DNA of 64,000 bases from contig NZ_CP032485.1 in NCBI RefSeq assembly GCF_006542335.1, forward strand, positions 1,684,501 through 1,748,500. The letters run 5' to 3'. The DNA comes from Neokomagataea tanensis. GTDB lineage: Bacteria > Pseudomonadota > Alphaproteobacteria > Acetobacterales > Acetobacteraceae. The notes below the pieces were generated by a model that did no database searches, was not told the origin of the DNA, and worked only from the letters and a program-made list of their open reading frames with translations. Shown one piece after another: positions 1 to 64,000 of the stretch. Position numbers and translations under genes: made by a program. How positions within the stretch are numbered: position 1 is the first letter of the stretch; every line of letters starts with the position of its first letter.

Positions 1-27
1 GTCTTCGGTGATGAACGCTGTGAGCAT
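1..27 (-). CDS. possible 5' end of the next gene in the lpt operon (partial)
   Basis: An ATG on the minus strand at 27 opens a reading frame that leaves the window after nine residues (MLTAFITED). A purine-rich GAGCGGCAG stretch lies just before it, and it sits 52 bases downstream of lptB on the same strand. In many alphaproteobacteria rpoN, hpf or ptsN follows lptB. The opening residues are vaguely like PtsN but far too few to identify anything. Treat it only as a place where a gene may begin. Confidence 0.25.
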
Positions 28-30
28 CTG

Positions 31-67
31 CCGCTCAGTTTGGTGTTTTACAGATGATACTGAGCGG
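31..67. other. 9-bp hairpin between lptB and the next gene
   Basis: CCGCTCAGT at 31-39 pairs perfectly with ACTGAGCGG at 59-67, leaving a 19-base loop. There is no T-run, so this is not a classical terminator. On the minus strand its 3' arm ends a few bases before the ATG at 27, so it could affect translation of the downstream gene or mark a processing site. Confidence 0.4.
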
Positions 68-79
68 GGATTTAATAGT

Positions 80-847
80 TCAGAGAGAAAAGTTTTCTCC
101 GAGGTAGACGCGGCGCACGTCTTCGTTCGCCACGATCGCCTCCGGAGTGCCTTCCATTAAAACCTGACCGCCATGCATGATGTAGGCCCGGTCAATAACT
201 TCGAGCGTCTCACGGACGTTATGGTCTGTGATAAGCACGCCAATGCCTCTGTCTTTCAGGTGAGAGACGAGGTCGCGGATTTCGCCAACGGCAATTGGGT
301 CAATACCGGCCAATGGCTCATCAAGTAGGATGTAATTGGGTTGGCTGGCCAGAGCGCGCGCGATTTCTAGGCGGCGACGTTCACCGCCTGACAAGGCGAG
401 GGAGGGGGAGCGGCGCAAATGCGTGATGCCAAACTCTGCGAGTAGGCCTTCAAGCATTGTTTCGCGAGTGTCGGGGTCGGATTCGATGACTTCCAGTGCA
501 GCCATGATGTTTTGCTCAACATTCAGGCCGCGGAATATGCTTGCTTCTTGCGGAAGATAACCCACACCCAAACGCGCACGACGGTACATGGGAAGTTCTG
601 TAATCTCTGCGCCGTCAAGCGTGATAGAGCCCGTGTCGGGCTGCACCAAGCCAACAATCATGTAGAAGCTGGTAGTTTTTCCTGCTCCGTTGGGGCCTAG
701 CAGGCCAACGGCTTCACCGCGTTGAACTTGCAGGGATACATTTTGAACAACGGCACGCTTTTTATATGTTTTGCCAATGCCGGTTGCAACGAGGCCTGAG
801 CCGGCTGGCAGCGTAGCGGTTGAAGGTGAGGTGGTTTGGGTTGTCAC
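80..847 (-). CDS. lptB: LPS export ABC transporter ATPase LptB
   Basis: Cytoplasmic ATPase of the LptB2FG complex, which extracts lipopolysaccharide from the inner membrane and pushes it along the LptC-LptA bridge. The 255 residues contain a Walker A motif GPNGAGKTT (51-59), the ABC signature LSGGE (152-156) and Walker B ILLDEP (173-178). About 18 N-terminal residues precede the usual LptB start and are rich in Thr and Ser, so an internal start is possible. It is the last complete gene of a minus-strand operon and follows lptA by 10 bases. The position next to lptA and lptC separates it from generic branched-chain amino acid ABC proteins. Confidence 0.96.
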   Translation of the reverse strand: MTTQTTSPSTATLPAGSGLVATGIGKTYKKRAVVQNVSLQVQRGEAVGLLGPNGAGKTTSFYMIVGLVQPDTGSITLDGAEITELPMYRRARLGVGYLPQEASIFRGLNVEQNIMAALEVIESDPDTRETMLEGLLAEFGITHLRRSPSLALSGGERRRLEIARALASQPNYILLDEPLAGIDPIAVGEIRDLVSHLKDRGIGVLITDHNVRETLEVIDRAYIMHGGQVLMEGTPEAIVANEDVRRVYLGENFSL

Positions 848-857
848 GGTATCAGGA

Positions 858-1811
858 TCACTTATGCGACTGGGGCGAGGTGGCTTCGTTCGGTACGACG
901 AGGCCTTGAATCGGGGAGTCAGTGCCGGGCAGCATGGTGGCGATGCCGGTTTTCATGTTCACGATAGCCTGTGAGCCATTATTTTGGTTTTGGCCCTGCG
1001 TAACATGTACATGGCCTATGAGGCGTGCAATTTGGCTGGCCGCTACATAAACGCCCCGATCGCCGGTGGCGGTTTGGTTTTGCGTCCGGATAATGACATG
1101 CCCCCAACCATAGGCTCTGTCCAGCTTGGAGCTTCCCGCGCCGAGAGGGCTACTGGGTGCATTCGCAGCTGCGGCGGGCTGGGGTGTCGTATCCTGCGCT
1201 GCGCTGTAAGCGGCCAGTACGTCTGCTTGAACCTGCTTGCCGTCATTCGTTGTAACGGTTGCATTGCCGCGCCCAACCGAGAGGTGGTCTTTCGCGTGGT
1301 ATTCCATAACGTCCCGCGCCGTAAGAATATCTTGCGGAGTTGTGAGGCGCAGGTTTTGTCCGGTGAGCAACATCACGGACTGGTCCATGTCGTACAGGCC
1401 GCGGTCTCCCCAAGCTTGGTCTGCTTGATTATAGATGTGCACGTGGCCCCGAGCTTCTAGCCGGTATAATTCGAGGGAGCCGCCCATTGGGTCAGATCCA
1501 TCATTTTGCGCGGGCTGTGTATCTGGCTGCTGCCCCGCCTGGTTTTTTTTGCGCAGATAGCCAATCAAGGTATCCGCGTCTACGGTCACGTCTCCCCGTA
1601 CTGCGCGCGCCCCACCGCTTAAAGTGACGGTTTGGGTGTTACGGTCGTAGACTTCCTCGCCTTTCCAAAAAAGCTGTACGGTCTGACCGTGCGACAGGTC
1701 CTGTTCACCGGGAGCAGCATGTGCTGGCGTTAAGTGGGCCGAGCACAGGACAGCGCATAATGATGCGGTGCTGGCGCTAAGCCGGTGGCGGATCGAAAAG
1801 GGACGCTTCAT
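858..1811 (-). CDS. lptA: LptA/OstA-family periplasmic LPS transport protein
   Basis: Periplasmic bridge protein that carries LPS from the inner-membrane LptBFGC complex to outer-membrane LptD. A signal peptide (about residues 1-32, ending in a PAHAA-type cleavage site) is followed by an OstA domain starting near residue 37, with the typical alternating beta pattern (VTLSGGARAVRGDVTVDADTL). At 317 residues it is longer than enterobacterial LptA (about 185). The extra length is a low-complexity linker (Pro, Ala, Gln, Ser) and a second OstA-like stretch near residues 230-290, a layout common in alphaproteobacteria. Its ATG overlaps the lptC stop by four bases, implying translational coupling. 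Confidence 0.9.
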   Translation of the reverse strand: MKRPFSIRHRLSASTASLCAVLCSAHLTPAHAAPGEQDLSHGQTVQLFWKGEEVYDRNTQTVTLSGGARAVRGDVTVDADTLIGYLRKKNQAGQQPDTQPAQNDGSDPMGGSLELYRLEARGHVHIYNQADQAWGDRGLYDMDQSVMLLTGQNLRLTTPQDILTARDVMEYHAKDHLSVGRGNATVTTNDGKQVQADVLAAYSAAQDTTPQPAAAANAPSSPLGAGSSKLDRAYGWGHVIIRTQNQTATGDRGVYVAASQIARLIGHVHVTQGQNQNNGSQAIVNMKTGIATMLPGTDSPIQGLVVPNEATSPQSHK

Positions 1812-2590
1812 GGTGCCGTAGGTGCTCCTTGGGACGGGGAGTTCTGCTTGGGCTGTGCCCCTGTATTTGTATCGTCAAAGCGGACGGTGCGCCCTGAACC
1901 AGTAAACTGCATAATGCCCTCGTGCTGATCGAGGAAATACCCTTGTGCGTCTTCGGTGCCAAAGGGGCCTTCTGCGTGGACACCGTCACGGGATGCAACG
2001 ACGTCGTGCTTTAGGTCCAGATCAGCTGACGGGCCGTTTAAAAGAGTACCATCATCTCGATAAAGGACAACGTGGCCGTCAAGGTTGAGGGTCTGCTCGT
2101 GCTGCATGTATATTCCACGGTCAGCGTGGATTTGTGCCCAGCCTGAACCGGGTAGAAGAATATCCGCGACCGGATTAGTGAGGTCAACGCGGTCAGGGCC
2201 TTCTTGGTGCGTCACGCGAGCTGAAATTGTGTAGGGGCGTTGGTGCTCGTCCAGCCCACGGTAAACCGCATTTTCCATATTGCCGCTCTCAACGCGCAAA
2301 CGGGCCATCTCCCGGAGGGCGGCGCGGTTTTGGCTTACGAGATGCGTTACCTCAGGCCATGCAGCGATAGAAACAAGCAACAAAATAGCGAGTGTAGGGA
2401 GCGCTCTTTTAGCGAACGCAACGACCGAACGGCGTCTGGCGAGGTCGTTTGCGTCAGGTATACCTCGGTCACGCTCGGATGCTGCTTGGCGGATGGCATC
2501 AAGCCGGGAAATCTGATCGCGGCGCTCTTGGTTAAAATCGTCGCGTTGGGGGCGGCGCGCCTGATTGTCGCCAGGGGAGTTTTGGCTCAC
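1808..2590 (-). CDS. lptC: LPS export protein LptC
   Basis: Bitopic inner-membrane protein that receives LPS from LptB2FG and hands it to LptA. The protein (260 residues) has a charged cytoplasmic N-terminus of about 60 residues, one membrane segment (near 65-85, TLAILLLVSIAAWPEV), then a periplasmic beta-rich domain. LptC sequences are poorly conserved, so the call rests on topology, on the repeated pattern of short beta strands, and on its place between kdsD and lptA. It overlaps the genes on both sides by four bases. The Arg-rich N-terminus is longer than in E. coli LptC. Confidence 0.88.
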   Translation of the reverse strand: MSQNSPGDNQARRPQRDDFNQERRDQISRLDAIRQAASERDRGIPDANDLARRRSVVAFAKRALPTLAILLLVSIAAWPEVTHLVSQNRAALREMARLRVESGNMENAVYRGLDEHQRPYTISARVTHQEGPDRVDLTNPVADILLPGSGWAQIHADRGIYMQHEQTLNLDGHVVLYRDDGTLLNGPSADLDLKHDVVASRDGVHAEGPFGTEDAQGYFLDQHEGIMQFTGSGRTVRFDDTNTGAQPKQNSPSQGAPTAP

Positions 2591-3579
2591 CGGAGGCCCG
2601 CGCGCAAAAGATCATGCAGATGAATAATGCCTACAGGTTGCCTGTCATCGTTGAGCACAAAGAGGCTGGTAACAGGTTTGGTGCGGGCGTTCATCTGGCG
2701 TAACGCATCTTGGGCAAGGGTTTTAGGAGTCGTCGTGATGGGTTTTGTATTCATGACGTCCCTTGCTGTTGTGGTTTGCATGTTGCCAAGCAAAGCATGG
2801 CGCAAATCAGCGTCAGTAATCAGGCCGCATAATGCGCCTTCATGATCAATAACACCCATGCAGCCAAATGTCTTGCGTGTCATTTCAAGAATGACCTCTT
2901 GAAGTGGTAACTCCGGCTTTCCGAGAGGGAGAGTGTCACCGCTGTGCATTAATTCACGGACGGGGCGCAATTGGGCGCCGAGACGGCCGCCGGGGTGGAA
3001 TGTTCCAAAATCTTCTGCTGTGAAGTTGCGCCGTTCTAGTAGTGCTATGGCAAGGGCATCGCCTAGGGCCAGTTGCATAAGTGTGCTTGTGGTGGGTGCA
3101 AGGCCCATCGGGCAAGCCTCGGGCGCGCGTGGGAGAAGCAGCGTAATGTTTGCCGCCCGCGCGAGAGCAGAATCCTCAACCGCCGTGATTGCTATGACGC
3201 GAATGGAGCGGCGAGAGGCATAGGTGAGTATGGCTGCGAGTTCAGATGTTTCCCCGGAGTTGGAAAGAGCGAGAATAAGATCGCCCTCTGCCAGCATGCC
3301 GAGGTCACCATGAGCGGCTTCTGCCGGGTGTATGAAAAGAGAAGGTGTGCCCGTAGAAGCAAGGGTCGCTTGAATTTTTCGCCCGATATGCCCGGATTTG
3401 CCAATTCCAGTGACGGCAAGGCGGCCGCTACAATTAAAAATAGCCTCAACTGCGGCGTCAAATGACGCGCCGAGTTGGTTGTTCAGCGCAGAGCTGAGAG
3501 CCTCCAGCCCCGTGCGCTCAATCAACAGGGTTTTGCGCGCCGAATCATGCGGGTGGGAAGAGGCGAGAGGCTGAAGCAT
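2587..3579 (-). CDS. kdsD: arabinose-5-phosphate isomerase KdsD/KpsF
   Basis: Converts D-ribulose 5-phosphate to D-arabinose 5-phosphate, the first step of Kdo synthesis for the LPS inner core. The protein (330 residues) has an SIS sugar-isomerase domain (about 40-175, with VTGIGKSGHIGRKI and the HPAEAAHGDLGM segment of this family) followed by two CBS domains (about 205-330). The order matches KdsD/KpsF/GutQ. It overlaps lptC by four bases and starts five bases after the RNase D gene ends, so Kdo precursor supply and LPS export share one transcript. Confidence 0.95.
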   Translation of the reverse strand: MLQPLASSHPHDSARKTLLIERTGLEALSSALNNQLGASFDAAVEAIFNCSGRLAVTGIGKSGHIGRKIQATLASTGTPSLFIHPAEAAHGDLGMLAEGDLILALSNSGETSELAAILTYASRRSIRVIAITAVEDSALARAANITLLLPRAPEACPMGLAPTTSTLMQLALGDALAIALLERRNFTAEDFGTFHPGGRLGAQLRPVRELMHSGDTLPLGKPELPLQEVILEMTRKTFGCMGVIDHEGALCGLITDADLRHALLGNMQTTTARDVMNTKPITTTPKTLAQDALRQMNARTKPVTSLFVLNDDRQPVGIIHLHDLLRAGLR

Positions 3580-3584
3580 AAGAG

Positions 3585-4229
3585 TTAAGCGCGATGAGAG
3601 AAAATATCTGGGTCTTCGTAGCCGAGAAGATCGAGCTTTGCGCGCGCAGAGAGGAAGTCATAGCAGGACTGAGCGAGTTCACGACGGTTCTCGCGGATGA
3701 GCATTGCTTCGAGCTTGGCCCATAATGCATGCAGATACAGCACATCCGATGCTGCATAGCGTTTTTGGTCATCGCTCAGAACGGGAGCGCCCCAATCAGA
3801 GCTCTGTTGTTGCTTGCTGAGCTCAACGCCGAGAAGGTCTCGGCACAGATATGCAAGGCCGTGACGGTCTGTGAAGGTATAGACAAGGCGTGCAGCGATT
3901 TTGGTGCACAACACGGAGGGTACATCCACCCCGAATGTATGCTGAAGAACCGCTACGTCAAACCGTGCGAAATGCATCAGCTTTGTAACGTCAGGGTTGC
4001 TGATGAGTGCTTTGAGGTTTGGGGCATCCGCTCCGCGACCACCGAGGGACGTCGGACGAATTTGCACAAGGTGGGCTTCACCGTTGCCTGACGAAAGCTG
4101 CACGAGGCATAGGCGGTCGCGGTGTGGGTTTAGACCCATTGTTTCTGTATCGATTGCGACAACAGAGCCTAGGTCTAAATCTGCCGGCAAGTCGCCGTCG
4201 TGAAGATGGATGGCGTTCTGCTGGCTCAT
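3585..4229 (-). CDS. rnd: short-form ribonuclease D (DEDDy 3'-5' exonuclease)
   Basis: Predicted 3'-5' exoribonuclease for tRNA and small RNA trimming. Exonuclease motif I is visible as AIDTETMGL (Asp27, Glu29), motif II within MHFARFDVAVLQ, and motif III as KRYAASDVLYLHAL with the DEDDy tyrosine and aspartate. At 214 residues it lacks the C-terminal HRDC domains of E. coli RNase D (about 375 residues). This compact form is common in alphaproteobacteria. It is the first gene of the kdsD-lpt transcription unit, and the tRNA-Leu gene lies just upstream on the same strand. A general DEDD exonuclease function is certain; the exact substrate is inferred. Confidence 0.9.
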   Translation of the reverse strand: MSQQNAIHLHDGDLPADLDLGSVVAIDTETMGLNPHRDRLCLVQLSSGNGEAHLVQIRPTSLGGRGADAPNLKALISNPDVTKLMHFARFDVAVLQHTFGVDVPSVLCTKIAARLVYTFTDRHGLAYLCRDLLGVELSKQQQSSDWGAPVLSDDQKRYAASDVLYLHALWAKLEAMLIRENRRELAQSCYDFLSARAKLDLLGYEDPDIFSHRA

Positions 4230-4306
4230 GTCGTATCACCGCTGTTGTCGGGATGCAGGGCGATGCGGCCAGTAGTTTGGGGCCGATCCGGCCTGATCTG
4301 TAATGA

Positions 4307-4393
4307 TGGTGCCCAGAAGAAGACTCGAACTTCCACGTCCTTTCGGACACAGGTACCTGAAACCTGCGCGTCTACCAATTCCGCCATCTGGGC
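4307..4393 (-). tRNA. tRNA-Leu (anticodon CAG)
   Basis: Reading the minus strand, the gene begins GCCCAGA and ends TCTGGGC-A-CCA, giving a perfect 7-bp acceptor stem with the CCA tail encoded. A D-arm with GGAATTGGTAGA, a 5-bp anticodon stem (CAGGT/ACCTG) around loop TTCAGGT, a long variable arm as expected of class II leucine tRNA, and a T-arm with GTTCGAGTC are all present. The anticodon CAG reads CUG codons. Length is 87 bases with CCA. Confidence 0.96.
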
Positions 4394-4891
4394 ATTGAGG
4401 CCACCTTTGCGTTTCAGTTTCTGAAGCGGTCCGGCTCGGTGAAGAGGCGTTTAGCCCGGATAATTGGGGGCGTCAATTAGGAAAATGCGAAAAGTTTGTG
4501 AATTTTAAAAATACCTAAAAAGCGTCGATTGGTATGAGTTTTTGGAATGGGGCTTATGTGCTGGTGGAAGGTGGTGTGACACAAGCCTTTGCCTGCTGTT
4601 TGGGTGTTAGATTGATGATTTATACTTTAAGTTATTGATTCAAAATAAATAAGTTTATGTATATGCGATGCATTCTCAACTAATAGGTCCGTATCGGACT
4701 TAATTATTTGTTTTGGTTTGTCTGAGGTAAAGATGCTCCTAGGTTGAGTGATATAAATAGGTAAGCATTGCTGACTATTATTGTTTTGGCTGAGGTTTTA
4801 GCAGGGAGAAACTTAAAAAACATAGCTCTGAATGCAGGGGAGGTCGCTCGCCGCAGGGAGGAGCATCTAAAGAATCAAAGGGAGTGGGTGC
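4394..4891. other. 498-base intergenic region upstream of gltD
   Basis: AT-rich spacer between the tRNA-Leu gene and gltD, the natural place for the gltDB promoter. It holds the inverted repeat GTCCG-TAT-CGGAC at 4687-4699 (possible operator). The only small frame seen (34 codons from an ATG at 4534) has no ribosome-binding site and is not credible. I could not find a convincing sigma-54 or NtrC site. A purine-rich GGGAG lies eight bases before the gltD ATG. Confidence 0.6.
4687..4699. promoter_or_regulatory. candidate operator upstream of gltD (5-3-5 inverted repeat)
   Basis: GTCCG TAT CGGAC is a perfect 5-bp inverted repeat with a 3-base centre, set in AT-rich DNA about 190 bases before the gltD start. 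The regulator is unknown, and short repeats of this size can arise by chance. Confidence 0.3.
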
Positions 4892-6340
4892 ATGACGGAG
4901 CGGATGCTGCAATTCGTCGAGCTCTCTCAGAAATTGCCAGAGAAGCGCAGTGCTGAAGAGAGAAAGAAGGATTTCGGTGAAATCTACCAAGGTTTCGCTC
5001 GCGCTCGTGCCGAGGAGCAAGCTTCTCGCTGCTCGCAATGTGGTATTCCATTTTGCTCTGTGCATTGTCCGTTAGGAAATAACATCCCTGACTGGTTGAA
5101 GCTGACGGCAGAGAACCGTTTGCAAGATGCCTATGCTATGTCAGCGGCAACAAACACATTCCCCGAAATTTGTGGTCGTATTTGCCCGCAAGATCGCCTC
5201 TGCGAAGGCAACTGCGTGATTAATAAAGGCTTTGAGAGCGTGACGATCGGCGCGGTCGAGCGTTTCGTGACGGAAAATGCCTTCGCTGAAGGGTGGGTCC
5301 AGCCGGTATTGCCTGATTATGAATTGGGCAGAAGCGTTGGTGTTGTTGGTTCAGGCCCGGCAGGTCTTGCATGCGCTGAGCGTTTGCGCCGTCAGGGTTA
5401 TGAGGTGCATGTTTACGAGCGCCAAGACCGTGTTGGCGGCTTGCTGACTTACGGTATTCCAAGCTTCAAACTTGAAAAAGACGTAGTTGAGCGCCGTTGG
5501 AAGCTGCTTGAAGCCCAAGGGGTCATCTTCCACCTATCAACGCCAATAGGGAGCGGTGAAGGTGAGACAACTTTGGCAGATTTGCGGACCCGTCATCATG
5601 CCGTCTTTCTTGGTACGGGTGTTTATCGCTCGCGCGCCATTGATGTGCCGGGCTCTGAACTAGGGGGCGTTGTTGACGCGATTGATTTCCTCACCGCGTC
5701 CAACCGTCGTGGCTATCACGAAGACCCGGGTAATGACGTAGCTCTGCACGCCAAGGGGCGCCGTGTCATTGTAATTGGTGGCGGTGATACCGCTATGGAT
5801 TGCGTACGGACGTCAATACGCCAGGGTGCGGCTGAAGTCGTGTGCGTTTACCGCCGTGATAGAGCCAACATGCCAGGATCACGGCAAGAAGTGTATAATG
5901 CGGAAGAAGAAGGTGCACGTTTCGAGTGGCTGGCGGCCCCCGATGCTTTCTTGGGAAGCGAGCATGTTTCTGGCGTACGCGTACAGAAAATGCGCTTAGG
6001 TACACCGGATGCAACCGGCCGCCGTTCCATTGAAGCAACGGGACAGCATGCCATCGTCGAGGGCGATTTGGTTATTCGCGCGTTGGGCTTCGACCCCGAA
6101 GACCTGCCCGGCCAATGGAATGAGCCTGACTTGGCCGTTACGCGCTGGGGAACCTTGAAAGTGCCACCGCGCGGGTTTGAGACCAGTCTGCCGGGTGTTT
6201 TCGCTGGTGGAGATATTGTGCGTGGAGCGAGCTTGGTCGTATGGGCCATTAAAGACGGCCGCGATGCGGCGGATGCCATCCACGCAGCTTTTGAAAATGG
6301 GTCCCTTATGGGACAGGACGCGCTGGAAGCAGCGGAGTAA
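4892..6340 (+). CDS. gltD: glutamate synthase [NADPH] small subunit
   Basis: FAD/Fe-S beta subunit that passes electrons from NADPH to GltB for conversion of glutamine plus 2-oxoglutarate into two glutamates. Two N-terminal cysteine clusters for [4Fe-4S] centres are present (Cys47, 50, 55, 59 and Cys94, 98, 104, 108). A FAD-binding GSGPAG (near 150) and an NADPH-binding GGGDTA (near 298) follow. The length of 482 residues is normal. The start is supported by GGGAG eight bases upstream. It is followed after five bases by gltB, so the order is gltD-gltB, the reverse of E. coli gltBD. Confidence 0.97.
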   Translation: MTERMLQFVELSQKLPEKRSAEERKKDFGEIYQGFARARAEEQASRCSQCGIPFCSVHCPLGNNIPDWLKLTAENRLQDAYAMSAATNTFPEICGRICPQDRLCEGNCVINKGFESVTIGAVERFVTENAFAEGWVQPVLPDYELGRSVGVVGSGPAGLACAERLRRQGYEVHVYERQDRVGGLLTYGIPSFKLEKDVVERRWKLLEAQGVIFHLSTPIGSGEGETTLADLRTRHHAVFLGTGVYRSRAIDVPGSELGGVVDAIDFLTASNRRGYHEDPGNDVALHAKGRRVIVIGGGDTAMDCVRTSIRQGAAEVVCVYRRDRANMPGSRQEVYNAEEEGARFEWLAAPDAFLGSEHVSGVRVQKMRLGTPDATGRRSIEATGQHAIVEGDLVIRALGFDPEDLPGQWNEPDLAVTRWGTLKVPPRGFETSLPGVFAGGDIVRGASLVVWAIKDGRDAADAIHAAFENGSLMGQDALEAAE

Positions 6341-6345
6341 GACAA

Positions 6346-9300
6346 ATGACGAATTTTACCGCTGAATACGCCGCAAATGTAAAGCGTTTGGAGGGGCTAT
6401 ATGACCCCTCACAGGAACGGGATTCCTGTGGTGTTGGCCTAGTCGCCGCGTTAGACGGGCAACCTTCGCGCGCCGTTGTAAAAGCTGGTATCGAAGCGCT
6501 GGGTAATATTTGGCACCGTGGCGCGGTTGATGCCGATGGCAAAACTGGTGACGGCGCAGGTATCCACGTAGAAATCCCTCAGGATTTCTTCGCTGATGCC
6601 GTGCATAGTAGCGCGCAGGACGATACGATTGATGGCCGCATTGCGGTTGGAATGATTTTCCTGCCCAAGACCGATCTTGGGGCGCAAGAGCGTGGCCGTC
6701 AGATTGTTGAAACGGAAGTCCTCAACTTCGGTTACGGCATTTATGGCTGGCGTCAGGTGCCAATCGATGCGTCTTGCATTGGTGAGAAAGCAAACCAGAC
6801 ACGCCCCGAAATTGAGCAGATCATGATCCGCAACGCTCTTGGGAGCGATGAGGAAACATTTGAGCGCGATTTATACGTTATCCGTCGGCGGATTGAGCGC
6901 CGCGCAACGCAGGACCATGTGGACCTCTACATGTGTTCATTGTCCTGTCGTTCGCTTATTTATAAAGGCATGTTCCTTGCGGAGAATTTGACGGATTTTT
7001 ATCCTGATCTGCTGGATGAACGCTTTGTTTCCCGCTTCGCAATTTATCATCAGCGTTATTCGACCAATACTTTCCCGACATGGAAGTTGGCGCAGCCTTT
7101 CCGTAAAGTCGCGCATAATGGTGAAATCAACACGATTTCTGGGAACAGAAATTGGATGCGCTCCCATGAGACGCGTCTGTCGCACCCGAATTTGAATCCA
7201 TATTTGGATGATTTGAAGCCTGTTGTGCAGGCTTCGGGTTCGGACACGGCAGCGCTGGACAACGTATTTGAACTTTTGACGTTCGCTGGGCGTGATGCGC
7301 CAATGGCAAAGACGTTGTTGGTTCCAGCGTCGGCCGGGGCTGACTCCTCAATGTCAGAAAAAGCACGGGCGATGTTCCGTTATTGCAATGCAGTTATGGA
7401 GCCATGGGATGGCCCTGCTGCGCTGTGCGCGACGGATGGGCGTTGGATTATTGCGGGTCTGGATCGTGCGGGGCTACGTCCGCTACGCTATTCGATTACA
7501 ACAGACAAATTGCTGATTGTGGGTTCAGAAACGGGCATGGTGCGCGTGCCTGAATCCCGCGTTGAGCGGCGCGGTCGTCTTGGGCCTGGGCAGACTTTGG
7601 CGCTAGACCTGCGTGACGCGCGGCTATATCAGCCTGACGAAGTGTTGGAGATGCTCTCCGAACGCCAAGACTATGGCGAATGGACGCAGCGCATAAAAGA
7701 TATCGCACCCGTCGTGCGCGATGTGTGCGAGCCCGAGGCGCCAGAAGGTGAGGCCCTGCGCCGCCTGCAGGTCTCGGTGAGTTTGACGCATGAAGAGTTG
7801 GAAACAATTCTGCATCCGATGGTTGAGACAGCAGCGGAAGCGTTGGGCTCAATGGGCGATGATACGCCGTTGCAGGTTTTGTCAAAGACGCAGCGCGGTC
7901 TGTCGAATTACTTCCGCCAAGATTTCAGCCAAGTCACAAACCCGCCGATCGACTCCCTACGTGAAACGCGTGTGATGAGCTTGATTACGCGTTTGGGTAA
8001 CCTCGGAAATGTATTGGATCAGTCTGCCGAGCAGTGCGATTTGTTGCAACTGCCTAGCCCTGTTCTGACCATTGGTGAATTCGATGCGCTGCGCCGCGAA
8101 TGCGGTGATAACGCGGCGGTTATTGACTGCACATTCCCTGCAGCAGAGGGCGAGGACGGTCTGCGCGCTGCAATTGCGTCAATTCGTGCGCAGGCTGAAG
8201 AGCAGGTACGCTGTGGGTGCTCACACCTATTCCTGACAGATGAAAATGTGAGCGCGGAGCGGGCTGGTATCCCGATGATTCTGGCAACAGCTGCTGTGCA
8301 TGTGCATTTGGTCAGAACATCGCTGCGTACGTTTACGTCGTTAAACGTGCGGAGTTCGGGTGCTATTGACGTTCACGCAATTGCGGTGACGATCGGAGTA
8401 GGGGCGACCACGGTCAATCCATCTTTGGCTCAGCATTGTATTGCAGATCGTCTGCGCCGTGGCTTGTTTGGCACCATGGCTATCCGTGACGCGATGGCAC
8501 GGTATCGTAAGGCTGTAGACAAGGGTCTGTTAAAGATCATGTCTAAGTTCGGCATTTCGATTATCTCGGCCTATCGTGGTGGGTATAATTTTGAAGCTAT
8601 TGGCCTGTCACGTGCTTTGGTGGCGGAGTTCTTCCCCGGGATGCCATCGCGGATTTCGGGGATTGGTCTGCCCGGCATCGCGCGCAATATCCTAAAGGCG
8701 CATAAGCAGGCATGGGACCAGAAGGTAGAGGCGCTGCCAATTGGCGGGCGCTATAAGCTGCGCCGCCAAGGAGAGACGCACGCTTTCTCCGGTCAATTGG
8801 TGCACATGTTACAGTCAGCGGTAACGGCCAATAGCTTCACGCTATATAAGCGCTATGCGGATGGTGTGCGCCAGACGGCCCCGGTTGCGCTGCGCGACCT
8901 GCTGGACTTCAAGCCGGCACATGCGCCTATCCCCATCGATGAAGTTGAGAGCATCACTCAAATTCGTCGTCGTTTGGTCGCACCTGGGATTTCTCTTGGC
9001 GCACTAAGCCCGGAGGCCCATGAGACACTGGCCATCGCGATGAATCGCATTGGTGCGAAGTCAGACTCGGGCGAGGGTGGCGAAGACCCTATCCGTGCCA
9101 CGCCACGCCCCAACGGGGATAATGCGTCTTCCGCCATTAAGCAGGTTGCCTCGGGGCGATTTGGTGTCACGGCGCAGTATTTGAATGACTGCCGTGAAAT
9201 CGAAATTAAGATGGCGCAGGGTGCTAAGCCTGGTGAAGGCGGGCAGTTGCCGGGCTTTAAGGTTACGGAGTTAATTGGTCGTTTGCGCCACGCAACGCCG

Positions 9301-10857
9301 GGTGTGACCCTCATTTCACCACCACCGCATCACGATATTTACTCCATCGAAGATCTTGCCCAGCTTATCTACGACTTAAAGCAGGTGAACCCTACTGCGA
9401 CAGTCACGGTGAAGTTGGTGGCGCGTACTGGTATCGGTACGATTGCGGCAGGTGTTGCGAAAGCTAATGCTGATGCCATTCTGATTTCCGGGCATTCGGG
9501 CGGTACAGGGGCTAGCCCTCAATCCTCCATCCATTACGCGGGTTTGCCGTGGGAAATGGGATTGAGTGAGGCGCATCAGGTTCTGATGTTGAACCGTCTG
9601 CGCCACCGCTTGGTGCTACGTACCGATGGTGGCATCAAGACCGGCCGTGACGTTGTTATGGCTGCGATGCTGGGTGCCGAAGAGTTCGGCATCGGTACGG
9701 CGGCGTTGGTGGCTATGGGTTGCATCATGGTGCGGCAGTGCCACTCCAACACCTGCCCAGTCGGTGTGTGTGTGCAAGATGAACGCCTCCGTGAGAAATT
9801 CGACGGTTCGCCAGAGAAGGTGATCAACCTTTTCACGCTCATTGCCGAGGATGTGCGGCACATCTTGGCTGAGTTGGGCGTGCGCTCGCTGAAGGATGTT
9901 ATCGGCCGTACGGATTTGTTGCGTCAGGTATCGCGTGGGGCAGATTATCTGGACGATCTGGACCTGAACTCTCTGCTGGTGCAGGCGGATCCGGGCGAGC
10001 ATGCACGTTACTGCACGCGCGAAGGCCGCAACGAGGTCCCCGATACGTTGGACGCTGACATTATGGCTGATGCACGGCCGCTCTTCTCACGTCGTGAGAA
10101 GCTGCATTTGCACTACACAGTGCAGAATACGCATCGTGCCATTGGTACGCGTGTATCGGGTGAAATTACCCGTCAGTTCGGTATGCATACCTTGCCGGAG
10201 GGGCATTTGACATTGTCTCTACGCGGTTCGGCCGGTCAGTCTCTCGGCGCTTTTGCTGTTAAGGGTCTGAAGTTGGACGTGGAAGGCGATGCCAACGATT
10301 ACGTGGGTAAAGGCTTGTCTGGTGCGACAATTGTTGTGCGTAAGCCACCTTCTGCCCCTTGGCGCTCGGAAGAAAACTCGATCATTGGCAATACAGTTCT
10401 GTACGGTGCAACGAGCGGCAAACTGTTTGCAGCGGGCCAAGCCGGTGAACGCTTTGCCGTGCGTAACTCTGGCGCGACCACAGTTGTTGAGGGCTGTGGC
10501 TCTAATGGTTGTGAGTACATGACGGGCGGTACGGTCGTTATCTTGGGTGAGACTGGCGATAATTTCGGAGCCGGTTTCACGGGTGGAATGGCCTATGTGC
10601 TGGATCGTTCAGGGCGTTTTGGAGCGCAAGTCAACGAAGATACGATCATGTTGAATCGTGTAGCGCCGGGTAGCCGGTGGGACCACGAGTTGCGTGCGCT
10701 GGTAGAGGAGCATGTGCGTGAGACAGGTAGTATTTACGCTGAAGACCTGCTCCATTGCTGGGAGCAGACTTTAGGGCAGTTCTGGCACGTTGTGCCACGC
10801 GACTACGCTAAGGTAATCGGGTATGTTCAGGAAGATTTGTCGAAACTCTCGGCATAA
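6346..10857 (+). CDS. gltB: glutamate synthase [NADPH] large subunit
   Basis: Alpha subunit of glutamate synthase. It takes ammonia from glutamine at an N-terminal class II amidotransferase domain and uses it to aminate 2-oxoglutarate at the FMN site. The mature N-terminal nucleophile should be Cys28 in RDSCGVG, so a propeptide of about 27 residues is removed. The central and FMN domains follow, with the [3Fe-4S] cysteines in GCIMVRQCHSNTCPVG (near 1126-1140), and then the C-terminal GXG beta-helix domain (near 1290-1480). Length 1503 is standard. It is co-transcribed with gltD and ends just before a strong terminator. Confidence 0.97.
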   Translation: MTNFTAEYAANVKRLEGLYDPSQERDSCGVGLVAALDGQPSRAVVKAGIEALGNIWHRGAVDADGKTGDGAGIHVEIPQDFFADAVHSSAQDDTIDGRIAVGMIFLPKTDLGAQERGRQIVETEVLNFGYGIYGWRQVPIDASCIGEKANQTRPEIEQIMIRNALGSDEETFERDLYVIRRRIERRATQDHVDLYMCSLSCRSLIYKGMFLAENLTDFYPDLLDERFVSRFAIYHQRYSTNTFPTWKLAQPFRKVAHNGEINTISGNRNWMRSHETRLSHPNLNPYLDDLKPVVQASGSDTAALDNVFELLTFAGRDAPMAKTLLVPASAGADSSMSEKARAMFRYCNAVMEPWDGPAALCATDGRWIIAGLDRAGLRPLRYSITTDKLLIVGSETGMVRVPESRVERRGRLGPGQTLALDLRDARLYQPDEVLEMLSERQDYGEWTQRIKDIAPVVRDVCEPEAPEGEALRRLQVSVSLTHEELETILHPMVETAAEALGSMGDDTPLQVLSKTQRGLSNYFRQDFSQVTNPPIDSLRETRVMSLITRLGNLGNVLDQSAEQCDLLQLPSPVLTIGEFDALRRECGDNAAVIDCTFPAAEGEDGLRAAIASIRAQAEEQVRCGCSHLFLTDENVSAERAGIPMILATAAVHVHLVRTSLRTFTSLNVRSSGAIDVHAIAVTIGVGATTVNPSLAQHCIADRLRRGLFGTMAIRDAMARYRKAVDKGLLKIMSKFGISIISAYRGGYNFEAIGLSRALVAEFFPGMPSRISGIGLPGIARNILKAHKQAWDQKVEALPIGGRYKLRRQGETHAFSGQLVHMLQSAVTANSFTLYKRYADGVRQTAPVALRDLLDFKPAHAPIPIDEVESITQIRRRLVAPGISLGALSPEAHETLAIAMNRIGAKSDSGEGGEDPIRATPRPNGDNASSAIKQVASGRFGVTAQYLNDCREIEIKMAQGAKPGEGGQLPGFKVTELIGRLRHATPGVTLISPPPHHDIYSIEDLAQLIYDLKQVNPTATVTVKLVARTGIGTIAAGVAKANADAILISGHSGGTGASPQSSIHYAGLPWEMGLSEAHQVLMLNRLRHRLVLRTDGGIKTGRDVVMAAMLGAEEFGIGTAALVAMGCIMVRQCHSNTCPVGVCVQDERLREKFDGSPEKVINLFTLIAEDVRHILAELGVRSLKDVIGRTDLLRQVSRGADYLDDLDLNSLLVQADPGEHARYCTREGRNEVPDTLDADIMADARPLFSRREKLHLHYTVQNTHRAIGTRVSGEITRQFGMHTLPEGHLTLSLRGSAGQSLGAFAVKGLKLDVEGDANDYVGKGLSGATIVVRKPPSAPWRSEENSIIGNTVLYGATSGKLFAAGQAGERFAVRNSGATTVVEGCGSNGCEYMTGGTVVILGETGDNFGAGFTGGMAYVLDRSGRFGAQVNEDTIMLNRVAPGSRWDHELRALVEEHVRETGSIYAEDLLHCWEQTLGQFWHVVPRDYAKVIGYVQEDLSKLSA

Positions 10858-10880
10858 TATTTAGGGCAGAGAGTTTTAGA

Positions 10881-10923
10881 AACCTTGCCTCCTCCCTGTT
10901 ATGGGGCGGAGGCAAGGTTTTTT
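10881..10923. terminator. bidirectional terminator between gltB and the gluconate permease
   Basis: AACCTTGCCTCC (10881-10892) pairs perfectly with GGAGGCAAGGTT (10908-10919), followed by seven T. On the minus strand the A-rich 5' side gives a shorter T-run. The genes converge here, so it probably serves both. Confidence 0.9.
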
Positions 10924-10924
10924 G

Positions 10925-12265
10925 TTAGATAAAGACCGAAGCGAGCAGCGCGAATAGAAGGCCGAAAACGGCGATGAGCGTTTCCAGAACGGACCATGTT
11001 TTGAGGGTCTGTGGTACGGTCAGGCCCAAATATTCTTTAATTTGCCAGAAGCCTGCGTCGTTCATTGGGCCAAGGGCAACAGAGCCAGCGCCTGTTACGA
11101 GCACCATGAGTTCCGGCGAGACGCCGTGGGCTTGTGCAAGAATAGGTCCCATAATACTTGACGCAGTGGCCATGGAAACCGTGGAAGAGCCGCAAGCAAC
11201 GCGCACAATTACGGCAAGGAGCCAGCCAAGCAGCAAAAGTGGCATGTGAATGCCAAGTGCAGCGTCGGTAATTGCCTTGGACACCCCGCTATCGATGAGT
11301 TCACGCCCAAAGCCGCCGCCTGCCCCTACGAGGAGCATGATGAGAGCTGTCGGTGCAAGACACTCATTGGTAAAGCGCAAAATGGTCTCGCGTGAGAAGC
11401 CGCGGGCCAAGCCGAGCACATAAAATGAGAGCACTGTAGCAACGGCAAGGGCAATGTCCGTATTGCCAAAGAAATGCAGCGCCTGGTTCAAGGAACTATG
11501 CGGTTTGGCAATACTGTCAGCGGAAGATCCAACAAACATGAGCACAACAGGCAACAGAATTGTTGCGACTGTTGCTGCAAAGCTTGGCAGATTCTCAGGA
11601 GGCGTAGCGCGAATAAATTGTGCAGCTAAAGGGTTATGCTCAGTTAGAGGCACATGTTTTGCTGCGAAACGCCCAAAAACTGGTCCCGCGATAATGGCCA
11701 CGGGGGTACCGATGATGATGCCCCAAAAAATGGTTTGCCCGATATTGGCGTGATAGGCCGACAGTGCCAGCAACGTGGCAGGGTGTGGCGGGATCAACGC
11801 ATGTGTAACGGATAATGCGGCGCCCATGGGCAGGGCCACTTGTAGGAGTGGGGTTTTTGTCCGTTCGGCCAAAACGAAGGCAATAGGAATGAGCAGGACA
11901 AAGCCGATTTCGAAGAAAACCGGTAGTCCGACGAGCAAACCGATGACCATCATGGCCCAGTCGACGCGCCCGCGCCCGGCAATTCCGGACACGGTCAAGG
12001 CAATTCGATCTGCCCCGCCGGACTCGGTTAACATTTTTCCGAGCATGGTGCCGAGTGCGATGACGGTGCCGACATGTCCAAGAACGTGCCCTGCGCCGGC
12101 TTCGAACGAGCCTACGACTTTATCAGCAGGCATTCCTGCAATCAGGGCGAGGATAATTGATACGGCAAAAAGAGTGATGAAAGGGTTTAACCGCAGGCGT
12201 GCGATAAGCACCACAAGCGCGAGGATCGAACCAGTAACAAGGCATAGTGCAAAAGGGATACTCAT
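10925..12265 (-). CDS. gntT: GntP-family gluconate:H+ symporter
   Basis: Inner-membrane permease of the GntP/GntT family, importing gluconate or a similar sugar acid with protons. The 446 residues are almost entirely hydrophobic with about 12-14 predicted membrane segments. The family's sequence features are clear (GLPVFFEIGFVLLIP, SVTHALIPPHPATL, the VACGSSTVSMATA segment and GSVALGPMNDAGFW). This fits an organism that oxidises glucose to gluconate in the periplasm and takes it back. It is a single gene; no gluconate kinase is nearby. Substrate specificity within the family cannot be read from the sequence. Confidence 0.93.
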   Translation of the reverse strand: MSIPFALCLVTGSILALVVLIARLRLNPFITLFAVSIILALIAGMPADKVVGSFEAGAGHVLGHVGTVIALGTMLGKMLTESGGADRIALTVSGIAGRGRVDWAMMVIGLLVGLPVFFEIGFVLLIPIAFVLAERTKTPLLQVALPMGAALSVTHALIPPHPATLLALSAYHANIGQTIFWGIIIGTPVAIIAGPVFGRFAAKHVPLTEHNPLAAQFIRATPPENLPSFAATVATILLPVVLMFVGSSADSIAKPHSSLNQALHFFGNTDIALAVATVLSFYVLGLARGFSRETILRFTNECLAPTALIMLLVGAGGGFGRELIDSGVSKAITDAALGIHMPLLLLGWLLAVIVRVACGSSTVSMATASSIMGPILAQAHGVSPELMVLVTGAGSVALGPMNDAGFWQIKEYLGLTVPQTLKTWSVLETLIAVFGLLFALLASVFI

Positions 12266-12273
12266 TGTCTCGT

Positions 12274-12288
12274 ATCCTGAAAAAGGAT
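12274..12288 (-). promoter_or_regulatory. small hairpin over the ribosome-binding site of the gluconate permease
   Basis: On the minus strand ATCCT-TTTTC-AGGAT folds into a 5-bp hairpin whose 3' arm contains the AGGA that would act as Shine-Dalgarno, about nine bases before the ATG at 12265. It could dampen translation. The stem is short, so a chance occurrence is possible. Confidence 0.3.
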
Positions 12289-12457
12289 GTCATGAGAGGG
12301 CTAACGCCTTTTTGCACTGTGAGCCAAGAGGCCGGGGGCAGGAAAGAGTAGATATCCCACGAATGTGAAAAATCTCCACACGACAACATGTGGAATTGTG
12401 CGCGGCGTAAGTGAGATCCGTTTGACGGTGAGCAATGTGTGGCTAATAGTTGAAATT

Positions 12458-14296
12458 ATGACACATGATCTTTTTGCACGCCCGTTTTCTGTTGCTTCTG
12501 CCACGTCTGGGCAGGAGGGGTCTTCGTCGGAGAAGAGTGCTCCGCCACGTTGGGATTTGGGTGATTTGTATGAATCTCCAAGTGATCCCCAAATTACCGA
12601 CGATTTTGCCGCGCTGGAACAGGCGGCGCAGCAATTTGGGCAGGCTTGGAAGGGCAAGCTAGGAGACATCAGCCCCAAGGCTTTGGCGGGTGCTTTTGGG
12701 GATTACGAGCGGATAGAGGAAGGGCTCGGGCGTATTGGCTCTTTCGCGCAACTCGGTTTTGCTGCGCACACTACGGACGGGGCCTGGGGGCGTTTTTCCC
12801 AAGGTGTGCAAGAGCGACTGACCGATATTTCCGGGCATTTGCTGTTCTTCACGCTGGAGTTGAACCGCTTAACGGATGAGCAGGCTGATATGCTGCTTGC
12901 TGCACCGGAAATGGAAAAGTGGCGTCCCTACATACGCGATTTGCGAGTGTTCAAGCCTTACCAGCTCTCTGACGAGGTTGAGCAGGTTTTGATGGATAAA
13001 TCCGTTACGGGGCGCAATGCGTGGAACCGTCTCTTTGACGAGACTATGGCGGAACTGACTGTTACGCTTAATGGAGAGGAACGCCCATTGGGGGAGGCGT
13101 TTAATACGCTGACCCATCGTGACCGAGCCCGTAGGCAGCAAGCGGCAGAGCAAATTAGTGGTGTTTTGGCAAAGAACTCACGTCTGCTGACCCAGATTAC
13201 AAACACCCTCGCAAAAGATAAGGCTATTGCCGATAAGATGCGTGGGTATCCACGGCCTACATCGTCACGCAATCGCGCCAACATGGTGGAAGATGACGTC
13301 GTGGACGCGTTGGTCGCGGCAGTTAATGATGCTTACCCCCGTTTGTCGCACAGATATTACGCGTTGAAAGCAAAGTGGCTTGGCCTTGAAAAGCTAGAAC
13401 ATTGGGACCGGAATGCTCCCCTGCCGGGTGAGCAGGAAAGTGACCTGTCCTGGCAGGAAGGGTGCAAGATTGTACGGGATGCATATACGCAGTTTGACCC
13501 GGCTTTAGGGGCACTGGTCGGGCGCTTTTTGGATAATCCGTGGATTGATGCGGCCGCAGTGCCGGGTAAGTCATCAGGGGCGTTTGCTCATCCTGTCACA
13601 CCTTCGGTGCATCCATATATTCTTATGAACTATCATGGCCGTGCGCGTGATGTCATGACATTGGCGCATGAGCTTGGGCATGGGGTGCATCAGATCCTAG
13701 CCGGTGAGACGCAGGGCTATTTAAACGCTTCAACCCCGCTGACTTTGGCTGAGACGGCATCTGTCTTTGGCGAAATGCTGACATTCCAGTCTTTGTTGGA
13801 GCGTGAACGGGACCCAGAACGGCGGCGGTTGTTGTTGGCCTCCAAGGTGGAGGACATGCTCAACACGGTTGTTCGCCAAATCGCGTTTTACCAGTTCGAG
13901 GTCAAAGTCCATGATGAGCGCGGCGATGGGGAGCTGTCGTCTGAGAGATTGGGAGAAATCTGGAAAGAGGTGCAGGAGCGAAGCCTAGGGCCTGCCTTCC
14001 GTTTCACGCCCGATTATAATCACTATTGGTCTTATATACCGCATTTCGTTCATTCTCCATTTTACGTTTACGCCTATGCTTTTGGGGATTGTTTGGTGAA
14101 TGCGCTTTATGGTGTTTATCAAGCGCAGCCTGAAGGGTTTGTTGAAAAATACCGCACCATGCTTCAGGCGGGTGGTACGCTGCGTCATAAAGAACTTTTG
14201 GCACCATTTGGGCTTGATGCTTCACAGCCTGATTTTTGGAAAACAGGGCTGGATATTATTTCCGGGTTGATTGATCAGCTTGAGCAGGAAGGGTGA
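12458..14296 (+). CDS. pepF: M3-family oligoendopeptidase F
   Basis: Cytosolic zinc metallopeptidase that degrades short peptides (M3B, PepF family). The zinc site HELGH is at residues 404-408 in MTLAHELGHGVHQIL, with the distal Glu expected in the following ASVFGEM segment. The frame is open from 12365, but the extra 31 residues look non-protein-like. I place the start at the ATG at 12458 (MTHDLFARPF), giving 612 residues, near the usual 600. No strong Shine-Dalgarno is visible there, so the start is not certain. It precedes the ABC1 kinase gene by six bases and is probably co-transcribed with it. Confidence 0.9.
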   Translation: MTHDLFARPFSVASATSGQEGSSSEKSAPPRWDLGDLYESPSDPQITDDFAALEQAAQQFGQAWKGKLGDISPKALAGAFGDYERIEEGLGRIGSFAQLGFAAHTTDGAWGRFSQGVQERLTDISGHLLFFTLELNRLTDEQADMLLAAPEMEKWRPYIRDLRVFKPYQLSDEVEQVLMDKSVTGRNAWNRLFDETMAELTVTLNGEERPLGEAFNTLTHRDRARRQQAAEQISGVLAKNSRLLTQITNTLAKDKAIADKMRGYPRPTSSRNRANMVEDDVVDALVAAVNDAYPRLSHRYYALKAKWLGLEKLEHWDRNAPLPGEQESDLSWQEGCKIVRDAYTQFDPALGALVGRFLDNPWIDAAAVPGKSSGAFAHPVTPSVHPYILMNYHGRARDVMTLAHELGHGVHQILAGETQGYLNASTPLTLAETASVFGEMLTFQSLLERERDPERRRLLLASKVEDMLNTVVRQIAFYQFEVKVHDERGDGELSSERLGEIWKEVQERSLGPAFRFTPDYNHYWSYIPHFVHSPFYVYAYAFGDCLVNALYGVYQAQPEGFVEKYRTMLQAGGTLRHKELLAPFGLDASQPDFWKTGLDIISGLIDQLEQEG

Positions 14297-14302
14297 TCTG
14301 TC

Positions 14303-15658
14303 ATGGCGCGTGATTTAGACGATACTGGTTTTTTGGGCGGCGTTCAGCGTTTTGCAAAGACGTCCGGAGCCGTGGGGGGTATTGCCGCGCGCTTGGCTGG
14401 GCATAAGCTTGGCTTGAGGGGCAACAGGGAAGGCCACGCCGAAGATTTGAAAGCGGCCCTTGGTAACCTTAAAGGCCCCCTGATGAAGGCCGCTCAACTG
14501 CTTTCGACAATTCCGGGGGCGTTGCCGGAAGAGTACGCCAATGAGTTGGCACATCTTCAGGCCAACGCTCCACCAATGGGTTGGAATTTTGTGCGCCGAA
14601 GGATGAGGGCGGAGCTTGGCGCAAGTTGGGAGCGCCACTTCAGTGCTTTCAGCCATGAAGCTGTCGCAGCGGCATCACTTGGGCAGGTTCATAGAGCGCG
14701 TTTGGCAGATGGCCGGGAAGTTGCGTGTAAGCTGCAATATCCTGACATGCCAGGTGCAGTAGAGACGGACCTCATGCAGTTTAAAGCAGCCTTGGGTGTC
14801 TTTCGTCAGATCGATGGCACGATAAGACAAGATGAAGTTTACGCAGAACTAGCTGACCGGCTTAGAGAAGAACTCGATTACAAGCGCGAAGCGAGCCACT
14901 TGGAGTTGTATCGAAACATTCTGGAAACGGTGCCGGATGTGACTGTCCCCTCGACAGTCCCTGAACTTTGCACCGGCCGCCTGCTGACCATGGAGTGGGT
15001 GCGCGGACGTAGCATGCGTACCTTACTTGAAGGAGAAATGACGCAGGACGAGCGGAATTCCGTGGCTCGCGCATTGTTTAAGGGTTGGTACACGCCTGTT
15101 TATCGTTATGGCGTTATTCATGGTGACCCGCATATGGGCAATTTTACGGTCAGAGAGGATTACGGCCTAAACTTACTAGATTTTGGTGCCATCCGCATTT
15201 TCTCACCACGATTTGTCGAAGGGGTCGTTCAGTTATTCACCGCTTTACGGACGGAGAATGAGGAACTGGCTTTTCAAGCATATTCGAAATGGGGCTTCCA
15301 AAATATTTCCCGCGAAACTGCGCAGGTCCTGAATGAGTGGGCGCGTTTCTTCTATCGTCCTCTCATGACGGATCGTGTCTGCTCTATGCAGGAGAGCAAT
15401 GACCCTGCTGAAGCGAAAGAGGTTTTGGGGCGGGTCTATGATGGTTTGAAGCGCACGGGGGGAGTAAAGCTGCCTCGTGAGTTTGTGCTCCTTGATCGCT
15501 CAGCCATCGGGTTGGGCAGTGCATTTCTCAAGCTGGGTGCGCGCTTGAATTGGCACGAGATGTTCCAGGAGCTGATTGAAGGCTTCAACGTGGATGACTT
15601 GGCCGCACGTCAAAGCGAGGCACTGAAAAAAGCAAAGGTCCCAGCGCCTTTGCAATAA
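14303..15658 (+). CDS. ABC1/UbiB-family atypical kinase (AarF)
   Basis: Member of the ABC1/COQ8/UbiB family, which supports ubiquinone biosynthesis or lipid handling through an ATPase-like activity. The alanine-rich nucleotide loop (AVAAASLGQVHRARL, near 115-130), the catalytic HGDPHMGNF (near 270) and the metal-binding LLDFGAIR are all visible. The N-terminal KxGQ signature reads KAAQ here (GPLMKAAQLLST). Length 451 is shorter than E. coli UbiB (546), and no C-terminal membrane segments are obvious. That fits the soluble alphaproteobacterial AarF group rather than UbiB itself. It follows pepF by six bases. Confidence 0.88.
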   Translation: MARDLDDTGFLGGVQRFAKTSGAVGGIAARLAGHKLGLRGNREGHAEDLKAALGNLKGPLMKAAQLLSTIPGALPEEYANELAHLQANAPPMGWNFVRRRMRAELGASWERHFSAFSHEAVAAASLGQVHRARLADGREVACKLQYPDMPGAVETDLMQFKAALGVFRQIDGTIRQDEVYAELADRLREELDYKREASHLELYRNILETVPDVTVPSTVPELCTGRLLTMEWVRGRSMRTLLEGEMTQDERNSVARALFKGWYTPVYRYGVIHGDPHMGNFTVREDYGLNLLDFGAIRIFSPRFVEGVVQLFTALRTENEELAFQAYSKWGFQNISRETAQVLNEWARFFYRPLMTDRVCSMQESNDPAEAKEVLGRVYDGLKRTGGVKLPREFVLLDRSAIGLGSAFLKLGARLNWHEMFQELIEGFNVDDLAARQSEALKKAKVPAPLQ

Positions 15659-15692
15659 GGTGAAACCCCGCTTGGGTGTTTTTCGGCAACCA

Positions 15693-15793
15693 TAATACCC
15701 ACACGGCGTAGGATGACTTACTCCCTTGCTTGAGAGAGCAAGGGGTCACGCGCTTCAGATCAGTTTGATGAATCTGAGAAGGACTGGGTATTA
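15693..15793 (+). promoter_or_regulatory. candidate structured leader RNA (three-way junction) of the sugar isomerase gene
   Basis: Three complementary segments sit between the ABC1 gene stop and the next start. P1: TAATACCCA (15693-15701) pairs perfectly over 9 bp with TGGGTATTA (15785-15793). P2: CCCTTGCT (15723-15730) pairs with AGCAAGGG (15737-15744) across a 6-base loop. P3: TCAGAT (15755-15760) pairs with ATCTGA (15772-15777). P1 closes around P2 and P3 and ends two bases before the ATG. It is adjacent to the GAAGGA ribosome-binding site (15778-15783), so folding should block translation. It does not match any riboswitch consensus I know. Confidence 0.45.
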
Positions 15794-15795
15794 AA

Positions 15796-16644
15796 ATGGG
15801 TGATTTTCCGTTTTCTTTTGGCGTCAATCAATTCACGACGCAGCCATGGTCTTTTGAGGAAGACGTCGCGCGTTACGCGGAACTTGGGGTTGATGCCATA
15901 GAAGTTTGCGAAGCCAAACTTGCCCCAGAAAAGCTACAGGCTCAGCTCGACCTGGTAAAACAATCCGGTTTGAAAATCAGTGCCGTACAGCCCAAGATAC
16001 GCACATTTTTTGGGAGCAAAATGGCGCCTGAGCCGACAGAAACTGATGCACGGGTCGAAGCCTTTATTGGTAGTTTGAAAAAATTGGCTCCTTACGCGCA
16101 AGGTGCTTCGTTTGTCATGAATACTGGTGCTCCGGTAAATGGAAACGTCCGGCAGGTCGTTGATGAAACGGTCCGGTACATGCGTAAAGTAGCGCCCATC
16201 GCGCAGGATTTGGGTGTGAAGGTCGCTATCGAGCCGCTTAACCCGACTTCGGTGAACGTCGAGACTGCCATTTGGACGATCGACCAGGCTTTAGAGCTGA
16301 TTGAAACGGTAGCGCATCCTGCGTTTGGGCTGTGCTTGGATTACTGGAATATTTGGCAACAAAATCAATGTGCCGAGGCGATTAAAAGAGCCGGAAAGGC
16401 TATTTTTGTTTTGCAAGTTTCCGATTGGCGCACGCCTTACTCTGGTACTGACAGACTAGTGCCGGGAGATGGCAGCATTCCGCTGGGGCAGTTGTTGCGG
16501 GCAACGCATGATGCAGGTTTTGATGGGGCATGCACGGTCGAGATTTTTTCTTCAGATGTGCCTGACAGCCTTTACGACCAAGACCTAAAAACGGTCCTTG
16601 TGAGAAGCAGGGACGGGCTGATTAAGGCTTGGAATGAAGGCTGA
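15796..16644 (+). CDS. sugar phosphate isomerase/epimerase (xylose-isomerase-like TIM barrel)
   Basis: TIM-barrel protein of the AP-endonuclease-2/IolE-like family, which isomerises or epimerises sugars or inositol derivatives with a divalent metal. The 282 residues show likely metal ligands in AIEPLNP, LCLDYWN and CTVEIFS. The segment usually read as VHxxD is LQVSD here, a variant also seen in other members. GAAGGA lies before the ATG. No sugar catabolic gene is adjacent to suggest a substrate. The upstream leader (15693-15793) suggests post-transcriptional control. Exact function unknown. Confidence 0.82.
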   Translation: MGDFPFSFGVNQFTTQPWSFEEDVARYAELGVDAIEVCEAKLAPEKLQAQLDLVKQSGLKISAVQPKIRTFFGSKMAPEPTETDARVEAFIGSLKKLAPYAQGASFVMNTGAPVNGNVRQVVDETVRYMRKVAPIAQDLGVKVAIEPLNPTSVNVETAIWTIDQALELIETVAHPAFGLCLDYWNIWQQNQCAEAIKRAGKAIFVLQVSDWRTPYSGTDRLVPGDGSIPLGQLLRATHDAGFDGACTVEIFSSDVPDSLYDQDLKTVLVRSRDGLIKAWNEG

Positions 16645-16690
16645 CTGGGAAAACGCCAACGGACAACTTTTGAAATATCCAAACCCAAAG

Positions 16691-16705
16691 TGTTACGGTA
16701 TAACA
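16691..16705. promoter_or_regulatory. candidate operator upstream of the TonB receptor
   Basis: TGTTA-CGGTA-TAACA is a 5-bp perfect inverted repeat with a 5-base centre, 29 bases before the receptor start. The TATAAC inside it also resembles a -10 box. It does not fit a Fur consensus. Confidence 0.35.
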
Positions 16706-16733
16706 TACTAAAAATAAGTTTATCGGGGGTTGG

Positions 16734-18886
16734 GTGTTGTCTCGGAAGAATGCTCTTTTGGCGTCTGCGTTGTGTTCAGGTTTGACCGTTTGTGCCTCTC
16801 ATCTTTACGCCGCTGAACCCCCAAGAAAAAGGCAGAAAAAGCGGAACATATTACCGTTTTAAAGCAGCGGCAGCCTTATCTCGGGCGCGTTGCTATCAAG
16901 GATGTTCCGCAGAATATCATCACTGTCAGCGGCAAGACCCTGCAAGAGGCGGGGATTACCACTTTGGCAAATGCCCTCGATTTGGTCAGTGGCATAGCGC
17001 GGCAAAACAGTTTCGGCGGTATGTGGGACAGCTTTGCCGTACGCGGCTTTGCAGGCGATATTAATGTCCCAAGTGGCTTTTTGGTGAATGGCTTCAACTA
17101 TGGGCGGGGGTTTGGCGGCCCGCGGGATATGTCGGGTGTTGAGCGGATTGATGTTCTCAAGGGGCCGAGTTCTGCTTTGTTCGGGCGTGGTGAACCGGGT
17201 GGGACTGTTGATATCATCACTAAAAAACCCCAATTTGAACAGCATGGCAGCTTTGGTTTACAGGGCGGTAGTTACCACGACATACGCGTTGATGGGGACT
17301 ACACGGCCCCGCTAACGCAAAGCTTGGCCATGCGGCTGAACGGCGCTTTTGAGGACAGCGATAGCTTCCGTAAGACGGTGCATACTCGCAAATGGACAAT
17401 CGCCCCTTCTTTGCTTTGGAAGATTACGGACAAAACGAGCCTGTCTTATCAGCTCTCGTATACGCGCCAAGATATCCCATTTGATCGCGGTATCGTGGCG
17501 GTGAATGGGCGATTGGGGGTCATACCCGTAACGCGTTTTCTGGGAGAGCCGGGTGACGGACCCAATAAAGTAGGCGATTTGGGGCATCAGCTTCAGTTAC
17601 AGCATGATTTTAACCATAACTGGGGCCTGCAACTCGGGTTTGGTGACCGTTTGACGGATATGGAAGGTTTTGGGGAAACCCCGGAACTTGCCACTGCACG
17701 CCAGCCATTATTCAGGGATGGGCGGACATTATCGCGGCAACGGCGTTATATTGATTATCAGACAGAAGATTTGGTCGGACGTGCTGAGTTGAGTGGTGAA
17801 TTCAAAACATGGAGTTTGAAGCACCATGTTTTGATTGGCACAGACTACGATGCTTTTGACTTTGATAGTGTTCAGAAACGCTACAGGCCGCCCGCGCTGT
17901 CGAGTAACCCTTCTCAGGCAGCATTAAATGCGATTGATATCTTTGCGCCGGTTTATAGGGCGGCAAATGCGTTGCCCGCTACAAATGCCGTCGTGTTTAA
18001 TCAAAAAGAAAAAAGCCGGACGGCTGGTGGATATGTACAGGACCAGATTGACGTCACGAAAAAGATAAAAATCCGGTTGGGTGGTCGCTTTGACGATTAT
18101 CAGCAAAAGATTAATTTTAGGACGAATAATAGCTCTTCAAGCCAGCATCAAACAGCATTCAGTCCGCAAGTGGGTGCTGTTTATGAGCCTGTGCGGTCGC
18201 TTTCGCTCTATGTGAGCTATGGTCGCGGCTTCCGCCCGAACTCAGGTACGGATTATGCGGGAACACCTTTCCGGCCCGAGAGAACGCGGGATGTTGAAAT
18301 CGGTGCAAAGTATAGTTCTCTGGATCGGCGCATCGAGATTTCAATGGACGCCTTTCGCATGACGAAAGACAATATTCTTACCTCTGATCCGGCGAGGGTA
18401 GGATACTCACTGGCTATCGGTAAGGCGGTCAGCCAAGGTGTTGAAACGGATATCCACGCTGCATTGCCATACGGCTTTAGAACAATTGCTAGCGCATCGT
18501 ATATTGACGCGCACTCAACATCGACAGTGTTGGACCCGGATTTTGGGCGTGTTGTCGCCAAAGGTGATCCGCTGATTAACATACCGGCTTGGAGTGCCAA
18601 TGTTTTGCTGTTCCGTGATTTTCACGTTGCGGGACATCAAGCAATGCTTGGCGCAGGGGTTAATTATGTAGGCAGGAGATTGGGGGAGACAGGAACAAAT
18701 TTCTACCTCCCGTCATATACGTTAGTGCGTCTCATCGGCTCATTTAACGTCACGAAGCGTTTGGTGCTGAGCGGTCAGATTGATAATCTGACCAACAAAA
18801 CTTGGTACGCAAACAGTTATGCAGCACTTTGGGTTTATCCAGGTGCGCCAAGAACATTCTCACTCCGTGCGCGGTATGAGTTTTGA
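16734..18886 (+). pseudogene. TonB-dependent (siderophore-type) receptor, reading frame broken after the signal peptide
   Basis: Outer-membrane TonB-dependent receptor, probably for a ferric siderophore, with plug and barrel domains (plug segments GMWDSFAVRGF, VERIDVLKGPSSALFGRGEPGG; C-terminus ending in Phe). The main frame opens only at a TTG at 16964, inside the plug domain. The missing N-terminus is in another frame. A GTG at 16734 (or TTG at 16737) after GGGGG starts a convincing signal peptide (LSRKNALLASALCSG... LYAAEPP) that runs to 16823 and then off course. One extra base in the C5 run at 16818-16822 (or the A5 run at 16826-16830) restores a 717-residue protein. Either a sequence error, a real mutation or, less likely, slippage. 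Confidence 0.85.
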
Positions 18887-19000
18887 GAATATCGGCCGTG
18901 ATTTTGACAGTAAAGCGCAGCCCTATGGTCATTCCATCTTGGTGTGAGTGTTTGATTTGAAAGTGATGATAGTCGCTGGATGAAACTATAATTCTGCTAA

Positions 19001-19026
19001 GTGGCCTTACGAATGAGTAAGGCCAC
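19001..19026. terminator. hairpin terminator between the TonB receptor and the Gln-rich protein gene
   Basis: GTGGCCTTAC (19001-19010) pairs perfectly with GTAAGGCCAC (19017-19026) across a 6-base loop. A T5 run lies seven bases beyond on the plus strand. It sits between convergent genes. Confidence 0.7.
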
Positions 19027-19035
19027 AATAGCTTT

Positions 19036-19455
19036 TTAGAATATGTCTTTGATCAGGTCATCGCCGATGGCGAAACCGGCACCGGCCTCTACAGAACGAG
19101 CGAACCCGGAATTAAGGAAGTTTGAGAAGAACCCGCCGCTTGACGCTTGAGGAGGCTGCTGGACCGGTGCCACAGGGGCGGGTTGCTGGGCGTAATCTTG
19201 CGGAATGAAATTTTGATTTTGAGAGGCGTTGGATAACGCCGCGTGTAGCTGCTGCAGAAGAGATGCAACCTGCTGTTGCTCCGCCTGAAACGCCAAGGCA
19301 AGCTCACGCAGATCTAGCGACCACTCGCGCGCCTGCTGGTCACCACCTTGTGCGGCTGATTGCAGTTTAGAGCCGAGGGTTTGCAAAGCTTGTGCGGATT
19401 GTTGGGATTGCTGCTGAAGCTGGCTGTAGGCCCGTTCGATTGTTTGGACGTCCAT
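19036..19455 (-). CDS. Gln-rich hypothetical protein
   Basis: I do not recognise a named family. The frame is open further upstream, but the ATG at 19455 has a good GAGGAAA ribosome-binding site, giving 139 residues. Residues 1-75 are helical and very rich in Gln and Ala (coiled-coil-like, AYSQLQQQSQQSAQAL). A Pro/Gln linker follows (near 95-108), then a Gly-rich tail (SSGGFFSNFLNSGFARSVEAGAGFAIGDDLI). The layout recalls DUF2076-type periplasmic or coat proteins, but no signal peptide is seen. It diverges from uvrB with about 140 bases between starts. Function unknown. Confidence 0.72.
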   Translation of the reverse strand: MDVQTIERAYSQLQQQSQQSAQALQTLGSKLQSAAQGGDQQAREWSLDLRELALAFQAEQQQVASLLQQLHAALSNASQNQNFIPQDYAQQPAPVAPVQQPPQASSGGFFSNFLNSGFARSVEAGAGFAIGDDLIKDIF

Positions 19456-19593
19456 GGCCGTTTCCTCATATTTTGTGCATCGATCAGCATATCCAGCGGG
19501 TAATTGGCCAGATAGCACTTGGAAAAACGCTGTTCTGATCAATATGTTTCCTGTCAGGCAGTTTTGCCGAAGGTATGGGTGGTGTCAGAAAGA

Positions 19594-21819
19594 ATGGCGA
19601 AAAAGACTTCTGGAAATCAGCGACTTGCTGCGATGCCGGTCATGACATCCTTCCGGCCGGAGAGGCAGGCGGCAAAACCCAAAACGCGCCGTTTGGTCGT
19701 CAAGTCTGACTATGATCCCGCGGGTGACCAACCCACAGCTATTGCCGAACTTGTAAAAGGGGTTGAGCAAGGGGAACGGGATCAGGTTTTGTTGGGGGTC
19801 ACGGGTTCGGGCAAAACATTCACAATGGCAAAAGTCATTGAGGCCACGCAGAAACCGACCTTAATCCTGGCACCAAACAAGACGCTTGCGGCCCAGCTTT
19901 ACGGGGAGATGAAGCAGTTCTTCCCGGATAATGCGGTCGAGTATTTTGTTTCTTATTACGACTATTACCAGCCCGAAGCTTACGTACCGCGTTCTGACAC
20001 CTACATCGAAAAAGATAGTCAGATTAACGAGCAGATTGACCGAATGCGCCACGCAGCAACACAGGCGCTGCTGGAGCGCAACGATGTTGTCATTGTTGCC
20101 TCTGTGTCTTGTATTTACGGTATTGGTTCGGTTGAAACGTACTCCAAAATGGTCGTGCGCCTTGAGGTCGGCGGGCAAATAGACCGCGAAAAGCTGATCA
20201 AGGCGCTGGTTGAGCTGCAATACCGGCGCAATGACGCGGCGTTCGAGCGCGGAACGTTCCGGGTGAGGGGGGAGCAGGTCGATATTTTCCCGGTGCAGAA
20301 TGAGGACCGCGCATGGCGCGTTTCTTTGTTTGGTGATGAAATCGACCAGATTATCGAATTTGATCCGCTCACGGGGAATAAAACGGCGGATCTTGCCGAG
20401 ATCAGCGTCTATGCAAATTCTCACTATGTTACGCCACGCCCAACGCTGAATCAGGCAATGGTCGGTATTAAGCGGGAGCTTAAAACGCGACTGGAGCAAT
20501 TTCAGGCTGAAGGAAAAGTCCTTGAAGCTGAGCGTTTGTCCCAACGGACGGCGTTTGACCTTGAAATGATTGAAACGACCGGCGTGTGCAAGGGGATCGA
20601 AAACTACTCGCGCTATCTGTCTGGGCGTGGACCGGGTGATCCGCCTCCTACACTGTTTGAGTATTTGCCCGAAGATGCTTTGCTGATCGTGGACGAAAGC
20701 CATGTAACAGTGCCGCAGATTGGCGGCATGGAACGCGGCGACAGAGCCCGCAAAACGGTCTTGTCAGATTTCGGGTTCCGCTTGCCATCCTGCATGGATA
20801 ACAGGCCTTTGTCTTTCATCGAGTGGAATACATTCCGCCCGCAGACAGTGTGTGTTTCAGCGACGCCCGGCCCATGGGAAATGGAGCAAACAGGTGGTGT
20901 ATTTGCGGAGCAAATCATTCGCCCTACTGGTTTGATCGACCCTGTAACAGATGTTCGCCCTGTTGAAGGACAGGTTGATGACGTTCTGCACGAAATCCGT
21001 GCGACCATAGCGAAAGGCGGGCGCATTCTGGTCACGACATTGACCAAACGGATGTCGGAAGATTTGACGGAGTATCTGGGCGAGGCAGGCGTCAAGGTGC
21101 GCTATTTGCACTCGGACGTCGATACGCTTGAGCGAATTGAGATTATTCGTGACTTAAGGCTCGGAGCGTTTGACGTATTAGTCGGGATCAACCTACTGCG
21201 TGAGGGGCTGGACATCCCCGAATGTGCACTGGTCGCTATTCTGGATGCCGATAAAGAGGGCTTTTTGCGCTCTCGCACTTCGCTCATTCAGACGATTGGC
21301 CGCGCTGCACGTAATGTCGACGGCCGGGTGCTGCTATACGCGGATAAAATGACAGACAGCCTGACCTTTGCCATTGAGGAGACCGCACGGCGTCGTGCCC
21401 GGCAGATGGCCTTTAACGAAGAGCATGGCATCACGCCTCAAACGGTTCGCTCGCGTATTGGCGATGCCATGTCGTCTGTTTTTGAGCAGGATTACGTGAC
21501 GGTCGCGCCCGACCAAGCCAAAGACACGCAGGAGTTTGTCGGCAAGTCCTTACCGGAGACGATTAAGGAGCTTGAGAAGCAAATGCGCGACGCTGCGGCT
21601 AATTTGGACTTCGAGCAGGCGGCGCGCTTGCGTGATGAAGTCCGGCGTCTTGAAGCAATTGATATGGGGTTGGAGCCACCACCGATCCCAACCTCGACCG
21701 CTGGGCGCCCGGGTTATCAGAAAAACACAAAAGCATCTGGTCCCGTGCCATTAGGCCCGGGTGGTGGCGGATATGATCCCGCAAAGAAGCGGGGTGGGCA
21801 AGCGCGTAAGAAGCGCTAG
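19594..21819 (+). CDS. uvrB: excinuclease ABC subunit B
   Basis: Damage-verifying helicase-like subunit of nucleotide excision repair, loaded by UvrA and partner of UvrC. Visible features are Walker [13 protein letters not shown], the beta-hairpin region [12 protein letters not shown], the helicase DESH-type box [10 protein letters not shown], the IGRAARN motif, and a C-terminal UVR domain ([20 protein letters not shown]) that binds UvrC. I choose the ATG at 19594 (741 residues). A GTG at 19582 and an ATG at 19519 are in frame, but the extra residues do not look like UvrB. A basic tail of about 50 residues follows the UVR domain. No LexA box found upstream. Confidence 0.96.
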
Positions 21820-21871
21820 TTCCGCCACTTAATCAGTACAAATGTGACGTTGGAAAAAGGTACAAACCCTC

Positions 21872-22768
21872 ATGATCGAGCTGACTAAAGGCCTCAATAC
21901 GGTAACTCTCTTTCCGGAATTGGGCGGTGCAATGGGCGTCTGGAAATTTGATGGAGAAGACGTGTTCCTGCCCGTGGGCAACCCAGACCTAAAAGCCCAG
22001 AAGGGAGAGGCAGTAGGAGCCTATCCCCTAGTCCCTTATTCCAATCGTATTGCTAATGGCCGCTTTGAGGTCGACGGGCAGACATATCAACTCGATAAGA
22101 ACATGGGCGAACACCCGCACACCATCCATGGCAATGCATGGGAGCTGCCTTGGACTGTGGCGCATAAAACAGACAGCCACGCCGTCCTTGTCCTTGAGCA
22201 TCGCCCGAATGTTGAAGCACGCGCGGATGAACGGCAATGGCCTTTCGCTTACCGTGCGGCTTTGATTTACCAGTTGCACAACGATGGTTTGGCTGTGGAA
22301 ATGGTGGTCGAAAATTTAGATACTGTCGAGCAGCCTGTTGGGTTTGGTTTCCATCCGTTTTTAGCGGCGCAAGGGCCCGCGACACTGCGTTTTGACGCGG
22401 ATGCCGCTTGGGTGACGGACGAAAACGGGCTGCCTGTCCGGCAGGAAAAAACACAAAATGAGTGGTCTTTTACTCAGCCTGTCGACGCTCATGCGCGGTT
22501 TATCGATAATTGCTTCAGCGGCTTCAAGGGCGAAGCTGAGTTGGTGCGTCCCGATGTCGGGCTGACCATACGTATTGAGGCGGACCCGGTATTTGGGCAT
22601 GTGGTTGTATTTACCGCACCAGACGGCCCGTTTGTAGCGGTAGAGCCGGTAACGAATATGACAGATGCTATTAACCATCCCGAAATTGCTGGGCGTGGTC
22701 TGCACGTTCTTAAACCTGCGGGACGTGTGGGGGGTACCATGCGCTTTCGTGTTAAGCGCTCTGGGTAA
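21872..22768 (+). CDS. aldose 1-epimerase family protein
   Basis: Galactose mutarotase-like enzyme that interconverts anomers of aldoses. The 298 residues show the family's beta-sandwich pattern and the likely catalytic and substrate residues in PYSNRIANGRF, HTIHGNAW and VGFGFHPF, with the acidic base expected in VAVEPVTNMTDA. AAAAAGG lies about ten bases before the ATG. It is 52 bases downstream of uvrB and probably unrelated in function. The substrate (glucose, galactose or a hexose-6-phosphate) cannot be decided. Confidence 0.9.
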   Translation: MIELTKGLNTVTLFPELGGAMGVWKFDGEDVFLPVGNPDLKAQKGEAVGAYPLVPYSNRIANGRFEVDGQTYQLDKNMGEHPHTIHGNAWELPWTVAHKTDSHAVLVLEHRPNVEARADERQWPFAYRAALIYQLHNDGLAVEMVVENLDTVEQPVGFGFHPFLAAQGPATLRFDADAAWVTDENGLPVRQEKTQNEWSFTQPVDAHARFIDNCFSGFKGEAELVRPDVGLTIRIEADPVFGHVVVFTAPDGPFVAVEPVTNMTDAINHPEIAGRGLHVLKPAGRVGGTMRFRVKRSG

Positions 22769-22793
22769 TCCTTCAAGCTGAAATGTAGTCGGG

Positions 22794-22807
22794 TTGATAT
22801 ACATCAA
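22794..22807. promoter_or_regulatory. perfect FNR-type box upstream of the Fe-alcohol dehydrogenase
   Basis: TTGAT-ATAC-ATCAA matches the FNR/FixK/Anr consensus TTGAT-N4-ATCAA exactly. It is 163 bases upstream of the Fe-ADH start and 25 bases after the aldose epimerase stop. Position and match suggest oxygen-responsive transcription of the dehydrogenase. Confidence 0.6.
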
Positions 22808-22970
22808 AGGTCGGTAGAGGTGAGAGGCTAAGCTGGTCTTGTCCGGCAGGGAGGTTCGTAACGTCCCCAGACGCATGTAGGGCCGCGCTACAATAAGTCG
22901 GTCTTACATTTTGGGGTGTTGCGGCTTTCTCTTGCAAAGCGGGCAACCTTGGTAAGCGCAGGAGCCATTT

Positions 22971-24122
22971 ATGGCCGCGACAACGTTTTATATCCCTCCC
23001 GTCAACATGTCTGGTGCTGGCTGTTTGGCCGATGCTGTAAAGGCCGTAAAAGGGTACGGCTTCAAGCATGCGCTCATCGTGAGCGACGGCTTTTTGGTGA
23101 AGAGTGGCATCGTCTCTCACATCGTAGAATTGCTGCTTAGTGAGAGCATCAATAGCACTGTGTATGACGGTGTGATGCCTAACCCGACGGTTGCAAGCGT
23201 CGAAGCAGGCTTGGCCGTCGCGATGAAGGCTGCGTGTGATTTCGTTATATCTGTGGGCGGAGGGTCGCCTCACGATTGCGCCAAGGGCATTGCTCTACTG
23301 GCAACGAATGGTGGAAAAATTGAGGATTACGAAGGCGTAGACCGATCAGGTAAAGCACAATTACCTTTGGTCGCGGTGAATACTACAGCTGGCACGGCCA
23401 GCGAAATGACGCGCTTTTGCATCATTACGGATGAAGTGCGCCATGTGAAGATGGCGATAGTTGATCGGAATGTAACACCCATTCTATCCGTTAATGACCC
23501 GGCCTTGATGGTTGGGATGCCACCTCAATTGACGGCCGCTACGGGTATGGATGCTCTCACCCACGCGATTGAGGCGTATGTCTCCGTGGCTGCAACGCCA
23601 ATAACGGATGCCTGTGCGTTGCAAGCCGTCAAACTTATTTCAACGCATCTGCGGGCGGCTTATAAAGACGGTCATAACATTGCTGCCCGCGAGGGAATGG
23701 CTTACGCGCAATTTTTGGCGGGCATGGCTTTTAACAACGCGTCCTTAGGGTACGTCCATGCTATGGCGCATCAGTTGGGTGGTTTTTATAATTTGGCGCA
23801 CGGCGTGTGTAATGCGGTCCTGCTGCCCCATGTCCAAGCCTATAATGCCACGCAGTGCGCGGCACGGCTGAGCAATGTTGCGCAAGTGATGGGTAAGAAA
23901 ACTGATGGTTTGACGGATGAGGCTGGTGCTGAGGCATGCCTTGTCGCTATCCGCCAGTTGGCCCGAGATTTGGATATCCCGTCCGGACTGGCGGAACTGG
24001 GTGTTCAACGTGAAGATATTCCGACATTAGCAGCAAATGCTCTCAAAGATGCTTGTGCGGCGACCAACCCTCGGCAAGGAACGCAGGGCGAGATTGAGGC
24101 ACTGTTTGCAGCAGCGCTTTAG
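22971..24122 (+). CDS. iron-containing (group III) alcohol dehydrogenase
   Basis: NAD(P)-dependent, Fe2+- or Zn2+-dependent alcohol dehydrogenase (AdhB/FucO-like), reducing aldehydes or oxidising alcohols in the cytosol. The 383 residues show the nucleotide motif [14 protein letters not shown] (near 90-105), [15 protein letters not shown], and the metal ligands Asp/His in the [29 protein letters not shown] region (near 260-288). The translation is uninterrupted and of normal length. A perfect FNR-type box lies upstream, which suits an oxygen-sensitive iron enzyme used when respiration is limited. Exact alcohol substrate unknown. Confidence 0.93.
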
Positions 24123-24195
24123 CGTAAGCGTGCGGATAGTCGTTTGGAAAAGCTTTACGGTTCCTCGTTCTATATTCAAAGTAGGTGAATTGTTG

Positions 24196-24228
24196 ACGGC
24201 GCTTCTCTGTTTGGCAGAGTGGCGCCGT
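24196..24228 (+). terminator. strong hairpin after the Fe-ADH gene
   Basis: ACGGCGC (24196-24202) pairs with GCGCCGT (24222-24228), and inside it CTCTG (24205-24209) pairs with CAGAG (24215-24219) around a 5-base loop. The 12 paired bases make a stable structure, but no T-run follows. It may be a rho-assisted terminator or a 3'-end stabiliser. Confidence 0.5.
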
Positions 24229-24267
24229 TAGCGTCTTTGGATGTTGCATACGCGTGGGTGAGCCAGA

Positions 24268-24762
24268 ATGGCAGAAAAAACGGCATTATCAGATTATCTT
24301 TCTCCGCAGGGGGCGGACACCATGCGGGCAGAACTTAAAGCCCTCGCCCAAGAGGAGCGTCCTCGTGTTGTGGAGATTGTTTCATGGGCGGCGAGCAACG
24401 GAGATCGTTCTGAAAATGCAGATTACCAGTACGGAAAGCGCCGCCTGCGCGAAATTGACCGACGCCTCAGGTTTTTAACAAAACGCTTGGAGCGCGCCGT
24501 TATTGTTGACCCCGCTGCACAAACTGTGCGGGACCGCGTCTTTTTCGGAGCCGCAGTGACCTATGTCGGTGATGATGACGTTGAGCAAACAGTGACCATT
24601 CTCGGTGTTGATGAGTCGGATCTGAGCCGGGGTGAGGTTAGCTTGGTATCTCCTATTGCACGCGCTTTGATGCGAACTCGCGTGGGAGATGTTGCCCTTT
24701 TACAGACCCCTCGTGGACAAGTCGAAATCGAGGTGCTGAATATTCAATATCCAGATATGTAA
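24268..24762 (+). CDS. greB: transcription elongation factor GreB
   Basis: RNA polymerase secondary-channel factor that triggers cleavage of backtracked transcripts. The N-terminal coiled coil has the GreB pattern (SNGDRSENADYQYGKRRLREIDRRLRFLTKRLERA), with the acidic tip at GDRSENAD. The C-terminal FKBP-like domain ends the 164-residue protein. The Gln-Tyr-Gly-Lys-Arg-Arg sequence favours GreB over GreA. It stands alone behind a hairpin that follows the Fe-ADH gene. Confidence 0.93.
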   Translation: MAEKTALSDYLSPQGADTMRAELKALAQEERPRVVEIVSWAASNGDRSENADYQYGKRRLREIDRRLRFLTKRLERAVIVDPAAQTVRDRVFFGAAVTYVGDDDVEQTVTILGVDESDLSRGEVSLVSPIARALMRTRVGDVALLQTPRGQVEIEVLNIQYPDM

Positions 24763-25180
24763 TATGCAGTAATTTCGAAGTGTTTTGTTGTTGGATTTCG
24801 AGAAATATATAATGAATGAGCTAATTTACACCTCGGAACTCCCCGGGTAATTATCGATAACTGCCAAGTTAAGGTGGTTCTGTTGCGCTGCTTTGGGCGG
24901 AAAGGGCGTAGTCTTGTTTGTAAAGGCTCGTTGCGCAAACTGAGCGCACAAAAACGGCCCGTGAAGAGGGTGCAGGTCCAAGTTTTTGTATTATGTGGCG
25001 GTTATGAAAGTGTTGGCACGCTGCGTTGGGTTTTGTCCCAATAGCGTAATACTAGGGTGAAAAGGCTCTCAGAGAGATTTTCATGGTTTTAGACAATTAC
25101 CGTCATGCGGGTTCTGCTCTACAGTAGAGAAACAAGAAGCGCAGACATGCTGCGTTCACCACGGTTCAGGGTAATGAAAA
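24763..25180. other. 418-base intergenic region between greB and gshB
   Basis: No credible open reading frame. It contains TTGGG-TTTTGT-CCCAA (25026-25041), a near-palindrome GAAAAGG-CTCTC-A-GAGAG-ATTTTC (25059-25082), and a weak stem TGCGC/GCGCA near 24930-24947. These are possible control sites for gshB. I see no riboswitch or known small RNA. Confidence 0.5.
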
Positions 25181-26164
25181 ATGGCCGCATCTCTTCGCGT
25201 CGCTGTGCAAATGGATCCGCTTGAGCATATTGATATCAACGGAGACTCGACTTTCGCTTTGATGCTTGAGGCGCAAGCGCGTGGGCATAAGCTTTGGGTT
25301 TACCCTGTTACGGAGTTGAGCCTTTCTGAGGGAAACCCGGATGACCCCGTAGGCAGATTAAGGGCACGGGCAAGGCCGGTGGAAGTGCGCCGTAAAAAAG
25401 GGGACCATGCAACATTTGGCGCGGAGGAGGTATTACCCCTTGGTGACACAGATGTTGTGCTGATGCGGCAGGACCCTCCATTCGACATGGGCTATATTAC
25501 AGCCACGCATCTGCTTGAGCATGTGCACGGTGTTGGGGAGGGGCGGTCACTTGTCGTTAATGACCCGGCATCGGTGAGAAATGCTCCCGAGAAGCTGTTA
25601 GTAACGCATTTTCCGCATCTCATGCCGCCGACACTGATTGCGTGGAGCCCGAAAGATATTGAAGCGTTTCGTGCGGTGCATCATGATATTATCGTTAAGC
25701 CGCTGTTCGGGAATGGTGGCGCAGGTATTTTCCGAATCAAGCCAGGTGACGAGAACCTGAAGTCGCTGATGGAAATGCATTTTGCACGCTCTCGCGAACC
25801 CCTAATGATTCAGCGCTATGAGCCTGCTGTTCGTCAGGGTGATAAGCGGATCATTTTGGTGGATGGCATGCCGATTGGTGCTATCAACCGTGTCCCTGCG
25901 GAGGGTGAAGCACGTTCCAACATGCATGTTGGCGGCCGCGCTGTACGCGTGGATTTAACCGAGCGTGACCGTGAAATTTGTGACGCTATCGGCCCTTATC
26001 TGCGCGATAACGGTCTGATTTTCACGGGCATTGATGTCATCGGAAACTGGCTGACGGAAATCAACGTAACGTCCCCGACAGGCTTGCAGGAATTAGACCG
26101 GTTTGATGGGATCAACAGTGCCGGTCTGATCTGGGACGCAATCGAGCGCCGCTTGGGTACCTAA
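25181..26164 (+). CDS. gshB: glutathione synthetase
   Basis: ATP-grasp ligase joining gamma-glutamylcysteine and glycine, the second step of glutathione synthesis. The protein (327 residues) opens with the family's LRVAVQMDPLEHIDINGDSTFALMLEA and carries LMRQDPPFDMGYI, the grasp loop region KPLFGNGGAGIFRI and the C-terminal EINVTSPTGLQEL. Length matches E. coli GshB (316). No gshA is in the window. A glutathione peroxidase gene lies elsewhere in the window (45705-46199). The long upstream gap suggests its own promoter. Confidence 0.96.
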   Translation: MAASLRVAVQMDPLEHIDINGDSTFALMLEAQARGHKLWVYPVTELSLSEGNPDDPVGRLRARARPVEVRRKKGDHATFGAEEVLPLGDTDVVLMRQDPPFDMGYITATHLLEHVHGVGEGRSLVVNDPASVRNAPEKLLVTHFPHLMPPTLIAWSPKDIEAFRAVHHDIIVKPLFGNGGAGIFRIKPGDENLKSLMEMHFARSREPLMIQRYEPAVRQGDKRIILVDGMPIGAINRVPAEGEARSNMHVGGRAVRVDLTERDREICDAIGPYLRDNGLIFTGIDVIGNWLTEINVTSPTGLQELDRFDGINSAGLIWDAIERRLGT

Positions 26165-26176
26165 TTACGGCTGAAG

Positions 26177-26368
26177 CTACTCTTTGGGCGGGGTTATTTC
26201 ATCCCGCTCGAAGGGGTAAGCCTCTTTAAATTCTTCTGCTGTGGGTTTGGGAAGCTTGTCGCGCGTCAACTTGTTGTGAAGCCACGGCTTTAGATCACTT
26301 TTAAAGTAGATATAGTAGATACTAGGCCAGATAACGGCCACAAAACAGATCAGAAAGATGTTCAGCAT
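26177..26368 (-). CDS. small membrane protein of unknown function
   Basis: I do not recognise it. The frame extends far upstream, but the ATG at 26368 follows AGGAG by eleven bases and begins a sensible 63-residue protein. It has one hydrophobic segment at the very N-terminus (MLNIFLICFVAVIWPSIYYI), then a charged tail of about 40 residues ending ERDEITPPKE. The upstream part of the open frame has the composition of non-coding sequence. It is convergent with gshB (12 bases apart) and divergent from the methyltransferase gene. Confidence 0.6.
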   Translation of the reverse strand: MLNIFLICFVAVIWPSIYYIYFKSDLKPWLHNKLTRDKLPKPTAEEFKEAYPFERDEITPPKE

Positions 26369-26544
26369 CGTTACGCTAGCTCCTAATCTGTGGTTTTTTA
26401 CAATAAAATAGAGCTGTAGACAGCCTGTAAGACACACCATGTCTTGCCAGAAGCCCCCTGACAAGGGCAGAAGAGGCCAACGAACCGCCCCCATTGCCTC
26501 TTTGTCAGTCGGACGAAGAGCGGAGACAGAAGGCTTCATCACGT

Positions 26545-27201
26545 ATGTCCTCACCTTCATCACCACGTTCTGCGCTTGACGCTGATGCCGTGAAAGCGGC
26601 GTACCGCCGTTGGGCACGTGTTTATGATACCGTATTTGGCCGTGTTTCAGGCATGGGACGCAAGCGTGCAGTGGCTGAGGTCAATGCACTACCGGGGGAG
26701 CGCGTTCTTGAGGTTGGTGTCGGTACTGGCTTGGCTTTACCGTTCTATAATCAGAACAAACGTATCACCGGTATCGATTTGTCAGAAGATATGCTTGAGC
26801 GCGCCCGTATGCGGGTATTGCAGCAGGGCCTGACAAATATTGATGATCTGGTTGAAATGGATGCAGAAGCAACCCGTTTCGCAGATGATAGCTTTGACAT
26901 TGCAGTTGCAATGTTTGTTGCCTCTGTTGTGCCACACCCTGATCGTTTGCTGAAAGAATTGAAGCGGATTGTCCGTCCGGGTGGGCATATTCTTTTTGTA
27001 AATCACTTTTTAGCGCAGGGCGGTCTGCGGCTGGCCATTGAACGCGGTACAGCTCGTGCATCGCGTTCTTTGGGGTGGAATACGGACTTTGCAATTGAGA
27101 CTTTGCTGCCGCCAGAGGACTTGGCGCGGGCAAGTATTCGTCCTGTGCCGCCTATGGGGTTCTTTACACTCGTGACATTACCGCACGACGGTTCTAAATA
27201 A
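26545..27201 (+). CDS. class I SAM methyltransferase, PmtA-like
   Basis: SAM-dependent methyltransferase with motif I LEVGVGTGLALPFY, motif II region ITGIDLSEDMLERAR, and a long loop ending in LKRIVRPGGHILFVNHF. The whole pattern (AYRRWARVYDTVFG at the N-terminus) resembles alphaproteobacterial phosphatidylethanolamine N-methyltransferase PmtA, which makes phosphatidylcholine. That lipid is abundant in acetic acid bacteria, so the assignment is plausible but not proven; UbiE-like enzymes look similar. I take the ATG at 26545 (MSSPSSPRSAL, 218 residues) rather than the open upstream frame. Confidence 0.82.
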   Translation: MSSPSSPRSALDADAVKAAYRRWARVYDTVFGRVSGMGRKRAVAEVNALPGERVLEVGVGTGLALPFYNQNKRITGIDLSEDMLERARMRVLQQGLTNIDDLVEMDAEATRFADDSFDIAVAMFVASVVPHPDRLLKELKRIVRPGGHILFVNHFLAQGGLRLAIERGTARASRSLGWNTDFAIETLLPPEDLARASIRPVPPMGFFTLVTLPHDGSK

Positions 27202-27333
27202 CTTTTTGCAGCCCTGGTCGCCTGATCGGCGTTTGGCACTGACTGGAAGAGAGTCGGCGCCGAGACTTCCGACGCTCGCTGTCATTATACCTCAACGTTT
27301 GGGGTGCCTTGAAGAAGGACAGACTGCGCGATC

Positions 27334-28539
27334 ATGTTGTTTTCGGCTCTTAAATCCCGCCCAGCTTTTTCTGTGCAAAAGCTGGGTATAGCCTACTTAC
27401 TGCTGGCACTTTTCGCTGGGTTGTTGGGTGGAATTCTTGCGCTGCCGGGGGCGGGTTACGCTGCAACACCCGGAATCGCGCTCTGCCATGGCATTTTAAT
27501 GTCCTTCTTCGTCGTAGTGCCTGCTGTGTTGGGTGGGTTCGGGCAGTTTTTGCTCCCGAAAGAGTTAGGATTAGAGAGCACACTCCTGCCGGGGGCATCG
27601 TTCCTTGGTTTTGCGCTGCTGTCTTCGGGCGTGGTCTTTCTACCTGTGTTGCCACTGGTATCATTGCTGTTATGGGCAGCGGGTAGCCTGTGCGTGGCGG
27701 TGGATATTATCGTAACGGCTTTGGAAGGACGTTCAGTCCGGTTCAGCGCGCTTACACCTTTCGTATGGTCTTTGCTTGCTACGGCATGCGGGATTGTCGT
27801 GACATCTCCTGTGCTCGCGGCAATGATCACGCATATGGGTGTTTCAAGCTTAAGCGCTGATGGCGGTTATGCCGTAGAACTGCCTGTGCAGGCTTTGGCA
27901 CGTGTCCTGCAAACGCCTGAAGTTGCGCTAATGTTAGTGCCTGCTCTGGGTCTGATCTGCTGTCTCTTCCCCGCGAGCAAAGGGGCGTTGACGCAGCGTG
28001 TTGCGCCCCATGCTTTTGGTGTGTCGGCGGTCGCGGGTCCATTGTTTTGGACAGATAGCCTCTTTACCCCGCATTCTCTTCTGACGTTGCAGATGATTGC
28101 TTGGGGCACACAGTTGCTTCCAGCTGTTGTCATGCTCGGCGCTCTTGTCAGTGACCTGTGGGCGGCGCGCCGCGCGGTGAGCGACAAGGCTTATTGGGGC
28201 ATCGGTGCGCTGGCGCTCATGACGGCAGGCTGGGGGCCTTCTTTGCTTATTGGTGCTGGTAGCCACCCTGCGGTGGCGTTCGGGAGCATCATGGCGGTTT
28301 GTGGCGGCTTTTATGCGTGGCTGGAAACAACATCAGGCGGTCGTGTCCCGGGTTGGTTGTGCCGCTCCCACGCATTAATGACGATGCTTGGGGCGCTCTG
28401 CTCGCTGGTGCCTTCTTTCGCGTTCTGGGGAGAGGGCATAATGGGGCTCAGCCTTTTAGGGTTCGTGGCTGTTGGCGTTATTCTGCTGGGCCGTGCGATG
28501 CGCCTTCAGTCCCTCAAGCGTTCGGGTGCGGCTTTATGA
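27334..28539 (+). CDS. degenerate haem-copper oxidase subunit I homologue lacking the binuclear centre
   Basis: 401-residue, 12-segment membrane protein clearly descended from cytochrome c oxidase subunit I (about 530 residues). The first low-spin haem ligand is kept at His52 in ALCHGILMSFFVVVPAVLGG, which aligns with TAHGILMMFF. The second is kept at His311 in GAGSHP, aligning with AHFHY. The GHPEVY motif reads QTPEVA (193-198), so the CuB His and the cross-linked Tyr are gone. The HH pair is Thr240-Asp241 in FWTDSLFT. The high-spin haem His is Gly309. It cannot reduce oxygen but might hold one haem. It overlaps cyoE by four bases. No subunit II or III gene adjoins it. Confidence 0.85.
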   Translation: MLFSALKSRPAFSVQKLGIAYLLLALFAGLLGGILALPGAGYAATPGIALCHGILMSFFVVVPAVLGGFGQFLLPKELGLESTLLPGASFLGFALLSSGVVFLPVLPLVSLLLWAAGSLCVAVDIIVTALEGRSVRFSALTPFVWSLLATACGIVVTSPVLAAMITHMGVSSLSADGGYAVELPVQALARVLQTPEVALMLVPALGLICCLFPASKGALTQRVAPHAFGVSAVAGPLFWTDSLFTPHSLLTLQMIAWGTQLLPAVVMLGALVSDLWAARRAVSDKAYWGIGALALMTAGWGPSLLIGAGSHPAVAFGSIMAVCGGFYAWLETTSGGRVPGWLCRSHALMTMLGALCSLVPSFAFWGEGIMGLSLLGFVAVGVILLGRAMRLQSLKRSGAAL

Positions 28540-29501
28540 GCGGAGCATCTGCTTTAGGGGCGCTGCGTGACCGACCCTTCGTCGCTGTTTTAGCGGAACC
28601 CGGTGCGGAGGGGGATTCATCTCTCCGCGAGTGGTTGGCCCTTTTAAAGCCTCGTGTCATTTCGCTGGTTGTCTTCACCGGAGCAGCTGGTATGGCTGTT
28701 GCTCCGAAATGGCCGTCCATTCCGTTGGGCATCATTACAATTCTTTGTATCTGTATCGGAGCGGGTGCGGCCGGCGCGATCAATATGTGGTACGATCGTG
28801 ATATTGATGCCGTGATGCGTCGCACATCGACCCGTCCTATACCTGACGGCCGAATGAGTGCTGATGGTGCTCTGCTCTACGGTGTTGTGCTGTCCGTCAT
28901 ATCCGTCATTATACTGGGGCTGGCAACGAATGTTCTGGCAGCAGGCATTCTGGCTTTTTCGATTTTTTTCTACAGCGTAATCTACACAATGTGGCTTAAG
29001 CGCCGCACGCCTCAAAATATAGTTATTGGGGGGGCGGCAGGTGCCTTCCCTCCGATGATTGGTTGGGCGGCATCCATGAACAGTCTATCTGTTTTGCCGG
29101 TAGCAATGTTTGCCATTGTGTTCTTGTGGACACCGCCGCATTTTTGGTCACTTTCACTCTACGCGTGTAAAGATTATGACGCTGCAGGTGTGCCGATGTT
29201 ACCCGTCGTGAAGGGGGCGAGGCACACGCGTTGGCAGATATTGCTCTATACCTTCATTTTGACGGCGTGTTCTTTGGCACCATCCTTCACGCATGAATGC
29301 GGCTGGTTTTACACGGTCTCGACGGTAATGCTGGATTTGGGTTTCATCGGCTGCGCCATACGCGTTCTTCGTGACCAGCAGGATGAAAAAGGCGTGAGCC
29401 TGACAAAGGACGCGCCAGCGCGCTTTGCCTTCAGGTACTCGCTTGCTTACCTGTTCCTGCTGTTTTGTGGTCTTCTCGTCGATCGGGTTTTATTAGGATG
29501 A
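28536..29501 (+). CDS. cyoE: protoheme IX farnesyltransferase (haem O synthase)
   Basis: Polytopic UbiA-type prenyltransferase that adds farnesyl to haem B, making haem O for bo3-type oxidases. The 322-residue form starting at 28536 (MSGASALGALRD) has the first Asp-rich motif NMWYDRDIDAVMRRT and the second region YACKDYDAAGVPML, plus the RPIPDGRMS loop. The frame is open further upstream but overlaps the preceding gene. The ATG sits in an ATGA overlap with that gene's stop, so translation is probably coupled. The next small gene is coupled the same way. Confidence 0.95.
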   Translation: MSGASALGALRDRPFVAVLAEPGAEGDSSLREWLALLKPRVISLVVFTGAAGMAVAPKWPSIPLGIITILCICIGAGAAGAINMWYDRDIDAVMRRTSTRPIPDGRMSADGALLYGVVLSVISVIILGLATNVLAAGILAFSIFFYSVIYTMWLKRRTPQNIVIGGAAGAFPPMIGWAASMNSLSVLPVAMFAIVFLWTPPHFWSLSLYACKDYDAAGVPMLPVVKGARHTRWQILLYTFILTACSLAPSFTHECGWFYTVSTVMLDLGFIGCAIRVLRDQQDEKGVSLTKDAPARFAFRYSLAYLFLLFCGLLVDRVLLG

Positions 29502-29626
29502 CGCATTTGCAAGAGCAGAAGGACTGCCCCGCCTCGAGGCGTCAAAAGAGCCGGGTCATTGGCTTAATCGGCGGCGTGGTGACCTTGGTTGTCGTGCTGT
29601 ATGTTATTACCTTGATCCGTCTTTAA
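29498..29626 (+). CDS. CoxF-like 42-residue membrane protein
   Basis: A 42-codon frame starts in an ATGA overlap with the cyoE stop. It has a charged N-terminus ending in a Lys/Arg patch (SRRQKSRV), then a single membrane segment (GLIGGVVTLVVVLYVITLIRL) and stops. The RN/KSR-then-membrane-helix pattern ending in VxTLxRL matches the small CoxF protein that follows ctaB in many alphaproteobacterial aa3 oxidase operons. Its coupling to cyoE and the terminator right after it support a real gene. Its function in that family is not well defined. Confidence 0.7.
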   Translation: MTHLQEQKDCPASRRQKSRVIGLIGGVVTLVVVLYVITLIRL

Positions 29627-29640
29627 CGGATCAAGGCTTT
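29610..29640 (+). terminator. terminator of the oxidase-like/cyoE/coxF operon
   Basis: CCTTGATCCGT (29610-29620) pairs perfectly with ACGGATCAAGG (29626-29636) around 5 bases, followed by CTTTTGCTT. The stem overlaps the last codons of the CoxF-like gene. Confidence 0.85.
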
Positions 29641-29653
29641 TGCTTAAGCCGGT

Positions 29654-30589
29654 TTAACCGGCTTGTTGAATGGCGGATAGGATCCAGTTGCCTCTGCCAT
29701 CCGCGCGGACGAAGGTCCAGAGTTCGGTAACGGTCTGCATGTCGGTCGAACTGCCGTCGATGACGTTACCAAAATTATCTGTCGTTACGTCAGTAAGGCT
29801 ATAGCGCATGGCTACGGTGGCGTAGGTCAGACCATTTTCACGCCAAGCTTCTGACAGGTCGCCGCGCTGAAACTGAACGTTCGAGACGATATTGCGCGCG
29901 CCACGGCTGGCGAGTTCAGAAAGCTGCTCGTTGAAGTAACCCGCCATTTCCGGTGTACTGCGGTTGGAAAGGGCACGCATGTTTTGTGCGCTCCAAGCCG
30001 ACTGGATATCCAGCAGGAGTTGCTGGAAGGCGGTATAATCTTCGTTGGTTGGCGTGTATGGAGCATTGCTCTGCGGCGCGTTAAAGGCTCCGCTATTCGG
30101 GGTGGCGCCATTGTTGGCTTTGGAACGGTTGCCGAATAAGCGCAGCAAAAAGATAATCAAGCCGCCTAAAATGAGCGCCTGCAGCAAAAACCCGAACAGG
30201 GATGTGCCGCCTGTGAAGCCACCAAAGAAGCCATGTCCGCTTAACATTCCGAAAAGACCCGCGCCGAGGAAACCTCCGGCAAAGCCTGTCATGAACGGAT
30301 GGCGCGCACCAAAGGACGGACGTGCACCCATTGTATTGTAAGGGGGGACCGCAGGGCGGGCTGCGTTGAAGCCTTGGTTGGGCGTGTTAAAAGTGTTTGG
30401 GTTGGGAGAGGGCGTCATGGAGCGGTCCATGGGGCGGCTCCAGCCCGGTGTTATGTTGGTGCGAGGTGGGGCGCTCCATGTATGTGAACCACGGCTCCCA
30501 AGGGAAGACCCGCCACCGGGACGTGCGTCGGCCGCGCCAACAGCGCAAAGAAGGGCAGCGACAAGCGCGACTGAACGTAAACGGGACAT
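29654..30589 (-). CDS. Tim44-like domain protein, exported
   Basis: A signal peptide (about 1-22, ending AADARP) precedes a Gly/Ser/Pro-rich segment (25-105), Gly-rich hydrophobic stretches (near 100-160, with FLLQALILGGLIIFLLRLFG as a membrane segment), and a C-terminal Tim44-like domain (about 180-311). In mitochondria Tim44 tethers the import motor. Bacterial versions of this layout have no settled role and are probably membrane-anchored. A second Tim44-type protein (TimA) is encoded at 55915. A palindrome AAGCCGG...CCGGCTT at 29644-29662 overlaps its stop. Confidence 0.82.
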   Translation of the reverse strand: MSRLRSVALVAALLCAVGAADARPGGGSSLGSRGSHTWSAPPRTNITPGWSRPMDRSMTPSPNPNTFNTPNQGFNAARPAVPPYNTMGARPSFGARHPFMTGFAGGFLGAGLFGMLSGHGFFGGFTGGTSLFGFLLQALILGGLIIFLLRLFGNRSKANNGATPNSGAFNAPQSNAPYTPTNEDYTAFQQLLLDIQSAWSAQNMRALSNRSTPEMAGYFNEQLSELASRGARNIVSNVQFQRGDLSEAWRENGLTYATVAMRYSLTDVTTDNFGNVIDGSSTDMQTVTELWTFVRADGRGNWILSAIQQAG

Positions 30590-30705
30590 ATCATCCTTCC
30601 AAAGGGTCTCACTACTACTGTAACATGTAGGGAGATCATGGCAGAAAGAAAGAAGGTAGACAAAATTTTCTTATCATTTTGCCTGTTTCTTTGAGATTGT
30701 ACCCG

Positions 30706-30740
30706 TAAAAAAGAGGCCCCCTTTGCGCTGGGGAGCCTCT
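30706..30740 (-). terminator. terminator of the pmbA transcript
   Basis: On the minus strand AGAGGCTCCCC (30740-30730) pairs with GGGGGCCTCT (30722-30712 region) with one mismatch, followed by six T. It lies seven bases beyond the pmbA stop. Confidence 0.8.
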
Positions 30741-30746
30741 AACTTA

Positions 30747-32080
30747 TTATGCGCCCGCTAAGCTCATATTATTGATCCGAATGCTCGGCGCATTAATACC
30801 TGACCTGAACTCTAAATCATTGGCCGCAACCAATGCGGCAAACATAGACTTTAAGTTTCCAGCAATCGTTACTTCAGCAACAGGCTCTGCAATTTCACCA
30901 TTACGGATCATGAAGCCTGATGCACCACGGCTATAGTCGCCAGTAAGCATGTTGATGGAAGAGCCCATGAGCTCAGTAATCAAAAAGCCTTCCCGAATGT
31001 CGGCTCTTAGGGCTTCTGGTGAGAGGCTTCCAGCGGTCAAATAGCAATTTGTTGTGCTGGGAGACGGTGGGCCAGAGGTGCCGCGACTTGCTCTTGCGTT
31101 ACTCGTCAAGTTGAGTTGCCGCGCGCTGCGACTATCGAGCAGCCAATGCTGGAGCGTACCGTCTTCCACGAGGTTCAGTGCTTGTGGAAGGCAGGCTTCA
31201 CCATCAAAGGGTCTGGATGCTCGGCCGCGCAGAAGGAAAGGGTCATCCTTTACGTCCATACCGTGGGGGAGGATGCGCTGATATAAAGCATCTTTGAGAA
31301 AGGATGTGCCGCGGGCTATGGCCGCGCCGTTAATGCCGGAGACGAGATGCCCAATGAGGGATGCTGCTACGCGGGGATGGTAAATAACGTCGTATGTGCC
31401 GGTGCGTGGCCGTGTTGGGTTGAGGCGCGCTAGGGCCTGCTCCGCAGCACGGTTTCCGATCAGTTGGGGGCTCTCAAGGTCATTGAAATGCGTGGCGCTG
31501 TGAAAAGCATAGTCACGCTGCATGGAGGCGCCGCTGCCCGCCAGAACGCTTGTGCTGAGGGAGTGGCTTGAGCGTTGGTACGCTCCGGTAAAGCCAGCGC
31601 TGGTCCCAAGTACAATCGTGCTGCGACCTTGCCCTGCGGACGCACCGCTGGAGTTTGTAATGCCGTTATGCGAGAGCGCGATTGATTCTGTCTCTTTGGC
31701 GCGTTCCAGCAAGGCGTCCATGCTCAGGGTTGTGGGGTCGTCTAAGTCTAGGCCTGTGGCATCGTAACGGCCTTTCAGGCAATTTTCTGCCAACCCCCGA
31801 AGCGGTCTTCCGGGACGAACTGCGCCATTGCACAGGCTTGTTCCGCCAGCTGCTCAAACGCGTCCGCGTCGAGCAGTGTGGTGGACACGCTTGCAGAGCG
31901 TTGCCCTTTGAAGACGCGTAAGCCAAGGCGCACGCTTTCTGAGCGCTCTATGCCCTCGGGTGCACCACAGCGCACCAGAGCTGAGGTGGACTCATCGCGG
32001 ATGAGCAGAGCATCTGCTGCGTCAGCACCGTGGCGTTTTGCAGCATCCAAGAGCGCTTCGACGGGGGTAGTATCAATCAT
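30747..32080 (-). pseudogene. pmbA: metalloprotease-related protein PmbA/TldE, reading frame broken
   Basis: TldE partner of the TldD/TldE proteolytic complex that matures peptides and clears CcdA-like antitoxins. The N-terminal 100 codons (MIDTTPVEALLDAAKRHGAD... VPEDRFGG) are in one frame. The remaining 345 (LAENCLKGRYDATGLDLDD... to INNMSLAGA) are in another. They meet at a run of five C (five G on the coding strand) at 31794-31798. A sixth base joins them into a 444-residue protein, the normal length, with FGGLAENC across the join. The ATG overlaps the M16 peptidase stop by four bases. Most likely a one-base sequence error; otherwise a recent mutation. Confidence 0.9.
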
Positions 32081-33354
32081 GCGGCAAGCTTTGTTGTGAT
32101 GTCGGCAAGCGTCGGTACTTGGGCGATTGGCCCCATTGCCGTAAAGGTCGGAGTGCCGGAGAAGAGCGTTTTTGCAACGCGCAGAATATCGCCTTCTGTT
32201 ACATTATCAATGCGCTCAATGGTTTCGCCTGTTGCAATAGCGCGGCCATGAATTTGAAGCTGGCGGGCGAGCTGTTCACAGCGGCTGCTTGTGCTTTCTT
32301 GAGACATCAGGAGGGATGATTTGAGCTGGGCGCGTGCGCGATTCAATTCTTCCGTAGTGAGGCCTTCTTGTAGTCGGCGCAGTTCGTGGATCATCACAGG
32401 CACAAGTTCAGCGGCTTCTTTTTCGCCTGTTCCAGCGTAAATTCCGAAAATGCCACTGTCATTAAAGGGGGATGCGAAGGAATAAACGCTATAGACCAAG
32501 CCACGCTTTTCCCGAATTTCTTGGAAAAGCCGTGAAGACATGCCCCCACCCAGAAGAGTTGAAAGGATCATGACCGGGTAGTGGTCCGGGTCTTTGTAGC
32601 TGACGGATGGGAAGCCCAACAGCAAATGCGCTTGGTCTAACTCTTTGACGGTGCGGCGGTCCCCACCCGTATAGTCAGCATGGCGCGTTTGAGGCGCATT
32701 ATGCGTTGGCAGGTCAGCAAAATGAGTTTTGACGAGGGCTACCACTTCGTCGTGGTGCAGGTTGCCTGCTGCTGCAATGGTAATGTTATGTGTGGTGTAG
32801 TGCTCGTGCATATAGCCCATAAGGGTATCGCGCGTTATATTCGCGACGAGTTCTTCTGTGCCGAGCGTTGGGCGGCCCATGGGCTGATCCGCGAAAGCCT
32901 GTTCTTGGAAGTGGTCAAAAATAATATCGTCAGGCGTGTCGTTGGCTTGCCCGATTTCTTGAAGAATGACGCCGCGTTCGCGCTCGATCTCCGCTTCAAG
33001 GAAGGTGCTGTGCGTGAGGATATCGCCTATGATGTCGACCCCGAGGGCAAGGTCATCTTTCAGCAGTTTGACGTAATAAGCCGTCGTCTCTCGTGCTGTG
33101 TAAGCATTGATATACCCACCAACATTCTCGATTTCTTCTGCAATTCTGACGGCTGAACGCCGTTCAGTTCCTTTGAACGCCATGTGTTCGAGGAAGTGCG
33201 AGACACCATTATTTTCGGCTGTTTCATCACGCGTGCCGATGGAGACATATGCGCCGAATGAGACAGTTTCGACACGGTCCATCCGTTCAGTGACGATTGT
33301 CAGGCCGTTATCGAGAGTTGTGACATTAATGGTGTCGGGGAGAGAATGAGGCAT
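32077..33354 (-). CDS. M16-family zinc peptidase (processing-peptidase-like)
   Basis: Member of the pitrilysin/mitochondrial processing peptidase family, close to the alphaproteobacterial MPP-like peptidase. The inverted zinc motif HFLEH is in GVSHFLEHMAFKGTERR (residues 52-56), with the distal Glu in the ERERGVILQEI region. The C-terminal half carries the glycine-rich loop GGGMSSRLFQEIREKRGLVYSV. Length 425 is typical. It is upstream of pmbA on the same strand with an ATGA overlap, making a two-gene peptidase unit. Confidence 0.95.
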   Translation of the reverse strand: MPHSLPDTINVTTLDNGLTIVTERMDRVETVSFGAYVSIGTRDETAENNGVSHFLEHMAFKGTERRSAVRIAEEIENVGGYINAYTARETTAYYVKLLKDDLALGVDIIGDILTHSTFLEAEIERERGVILQEIGQANDTPDDIIFDHFQEQAFADQPMGRPTLGTEELVANITRDTLMGYMHEHYTTHNITIAAAGNLHHDEVVALVKTHFADLPTHNAPQTRHADYTGGDRRTVKELDQAHLLLGFPSVSYKDPDHYPVMILSTLLGGGMSSRLFQEIREKRGLVYSVYSFASPFNDSGIFGIYAGTGEKEAAELVPVMIHELRRLQEGLTTEELNRARAQLKSSLLMSQESTSSRCEQLARQLQIHGRAIATGETIERIDNVTEGDILRVAKTLFSGTPTFTAMGPIAQVPTLADITTKLAA

Positions 33355-33384
33355 TTAGTGTACTTGTAACCGAGGGAGAAAAAC

Positions 33385-33416
33385 CCTGCATGTCGGGCTT
33401 AAAGCTGACATGCAGG
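33385..33416 (-). terminator. terminator of thrC
   Basis: CCTGCATGTC pairs perfectly with GACATGCAGG (33385-33394 with 33407-33416). On the minus strand it is followed by GTTTTTC. It separates thrC from the M16 peptidase gene. Confidence 0.85.
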
Positions 33417-33428
33417 AGTGAAGGCGAA

Positions 33429-34826
33429 CTAGCGATTAATGTGAGCGCGGACTGCGTTCTGGATTGTTACCAGCTCGCTGCTCAGGCTGTCATACCGCTC
33501 AGGGCGGCTGTGCAAGTCCGCTAGATGAGGGGGTAGGTGGGCGTCAAGGCCCGTTGCTGCGTGAACTGCGGCGGGGAATTTCGCAGGGTGGGCTGTTGCC
33601 GCAGCAATCATGGGGATGCCGGGCTCTTGGAACGCACGACCTGCGGCGAGACCAATGGCTGTATGCGGGTCGGCCAGATATTGGCTTTCAGCATAGAACT
33701 GGCGCATGGCTGCGCTGGTTTCTTCGTCGTTGAGTGTTTTGCCGTTGAAGAGTGTGCGAATGCGCTCCCAAGCGTCTTGTGGGACGTTCATGCGCCCTGA
33801 GCTACGGAACTCCCGCATGATGGAGCCACAGCGTTCGGAGTCTCTGTCGAGCATTTCAAACAAAAGACGTTCGAAATTAGACGAAACCTGAATATCCATT
33901 GAGGGCGAGAGGCTTGGCTCAACCCCGCGGACGCTCATATCGTTGGTGAGCAAAAAGCGTGTGAGGATGTCGTTGCGGTTTGAACCCACGCAAAGCTGAC
34001 GAATGGGCAGCCCCATCTGCTTTGCAGCCCAAGCTGCGAGCACATTACCGAAGTTCCCTGTGGGAACAGCGAACGATATTTCGCGGTCTGGCGCGCCAAG
34101 AGCCAGTGCTGAACGCACATAGTATGGGATTTGCGCGGCGATACGGGCCCAGTTAATGGAATTAACTGCCGAGAGCGAAACTTCATCCCGGAAAGATGTG
34201 TCCGCAAACATGGCCTTAACGATATCTTGGCACGTATCGAAGTCACCCTCGACCGCGATGTTCAGGATGTTATCGTCTTGTACCGTCGTCATTTGGCGGC
34301 GTTGTACGTCAGACGTTCGGCCTTTGGGGTGCAAAATGACGACTTGCAGGCGCTCACGGCCACGGCAGGCTTCAATAGCCGCGGAGCCTGTATCGCCGGA
34401 TGTTGCCCCAACGATCGTGACGCGTTGGTCACGCTGTGTCAGCACATGATCAAAGAGACGACCAAGCATTTGCATGGCCATGTCTTTGAACGCGAGGGTA
34501 GGACCGTGGAACAGTTCCAAGGCGTATAGATCTTGCTCTACTTCAGCCAAAGGAACGACGGCTTTATGTGCGAAGCGTCCGTAAGCGTCGCGCGCCATAG
34601 TGCGGAGCGTGTCCCGATCAATTGCCCCAGCAGTGAAAGGGGCCATGACTTCAGCCGCGAGGTCTGCGTAGGGCAGGGCGCGCCATTCACGCAGCGTAGC
34701 AGCGTCAATTTGAGGCCAGCTCTCCGGCATGAAGAGACCGCCATCAGGGGCTAAGCCAGCGAGGAGAATATCGGCGAAGTTCGGGGCGTTGGCGCTGAGG
34801 CTACCCCGTGTCGATCGGTAACGCAT
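33429..34826 (-). CDS. thrC: threonine synthase
   Basis: PLP enzyme converting O-phospho-L-homoserine to threonine. The 465 residues show the N-terminal MRYRSTRG and the PLP lysine in FHGPTLAFKDMAMQ. The phosphate-binding ATSGDTGSAAIEA and the NSINWARIAAQIPYY segment are those of the longer class of threonine synthase. No other threonine pathway genes are adjacent. It starts 22 bases after the stop of the beta-propeller gene and may share its transcript; its own terminator follows. Confidence 0.96.
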   Translation of the reverse strand: MRYRSTRGSLSANAPNFADILLAGLAPDGGLFMPESWPQIDAATLREWRALPYADLAAEVMAPFTAGAIDRDTLRTMARDAYGRFAHKAVVPLAEVEQDLYALELFHGPTLAFKDMAMQMLGRLFDHVLTQRDQRVTIVGATSGDTGSAAIEACRGRERLQVVILHPKGRTSDVQRRQMTTVQDDNILNIAVEGDFDTCQDIVKAMFADTSFRDEVSLSAVNSINWARIAAQIPYYVRSALALGAPDREISFAVPTGNFGNVLAAWAAKQMGLPIRQLCVGSNRNDILTRFLLTNDMSVRGVEPSLSPSMDIQVSSNFERLLFEMLDRDSERCGSIMREFRSSGRMNVPQDAWERIRTLFNGKTLNDEETSAAMRQFYAESQYLADPHTAIGLAAGRAFQEPGIPMIAAATAHPAKFPAAVHAATGLDAHLPPHLADLHSRPERYDSLSSELVTIQNAVRAHINR

Positions 34827-34848
34827 GTCAGGACTGTATCACGCTGAG

Positions 34849-35880
34849 TTATGGCAAGGCGATGCGCAGAATATGCGGCATGTCATTTTCTATGATTTGA
34901 ACGGCAATTTGAAGGGGGGCAGTTGGTTTCTGCGATGCAGGGAGGCTTGTTATCCCCTCGCTTTGTAACAGGCGCGGGTCCAAAAGTAAGGTTTGGGGAA
35001 GACGACTCGGGCCGAATGCCAATAGGGAGCCTCGGTCAATGTCGGCTGAGATGAATGTTTCGTTCGGCAAGATGGTGATTCCACCGATGCTGGTGGGGTG
35101 CCACCACTCATTGATGCCTTCAAACTGCTCTACCGGCGTAAAGTTGGGATCAGTGAAAAGGTTGGGGTCAATACGATAGAGCGGGCTGCATAAAGGGCCG
35201 TAAAAGAGCCATTTCTGGTTCGGGTCTTGAAGAAGGAAACGAACATTTCCTCCAGTGCTCGGGATGCCTTTGGCATCTACTTGCACAACGCCATGCCGAC
35301 GCAACGGGCTGCGTCCGATAAGTGAGGCATCGTTTGGAAGAAAACGCTGGGCTTTGCCTGTTTTGAGCGAGAGCCCAATGATGGCTGGGGCGCCTTCATC
35401 GGCTAGGAAAGCCGTTTCACCGTGCATTTGCAATGCAGCGATATTGCTCTCAGGGCGCAGCGTACCTGTCAGCGAAAGGCGCTGTTGAACAGCTCCTTCC
35501 GCGGTGAGTTTTACGAGTTCTGGGTTACTGCCGGTCGTGACTGCCCAGATTTCTGAACCTTGAGTTGTGAGTGTTGTAAAATGCAGTGAGGCGTTTGTGC
35601 CATCAGATGTAAGGGCAACGGGAGTAGTGCTGCCATCATTGTTGACGTGGAGCAGGTTTCCATCTGCATCCAGTCCTATCCAGCGGCCATCGCTGAGTGT
35701 TTTAAGAGAGTAAGGGGCAAGGCCGGGGGACGACAGATCCTGCACAACTTTGGCAGGAAGAGGGGCCATTGGCGGGGATTTAATATCTTTTCCTGCCGCC
35801 AAAGGAGGAAAAGCCGAAGCCCCAATAAGAACGCAGGACGCAAGTATATTACGCAAATGAACAGCATGTCTCATGCGCAA
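34849..35880 (-). CDS. exported beta-propeller protein, MRJP/yellow-like
   Basis: A signal peptide (about 1-29, ending PLAAG) is followed by a beta-strand-rich 310-residue domain. It has repeated propeller-like motifs (LSDGRWIGLDADGNLLHVNNDG, FLADEGAPAIIGLSLKTGKAQRFL, KWLFYGPLCSPLYRID). The second and third patterns resemble the major-royal-jelly/yellow family found in several acetic acid bacteria. SMP-30/gluconolactonase folds could look similar. Probably periplasmic; substrate unknown. It is transcribed toward thrC. Confidence 0.65.
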   Translation of the reverse strand: MRMRHAVHLRNILASCVLIGASAFPPLAAGKDIKSPPMAPLPAKVVQDLSSPGLAPYSLKTLSDGRWIGLDADGNLLHVNNDGSTTPVALTSDGTNASLHFTTLTTQGSEIWAVTTGSNPELVKLTAEGAVQQRLSLTGTLRPESNIAALQMHGETAFLADEGAPAIIGLSLKTGKAQRFLPNDASLIGRSPLRRHGVVQVDAKGIPSTGGNVRFLLQDPNQKWLFYGPLCSPLYRIDPNLFTDPNFTPVEQFEGINEWWHPTSIGGITILPNETFISADIDRGSLLAFGPSRLPQTLLLDPRLLQSEGITSLPASQKPTAPLQIAVQIIENDMPHILRIALP

Positions 35881-35938
35881 AAAGATTGTCCTCTCGCCTT
35901 AATTTGGCAAGCGAAAATGCCAGATATTTCGGCTTTTT

Positions 35939-36256
35939 TTAAGCGAGAGACACCTCATCGGCCTTTTGCAGTTGTGCACTGGTTTTTCTGGGCTGTATGG
36001 GGCGCGGTGCAGGGTGCGGATTTGAAAGCCAAGGGGCCTGGGCGTGCTCAGTTGGGAACAGTACCGAAGCGTGCATTAGCAGGGCTGCATCTTCCGTGAG
36101 GCATTCAACAGACCAGCGGTGATCAGGCATTAATGCAGTAAAATGGCCTGCATCTGTTTTGCGTACCTCAACGGCGAAGGTGCGTGTTGTTGCGCCTTGG
36201 CGGATTGTTGCGAAGATCAGGCCTGGAGCGGAACCAGTTTTCTGTTCAAGAAACAT
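35939..36256 (-). CDS. hypothetical 105-residue protein
   Basis: No family recognised. The ATG at 36256 follows AAGGAAA by about six bases, which favours this frame over the opposite-strand frame across the same DNA. Residues 1-70 look like a small beta-rich domain (GLIFATIRQGATTRTFAVEVRKTDAGHFTAL). The last 35 are Pro/Gln-rich and probably disordered. No signal peptide or membrane segment. It lies upstream of the beta-propeller gene by 58 bases on the same strand and diverges from the TPR gene. Confidence 0.55.
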   Translation of the reverse strand: MFLEQKTGSAPGLIFATIRQGATTRTFAVEVRKTDAGHFTALMPDHRWSVECLTEDAALLMHASVLFPTEHAQAPWLSNPHPAPRPIQPRKTSAQLQKADEVSLA

Positions 36257-36387
36257 AAGGTAATTTCCTTGGATAGCATCCTAATGTTTCTGTAGAGTGC
36301 CCTTAATTCCGTAAACAAAGTGCTAATGATTGTTGCTTAAAGTGAAATGCACGCGATTCATTACGAAAATTCAGAGACATTTTTATA

Positions 36388-38094
36388 ATGTTTGACCAAA
36401 CAGTAAATGAGCGTACGCAACATGCGCTGGAATGTCTTGCTCTCAACAACGACCAAGAAGCCTTAATAGTCTTAAGAAGTATTTTGGAGCAGAACTCAGA
36501 GCATGCAGCAGCATGGCACGCATTGGCGTGTCACGCACGGAAACATGGCAACGAAGCATCTGCTATTGCGCTTGTTGGCCGCGCTTTGCGCTGCAAGGAG
36601 ATGAGCGATGAAGATAAAGCACTTTATCACATCACATTAGGCGCGGCCCTGCTTGCACAGGGGCAAGCTGAGCCCTCGAGAGCGGCTTTTGTTGTTGCTC
36701 GTGCGCTGAATGCCTGTGATCCGCGGGCGTCGGTCGGTCTGGCAGAGGCGCTTATAGCTCTTGGGCGGGTTGAAGAGGGCAGGTTAACGTTAGAATATGC
36801 GATAACTTTGGCATCTGATGATGCGCCTATTTTGACCCGCTTGGCAGAATTGCACCTGCAAACGGGATCGGTTGAGGCTGCTCTCGTTTGTTTCCGTCGC
36901 GCGCTGGAGCGGCAACCTGCTGACGGGCGCGTTTGGGCCAATTTGGGAGCGGCGCTTTATGAAGCCAGTTTAAGCGCGCCAGAATTGCTGGATGAAGCAG
37001 AGCGGGCCTTAGAGCAGGCAATAAAGCGAGGCGCGCAAACCCCTGAAACACTGAATACGCGCGCGCTGGTCCGCATGGCACTAGGGCAACTAGAGGCCGC
37101 AAAAGACGATTTTTCCAGTGCGCTTGTGAATGCGCCGCATAATGGCGTTGTCTTAAATAATTTGGCGACCGTCTTGGAAGAGCTCGGCCATACTCAAAAG
37201 GCTGAGGCTGCGTATGATGCTTTGGCACAGCGTGAGGTAGGTCGTTTGCAGGTACAAAGCATTTATAACCGTGCTGTGCTCAGGCTTGCTCAGGGGCGAT
37301 ATGCTGAGGGGTGGTCTGATTTTGAGGCGCGGCGACTACTGCTTCCTCAGGCGGAGGATGTGCCCCAGTGGGATGGCTCGTCAGGTGTGGAGCCTGTGGC
37401 GGTGACGGCCGAACAAGGTTTGGGTGATCAAGTCCAATTTATGCGCTACCTGAAGGAGGTCGTGCAACGGAGGCCGGTTCGTCTACGTGGGGCGTTCGCA
37501 GAATTGGCGCGTTTCATGCCCGCATTACCGCAGGAGCGCCTGTTGGAGGCTGAAGGTCCTGTCGCAGCGAATATAAGCCTTTTAAGTTTGCCAGCCGTGT
37601 TGCGGGAGGGGAAGCCCGCCCCAGTGCCTTACCTGTCTGTAAATGTGCAGCCGGAGGCTTATTGTGTTGGGGTCTGCTTTTCTGGTGGGCAAGGATACCG
37701 GTTTGACCGCCGACGGTCCGTGCCAAGGGAGCTATTGACGGTTTTGCGCGGCGTTGAAGGGGTACGTTTTGTGTCCTTGCAACGTGTGCCGCCTTGGGAT
37801 GGCTGCGAACAGCCGGCCTTGGAAACGCTTGAGGATTTGCTGCGTGCCGCAGGGCGCTGCGCTTTGGTTGTTTCAGTTGATACTTTGGCGGCGCACATTG
37901 CTGGTGCGTTAGGGCGGCCGCTGTGGCTCGTGAACCGTTTTGGTGGTGACTGGCGCTGGCGCCAGAATGATTGGTATGAAAGTTGCCAGCGCATTTTCCA
38001 ACCAAGAATGGCGACTGCACCGCCGCAATGCTGGCCGCCTGTATTAGACGACCTAGCCTGCGCGCTGCATGAGTGGAAACGGACTCAGCGTTAA
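36388..38094 (+). CDS. TPR protein with C-terminal glycosyltransferase-like domain
   Basis: Two-part protein of 568 residues. The first 300 or so are tetratricopeptide repeats (AWHALACHARKHGNEASAI, VWANLGAALYEAS, ETLNTRALVRMALGQLEAA). The second part (340-568) has a glycosyltransferase-like fold with GLGDQVQFMRYL and the C-terminal VDTLAAHIAGALGRPLWLV, which recalls GT9/GT41 nucleotide-sugar sites. The combination is frequent in Acetobacteraceae, but acceptor and sugar are unknown; cell-surface or protein glycosylation is a guess. It converges on glnD with a four-base overlap of the ends. Confidence 0.75.
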   Translation: MFDQTVNERTQHALECLALNNDQEALIVLRSILEQNSEHAAAWHALACHARKHGNEASAIALVGRALRCKEMSDEDKALYHITLGAALLAQGQAEPSRAAFVVARALNACDPRASVGLAEALIALGRVEEGRLTLEYAITLASDDAPILTRLAELHLQTGSVEAALVCFRRALERQPADGRVWANLGAALYEASLSAPELLDEAERALEQAIKRGAQTPETLNTRALVRMALGQLEAAKDDFSSALVNAPHNGVVLNNLATVLEELGHTQKAEAAYDALAQREVGRLQVQSIYNRAVLRLAQGRYAEGWSDFEARRLLLPQAEDVPQWDGSSGVEPVAVTAEQGLGDQVQFMRYLKEVVQRRPVRLRGAFAELARFMPALPQERLLEAEGPVAANISLLSLPAVLREGKPAPVPYLSVNVQPEAYCVGVCFSGGQGYRFDRRRSVPRELLTVLRGVEGVRFVSLQRVPPWDGCEQPALETLEDLLRAAGRCALVVSVDTLAAHIAGALGRPLWLVNRFGGDWRWRQNDWYESCQRIFQPRMATAPPQCWPPVLDDLACALHEWKRTQR

Positions 38095-41006
38095 ACGGTG
38101 CTGGCCGTGGTCGTGACGGGATCAGCTTTTAAGGAGTTGAGGAGCACGGCGCGAATGTGCCGGATACGCTCTGGCTCGTGGAGTTTTTGGCCGAGGAGGT
38201 CCTTAACGTAGAACACGTCCACGGCTCTCATGCCGTAAGTCGTAATATGTGCCGAAGCAATTTGCAGTGCTTCTTTGCTTAAAGTGGCTGTGATGTCGTG
38301 CAGCAGGCCGGGGCGGTCGCGGCCATTAATTTCGATAATCGTATGCCGATCGGATGCTGCATTGTCGATAACGACGCGTGGCGGCACATGGATTGCACGC
38401 ATGCGGCGTGACATACCGAAACGATGCGTCTCTTCCAAACCTTGAGCGATGTTCAAGCGCCCACAAAGCGCTTGCTCGATCAATGTATTGAGGCGGCCTA
38501 GCTGGTGCGGGTCTTCGAAGGCGCAGCCATTTCTGTCTTGTACCCAGAAAGTATCGAGCGCCATTCCATCGCTTAGAGTGTGGATGCGCGCGTCAACAAT
38601 AGAGGCACCTGCGACTGCAATCGTCCCTGCAATTTGGGAGAAGAGGCCGGGATGATCGGCGCAGAGAATGGTCATTTCCGTTACCCCCCGATCAGGGATA
38701 GGGGTGGCCTCAACGGTAATGGGTGCATTGTACCGATCAGAATCGTGGACCATACGGGCATGTCGGATGTGAGTCTCAGTATCGAAGCCTAGCCAGTAGC
38801 TAGGGTAGCCTAGGTCCAGAAACTGATTGACGCTGTCTTCCGGCAGGAGAGGTAGCAGGTTCTCACGGGCCAATTGCCGTGCGTGAGCAACGCGGACGTC
38901 CTGCTCAGAGGCGGCCATCCCTCCTTCAAGCACTTCGGCCACGCGGGAGTATAATTCACGGAGCAAAGTGGCTTTCCAAGCGTTCCAGACTTTGGGGCTG
39001 ACGGCCCGCATATCCGCAATGGTGAGCAGCAATAGTAATTTTAACCGCTCTGGCGATTGGATCGTATCGGCGAGGTCCAGAATGGTGCGCGGGTCGTCTA
39101 TATCGCGTGTGAAGGCTGTGTGTGAGAGCAGAAGATGATGGAGCACAAGCCAGGAAACAGTATCGGTTTCCTCCGGGTCCAAGCCAAGGCGCGGACAAAT
39201 ATCAAGCGCGAGTTCTGCCCCAATTTCGGAGTGATCGCCACCGCGCCCTTTTGCAATGTCGTGAAGCAGGACGGAGACGTATAGAGCCTTCCGTGACCAG
39301 AGGTCACGGGTGAGTTCATAAGCCAGCGGGATTTCGTCAGCCATGCTGCCCGCTTCAATTTCACCAAGGATGCGTACAGCTTCAATTATGTGCTCATCGA
39401 CGGTGTAAATATGGTAGCTGTCAAACTGCATCTGACCGACTACGCGCGACCAGTCAGGCAGCAAGTGTCCCAGCAGCCCCGTGTCATTTAGGATGGGGAG
39501 CCAGAAGGGAGAGGCTTTATCAGGCTGGTTACTTGGGGCTCTTAAAAGTTCAAGAAACAGGCGGGCCGTTTCCGGGTCATCACGCAGAGAAATAGCGTAT
39601 TTTTCGTGCCGGATAAGCTGTTGCAGAGCAAGGGGGTGAACTTCGCATTCATGTCGTCGTGCGCAATCCAGCATTTGGAACATGAGGCGAGGATTTTGTG
39701 CGAAATCCATATGTGCGCCGGGGAAAAGCTTCCCGGCGATCATATTGAAGCCTTCAGGGCCTTGTTCTGTCAGGGATGTTGCCCCGGGTTGGCGCGTCTC
39801 TAAATGGGTAAGGACAATAGGTTCAAGCAGATATGTGAGGCGAAGAACGTCCCGGGCGGTGAGGAAGTAATGTCGCATAAAGCGTTCGACGCCACGTTGT
39901 CGGCCATGTGTGGCGTAACCCATTCGGCCACCGATAATGGGCTGGACGTCGAAGGTCAGTCGTTCTTCAGCACGGCCTGTAATGTAGTGCAGGTGAAGAC
40001 GGACGGTCCAAAAAAAGTTCCATGCGCGGCGGGCACGGTGGGCTTCCCGGTCAGTTAAAAAACCGAGGGATACAAAAGACGGGCCGTGGGAAGGGGGAAA
40101 TGCCGTCTCCTCAGCCTCGGTTGAACCCGTCAGGGGCAAAGGACAGCCCAATGCGGCGCGGCCAAGCCAGTTTAAGGTTTGAAGATCACGTAGACCGCCG
40201 CGCCCTTCTTTAAGGTTCGGCTCGACCATTGAAAAAGAGTCGCCAAGGCGTTTGTGGCGGCGACCGCGCTCTTCGATTTTGCCGTCAATGAAGCTGGCGA
40301 GGGTGCGTTCTTGTAAATCTTCGCTCAGGCGGCTGCGCAGTTGGGCTGCAAGCTCGAGATTGCCGCAAAGTGGGCGTAGATCAAGCAGTGCTGTGCGGAT
40401 CGTAATGTCTGTTCCGACATCGTTCAAACAGGCGGATAGCGAGCGCGTTGCGTGGCCTACGCGCAGACCCAGATCCCATAATATGTAGAGAATAAATTCG
40501 ATACGTGCCGTCGCGGCGGCGGAGGCATTTTCATCAGTCAGGAAGAGAACGTCGATATCGCTAAATGGTGCGAGTAGGCCCGCACCGTAACCACCCGTGG
40601 CGCAAAGACAAAGACGGTCTTGGGGTGTGGTGTTGGCCGTGCCTGCCCGTGCTTCAGCGAAGGCCACGAGGCCGCGAATAGCCTCATCCGTGAGGGCTGC
40701 AAGCGCATGCGCCGCGGCCACCCCGCTGATGCGACGCTTTTCAAAAGCTTCACGAATTTCGGATTGTCCCGCGCCAAGATGGCGGCGCAGCACCATAAGA
40801 ATTTCATCACGCGAGATGTCGTTCTCGGCCGAGCGGAGTTCGTCCGTGTCCGGCTGTGAGCCTAATTGCTCGAGCAGCGTATACAATGGGGAGAGAAGCT
40901 GAGTGTCGCCTGTGAGGCGATGGGAGCGCGAGTCGGACAGGGTTTTTTCCGTAAGCTTATCAGCGGGAAGAGTCTGATCTTCGCCCGATTTTGTCGCGTT
41001 TTTCAA
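38091..41006 (-). CDS. glnD: [protein-PII] uridylyltransferase / uridylyl-removing enzyme
   Basis: Cytosolic nitrogen sensor that uridylylates PII proteins when glutamine is low and removes UMP when it is high. Domains in order are the nucleotidyltransferase with GGYGAGLLAPFSDIDVLF (near 132-150), the HD hydrolase with LLHDIAKGRGGDHSE (near 520), and two C-terminal ACT domains (near 775-845 and 890-960) that bind glutamine. Length 971 is typical of alphaproteobacteria. It overlaps mutS by four bases, so mutS and glnD are translationally coupled. Confidence 0.96.
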   Translation of the reverse strand: MKNATKSGEDQTLPADKLTEKTLSDSRSHRLTGDTQLLSPLYTLLEQLGSQPDTDELRSAENDISRDEILMVLRRHLGAGQSEIREAFEKRRISGVAAAHALAALTDEAIRGLVAFAEARAGTANTTPQDRLCLCATGGYGAGLLAPFSDIDVLFLTDENASAAATARIEFILYILWDLGLRVGHATRSLSACLNDVGTDITIRTALLDLRPLCGNLELAAQLRSRLSEDLQERTLASFIDGKIEERGRRHKRLGDSFSMVEPNLKEGRGGLRDLQTLNWLGRAALGCPLPLTGSTEAEETAFPPSHGPSFVSLGFLTDREAHRARRAWNFFWTVRLHLHYITGRAEERLTFDVQPIIGGRMGYATHGRQRGVERFMRHYFLTARDVLRLTYLLEPIVLTHLETRQPGATSLTEQGPEGFNMIAGKLFPGAHMDFAQNPRLMFQMLDCARRHECEVHPLALQQLIRHEKYAISLRDDPETARLFLELLRAPSNQPDKASPFWLPILNDTGLLGHLLPDWSRVVGQMQFDSYHIYTVDEHIIEAVRILGEIEAGSMADEIPLAYELTRDLWSRKALYVSVLLHDIAKGRGGDHSEIGAELALDICPRLGLDPEETDTVSWLVLHHLLLSHTAFTRDIDDPRTILDLADTIQSPERLKLLLLLTIADMRAVSPKVWNAWKATLLRELYSRVAEVLEGGMAASEQDVRVAHARQLARENLLPLLPEDSVNQFLDLGYPSYWLGFDTETHIRHARMVHDSDRYNAPITVEATPIPDRGVTEMTILCADHPGLFSQIAGTIAVAGASIVDARIHTLSDGMALDTFWVQDRNGCAFEDPHQLGRLNTLIEQALCGRLNIAQGLEETHRFGMSRRMRAIHVPPRVVIDNAASDRHTIIEINGRDRPGLLHDITATLSKEALQIASAHITTYGMRAVDVFYVKDLLGQKLHEPERIRHIRAVLLNSLKADPVTTTASTV

Positions 41007-43717
41007 GTCTTGTCTCCGCGCGTGGCCAGTTCTTTGAGCGCATAAAGGGTCGCGAGAGCATCTCTCGGAGTAAGAGAATCCGGGTCAAGAGCGTCGAGCT
41101 TTTCGCGTAGTGCATCGGTGGGTTGTGAAATTGGCACTGCATCAAGGGGCATTTCCTCCGCTGCTGGTTCGGAGAAAGCCATGTCAAAGAGAGGCAGTGA
41201 TGGGCGGCTCTGGGCGTGTTGTTGCTCCAGTGTCGTCAATAGGCGTGATGCGCGGTCAATGACATTAGATGGTACGCCTGCCAGACGCGCAACGTGTAAG
41301 CCCCAGCTTTTGCGTGCGGCTCCGGCTTTTACTTCATGCTGAAAAATCACTTTGTTGCGCCACTCGCGCACTGCCATCGTGCAGGCCTGCAAGCGGGGTA
41401 AGGCGTCTGTAAGGGCAGTCAGTTCGTGGAAATGCGTTGCAAAAATAGTGCGCGCGCCGAGGTGCCCGTGAAGGGCCTCTAAAGTGGCCCACGCAATGGC
41501 GAGGCCATCAAGCGTGGATGTGCCACGGCCAATTTCATCTACAACGACCAATGAGCGAGGGCCGGCCTGATTAAGAATCGCGGCTGCTTCGGTCATCTCG
41601 ACCATGAAAGTGGATCGTCCGCGTGCCAGATCGTCTGCCCCACCCACGCGGGAGAAAAGCCGATCGACAACGCCAATTGTCGCATTTTTGGCGGGTACGG
41701 GCAGGCCAGCTTGGGCAAGGATCACAGCCAGAGCCGTTTGGCGCAGGAATGTTGATTTACCAGCCATATTCGGGCCAGTAAGGAGCATAACGCGCTGATC
41801 AGGCTCCAAGGAGCAGTTGTTGGGGATAAAGCGCGCATCTGCCGAGCCAGATTCTGCTAACGCGGCTTCCACAACGGGGTGGCGACAGGCTGTTAGCGTA
41901 AAATCTGTCCCCTCCGTCATTGTTGGGCAGCACCAGTTTCCTCCAGCCGCCAGTAGTGCGCAGGAGCGTAGGACGTCGAGTTGTGCCAACGCTGCTGCGA
42001 CATCTTCCAAAGCTGGTGTTTCGAGGGCTTGTGTGCACAGCGCATCAAAGAGGGCACGCTCTTTACGAGAGGCGTTCTCGGCTGCTTCCAGAATGGCCTG
42101 ATCGAGTTCGGCGAGTTCTTCTGTTGAGAAGCGCGCGAGGCTCGCCGTGCCTTGACGGAACGAGAGCGCAGGATTGTCCCTCAGCTTTGCGCCGTGCGTT
42201 GCAGGCACTTCAATGACATAGCCGAGCTGAGCATGGTGTTTGATTTTGAGGGTATTAATACCGAGCTTTGTGCTGAGCTCTCCCTGCATGGCAGCGATAA
42301 CGCGCCGACTATTGTTGCGCAGAGTGCGAAAATGATCGAGCTCCGCGTCGTAACCTTCAGCGATGACGCCGCCATCATCCAATCTTGCGGGCAATTCTTC
42401 GGCCAGTGCTGAGCGAAGGCGGTTAAGTAGTCCTTCAGCCCGGCCGTAAAGAGCACCAAAAAGCTCGCGTATGGCGGTGGGGGTGGTTTCGTCGCAGAGC
42501 GGTTGTAAGGCGGCCGTTATATCGTCTGCGGCGATGAGGGCATCGCGTAGAGCGGCAAGGTCACGTGGCTGACCGCGCTGAGCGGATAGGCGCCCTAAAG
42601 CGCGCGCAATGTCAGGTGTGCGGCGAAAAATAAGCGCGAGCGTATCATTTAACGGTGTCTGCTCGTTGAGCCATAGCCAAGCTTGCTGACGTGCCGTGAT
42701 GGCTGAAGCGCTCGTCAAAGGTGATGAAAGCCACTCCGCAAGTAACCGTGAACCAGCAGCAGTGGCTGTGCGGGAGACTGCTCCGAGAAGGCTGTATTTG
42801 CTCTCGCCATCACGGGTGCGAAGAATATCAAGGCTGTGGCGGGTCGCTGGGTCGATGCCGAGAACGCCGTCCAAGCCTTGTGTCGTCGGACGAGAAAGGC
42901 GCGGCAATGCGCCTGCTTGGCTCCGCTGTACGTAGCCAAGGACCATAGCGCATGCCACGATGTGTTCGGGCGTAAAATCACCTAGAGCTTCGATCTGGGC
43001 AACTTCAAATGCACGGGCAATGTGCGTGCGGGCGCTGTCGAGTGACGGAATGCCCGGGACAGGGGCTAAACGCTCTGAGTGTTCAGGTGGAATTAGATCC
43101 GGAACAGATAAAATTTCTGCCGGATCGAGCCTTGCCAACAATTCCGGCAAAGCGTCGGGCATTATGGTTGCGGTTTCGAAGGCACCCGTTGAAATATCAA
43201 TCCACGCAGCGCCGAGTTGCTGCGCTTTGCTACGCTCCGGTGATGGGGCGATTGCGACGAGGAGATTGGCCCGTCCGGCTTCTAAGAGTTCATCTTCCGT
43301 TAACGTGCCGGGGGAGACAACGCGGACAATGGCACGGGGTAAGGGGCCTTTTTGCCCCTTTTGCGGAGCTTGTGTCTGCTCAGCGACGGCGACCCTAAAG
43401 CCACGGCGTATGAGGCGGGCAAGGTATGCGGGCGCGGCAGAAACTGGAACACCACACATTGGGATTGGTTCGCCATCGTGGGAGCCACGGGCCGTCAGGG
43501 CAATGTCAAGCGCATGAGCCGCAGCTTGGGCATCCGCAAAGAAGAGCTCGTAGAAGTCTCCCATACGAAAGAACAACAGTGCTTCTGGCTCTTGTTCTTT
43601 GAGGGTAAACCACTGGGCCATAGCGGGTGTTGCTTTGGCGGCTGACGACGGGGGCTTGAGGGAACCGATGGGTCCGATCTCCAAATGTGTATGAAAGGGT
43701 GCTGAATACCGATTCAC
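41003..43717 (-). CDS. mutS: DNA mismatch repair protein MutS
   Basis: Mismatch recognition ATPase. The N-terminal mismatch-binding motif is in FFRMGDFYELF (Phe and Glu of the F-x-E signature). The C-terminal ATPase has Walker A TGPNMAGKSTF, the Walker B/D-loop region VVDEIGRGTSTLDG and FATHFHELT. Length 904 matches the family. The start at 43717 gives about 30 residues before the conserved domain; a downstream start at Met32 is possible. It sits between murJ (upstream) and glnD (downstream) on the minus strand. Confidence 0.96.
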   Translation of the reverse strand: MNRYSAPFHTHLEIGPIGSLKPPSSAAKATPAMAQWFTLKEQEPEALLFFRMGDFYELFFADAQAAAHALDIALTARGSHDGEPIPMCGVPVSAAPAYLARLIRRGFRVAVAEQTQAPQKGQKGPLPRAIVRVVSPGTLTEDELLEAGRANLLVAIAPSPERSKAQQLGAAWIDISTGAFETATIMPDALPELLARLDPAEILSVPDLIPPEHSERLAPVPGIPSLDSARTHIARAFEVAQIEALGDFTPEHIVACAMVLGYVQRSQAGALPRLSRPTTQGLDGVLGIDPATRHSLDILRTRDGESKYSLLGAVSRTATAAGSRLLAEWLSSPLTSASAITARQQAWLWLNEQTPLNDTLALIFRRTPDIARALGRLSAQRGQPRDLAALRDALIAADDITAALQPLCDETTPTAIRELFGALYGRAEGLLNRLRSALAEELPARLDDGGVIAEGYDAELDHFRTLRNNSRRVIAAMQGELSTKLGINTLKIKHHAQLGYVIEVPATHGAKLRDNPALSFRQGTASLARFSTEELAELDQAILEAAENASRKERALFDALCTQALETPALEDVAAALAQLDVLRSCALLAAGGNWCCPTMTEGTDFTLTACRHPVVEAALAESGSADARFIPNNCSLEPDQRVMLLTGPNMAGKSTFLRQTALAVILAQAGLPVPAKNATIGVVDRLFSRVGGADDLARGRSTFMVEMTEAAAILNQAGPRSLVVVDEIGRGTSTLDGLAIAWATLEALHGHLGARTIFATHFHELTALTDALPRLQACTMAVREWRNKVIFQHEVKAGAARKSWGLHVARLAGVPSNVIDRASRLLTTLEQQHAQSRPSLPLFDMAFSEPAAEEMPLDAVPISQPTDALREKLDALDPDSLTPRDALATLYALKELATRGDKT

Positions 43718-43749
43718 AGAAGCGGTGTGAACCGGTTGGCTGATGTCTT

Positions 43750-45308
43750 TTAGCGAGTGCGCCGCCGGGCGATGCGTTTTTGCAACGCTGCCTGCACATC
43801 CTTAACTTTCATAATGCCAAGCCCATCAAGAGCCGCAGCATAAATGATGGCCCCAAGGACGACCAGCGCACCCATGGCAGCAACACGTAAAATTCCGTGT
43901 TGGTACAGAACGTGGGGGCGAGAATTTTTTGGCCAGCTGCGACCCAAAGCCCCATAATGATAGAGGCCGCGAGAATGCGTGGCACGCGCTTCTTGAGTGC
44001 TTGATCAGGCTGCAACACGCCGCGTTTGTGGAGTAGTGTAGCTAGACAAATGACGTTTATGATGGCTGCCAATGTGCTGGCGAGGGGCGGGCCAAGGTAC
44101 CCAAGCGGATGAAACAGCGCGAGGTTGAGCCCAAGGTTTAGCGCAAGCGTCGCAAAGCCAATGCGTACGGGCGTTTTTGTATCCCCGTATGCAAAAAAGC
44201 CGGGGGATAAGACTTTAATCAAAATGAAAGCTGGAAGCCCGGCCGCAAAAGCGCGCAGACATTCCGCTGCCAAAAGTGCATCTGGTGTAGAAAAATGACC
44301 ATAAGCAAAAAGCCCGGTCATCAGCAGTGGGGCTAAAGCGATAAGACCTGCCGTGGCGGGCAGGGTGAGCAGGAGCGCATAATCAAGTGCGCGGTTTAAG
44401 CTGGCCCGGGCGTTGTCTGTGTCGTTGGTTGCGACGTGCCGGGACAAAACCGGCATGAGGGTGGTCGCAGCGGCAGCCCCAAGGACACCAAGAGGAAGCT
44501 GGTTCAGACGGTCAGCTGCATTGAGGATGGATACTCCGCCAACCGGTAGTTTTGTGGCAATTATTGTGTCCACGGTCAGGTTGATCTGTGTGATGCCTGA
44601 ACCTAAAAGGCCCGGGCCCATACGACGCAGCATCATGCGCATATCAGGCGAAAGGGTCGGCCGAACGAGCAAGGGCAGAAGGCCTGCGCGTTTTGTGGCC
44701 CAAAGCAGTGCCGTAAATTGCACCACGCCTGATAGTGTTACGCCCCATGCAGACGCGAACACTACATCATGCCAGCCCCAATACCCGATATAGGTGGCAG
44801 CAATGCCGATGACGTTAAAAGCCAGATAAGCGGCGGATGCCGCGCTGTAATACCCGCGTCCGTTAAGTATTCCGGCTACAAGTGCAGCTGCGCAAATGAG
44901 GACCATATACGGGAATGTAATACGCGTTAGCGCGACCGCTAATGCAAAGCGGCTTCCGTCCGGGCTGAAGTCTGATGTCAGCCAGATAACAACGGGTGTA
45001 AAAATCTCGCAGATTACCGTCAGGATAACCAGCCAAGAGACAAGGGCTGAGAGCGCCTGACTGGCGAAAAGAAGGGCTTTATCGTGACCCTCCTGCTCAT
45101 ATTTTGCGGTGAACATCGGCACGAAAGCCGAGTTCAAAGCACCTTCCCCGAAGAGGCGTCGGAACATGTTGGGCAGCCGCAATGCAACGAGATAAGCATC
45201 AAGTGCGGGGCCGGCGCCCAAAAAATTGTACAGGAGCTGGTCACGGACAAGGCCGAGAACCCGCGAAAGCATGGTCCAGCCGCCGACAGTCAGGAAATTA
45301 CGAATCAT
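43750..45308 (-). CDS. murJ: lipid II flippase MurJ, frame broken near the C-terminus
   Basis: Inner-membrane flippase moving lipid II to the periplasm for peptidoglycan synthesis (MviN/MurJ, 14 membrane segments). The main frame gives 499 residues ending in an odd tail after QKILAPTF. The conserved last helix (ILRVAAMGALVVLGAIIYAAALDGLG) is in the next frame and runs to a stop at 43750. The two join at the five-C run (five G on the plus strand, 43914-43918). A sixth base gives LAPHVLYQHGILRVAAM and a 519-residue protein. Because MurJ is normally essential, a sequence error is the likely cause. A 10-bp hairpin overlaps the start codon. Confidence 0.92.
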
Positions 45309-45347
45309 GGTATCGTCTTTAGCTTAACAAGAAGCCAGACGATACCA
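45308..45347 (-). promoter_or_regulatory. 10-bp hairpin overlapping the murJ start codon
   Basis: TGGTATCGTC (45308-45317) pairs perfectly with GACGATACCA (45338-45347) across 20 bases. On the minus strand the 3' arm ends in the A of the murJ ATG and covers the region where a ribosome-binding site should be. It could control translation or be an operator. Confidence 0.45.
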
Positions 45348-45370
45348 CTGGAATCGGCCGAGAGGCGTGA

Positions 45371-45616
45371 TTAGTGCAGGCCGTTTTTCTGCCTGTGGAT
45401 GCGTTGGGGAGCAAGGCGCAGAGAGGAGAGGGCGCCAAGGCTGACGATGAGCAGAGCCACCTGCCCAATGCTCATCAGGCTGGCCCAGAAAGTGCCTGAG
45501 ACAGATAAAAAGTGATCAACATTTTGAGCGACCACCGGGCAGAGCGCGCCAAGGGCTGCAACGATGAGTAGTGGCAGAAGAGGTTTGAGCGGAGAACTCT
45601 GCGAAGAGGTGGTCAT
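45371..45616 (-). CDS. small membrane protein of unknown function
   Basis: An 81-residue protein starting at the ATG at 45616, after GGAGCG on the coding strand. It has two hydrophobic segments (PLLPLLIVAALGALCPVV and ASLMSIGQVALLIVSLGAL), an Asp/His loop between them and a basic C-terminus. The open frame reaches further upstream (to 45787), but that part overlaps the glutathione peroxidase end and looks non-coding. No family recognised. It precedes murJ on the same strand by 62 bases. Confidence 0.6.
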   Translation of the reverse strand: MTTSSQSSPLKPLLPLLIVAALGALCPVVAQNVDHFLSVSGTFWASLMSIGQVALLIVSLGALSSLRLAPQRIHRQKNGLH

Positions 45617-45704
45617 GGGGTCGCTCCATGTCATGCAACTGTCATGAAGCTGGCTTAGTTCGATACGATCCGTCAAGGAAAAAGCAGTTTGTGCCGACGA
45701 GTCC

Positions 45705-46199
45705 TCAGCAATCCAAGAGCAGGCGTTGCACAGCGTGCTCAATACGTTTGCCTTCAGGTTTCGTAAGAGAAGTATACCACTTATCAAGATGGCCTTGGCC
45801 GTTGATCAGATATTTGTAGAAGTTCCAGCGTGGGGTTGAGAGGAAGCCGCCTTCCTTACGGAGCCATTTGAAAAGAGGGATGGCGTCAGGGCCGCGCACA
45901 GAGGCTTTGGCGGCCATCGGAAAGCTAACGCCGTAATTGCGGTGGCAGAACGCACCGATTTCATCTGACGAGCCCGGCTCTTGGTTGCCAAATTCGTTGG
46001 ATGGAATACCGATAATGGCAAGCCCGTTATCTTTTTCACGGCCATAGACGGACCACAGGTGTTGAAGCCCCTCATATTGAGGGGTGAAGCCGCATTTTGA
46101 TGCTGTGTTTACGAGTAGGATCGGGCGGCCCTGATAGTCAGAAAAATTTATGGTCTTTCCATCGAGGGACGGTAGGCTGAAGTCATATATGCTTGGCAT
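45705..46199 (-). CDS. glutathione peroxidase (Cys type)
   Basis: Thiol peroxidase of the GPx family, reducing peroxides with glutathione or thioredoxin. The peroxidatic Cys is in NTASKCGFTPQYEGL, with the Gln and Trp expected from IPSNEFGNQEPG and PRWNF. The C-terminal part KYLINGQGHLDKWY is also typical. The ATG at 46199 gives 164 residues, the usual size, after GGGGGAAC. The upstream in-frame ATG (46244) would add 15 unlikely residues. A 17-base palindrome lies 52 bases upstream. Confidence 0.93.
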   Translation of the reverse strand: MPSIYDFSLPSLDGKTINFSDYQGRPILLVNTASKCGFTPQYEGLQHLWSVYGREKDNGLAIIGIPSNEFGNQEPGSSDEIGAFCHRNYGVSFPMAAKASVRGPDAIPLFKWLRKEGGFLSTPRWNFYKYLINGQGHLDKWYTSLTKPEGKRIEHAVQRLLLDC

Positions 46200-46250
46200 G
46201 TGTTCCCCCGGACTCTTCGAACAGGATTTGTATTTTCGACACAAGATATA

Positions 46251-46267
46251 AACGACGAAACGTCGTT
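46251..46267. promoter_or_regulatory. 17-base palindrome upstream of glutathione peroxidase
   Basis: AACGACG-AAA-CGTCGTT is a perfect 7-bp inverted repeat with a 3-base centre, 52 bases before the peroxidase start on the minus strand. Size and spacing fit a dimeric repressor site such as a MarR/OhrR-type regulator. The protein is unknown. Confidence 0.5.
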
Positions 46268-46332
46268 AGGATATGCCGCTCTCTGCATTAGTCTCCGATG
46301 CGTATATTAGTTTCCGCTCTGACAGGCCTTCG

Positions 46333-46346
46333 TCAATCGCGATTGA
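46333..46346. promoter_or_regulatory. 14-base palindrome in the peroxidase/peptidase spacer
   Basis: TCAATCGCGATTGA is self-complementary without interruption. It lies about 130 bases from the peroxidase start and 170 from the peptidase start. Possible operator; it does not match the FNR consensus. Confidence 0.35.
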
Positions 46347-46516
46347 TGCGATGGAGAAGGGCACGGGTTTATGTGCTGTTATGAATGTCAAACAACCGAC
46401 CACGGTGCCACCCACTACGCCCCCCGGCCAAGCGGGTACGGGATTATTAAGCCCGCGAAGGCTTTTCGAATCTTGTGCATGGCGTAAGGTGTCGTTCTAC
46501 CTATTTGAAAAAGTGT

Positions 46517-48223
46517 ATGTTTATGACCTTTCGCCGCCGTGCTTATTCCTCTCTTTTGCTTGGTACTGCCCTTGCTTTAACTCTCGGCAAAGCCGTTGCT
46601 GCGCCGTTTGATCCGGCGTCGTTAGGGCCGATTAATCCGGCACGTATGTCAGATGCTATCAAAGTGCTTGCCTCGGATCCTTTTCAAGGTCGTGCGCCGG
46701 GGACACCGGGTGAAGCGGTTACGGTAAAATGGCTGATTGAGCAGTACCAGAAAATTGGTTTGGAGCCGGGTGGCGATAATGGAGGCTGGACGCAAACGGT
46801 CCCGATGTTGCGTACACGCCCCAACCCTTCCACGGTGGCCACTGTACGCACCGGGGCAAAAACCAGCCAGTTCCATCAGTTGAATGACCTTGTTCTTTCA
46901 ACGCTTCAGCCGCGTAAGCGGGTGGTAATTGACCACGCACCGCTTGTATTTGTCGGCTACGGCGTATCCGCCCCTGAGCGGAATTGGGATGACTTCAAGG
47001 GCGTAGACTTGCATGGGAAAATTGCCGTATTTTTGGTGAACGACCCAGATTTTGAGGCTGCATCCAACGAACCTGTTTCTGGGCGGTTTGGCGGCAAAAC
47101 AATGACCTATTATGGCCGTTGGACGTATAAATTCGAGGAAGCGGCGCGGCAGGGTGCCCTTGGTGCTCTTATCATTCACGATACGGCTGGTGCATCTTAC
47201 CCCTGGAGCACGGTGATTGCCCCGAGCGGTGAGGAATATGATATTTTGCGCCCTAATGCGGCGACAGCATCTGTCCCGATGATTGGGTGGATGTCGACAC
47301 CGACAGCGGAGCGTATTTTTGCGCAAGCTGGACTGGACCTGCCGCATCTAAGGGTCGCAGCACGCTCGCCTGATTTCAAGCCGGTGACGTTGGCTGACAC
47401 GACGTTCTCGGTCAAAATGTCTGTAAAAGTGGATTACCTGAAGAGCCAAAACGTTATTGGTAAAATCAGTGGCTCCAAATACCCTGATGAGAGTGTTTTG
47501 TTCGGCGCGCATTGGGACGCTTTTGGTCAGAGTAAAAACCCGAAAGGTCAGGTTTCCATCCGTCGTGGAGCTATTGATGATGGCTCAGGTATTGCGGCGC
47601 TTTTTGAATTGGCGCGGTCTTTCCAATCAGGTCCGAAGCCGTTGCGCACGCTCCGCTTTGCAGCATGGACCGGAGAAGAGCGCGGGCTGCTGGGCTCCAA
47701 CTGGTATGCGACACACCCTCTAGCACCGCTTGAAAAAACAGCTGCAGATTTAACGATGGATGTATTGCAGATGGCTGGGCCATCTCGGAATGCTTACATT
47801 ATTGGGGCAGGGCAGGACAGCTTGCAGGACCAGTTTGCCGATGCTGCAAAAGAGCAAGGGCGGACTACAGAGCCTGAATCTATGCCAGAGCGCGGCGCTT
47901 TTTATCGTGCCGATCATTTGCCGTTTGCACGGGCAGGAGTGCCGGTCTTGGCCGTAATGGATATGGCGGGTCCGTTTGACTTGTATGAGGGGGGCAAAGA
48001 GGCTGGCCTGACATGGCTCAAAAATTACATGCAGTGTTACCATCAGGCGTGTGATGAATGGCGCGCTGATTGGGACCTGCGTGGGGCGGCGCAAGATGTA
48101 GAGGCTGTGCGCCGGGTGGGGGCCAAGCTCGCATTTTCCCATGACTGGCCAACATGGAAGCAAGGCTCTGAATTTGCGGCGATACGCCAAAAAAGCAGCG
48201 CTGTACGCTCCGAGACGCCCTAA
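46517..48223 (+). CDS. exported M28-family metallopeptidase
   Basis: Zinc aminopeptidase or carboxypeptidase of the M28 family, exported. I place the start at the ATG at 46517 or 46523 (MTFRRRAYSS...), which gives a clear signal peptide ending AVAAPF. A protease-associated domain (about 150-270) precedes the catalytic domain with metal ligands in FGAHWDAFG, AIDDGSGIAALFELA, WTGEERGLLGS and RADHLPFARAGVPV. The frame extends upstream to 46475 but the extra residues would spoil the signal peptide. Likely periplasmic peptide degradation. Confidence 0.92.
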   Translation: MFMTFRRRAYSSLLLGTALALTLGKAVAAPFDPASLGPINPARMSDAIKVLASDPFQGRAPGTPGEAVTVKWLIEQYQKIGLEPGGDNGGWTQTVPMLRTRPNPSTVATVRTGAKTSQFHQLNDLVLSTLQPRKRVVIDHAPLVFVGYGVSAPERNWDDFKGVDLHGKIAVFLVNDPDFEAASNEPVSGRFGGKTMTYYGRWTYKFEEAARQGALGALIIHDTAGASYPWSTVIAPSGEEYDILRPNAATASVPMIGWMSTPTAERIFAQAGLDLPHLRVAARSPDFKPVTLADTTFSVKMSVKVDYLKSQNVIGKISGSKYPDESVLFGAHWDAFGQSKNPKGQVSIRRGAIDDGSGIAALFELARSFQSGPKPLRTLRFAAWTGEERGLLGSNWYATHPLAPLEKTAADLTMDVLQMAGPSRNAYIIGAGQDSLQDQFADAAKEQGRTTEPESMPERGAFYRADHLPFARAGVPVLAVMDMAGPFDLYEGGKEAGLTWLKNYMQCYHQACDEWRADWDLRGAAQDVEAVRRVGAKLAFSHDWPTWKQGSEFAAIRQKSSAVRSETP

Positions 48224-48237
48224 TATTTATCCTTTAT

Positions 48238-48290
48238 CTCCGGCCCTCGTGCCTAGCGTGCAGATTAACGCGTGCTGGGGAGGGCCGGAG
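48238..48290 (+). other. large hairpin after the M28 peptidase gene
   Basis: CTCCGGCCCT (48238-48247) pairs perfectly with AGGGCCGGAG (48281-48290). Part of the 33-base loop can also pair (GCGT with ACGC). No T-run follows. The 3' arm contains GGAG of a GGAGG five bases before an ATG at 48297, a 13-codon frame. Confidence 0.5.
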
Positions 48291-48296
48291 GTATCG

Positions 48297-48338
48297 ATGT
48301 GTGGTGACAGCCGATGCAGTGCCCGAAACGCTGCATAG
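48297..48338 (+). CDS. possible 13-codon leader frame upstream of the nucleoside transporter
   Basis: ATG preceded by a perfect GGAGG at five bases, encoding MCGDSRCSARNAA and a stop, 95 bases before the CNT transporter start. The ribosome-binding site lies in the 3' arm of the hairpin above. It may be a regulatory leader peptide or an accident. Confidence 0.25.
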   Translation: MCGDSRCSARNAA

Positions 48339-48433
48339 GTTTTTAGAAAACGTGTATGATTGTTCAGGGCTGGACATATTGCGCGTGTGAGAACAGTTTC
48401 GGCCCGTTGTGAACGTAAAAAGGAAGTCCGCCG

Positions 48434-49654
48434 GTGTTTGAAGCCGCTTTGTTACTTCGCGCTCTGGTGGCGATCGTTATTCTCTTGGCTGTAGGTGTGG
48501 CGTGCTCCGCCGACCGGCGTGGGATTGACTGGCGATTTGTTGCCAAGGCCTTTGTAATGCAGGCTTTGATAGGTTTATTAGTGCTGTGGAGCCCCCCCGG
48601 TGCGGCTGTGTTGCACCGTCTTTCAGATGCTGTTGAATGGGTGCTCTCATTCGGTGGGCAAGGCAGTGCATTCTTGTTTGGTGGTCTTGTCGGACCGCGC
48701 ATGAATGATATTTTTGGCGGTGGTGCATTTGTTTTTGCACTGCGTGTCCTGCCACAGATTGTTTATGTTGCTGCTCTGCTGGCCTTACTGGAGCATTACG
48801 GTGTCCTGCGCTTTCTGGCGCGGGTTATTGGCGGGATCGTTGCAAAAATTCTGGGCACTACGCCAATGGAAGGTTTTTCAGCTGTCCTGACAATTTTCCT
48901 TGGGCAAACGGAAATGCCGGTTGCGTTGCAACACACTTTGGATCGTCTGCCAAAGCGTGTTCTTGCTACAGTGTTATGCAGCGGAACGGCATCTGTTGCG
49001 GGGTCGGTCCTTGCGGGCTATGCCTCACTGGGTGTGCCGATGACGAATTTACTCGCGGCTTCCGTTATGGCTATTCCCGGGGGGCTTTTATTCTCCCGGA
49101 TTTTGTTCCCCGGTGAGCGCGAAGACGCTGCTGCGCTGGAGAATATGTCCAAGCGGCACAACACCGTGTTCGAAGCACTGGCGGACGGTGCGATGAATGG
49201 CGCCCGTATTGCTGTGGCTGTCGGTGCTGTCTTGGTCGCATTTGTGGGGTTAATTGCCCTAGTCGATGGCATTTTGGGCAATGCCGGCCTAACACTGACG
49301 CGCATACTTGGTGTGTTGCTCTCGCCTGTGGTGTGGCTCATGGGCGTGCCTTGGTCAGAGGCTGTTACGGCTGGCGGGTTATTGGGTCAGAAAATCGTAT
49401 TTAACGAGTTCGTGGCTTACGCCAGTCTGTCACCGCTCATCCATGGCCATTTGTTATCGTTGCATACGATCACTATTCTATCGTTTGCTTTGTGTGGATT
49501 TGCGAACCTATCAACAATCGGAATTTTGATAGGTGCATTTGGCAGCGCCGCCCCTGCACGGCGTGGTGATGTTGCGGCATTGGCTGGGCGTGCCGTCATA
49601 GCGGGTACTTTGTCGAACGCTATGAGCGCGGTTATCGCAGGCCTGCTGGTATAA
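48434..49654 (+). CDS. concentrative nucleoside transporter (CNT/NupC family)
   Basis: Inner-membrane nucleoside:cation symporter. The 406 residues have about ten hydrophobic segments with CNT hallmarks: the N-terminal nucleoside-binding segment VGPRMNDIFGGGAFVFALRVLPQIV, GQTEMPVAL, SGTASVAGSVLAGYASLG and the C-terminal KIVFNEFVAYASL. The start is a GTG with AGGAAG upstream. No nucleoside catabolic gene is close by. NupC-like specificity for pyrimidine or purine nucleosides cannot be judged. Confidence 0.94.
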   Translation: MFEAALLLRALVAIVILLAVGVACSADRRGIDWRFVAKAFVMQALIGLLVLWSPPGAAVLHRLSDAVEWVLSFGGQGSAFLFGGLVGPRMNDIFGGGAFVFALRVLPQIVYVAALLALLEHYGVLRFLARVIGGIVAKILGTTPMEGFSAVLTIFLGQTEMPVALQHTLDRLPKRVLATVLCSGTASVAGSVLAGYASLGVPMTNLLAASVMAIPGGLLFSRILFPGEREDAAALENMSKRHNTVFEALADGAMNGARIAVAVGAVLVAFVGLIALVDGILGNAGLTLTRILGVLLSPVVWLMGVPWSEAVTAGGLLGQKIVFNEFVAYASLSPLIHGHLLSLHTITILSFALCGFANLSTIGILIGAFGSAAPARRGDVAALAGRAVIAGTLSNAMSAVIAGLLV

Positions 49655-49693
49655 GCGGCTTTTTAAAGGCTCAGCAGAGCCTTCAAGACCTCT

Positions 49694-50401
49694 TTACCGT
49701 GGGTGAATAATGACCATGGCCTGTGTGGTCGTGAGTTCGATGATATTCTCAGGCTTGAGCGCAAAGAAATCCTGAAAGGCTTTGGAAACGCCCGGGATAA
49801 TCGAATAATCATGTGTCAGGATAACCCCGCCGGAAACCATGCGGGGGTAAAAGAAAGCCAGCGCATCGCGCGTCGCGTCGTGCAAATCAACATCGAGATG
49901 CACAAATGAAAACTTGTGCTCTTCGAGCCCTGCGGTGGTGTCTGGAAAGAAGCCTTTGTGGAAGGAGACGCCACCGAAATGGCGTAAAATTTGCTGAACA
50001 TCGGGGAGGGTGCCGGTGAACTGGCCTTCTTGAAAGACGTTTCGTTCGCCTTCCTCTGTGCCTTCGGGAAGTCCCTCAAACGTATCAAAAAGATGTAAAT
50101 GTTTTGAGCCTTTAACACCGCAAATCAGTGCGGCGGACGCGCCGCGATAAACGCCGAACTCCGCGAAATCTCCGGGTAGGGTAGTTTGTCCTTGTGCGAT
50201 CTCGTGCAGGGTAAAAGCTTCATCCGTGCTGAGCAGGGAGTGCGCGGCTTTAGATGCGGCGGCTAGGCGTCTCAGCGTTTTAGGCGATTTATGGCCTTTG
50301 AGCAGCGCCATTTGCAGCCGATTTTGGAGGCCGAAGGTAAGGGCGCGCGCCACACGGTTACCGCCGAGAAAGCGCCGCATTTTCTCGTTTCTCATCCACA
50401 T
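49694..50401 (-). CDS. TylF/MycF-family SAM methyltransferase
   Basis: Class I SAM-dependent O-methyltransferase with the TylF pattern: FAEFGVYRGASAALICG (motif I), HLHLFDTFEGLPEGTEEGE (the family's DTF/EGLP loop) and FVHLDVDLHDATRDALAFFYPRMVSGGVILTHDY (metal-binding Asp residues). 235 residues is normal. Often involved in methylating sugars of glycans or antibiotics. Here it follows gpsA by 29 bases and may modify a surface polysaccharide, which is only inference. Confidence 0.88.
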   Translation of the reverse strand: MWMRNEKMRRFLGGNRVARALTFGLQNRLQMALLKGHKSPKTLRRLAAASKAAHSLLSTDEAFTLHEIAQGQTTLPGDFAEFGVYRGASAALICGVKGSKHLHLFDTFEGLPEGTEEGERNVFQEGQFTGTLPDVQQILRHFGGVSFHKGFFPDTTAGLEEHKFSFVHLDVDLHDATRDALAFFYPRMVSGGVILTHDYSIIPGVSKAFQDFFALKPENIIELTTTQAMVIIHPR

Positions 50402-50430
50402 GTATAAAATACCCTCGGCGCAATTGTGAA

Positions 50431-51441
50431 TTACTGTGTCTTAGGCAGCTTATTCAATGGTGGGGGGCGGTCTAGTAGCAAGCTGCGGGCTTGGTCGGGC
50501 GTGATTTCGCCTGCGAGGAGCTGGGCAACAGTATCGATAATTGGCGTTGCTACCCCAAGTTTTGCAGCATGGTCACGTAGGGTCGGTGCTGTCAGTACGC
50601 CTTCTGCAACGGTCGTACGGGCCGCTAGGATGCGGGACAGTTTAAAGCCTGTGCCCAGTTCCAAGCCGAGCGAATAGTTACGTGAACCGCGTCCCGTGCA
50701 GGTTAGGATGAGGTCGCCCATACCCGATAGGCCGGTTAATGTCGCGGCTCTGCCCCCCATTGCTTCCGCAAGGCGTCCAATTTCCACAACTGCTCGCGTT
50801 ATGAGTGCCGCGCGCGCATTTTCACCTAAACCTGCGCCAATAGTTATGCCAGCGCCAATGGCGATGACGTTTTTGGTGGCGCCCGCTAATTGGACGCCCG
50901 TGACGTCATCACTGGCGTAAAGGCGGAATGTTGGTGTGCTAAGTAAGGCGACGAGGTTCTGCGCGAGGGTAAGATCAGCACTGGCCAAAGTTGCGGCTGC
51001 GGGCAAGTCCTGCGCGACTTCAATGGCAAAATTTGGCCCAGAAAGAACGCCAGCTGGGCGGCCGGGCATTGTTTGCGCCAGTACATCCAAGGGCAGGAGT
51101 CCAGTCGTGGCTTCCATTCCTTTGCAGCAGGTAATGACCGGTACACCGGGCTCTAAAACGGCTTCAAGCCGTTCAGAGATATGTCGGCTGGATTGCACCG
51201 GGGTAACCAGCAGCACGACATCTGCTGAGCGGGGCAACTCGTTCGTCAGGGTGATCGTATCGGGGACTGTGATGTCCGGCAGGCGCGGGAGGTTTCTGGT
51301 GCCTTGGGGGACAGGGCCACGCATCCAAAGTGTGACATCTGCATCATTGCGGGCCGCCGCACAGGCGAGCGCGATACCCCATGCCCCAGCACCGACGACG
51401 GCGACATGAGGGCGGGTTTGCGTTGCTGGATGTGCGGTCAT
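50431..51441 (-). CDS. gpsA: glycerol-3-phosphate dehydrogenase [NAD(P)+]
   Basis: Cytosolic enzyme reducing dihydroxyacetone phosphate to sn-glycerol 3-phosphate for phospholipid synthesis. N-terminal Rossmann motif VGAGAWGIALA and the catalytic region GATKNVIAIGAGITIG (with the active-site Lys), plus GLSGMGDLILTC, are all present. Length 336 is normal. It follows rlmJ by two bases in the tsaD-rlmJ-gpsA order, an arrangement seen in other alphaproteobacteria. Confidence 0.96.
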   Translation of the reverse strand: MTAHPATQTRPHVAVVGAGAWGIALACAAARNDADVTLWMRGPVPQGTRNLPRLPDITVPDTITLTNELPRSADVVLLVTPVQSSRHISERLEAVLEPGVPVITCCKGMEATTGLLPLDVLAQTMPGRPAGVLSGPNFAIEVAQDLPAAATLASADLTLAQNLVALLSTPTFRLYASDDVTGVQLAGATKNVIAIGAGITIGAGLGENARAALITRAVVEIGRLAEAMGGRAATLTGLSGMGDLILTCTGRGSRNYSLGLELGTGFKLSRILAARTTVAEGVLTAPTLRDHAAKLGVATPIIDTVAQLLAGEITPDQARSLLLDRPPPLNKLPKTQ

Positions 51442-51443
51442 GA

Positions 51444-52268
51444 TTATTCCTCTGTCAGCCGTTCAATGCGGATTTCAATGGCTGTATCATCTTCGGTTGT
51501 AAGATGCTGAGCCAAGGCATCAAGGATGGTGCGCGCTTCTTCCGCAAACCCGTATGGCGCATTTGCCACGAGTATACCACAGCCATTGAGGCGGGAAGGG
51601 TCCAGAGGGGGGCGTAGCAAAAACTCGTATGCCACGAGATCGGCGATGCCAGCGTCACGGAGGGTGTTGTAGAATGCATGGATAGGGGTGCGGTGTTTGA
51701 TGGGATACCAAACAGCGACAATTCCGGCACGGAAATGCGTGCGTGTGTAAGCGATGGCGTCAGCGCAGCGTTGAAAGTCATCCGGTTTTTCAAAAGGTGG
51801 ATCGATAAGCACGAGGCCGCGGCGAAGGTTTTTTGGGGGAAGGAGTGCGCGGAGCGCTTCGTAGCCATCACGGTGGTGAACCGAGACATTTTCCATGCCA
51901 CGAAAGCGGCGGCGTAGGGGAACAACGTCTTCAGGGTGGAGTTCACAGGCTATGAGCTGATCTTGGGGGCGGATAACACGCTGTGCGAATGCAGGAGAGC
52001 CGGGGTAAAGGCCAAGCGCTTCAACGGCTTCCAAATATTCTTTAAGGGCGGGTATATTTTTGCCCTGTAAGCGGCCGATACCATCGTGCCATTCGCCAGT
52101 TTTTCCAGCTTCTAGGCCGTGCAAATCGTAATGTCCCAGACCGGCATGTGTATCAAGCACACAAAAGCCAGTTGCTTTTTTGCACAAGGCACGCAGCAGT
52201 GCCAGCAACAGTGCGTGCTTTACGCAGTCAGCGAAATTTCCAGCATGGTAGGCGTGTCGATAATTCAC
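51444..52268 (-). CDS. rlmJ: 23S rRNA (adenine(2030)-N6)-methyltransferase RlmJ
   Basis: Methylates A2030 of 23S rRNA. The protein opens with the family signature NYRHAYHAGNFADCVKHALL, then has motif I LDTHAGLGHYDL and the catalytic LIDPPFEKPDDF. I place the start at the GTG at 52268, which gives 274 residues and begins exactly at VNYRHAYHAG. The longer open frame to 52493 runs into the tsaD region and is not RlmJ-like. Spacing of two bases to gpsA suggests co-transcription. Confidence 0.94.
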   Translation of the reverse strand: MNYRHAYHAGNFADCVKHALLLALLRALCKKATGFCVLDTHAGLGHYDLHGLEAGKTGEWHDGIGRLQGKNIPALKEYLEAVEALGLYPGSPAFAQRVIRPQDQLIACELHPEDVVPLRRRFRGMENVSVHHRDGYEALRALLPPKNLRRGLVLIDPPFEKPDDFQRCADAIAYTRTHFRAGIVAVWYPIKHRTPIHAFYNTLRDAGIADLVAYEFLLRPPLDPSRLNGCGILVANAPYGFAEEARTILDALAQHLTTEDDTAIEIRIERLTEE

Positions 52269-52305
52269 GGCGTGCTCAGTACTTTGAGAAAATATTTTAA
52301 CGGGA

Positions 52306-53366
52306 TCAAGCGGCGGAAGATGCACGCTCTGATAGCGGCCAACGGGGGCGCGCGGCGAGATCAATGTCATGGGGGTTTTCACCCGCATTGATGCGTTCCA
52401 GTGCTGCCCATCCCACCATGACGGCATTATCAGTGCAAAGGCGCAGGGGGGGAGCAAGGAAAGGGAGCGCATGCTCAGCCGCAATATCCTCAAGCGTGCG
52501 GCGGAGGCGCTTGTTCGCTGCTACACCACCAGCCACAACGATTGCCGTCGCTTCTGGCAGGAGGCGAATAGCGTGTTGGGTACGATCGGCCATAACGTCG
52601 GCAACGGCTCTTTGGAAGCTCGCGGCAATATCTGCGGCAACCTGCCGGGGTAATGCGGTCTGACCGTAGGGTGTCAGCAGGCGGCTCACAGCTGTTTTCA
52701 ACCCGGAGAATGAGAAGTCACAACCTTCCCGGCCTAAGAGAGGGCGCGGTAAGGAATACGCATTTTCATCGCCTTCAAGGGCAAGGCGCTCAAGGGCAGG
52801 GCCACCGGGCCAGCCAAGGCCAAGCATCTTAGCCACCTTATCAAAGGCTTCCCCCGCTGCATCGTCGATGGTGCCACCCAGCTTTTCGTAATGGCCAACG
52901 GCACGTACAGCAACGCATTGGCAATGCCCCCCCGAGACGAGCAGTGTGAGGTAGGGGAAAGCAGGCGGGGTAGGCAAAGAGGGTATACGTGCGGTCAGAA
53001 CATGCGCTTCGATGTGGTTAATGGCAATGAAAGGCCGGTTCAACGCCATTGCGATGCCTTTGGCATAAGAACTGCCGACTATAAGCCCGCCGATGAGGCC
53101 CGGTCCCGTAGATGCGGCAAATGCGCCAATATCCTCTAATTTTAGATTGGCTTTTTGCAGTGTGTTTTCCACGACCCCAGGAAGGGCATCCAGATGCGCA
53201 CGGGCAGCAATTTCTGGTACTACACCCCAAGGGCGGCATGGTCCGTTTGGGATAAAACGGTTTCTGCAAGAATGCAGCCATCCGGTGACAGAATTGCGCA
53301 AGCAGTGTCATCACAGGATGATTCAATAGCCAAAAGTGGCGCTACTAGGGGATATTGATCGGTCAT
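52306..53366 (-). pseudogene. tsaD: tRNA t6A synthesis protein TsaD, reading frame broken near the N-terminus
   Basis: Transfers threonylcarbamoyl to A37 of tRNAs reading ANN codons. The metal motif HIEAH and the ASKHA core (VSGGHCQCVAV, CDFSFSGLKTAVSRLL, VAGGVAANKRLR) are in the longer frame (52306-53301). The missing N-terminus (MTDQYPLVAPLLAIESSCDDTA... QTDHAALG) starts at an ATG at 53366 in another frame. They meet at a four-C run at 53225-53228. A fifth base restores HAALGGVVPEIAARAHLDALP and a 353-residue protein. TsaD is normally essential, so a one-base sequence error is much more likely than a dead gene. Confidence 0.92.
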
Positions 53367-53431
53367 ACCTTTTACTATGCTAAATACAGCCATCATGACA
53401 GTCTCGTCAGGATCGTTTATGGCTGCTCGAC

Positions 53432-54481
53432 ATGAATGTCACGCTCCTTCCTTCTGATGCACTGCTCCGGGTCGCGGCTGAAGCTGCTCGCCGCTCCCAT
53501 GGCCTTAGTGGATCGTCCCGCCGTACACTTCCTCTTCGTGTGGGCACGCGCATGTCACCCCTTGCGCTTGTACAGACGCGACATTTCTTAAGTCGGCTGA
53601 GCCGCTTCTGCCCTGTGTTACGAGATTTGGAGGCATTTCAGGAGCACCAAATCAGTACTGAGGGTGACCGAAATCTTACCCAAAGATTGGCAGAAATTGG
53701 CGGTAAGGGTTTGTTTGCAAAGGAAATTCATGAAGCTTTGCAGGCTGGGCAGATCGACTTTGCTGTTCATAGTTTGAAGGACTTGGAGACGCACCTTCCC
53801 GATGATCTGGTGCTGGCATGTACCATGACCCGTGAGGATGCCCGTGACGTTATAATCCTGCGTGACCGTTCCATTGTTGTGGATACGAACGATCCTTTTG
53901 CAGCCCTGCCAGAAGGAGCAGTTGTAGGGTGTGCTTCGGTTCGTCGGCAGGCACAAATGTTGGCGCGGAGACCAGATCTCCGATTCTGTCTCTTGCGGGG
54001 GAACGTACAGACTCGGTTAAAAAAACTGGCTGATGGCGCGTGCGATGCAACGTTATTGGCTCTGGCAGGCCTGCGGCGCCTCGGTTTGGAGGAGCGCGCG
54101 GATATTATTCTTGAACCAGAACATATGCTGCCAGCATCTGGACAAGGCATTGTCGGTGTAACGGTACGGCGCAGTGATGTTGAACTGAGGGAACTTCTGG
54201 GCGCTATCGAAGACTTGGAAGCGCGCTGGGTTGCTACGGCAGAGCGTGCATTGCTCGATATGCTTGACGGCTCTTGCCGGACGCCGATTGGCGGCTACGC
54301 CCAGATAGAGAATGGTGAGCTATATCTGCGCGGTCTCGTCGCAAGTGAGGATGGTACTTTCATCTTGAAGCGGGAACTGCGGGGCAACCCGCGTGAAGCC
54401 GCAGCGATTGGGCGCGAAGTTGGCGCTATGCTGCGTCGTGACACTCCAGACGATATTTTTGCTGACATCACGCGCGAGTAG
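53432..54481 (+). CDS. hemC: porphobilinogen deaminase (hydroxymethylbilane synthase)
   Basis: Joins four porphobilinogens into hydroxymethylbilane for haem synthesis. The dipyrromethane cofactor Cys is in LDGSCRTPIGGYA, and the SLKDLETHLPDDLVL and CASVRRQAQMLARRPDL segments are clear. With the ATG at 53432 the protein has 349 residues and a 35-residue tail before LPLRVGTRMSPLALVQT. Other HemC proteins usually read RGSPLA there; Gly is Met in this sequence. The next possible start, Met41, would remove the first strand, so I keep 53432. It is followed two bases later by hemD. Confidence 0.94.
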   Translation: MNVTLLPSDALLRVAAEAARRSHGLSGSSRRTLPLRVGTRMSPLALVQTRHFLSRLSRFCPVLRDLEAFQEHQISTEGDRNLTQRLAEIGGKGLFAKEIHEALQAGQIDFAVHSLKDLETHLPDDLVLACTMTREDARDVIILRDRSIVVDTNDPFAALPEGAVVGCASVRRQAQMLARRPDLRFCLLRGNVQTRLKKLADGACDATLLALAGLRRLGLEERADIILEPEHMLPASGQGIVGVTVRRSDVELRELLGAIEDLEARWVATAERALLDMLDGSCRTPIGGYAQIENGELYLRGLVASEDGTFILKRELRGNPREAAAIGREVGAMLRRDTPDDIFADITRE

Positions 54482-54483
54482 CT

Positions 54484-55176
54484 GTGTCTGCCATGGTGCG
54501 AGATGCTGTCATTGTCACAAGGCCTGAGCCCGGCCTGACGACGACGTCTCTGGCCGTGACAGCGCATGGCTGGCGCGCGGTGGCGTGCCCAATGCTTGCT
54601 ATTGAAAGCTTGGGTGCATTGCCAGTGGAGCGCGTAGAGGCGTTGCTCGTCACAAGTGGTCAGGCTCTGCCCGCACTTAAGGCATGGCCGCGTGAGCAAA
54701 AAATCATAGCAGTTGGAGAGAAGACGGCTGCGCGAGCGCAAAAAATGGGCTTCTTACATGTCGAAGCTGCGGAGGGAGACGCCGTTGCCTTGGAGCGGTA
54801 CTGTCGTGAGCGTCACATCGTGGGGGCCGATGTTCTTCTTGTGACAGGCCGTAATTACGGACATGAATTAGCACAAGGTTTGGGTGCAAGGCGCGCTGAA
54901 GTTTATGCGGCTTTACCTGAAGCGTTGCTAACGCATGGGGCCAGAGTGGCACTGCAAAATGATTGCTTGCACGCTGTCATGTTTTATTCGGGACGGACGG
55001 TTGATGCTTTTCACTCAGCTTTGAGCAAGGAGGAAAAGCACTGCTTTAAAGCTGTCCGGGCTTTGTGTCTGTCGGAGGCGATTGCAGCACGTTTAGACGA
55101 AAAAATGTGGGGTGACGTGTTGTGCGGAGACCCGCTCACCCTGTTGGGTGAGGGGCCTATGTTGCGCGGAGGATAA
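54484..55176 (+). CDS. hemD: uroporphyrinogen-III synthase
   Basis: Closes hydroxymethylbilane with inversion of ring D to give uroporphyrinogen III. HemD is weakly conserved. The call rests on the two-lobed alpha/beta pattern of about 230 residues (VIVTRPEPGL at the start, LLVTSGQALPAL, AVGEKTAARAQKMGF, MFYSGRTVDAF) and on its position right after hemC. Start could be GTG at 54484 or ATG at 54493. The C-terminal end is short of the common membrane or HemX extensions. Confidence 0.85.
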   Translation: MSAMVRDAVIVTRPEPGLTTTSLAVTAHGWRAVACPMLAIESLGALPVERVEALLVTSGQALPALKAWPREQKIIAVGEKTAARAQKMGFLHVEAAEGDAVALERYCRERHIVGADVLLVTGRNYGHELAQGLGARRAEVYAALPEALLTHGARVALQNDCLHAVMFYSGRTVDAFHSALSKEEKHCFKAVRALCLSEAIAARLDEKMWGDVLCGDPLTLLGEGPMLRGG

Positions 55177-55192
55177 TCCCCCGCGCAAGGTC

Positions 55193-55714
55193 TTAGGCTT
55201 CGCCAGCTGGCTCTGGGAACTGCTGAGCGCGCTTTGCTTGCCACAGAGCAACGAAGTCAATTGGCTGCAGAACGACAGGTGGGAAGCCACCATCACGCGT
55301 GACATCACTGATAATGCCGCGAGCATATGGGAAGATCAGGCGTGGTACTTCGACCAGCAGGATCGGCTCGATCATTTCTTGTGGCGCGTTGCCCAGTGTG
55401 ACGATTGCAGCGTAGGTGAGTTCAGCAATGAACACAGTACGGCCTGCTTTGTCGCCTTCCTTCTCAGGGGCTTCAGATGCTTCTGCACGGACAGCGAGAG
55501 CAACTTCAAATACGGGTTGCTCTTCTTCCAGGCGGTTGACTTGCACGTCAATGTTGACACCGATCTGGGGTGCGCTGCGCAAAGAAGCAAAAATGGAAGC
55601 GCCAGCAGGTACTTCGAAAGACAGGTCTTTCGTGTATTGCAGGTTTACGGCCAAAGGCAGTTGTGCTGGTGCACCTTCGGCATTTGGGGTGTTGGCAGTC
55701 GAATTTTCGGACAT
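55193..55714 (-). CDS. secB: protein-export chaperone SecB
   Basis: Tetrameric cytosolic chaperone that keeps preproteins unfolded and delivers them to SecA. Recognisable segments are QYTKDLSFEVP, NIDVQVNRLEEEQPVFEVAL and the C-terminal LIFPYARGIISDVTRDGGFPPVVLQPIDFVALW. It has 173 residues with an acidic, Ala-rich tail. It diverges from timA, an arrangement common in alphaproteobacteria, with 200 bases between starts. Confidence 0.96.
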   Translation of the reverse strand: MSENSTANTPNAEGAPAQLPLAVNLQYTKDLSFEVPAGASIFASLRSAPQIGVNIDVQVNRLEEEQPVFEVALAVRAEASEAPEKEGDKAGRTVFIAELTYAAIVTLGNAPQEMIEPILLVEVPRLIFPYARGIISDVTRDGGFPPVVLQPIDFVALWQAKRAQQFPEPAGEA

Positions 55715-55914
55715 AAATGATCTCCGGCGTTGCTAAATGAGCAGCAAGCTATGAAATATTGCGACCCCATGGCGGTAGCATGATGTTTCGTTGCCGCCAA
55801 CCCGTTCTAAGAAACCTTCTCAGTCCTCTGACAAATGGTTGAGTTGTGCGCGTTCCCAACCTATCTAGAAGAGAATTGGTCTTAACCCTGTTTAGTTATG
55901 AAGCTTAACCTTAC

Positions 55915-56664
55915 ATGTCCTCTGACGCTTTCCACTTACCAGCCTTTTTAACAAGCCAGACCGCCAGCGTTTTCCCTTGGGATGTCGTTGTGCTGGCTAT
56001 TATCGCCGCGGCACTTGGCTTCCGGCTGTACCGCATTCTTGGGCGGCGCGTGGGTGTGCAGGGCGTCAAACAAACAGTGCCACGGTCAGCAGCGCCGGTC
56101 GGGAACACAGGCCGCACCATGCCCCCGCCATTGCCGGAAGGTGCGGGTGCAGCAAGCGGTGCGGAACCGCCTCCTGCCCGCCATGAAATTCCGGCACCTG
56201 CCACGCGGGTAGGTGGAGTTTTAATCGATATCGTTAAAGTAAGGTCTGGCTTTAACCCGCAGGACTTCCTGAAGGGGGTCGAGACGGCGTTCCGCCAAAT
56301 TGTTACGGCATTCGCAAACGGGGACCGCGCCGTCCTCACCGGGGCAATGACGGAGAACGCTGCTCAAGCCTATCTCTCGGCAATTGATGCGCGCGAAGCT
56401 GCGGGCGAGAAACAGCGCAGCGATATCAGGGGCGTCGAAAAGGTTGCTCTCCTCAATGCCGAAGTTGTGAATGAAAATGAGCGTTCAGTTGCGCGTATTG
56501 AGGTGGAAATCGTCTCCCGGCAGGTTAGCTTGCTCACGAACTCTGAAGGCCATCCTGTCATCGGTACAGAAGCTGTGACAGAATTCAACGATCTATGGGT
56601 TTTCGAGACGGTTTTGGGAACGGATGACACACGTTGGCGCTTGGCTTCATCGCGTCCCGCATGA
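55915..56664 (+). CDS. Tim44/TimA-domain membrane protein
   Basis: An N-terminal membrane segment (about 22-40, WDVVVLAIIAAALGFRLY) and a Pro/Ala-rich linker (60-105) are followed by a C-terminal Tim44-like domain (about 110-249, FNPQDFLKGVETAFRQIVTAFANGD). This is the TimA family, usually found between secB and mltA in alphaproteobacteria. It is related to the mitochondrial import component Tim44, but its bacterial role is unclear. The mltA start lies just after its stop, and a repeated CCGCATGATG (56657-56666 and 56671-56680) spans the junction. Confidence 0.85.
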   Translation: MSSDAFHLPAFLTSQTASVFPWDVVVLAIIAAALGFRLYRILGRRVGVQGVKQTVPRSAAPVGNTGRTMPPPLPEGAGAASGAEPPPARHEIPAPATRVGGVLIDIVKVRSGFNPQDFLKGVETAFRQIVTAFANGDRAVLTGAMTENAAQAYLSAIDAREAAGEKQRSDIRGVEKVALLNAEVVNENERSVARIEVEIVSRQVSLLTNSEGHPVIGTEAVTEFNDLWVFETVLGTDDTRWRLASSRPA

Positions 56665-56674
56665 TGTATGCCGC

Positions 56675-57849
56675 ATGATGCGGACATCAGGGAAAGTCTA
56701 CTTCAGGCTGAGTTTGCTGGGCGGCATCATCTTGATTGCTTCCCAGTCGGGGCAGCCGCCAAGTCCCCGCACGCTATGCGGTATGCGGCACTGTCTGGGT
56801 GGCGCGCAGAAAATATAGCAGTCCTTTTGCCGCTGCTGCGCGCCCAGTGTAAGCGCATGGGCCAACTGCCGCCGGAAACTCTGCTAGGTGGCAGTGATGT
56901 GCTTCCATCGGGGCGGTACGCAGGGGAGTGGAGTGCATCCTGCACGGCTCTACAAAGCCTCACAAGCTTTGACGCTCTTAAAGGACGACGCTTTATCGAG
57001 AAGTGGTTTCGCCCTTACCTGTTGACGGATAGCGCGGAAATTACAGGGTATTATCAACCTGTTTTCCAAGCCTCACTCACGCGCGGTGGTGCGTACAAAG
57101 TGCCTCTTTATGCGCGGCCAGCTGATCTGACCACGACAACGGATAGTAAAGGGCAGCAGCAATCCGGGCGCTGGGTAAAGGGTGTTTTTGAGCCGTATCT
57201 GGACCGTGCACACATAGATCACGGCGCTTTAGCCGGTCAGGGTTTGGAAATTGCTTGGCTTAAAAGCTCCGTGGATCGGTTCTTTTTGCAAATTCAAGGG
57301 TCAGGTATTCTGCAACTGCCAGATGGCCGGCGTGTCGCGGTTGCCTATGATGGACGCAACGGCCAGCCATATGTGCCACTCGGGCGTGAGATGGTGCGGG
57401 ATGGTTTGTTGAACACGGGTTCAGTCAGCATGGACAGTATCCGTGCATGGCTTGAAGCGCATCCGTCAGACGCCCAGCCGTACATGGAGCGCAACCCAAA
57501 TTATGTTTTTTTCCGTCTGGAAGGGGCTGCAAGTGCTTTCGGCCCGAAGGGCGCGCTTGGTGTTCCGCTGATGCCGTGGCGTTCAGTCGCTGTAGACCGG
57601 ACGACTTTGCCGTTGGGGTTACCTTTGTGGGTTCAAACAAGTTTGCCGCTGCAAAATGGCTCAACTGAGCACTGGCAGCATATGGTTTTGGCGCAGGATG
57701 TCGGGACTGACATCCGTGGCGTTGGACGATTGGATCTTTTTACAGGCTCAGGTGAGCAATCGGCCTATGTTGCGGGCCATATGCATGCTTCTGGGCGCAT
57801 TATAATGCTGTTGCCTCGTTCGGAGAATGTGATAGGCGCGGCTCAATGA
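56675..57849 (+). CDS. mltA: membrane-bound lytic transglycosylase MltA, N-terminus probably frame-shifted
   Basis: Periplasmic enzyme cleaving peptidoglycan glycan strands to 1,6-anhydro products. The MltA barrel (near ENIAVLLPLLRAQCKRMGQLPP, TGYYQPVFQASLTRGG) and the 3D domain (IQGSGILQLPDGRRV, AQDVGTDIRGVGRLDLFTGSG with catalytic Asp) are in one frame from 56668. Its N-terminus there is not a signal peptide. The next frame from 56675 gives a good one (MMRTSGKVYFRLSLLGGIILIASQSG) that stops soon after. One added base in the G4 run at 56749-56752 or the C4 run at 56765-56768 joins them into about 391 residues. Confidence 0.88.
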
Positions 57850-58700
57850 TTAGAAGCCGACGAGAAAAATTAGGTGAGCATACCCTTATTCGCGGGGACT
57901 GCACGACGGTCCTGCGCCGTATGCCAGCGCAAAGCGTCGATGTTATTGTAACATCTCCGCCCTATAATCTGGGGATTGAATATAGAAGCTATCAGGATCG
58001 CCTTCCTGAAGAATGTTATTTGGAGTGGATGGAGGAAGTCTGCGCGAGTTTGAAGCGGGTTCTTAAGGATGGCGGTTCTTTCTTTTTGAACATGTCCGGG
58101 TCGTCTTCTCAGCCATGGCTGCCGTTTGAGTTGTTGGTGCGGCTACGCAAGTTGTTTGTGTTGCAAAATCACATCACCTGGATCAAATCCGTCTCAGTAG
58201 GTGAGAAGACCCACGGGCACTTTAAGCCGCTCAATTCACATCGTTTCGTGAACCGCAACCACGAGCATGTATTTCATTTGACAAAGACGGGCGATGTCCC
58301 TGTTTCCCGCTTGGCGGCGGGGGTGCCGTTTACGGATAAGAGTAATATTAATCGTCGTAGGCACGCAGTAGACCGTCGTTGCCGTGGCGATACGTGGTTC
58401 ATTCCGTATGAAACGGTACGTAGTCAGAAGGAAAAGTTTAGTCACCCGGGAACATTCCCAGTCGCATTACCAGAGGCATGCTTGCGTTTACATGGCGCAG
58501 TGGAAGGCGATGTCTTGCTAGACCCCTTTATGGGGGTAGGGACTAGTCTTATTGCGGCTGAACGTCAGGGTTTGAATGGTATCGGTATTGATATGGATAC
58601 ACGATACGTGAACCGCGCACGGAAGCGGTTGCGGACCTTTTTAGACCATGGCTCCATTGACGATACGATAGCGGAACTGAGCGAAGAAGATCACGTTTGA
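57846..58700 (+). CDS. orphan beta-class DNA methyltransferase
   Basis: SAM-dependent site-specific DNA methyltransferase. The catalytic motif IV TSPPYNLG (near 38-45) comes before the SAM motif I DPFMGVGTSLIAA (near 225), as in beta-class N4-cytosine or N6-adenine enzymes; TSPPY favours the N4-cytosine group. 284 residues. Its ATG overlaps the mltA stop by four bases, so the two are translationally coupled. No restriction endonuclease gene is next to it, so it may be a solitary methyltransferase. Recognition sequence unknown. The translation is intact. Confidence 0.9.
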   Translation: MIRSRREKLGEHTLIRGDCTTVLRRMPAQSVDVIVTSPPYNLGIEYRSYQDRLPEECYLEWMEEVCASLKRVLKDGGSFFLNMSGSSSQPWLPFELLVRLRKLFVLQNHITWIKSVSVGEKTHGHFKPLNSHRFVNRNHEHVFHLTKTGDVPVSRLAAGVPFTDKSNINRRRHAVDRRCRGDTWFIPYETVRSQKEKFSHPGTFPVALPEACLRLHGAVEGDVLLDPFMGVGTSLIAAERQGLNGIGIDMDTRYVNRARKRLRTFLDHGSIDDTIAELSEEDHV

Positions 58701-58704
58701 TAGG

Positions 58705-58738
58705 TTGAGCTTGTCTTTGTAACAAGTTCAATTGTTTA
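58705..58738 (+). terminator. weak hairpin after the DNA methyltransferase gene
   Basis: TTGAGCTTGT (58705-58714) pairs with ACAAGTTCAA (58722-58731) apart from one mismatch, followed by TTGTTT. A modest terminator candidate before the peroxidase gene. Confidence 0.4.
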
Positions 58739-58797
58739 GACAATCCAAAGAGCGTTGACCATTTTCCGCCGATCAATCGTTACATGGAGTTAATGCA

Positions 58798-60264
58798 GTG
58801 CGGCAGAGCACAATTGTACGAGGTATAGCAGCCCTCGCAGCCCTAGGTGTTGCCACATGGGGTGGGACCGTTACGTATCTTGAACATTTTGATCATGCTG
58901 GTGCTCCTAAAATACCGGCCAATAGTCCGTCACTGCACGACCCAGTATCCATGGCAGCTTTTGCGGCTTTTCAAGAAGTGCGCTGTGACTATTGCCACAC
59001 TAAAGATGCTGATCTGCCGTTCTATTTTAAACTGCCTCTCGCCAACCAGATCATGAGCCATGACCTCACGGAAGGGCGGATGCATTTTAATTTCGCTCCC
59101 GTTATTGAAGCCTTCCAGCAAGGCACACCGCCGACTGTTGAGCAGCTATCACGTATTGAGGAAGTCATTTCTCAAAACCGTATGCCACCTGCCATGTATC
59201 TTACAATGCATCCACATGCTTATTTGAATGAAAAGCAGCGGGGCGAAATACTGGCATGGGTACGTGAACAGCGCGCGCGTTTTTATGCGAGTGCTGACGT
59301 TGCGCCAGCGTTTAAGGGTGAAGTTGTCCAGCCAATCCCGCAAGTTGTAGCGGTTGACTGGAAGAAGGCGGCGCTTGGGCGGACGTTATATTTCGATAAG
59401 CATTTGTCGGGCGATGGAACGCTGAATTGTGCGAGTTGCCACGGTTTGGACAAGGGGGGCGTTGATAACCTTGTCACATCTACCGGAATCAACGGTCAAA
59501 GCGGGCCGATAAATGCGCCGTCAGTCTACAACTCGACCTTTAATATGGCACAGTTCTGGGATGGGCGCGCGAAGGATCTAGCGGCTCAAGCCGCAGGTCC
59601 AGTGACGAACCCTAAAGAAATGGGCGCACATAACTGGGATGAAGCTGCCGCTCGTGTACGTGATGAACCCGGAATGCCTGAATTGTTTGAGGCTATTTAT
59701 GGGCCGAACAGCGTAAACAAAGACACCGTAACAGATGCGATCGCTGAATATGAGAAAACGCTCATCACGCCGGATAGCCGTTTTGACCAGTATTTAAAGG
59801 GCGATACGAAAGCCATTTCAGCGCAGGAAAAGCGCGGCTATGAACGCTTTAAAGAAATTGGTTGCTCTGGTTGCCATAGTGGCGTGGCCATGGGCGGGGA
59901 TGCTTATGAGGTTATGGGGCTTGAAGGGCCGTATTTCACGGACCGCAAAACGGACCTCACCGATGCTGATAATGGGCGTATTGGTGTCACGAGAAACCCG
60001 AATGACGCTCATCGCTTTAAGGTCCCGAACTTACGTAACGTGGCTCTGACCGGCCCGTGGTTCCATGACGGTTCAGCCAAGACGCTTGAAGATGCTGTAC
60101 GTATGATGGCCAAATATCAGACGCCATATGGCAATATCTCTGATCAGGACGTCAATGATATTACGGCGTTCCTCAAAACTCTGACGGGTAAGTACCAAGG
60201 CGTACCTGTAGACCGCATTGAGGCACAGCCGGAATTAAAGCCTGCTGGTCAAGCTGAGCATTAA
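58798..60264 (+). CDS. tri-haem cytochrome c peroxidase
   Basis: Periplasmic or membrane-anchored c-type peroxidase reducing hydrogen peroxide. Unlike the usual two-haem CcpA/MauG enzymes it has three CxxCH sites at residues 63-67 (CDYCH), 211-215 (CASCH) and 356-360 (CSGCH). The extra N-terminal haem domain resembles E. coli YhjA, a quinol peroxidase. The N-terminus is a signal anchor (GIAALAALGVATWGGTV). The start is a GTG with GGAG upstream. The C-terminal domain GPWFHDGSAKTLEDAV and the KVPNLRNVALT segment are typical of bacterial CCPs. Confidence 0.93.
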   Translation: MRQSTIVRGIAALAALGVATWGGTVTYLEHFDHAGAPKIPANSPSLHDPVSMAAFAAFQEVRCDYCHTKDADLPFYFKLPLANQIMSHDLTEGRMHFNFAPVIEAFQQGTPPTVEQLSRIEEVISQNRMPPAMYLTMHPHAYLNEKQRGEILAWVREQRARFYASADVAPAFKGEVVQPIPQVVAVDWKKAALGRTLYFDKHLSGDGTLNCASCHGLDKGGVDNLVTSTGINGQSGPINAPSVYNSTFNMAQFWDGRAKDLAAQAAGPVTNPKEMGAHNWDEAAARVRDEPGMPELFEAIYGPNSVNKDTVTDAIAEYEKTLITPDSRFDQYLKGDTKAISAQEKRGYERFKEIGCSGCHSGVAMGGDAYEVMGLEGPYFTDRKTDLTDADNGRIGVTRNPNDAHRFKVPNLRNVALTGPWFHDGSAKTLEDAVRMMAKYQTPYGNISDQDVNDITAFLKTLTGKYQGVPVDRIEAQPELKPAGQAEH

Positions 60265-60294
60265 AACCTAGTATTTTCGAACAATGCTGAAAGC

Positions 60295-60325
60295 GGCTTC
60301 GGGAGATGTTCCCGGAGCCCTTTTT
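60295..60325 (+). terminator. terminator of the peroxidase gene
   Basis: GGCTTCGGGA pairs with TTCCCGGAGCC (one G-T pair, 10 bp) around a short loop, followed by CTTTTT. It lies 30 bases after the peroxidase stop. Confidence 0.85.
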
Positions 60326-60426
60326 GTATTCCAAACATTATTTGCTTTATGTTTGGCCGCTCGCAAAGTAGTCGTGCTTGGGGCGTTACGTTGTTCGCGC
60401 GGTAATCGGTTGAGGGTTGGAACGCT

Positions 60427-61143
60427 ATGGCAAAGCGCCGGAATGTACAGGAGGAGGAGGCAGCGCTGTGGCGCTTGGTCGTGCGCGACGTGGTCCCTCT
60501 ACATTCCAGTGCCTCGCAACCGGATGAAATTCCCCCAGAGGGGGAAGAAAAACCTGTCCAGGCCGAGGTGCTTCCAAAAGCAGTCTCGAAACCACCAAAA
60601 CCAGTCCAGTCTCGCAGGTCAGCAGTGCGACGCGGAAAGCCTGTGAGCACGGACGCGCTCCCAGAAAGACGTATCACCCCCTCAGTGCCAATGAGTGATG
60701 GCGGAGAAGTGTATAGGGTTGATGCGCCGGAGCAGAGTTTTGCTGAAATGATGGCTCGTACGACGCGGCGTTTGTCTCAAAGGAGGGCAACTCGCGTCAT
60801 TACCCCGAAAGTTGGGGTAAGGGGACCGGGTTTGGACGATACAAGTTGGAGGCGCCTGACAAAAGGAACGCTGAAGGTAGACGCGAAGCTCGATTTACAT
60901 GGCTATATTGTTCAAGATGCGTTTGAACGCTTGCTGGATTTTTTACAACGTGCCCGCAGTCAGAACCTGAAATGCATTGAAGTCGTTACTGGTTTGGGAA
61001 GCGGCGACAATAGCGGGGCTATACGCAGGGAGTTACCGCTCTGGTTGCAGCGGGCGGATATACGCGGCGCAATATTGGCGGTGGTTCACACTCACAAAGC
61101 AAACCAAGGTGCCGTAAGAATATTGTTAAAAACGCGCCGTTAG
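60427..61143 (+). CDS. Smr-domain protein
   Basis: C-terminal Smr (MutS2-related) domain with LDLHGYIVQDAF (LDLH motif) and VVTGLGSGD (TGxG motif) at about residues 150-238. These domains act as small DNA or RNA endonucleases, often on stalled ribosomes. The N-terminal 120 residues are Pro/Lys/Arg-rich and probably disordered. The frame opens with ATG after a purine-rich stretch. It is a single-copy Smr protein of the type often found near timA-mltA in alphaproteobacteria. It converges on the next gene with a four-base overlap. Confidence 0.88.
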   Translation: MAKRRNVQEEEAALWRLVVRDVVPLHSSASQPDEIPPEGEEKPVQAEVLPKAVSKPPKPVQSRRSAVRRGKPVSTDALPERRITPSVPMSDGGEVYRVDAPEQSFAEMMARTTRRLSQRRATRVITPKVGVRGPGLDDTSWRRLTKGTLKVDAKLDLHGYIVQDAFERLLDFLQRARSQNLKCIEVVTGLGSGDNSGAIRRELPLWLQRADIRGAILAVVHTHKANQGAVRILLKTRR

Positions 61144-62270
61144 AAAAGGCGCGTTTCTTGCCCCAAGCGCCAGCGCGGCGTGTTTAGTGCAATCCAGCGC
61201 CGTAGAGCCAATTGTGCCTCAGCCGAGGGGCGGATGCGCGAAAAGAATGGTGCAGCATTCTCGCCTGTGGCCAAGGAAAAGTAGTACGTTTCGGCCCAGT
61301 GTCGGACGTCTTCGTTCTCGGCTGCTGCTGAACAAGCGTTTTTCCAGCGTTCTACAAGAGGTGGCGGTGTTAACATTGGGAGTGCAACGGCAAAAGGCGT
61401 GCATATTCCGGCTGAAGCGGCTTGCCACGCCGCGAAAAGTGGGCCTTCGGGCGGACGGCGGCGCAATTGCTCGCAGACCTCAAGGAAGTTGGGAATATCG
61501 TTAAGGGGCGTGCCCGATAAATCCCCGGTATGATAAAGGGGGGCAACACCCGGCGGCAGAGATTTAAGCGTGTCTAAAAGCGGAGGGCTGCCGCGTGTTG
61601 GCATAATATGAACGGCATCGACGAGGCCGTTGCTCAGGGCATTCAGAGCTTCTTGTGACGTCGCAAAGCCGGGCACTGGCGTTGGATGTAAATCAAGGAG
61701 AGAAAGGCCTAGAAGCGCGCTGAGTTCGCTCCCTGTTGGGTGGGACACTGCGAGCCTGACTGAGTGGCCACGGAAAAAATTTCTCAGTCTGTGGGCAAAA
61801 TTGAGATGGGTGTCGGCGCGGGTTACAACGACGGAAACGGTATGTGCGACTAGTAGCGGTATCCAGCGCGTGAAGTCGTAATGCGTGCGTGGGTCGCCCG
61901 TTTGTGCAGCGATAAACGCGTTACCCGGTACAACGATGGCCGTTTGGCCATCTGCTGCGATGCTATTGTCAAATTCGTTGGCGACTTTAACGCCATCCAG
62001 GCCGACATCAGGTGTTAATTGTATGGGCGTTGTGAGCCCAAGGCCACGGGTTAGGGGGGCTGATGCCAACTCACTAAACTGGCCGGGAATTGATCTTAAC
62101 GTTCCACCCATTAGCAATTGCGCGCTGGAGAGTGGGGGTGTCGCCGCATGTAAGAGTTTTGGACTGCAAGCAAGCCCTGTGAGGGCGGATGCAATCAAGC
62201 TGCGGCGTGAGAGCGCTTTATGGCCCAAATGATGCGTCAGCATGTCTAACGATGCGGCGGGTTTTGTCAC
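61140..62270 (-). CDS. Bug/TctC-like extracytoplasmic solute-binding protein, Tat-type leader
   Basis: Probably a periplasmic binding protein of the Bug family, although matches are weak. The N-terminus has a twin-arginine motif ([17 protein letters not shown]) and a cleavage site near [10 protein letters not shown]. The body has the Bug-like alternation ([41 protein letters not shown]). Its start overlaps the hemF stop by four bases, suggesting coupled translation. No TctA/TctB membrane partner is adjacent. The 376-residue length exceeds typical Bug proteins (about 320). Confidence 0.55.
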
Positions 62271-63184
62271 GGCCAGCGGACTTCCGGTGGCATGCTCATG
62301 AGGATTGCTTCGGTGTTCCCGCCAGTTTTGAGGCCAAACAGGGTTCCGCGGTCGTGTAGCAGATTGAATTCTACATAGCGGCCACGGCGGATAAGCTGTG
62401 CCTCGCGGTCTTCTTCTGACCAGCGGGTATTCATGCGGCGCCGTACAAGGGCGGGATAAGCGTCGTGAAAAGCCATCCCCACATCTTGGGTGAAGCGAAA
62501 GTCTGCGTCCAGATTATTTGTATTGTGCTGGTCGTAGAAAATACCGCCTAAACCGCGTGGTTCATCGCGATGGGGGAGGTGGAAGTAACGATCACACCAT
62601 TCTTTAAAGCGCGGGTAGTATTCCGGGTCGTGCTTATCGCACGCAGCTTGGAACATCTCATGGAAGTAATCTGCATCACTTCGTGCTTCTGCACTTTGCG
62701 GGAACATGGGCGTAATATCGCCACCACCGCCAAACCAGCCTTTTGTTGTGACAATCATGCGGGTGTTGAAATGTGCAGCACTGACATGTGGGTTGCAGGG
62801 GTGTGCTACTAGTGAAATGCCAGTGGCAAAAAAGCGTGGATCTTCTGCTGCGCCGGGAATGTTTTTCCGGAACTCGGGGGAGAACTCACCCCAGACCGTT
62901 GAGACATTCACACCGACTTTTTCAAAAACGCGGCCGCGCATGACAGACATAACGCCGCCGCCGCCGTCTTCACGCGTCCATGCTGTGCGGGTGAAGCGTC
63001 CTGGTGTGTGAGCGTCTTTGAGGACTTGGGTGTTGCCTGCCAAGGCTTCGTCTTCGATGGTTTCAAAGGCGGTGCAGATACGGTCTCGTAGTGTTTCGAA
63101 CCATGTGCGGGCAGTTTGCTTAAGGGCGTCATGTGGGACACCGGCGCGCTGTATTTGGCTGAAATCGGCGGTAATCTGATCCAT
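62267..63184 (-). CDS. hemF: oxygen-dependent coproporphyrinogen-III oxidase
   Basis: Oxidatively decarboxylates coproporphyrinogen III to protoporphyrinogen IX, requiring O2. Family segments are [82 protein letters not shown] and the C-terminal [11 protein letters not shown]... [16 protein letters not shown] place the start at the ATG at 63184 ([15 protein letters not shown], 305 residues) with AGGGAAA upstream. The longer frame to 63376 looks non-coding. A perfect FNR-type box lies 175 bases upstream. Confidence 0.95.
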
Positions 63185-63358
63185 ATTCTGTTTCCCTATC
63201 CCGTGGGATGACATGGCCTTGACCCGAGACGTCCTAGCAGAATGAACGGGCGACGAATAGCGTGCGCTTTGCCGGTTGATGCAGTGAGTGTATGCTCTGT
63301 CTACGGCAAAAGCATGGCGCTGGTAATGCCAACATGCTGTTAACTCTCTTATCGGTGC

Positions 63359-63372
63359 TTGATGAAGATCAA
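63359..63372. promoter_or_regulatory. perfect FNR-type box between hemF and mtnP
   Basis: TTGAT-GAAG-ATCAA matches the FNR/FixK consensus exactly. It lies 175 bases before the hemF start (minus) and 69 bases before the mtnP start (plus). An additional 7-bp inverted repeat ATCAATC (63368-63374) with GATTGAT (63389-63395) overlaps its right half. The box could repress the oxygen-requiring hemF or regulate mtnP. Confidence 0.6.
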
Positions 63373-63441
63373 TCAAGGGTTGCGGAAAGATTGATGTCGT
63401 GGTCCTGAGCGATAAGAAGACTATGTTTGAAGGAATAAGGG

Positions 63442-64000
63442 ATGTCTGAAGTCCAGCCGGTAATCGGCGTTATTGGTGGTTCGGGTCTGTACGATATCGA
63501 CGGATTGGAAAACAAAGAATGGCGCCGCGTTGAAAGCCCATGGGGTGAGACGTCGGATGAGTTGCTGTTTGGTACACTTGATGGTGTGCAGTGCGTTTTT
63601 CTGCCGCGTCACGGTAGGGGGCACCCTATCCCGCCGTCTCGCCTGAATTTTCGTGCGAATATTGACGCCTTAAAGCGCGCAGGCGTGACCGATATTTTGT
63701 CACTCTCAGCAGTCGGGTCTTTGAAAGAGGAGTTGGCGCCGGGACGTTTCGTGTTGGTTGATCAGTTTATTGATCGTAGCTTTGCACGCGAGAAGAGCTT
63801 TTTCGAGACTGGCTGTGTTGCACATGTAGGCATGGCTGATCCCGTGTCGCACCGCTTGCTTGATGCGCTGGAGAAGGCTGCAACAGATCTTGCCATTCCT
63901 GTGACACGGGGCGGGACTTACATTGTCATGGAAGGTCCGCAATTCTCTACGCGTGCTGAGAGTGAGTTGTACCGCTCTTGGGGTTGTTCGGTCGTTGGTA
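63442..64000 (+). CDS. mtnP: 5'-methylthioadenosine phosphorylase (partial, runs off the window)
   Basis: Phosphorolysis of 5'-methylthioadenosine to adenine and methylthioribose-1-phosphate in methionine salvage. The ATG at 63442 follows an AAGG-rich stretch. The 186 codons present include the phosphate site [59 protein letters not shown] and [15 protein letters not shown], all typical of MtnP. The frame stays open to the window edge, so about the last third is missing. It diverges from hemF. Confidence 0.93.

Follow-up and report, generated by a model that had tools for sequence, protein, structure and literature searches.

The window analysed here, a stretch of 64,000 nucleotides from Neokomagataea tanensis (contig NZ_CP032485.1), contains a gene whose product is a shortened CtaD, i.e., subunit I of an A-type haem-copper oxidase. 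It is followed by the haem O synthase gene ctaB and by a small open reading frame (Table 1). The genes at 25181-27201, ahead of this group, encode a glutathione synthetase and a methyltransferase, and the same gene order is found in Komagataeibacter xylinus (L067, 1-4463). None of the neighbouring genes examined in the window encodes a subunit II or III, as an earlier note on this DNA had stated, and the translational coupling to haem O synthase that it described is seen as an ATGA overlap. The 42-aa frame gave no family match at E < 0.02. A motif scan, which missed the window's own copy, detected a similar small frame after ctaB in 27/41 loci with a shortened gene (one of them doubtful) and in 7/12 loci with a true CtaD. 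The small frame, ctaD and ctaB together are the residue of an old COX operon.

Table 1. Genes and conserved codons of the pseudo-oxidase locus (window positions).
Feature	Position	Strand	Remarks
CtaD-derived pseudo-oxidase	27334..28539	+	401 aa, 12 predicted membrane helices
His52 codon	27487..27489	+	Helix II; aligned with low-spin haem ligand of CtaD; invariant in 110/110 distinct homologues
Trp114 codon	27673..27675	+	Remnant-specific Trp; 106/110 remnants
Trp145 codon	27766..27768	+	One of four invariant columns, 110/110
Trp239 codon	28048..28050	+	Trp of the WAHH motif of true CtaD; invariant in 110/110 (four such columns in all)
His311 codon	28264..28266	+	Start of helix X (TM10); other low-spin haem ligand; invariant in 109/109, one further row cut by contig end
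ctaB/cyoE, haem O synthase	28536..29501	+	337.3 bits against the NCBIfam model of haem O synthase (cut-off 246); ATGA overlap with pseudo-oxidase
42-aa single-helix ORF	29498..29626	+	Start in ATGA overlap with ctaB end

Descent and distribution of the pseudo-oxidase

The pseudo-oxidase is about 130 residues shorter than CtaD. A Pfam scan of the window protein returned COX1 alone, above the cut-off, and COX1 was also found with E < 0.001 in 34/41 members of the remnant set A5. The curated CtaD model, in contrast, did not accept the window protein (43.2 vs. 670.75 bits). According to a structure model and fold comparison, both the window protein and a second member are predicted to adopt the 12-helix subunit I fold, which bears out the earlier reading as a subunit I with 12 segments. 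In a tree, all 46 remnants included were split from 10 true CtaD and CyoB by a fully supported branch, in keeping with a single origin; several branches are long and the inner order is unsure. By sequence kinship, fold kinship and the tree, the pseudo-oxidase belongs by descent to the haem-copper oxidase superfamily. It resembles CtaD of the aa3 cytochrome c oxidases (Paracoccus 1ar1, Rhodobacter 2gsm) in sequence, in the 12-helix fold, in the low-spin His pair and in its site before ctaB, but it lacks the a3 His, the CuB His, the Tyr, the K-channel Lys and the Arg pair. CyoB, the subunit I of bo3 quinol oxidase, differs in being complete, and its gene is a separate one in every one of the 43 carriers.

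When 200 genomes of the family were searched with the window protein, 42 had a short CtaD-like frame free of internal stops, one of which (G009) is cut by a contig end; those of the remaining matches that were inspected were true CtaD. A 43rd carrier, G056, has a divergent frame upstream of ctaB with both His present, which the protein search missed. The gene is found in 47/49 species of a genus that is probably Acetobacter (g31), one copy being interrupted, and in 19/19 of a genus that is probably Komagataeibacter (g60). The protein searches, each scoring no more than 8000 candidates, reached mainly near relatives, a single-protein scan of genome contigs found no relative, and a scan with ctaB returned mostly other Alphaproteobacteria, with the K. 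xylinus locus as the one useful hit. In databases the family is labelled ‘cbb3-type cytochrome c oxidase subunit I’, ‘heme-copper oxidase family protein’ or ‘hypothetical protein’. Also present in the protein collection is P0003, a 238-aa form of the window protein whose start lies at an internal Met (residue 164); this short form is either a gene-calling choice or comes from a truncated strain.

Active-site residues and selection

Residues were assigned by alignment with 10 true CtaD from the same family, the Acetobacteraceae. The homologue alignment held 119 rows, 110 of them distinct and 9 duplicates; the frame of L018 was trimmed at the N-terminus, and from the 30 loci of the probable Komagataeibacter genus L177-L195 were used, the other 11 being other oxidases. 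Pairwise identity among the 110 homologues has a median of 28% and a minimum of 16%. Only 4/387 well-filled columns are invariant (His52, Trp145, Trp239 and His311), and both His were also invariant in each of three remnant-only alignments (29, 41 and 27 sequences). The proposal that the low-spin haem ligands His52 and His311 had been kept is thus upheld by the comparison with true CtaD and with the homologues, and neither residue shows the free variation that would mark a decaying relic. As a control, we followed the 15 His columns that are invariant in true CtaD. Only the two low-spin ligands are fully kept in the remnants, while the next best of the other 13 columns is kept in 78/109 and the rest in at most 39/110 of the filled rows. 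The probability by chance that both ligands fall among the 5 columns surviving out of 227 (the start Met is one of the five) is 0.0004, a figure that ignores shared descent; the 110 homologues share descent, and the counts are therefore not independent draws.

The binuclear centre presents a different picture. Gly309 takes the place of the a3 ligand in the window protein, as the earlier note had read it. A His stands there in 1/109 homologues; it was considered as a kept a3 ligand in this sequence (L010) and is read as chance because its sister L009 lacks it. At the CuB site the His of GHPEV has become Thr and the cross-linked Tyr has become Ala, in agreement with the change from GHPEVY to QTPEVA noted before; the HH pair, taken there as Thr-Asp, was one residue off and aligns with Asp241-Ser242. 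Among the homologues the CuB His (H276) and the Tyr are each retained in 0/110 and the second His of the HH pair in 3/110, and the two His of the pair never occur together (0/110). The first His of the pair, however, is kept in 39/110, so the claim that the whole binuclear centre was lost is exact for the window protein but too broad for the family. The K-channel Lys is gone from the window protein. The Arg-Arg pair, which lies near the haem propionates in CtaD, is retained in 0/110 homologues and the loop holding it is deleted, and the segment from the conserved helix IX Trp to the helix X His has shrunk from 38 residues in true CtaD to a median of 23 in the remnants. An Arg is found in 7/110 homologues at the position of the CtaD Arg that binds the formyl group of haem a. 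The state of the a3 His, the CuB His and the Tyr, together with the model score and the neighbouring genes, would rule out an active A-type subunit I. At the position of Trp114 the 10 true CtaD have Ala (9) or Ser (1), and as far as the alignment goes this Trp is a constraint newly arisen after loss of the oxidase.

Selection was estimated as dN/dS (Nei-Gojobori) in 21 within-genus pairs, 12 of which had dS < 1. In these 12 unsaturated pairs the ratio was always below 1, as the earlier note had expected of a maintained gene, with 0.08-0.23 in 11 of them and 0.64 in one (L036/L037). The values for ctaB in the same pairs were 0.01-0.14, and 0.29 for L036/L037. The pseudo-oxidase accordingly diverges faster than ctaB yet stands under clear constraint; for the window gene itself we infer this constraint, since its dS against relatives is saturated. 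Internal stops are absent from 42/42 carriers of the 200-genome search, from 46/47 in the probable Acetobacter genus and from 19/19 in the probable Komagataeibacter genus, so the frequent stop codons that would mark decay are not seen. A pseudogene was rejected on the open frames, the dN/dS ratios and the ligand invariance, all of which agree with the earlier argument that retention of just the two ligands of one haem is not expected from a dead gene. The sole interrupted copy seen (G225, contig C146, L222), which was left out of the alignment, has its frame in pieces in a genome with ctaB and an oxidase; the interruption may be an error, as the assembly is 86% complete.

Linkage to ctaB and co-occurrence with oxidases

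The position next to the haem O synthase gene extends to the homologues, as the earlier note had anticipated: ctaB lies directly downstream on the same strand in 42/43 loci (41/42 and L055), the remaining locus, L040, running off its contig, and the two genes overlap by 4 bases in at least 24/41 loci. True CtaD of relatives is also found beside ctaB (L049, L060 and others). As the ctaD-ctaB linkage is ancestral, adjacency alone proves little, and the notable point is its survival after the enzyme was gone. In G001 (L064) ctaB comes immediately after the methyltransferase gene.

A separate full-length oxidase subunit I is present in 43/43 carriers. Four genomes without the gene (G029, G116, G066 and G070) have only weak haem O synthase matches and no bo3-type subunit I; a subunit I match of 139-145 bits was found in three of them and none in the fourth. 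Likewise, two small genomes of the probable Acetobacter genus (G236 and G237) lack both the gene and a subunit I match and have weak ctaB matches. The gene is thus absent from six genomes that have neither a bo3-type subunit I nor a true ctaB, and this joint loss speaks for a part in haem O and bo3 assembly. In G001, G053 and G077, ctaB and an oxidase are present but no pseudo-oxidase was found by the protein search or in the ∼1.5 kb upstream of ctaB, a search that could overlook a copy lying elsewhere if it has diverged as strongly as that of G056. Since these three genomes keep ctaB and an oxidase without a copy, the gene would not be indispensable.

A CtaA match was found in 21/43 carriers and none in 22/43, including the genome of the window. 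The bound haem is therefore probably B or O, and haem A as the cofactor was judged unlikely on this ground and on the rarity of the formyl-binding Arg. Several of the carriers with CtaA (G042, G174, G073, G060 and others) have an extra subunit I of ∼550-620 aa, with matches above 460 bits, besides the bo3-sized one, and therefore another oxidase was kept or regained there. SURF1 was detected in 0/42 carriers (G009 being outside the test set), nor was it found in G001, G053 or G077. It is present in 30/30 relatives taken as true-CtaD carriers, with a weak and broken match in G045; these relatives were classed by GHPEV and HH motifs (10), by reading the sequence (1, L060), by full-length Pfam matches (5) or by frame length alone (14). 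The absence of SURF1 may be a simple loss along with COX.

A possible role in haem delivery

The gene and its neighbourhood are already known in print. In Acetobacter pasteurianus, ctaB (APT_01774) and ctaD (APT_01775) are listed as neighbours in PMC5158111. The ‘deranged COX1-like protein’ of Acetobacter, which sits beside ctaB and belongs to the same gene family, is described as lacking any cofactor-binding residues (Degli Esposti et al., 2023, citing Matsutani, 2014; PMC10715153). Unlike this description, the 45 newly aligned rows from the probable Acetobacter genus all retain the two low-spin ligands. In our literature search, most of which extended to less than the full text of the papers, neither the kept ligand pair nor its constraint was seen to be reported, and the main text of an RNA-seq paper (PMC5756330) mentions neither ctaB, cyoE nor haem.

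The best overall explanation, in which we place about even trust from sequence comparisons, is that a former CtaD was kept as a single bis-His haem protein that acts with CtaB for the bo3 oxidase. Its CtaD ancestor would have lost oxygen reduction in an ancestor of the acetic acid bacteria and survived in the membrane as a haem binder with a single bis-His site, in which His52 and His311 would hold one haem that is most likely B or O. Since hardly anything of the catalytic machinery except the ligands of one haem was kept by selection, a haem with two His ligands is the likely cofactor, and judged by these residues it is quite probable that the protein binds haem. That it acts in the CtaB/bo3 pathway is also probable, though less firmly so; the tie of the gene to ctaB and bo3 suggests a handling of haem O for bo3 assembly. 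CtaB would then be the partner: the pseudo-oxidase would hold newly made haem O, or present haem B, and pass the haem on to the bo3 subunit I in these organisms, where SURF1 was not found. We consider the chances that it works in this way between CtaB and CyoB, as a haem carrier or holder, to be evenly balanced. Such a carrier fits better than a fixed redox centre because the shortened segment before helix X and the deletion of the Arg-pair loop would open the propionate side, given the roles of both in CtaD. The proposed working principle is like that of SURF1, for which a His-bound haem has been suggested to be held for insertion into subunit I (PMC9145763). The sequence and architecture of the pseudo-oxidase are different, and the Pfam scan found no SURF1 domain in it.

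A protein that keeps these ligands could also serve in other ways. The low-spin haem of the oxidases is the haem through which electrons enter, and with its ligands invariant the remnant might be an electron-transfer cytochrome that passes electrons, e.g., those of quinol, on to CtaB, CtaA or a different partner in the membrane. We regard this as unlikely, since the gene occurs with or without CtaA, its link is with ctaB and not with a dehydrogenase, and the Arg pair near the propionates has been deleted. It is slightly less doubtful that the protein is a haem-free scaffold that does no more than stabilise membrane-bound CtaB, a role proposed for the Acetobacter protein in PMC10715153. The fixed linkage and the translational overlap with ctaB would suit a scaffold well enough, yet it leaves unexplained why, with mean conservation low, the only invariant positions among 15 conserved His are the two that ligate one haem.

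Translational coupling to ctaB would also fit a haem-sensing regulator, in which occupancy of the site tunes the activity or stability of CtaB. This draws on the same evidence as the carrier, but no regulatory domain was found in the Pfam scan and we think it improbable. The least credible reading is a decaying COX relic, kept by chance or only for the translation of ctaB: the lost catalytic residues, the divergence faster than that of ctaB, the interrupted copy in G225 and the three genomes in which no copy was found would all fit, but uninterrupted frames in nearly all carriers, dN/dS far below 1 in 11 of the 12 unsaturated pairs, the invariance of both ligands and the newly fixed Trp114 speak strongly against it.

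Returning to the haem carrier, a wider proposal is that the remnants form a new functional class derived from the haem-copper oxidase fold, namely a single-haem, bis-His pseudo-oxidase that replaced SURF1 and took on the delivery of haem from CtaB to bo3 upon the loss of COX in acetic acid bacteria. We put this forward tentatively, at somewhat less than even chances. The route of haem into subunit I of the haem-copper oxidases is described as not known in PMC9145763, and a conserved protein with one haem site, tied to haem O synthase, is a tractable test system for haem delivery in bacteria that are harmless and can be grown in the laboratory. The alignment corrects the printed statement that the Acetobacter protein lacks all cofactor ligands, and the database annotation of the family would be mended. 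The family is also an example of an enzyme whose constraint fell nearly everywhere but at one cofactor site. If the proposed role is true, a retired enzyme would have turned into an assembly factor of its own replacement.
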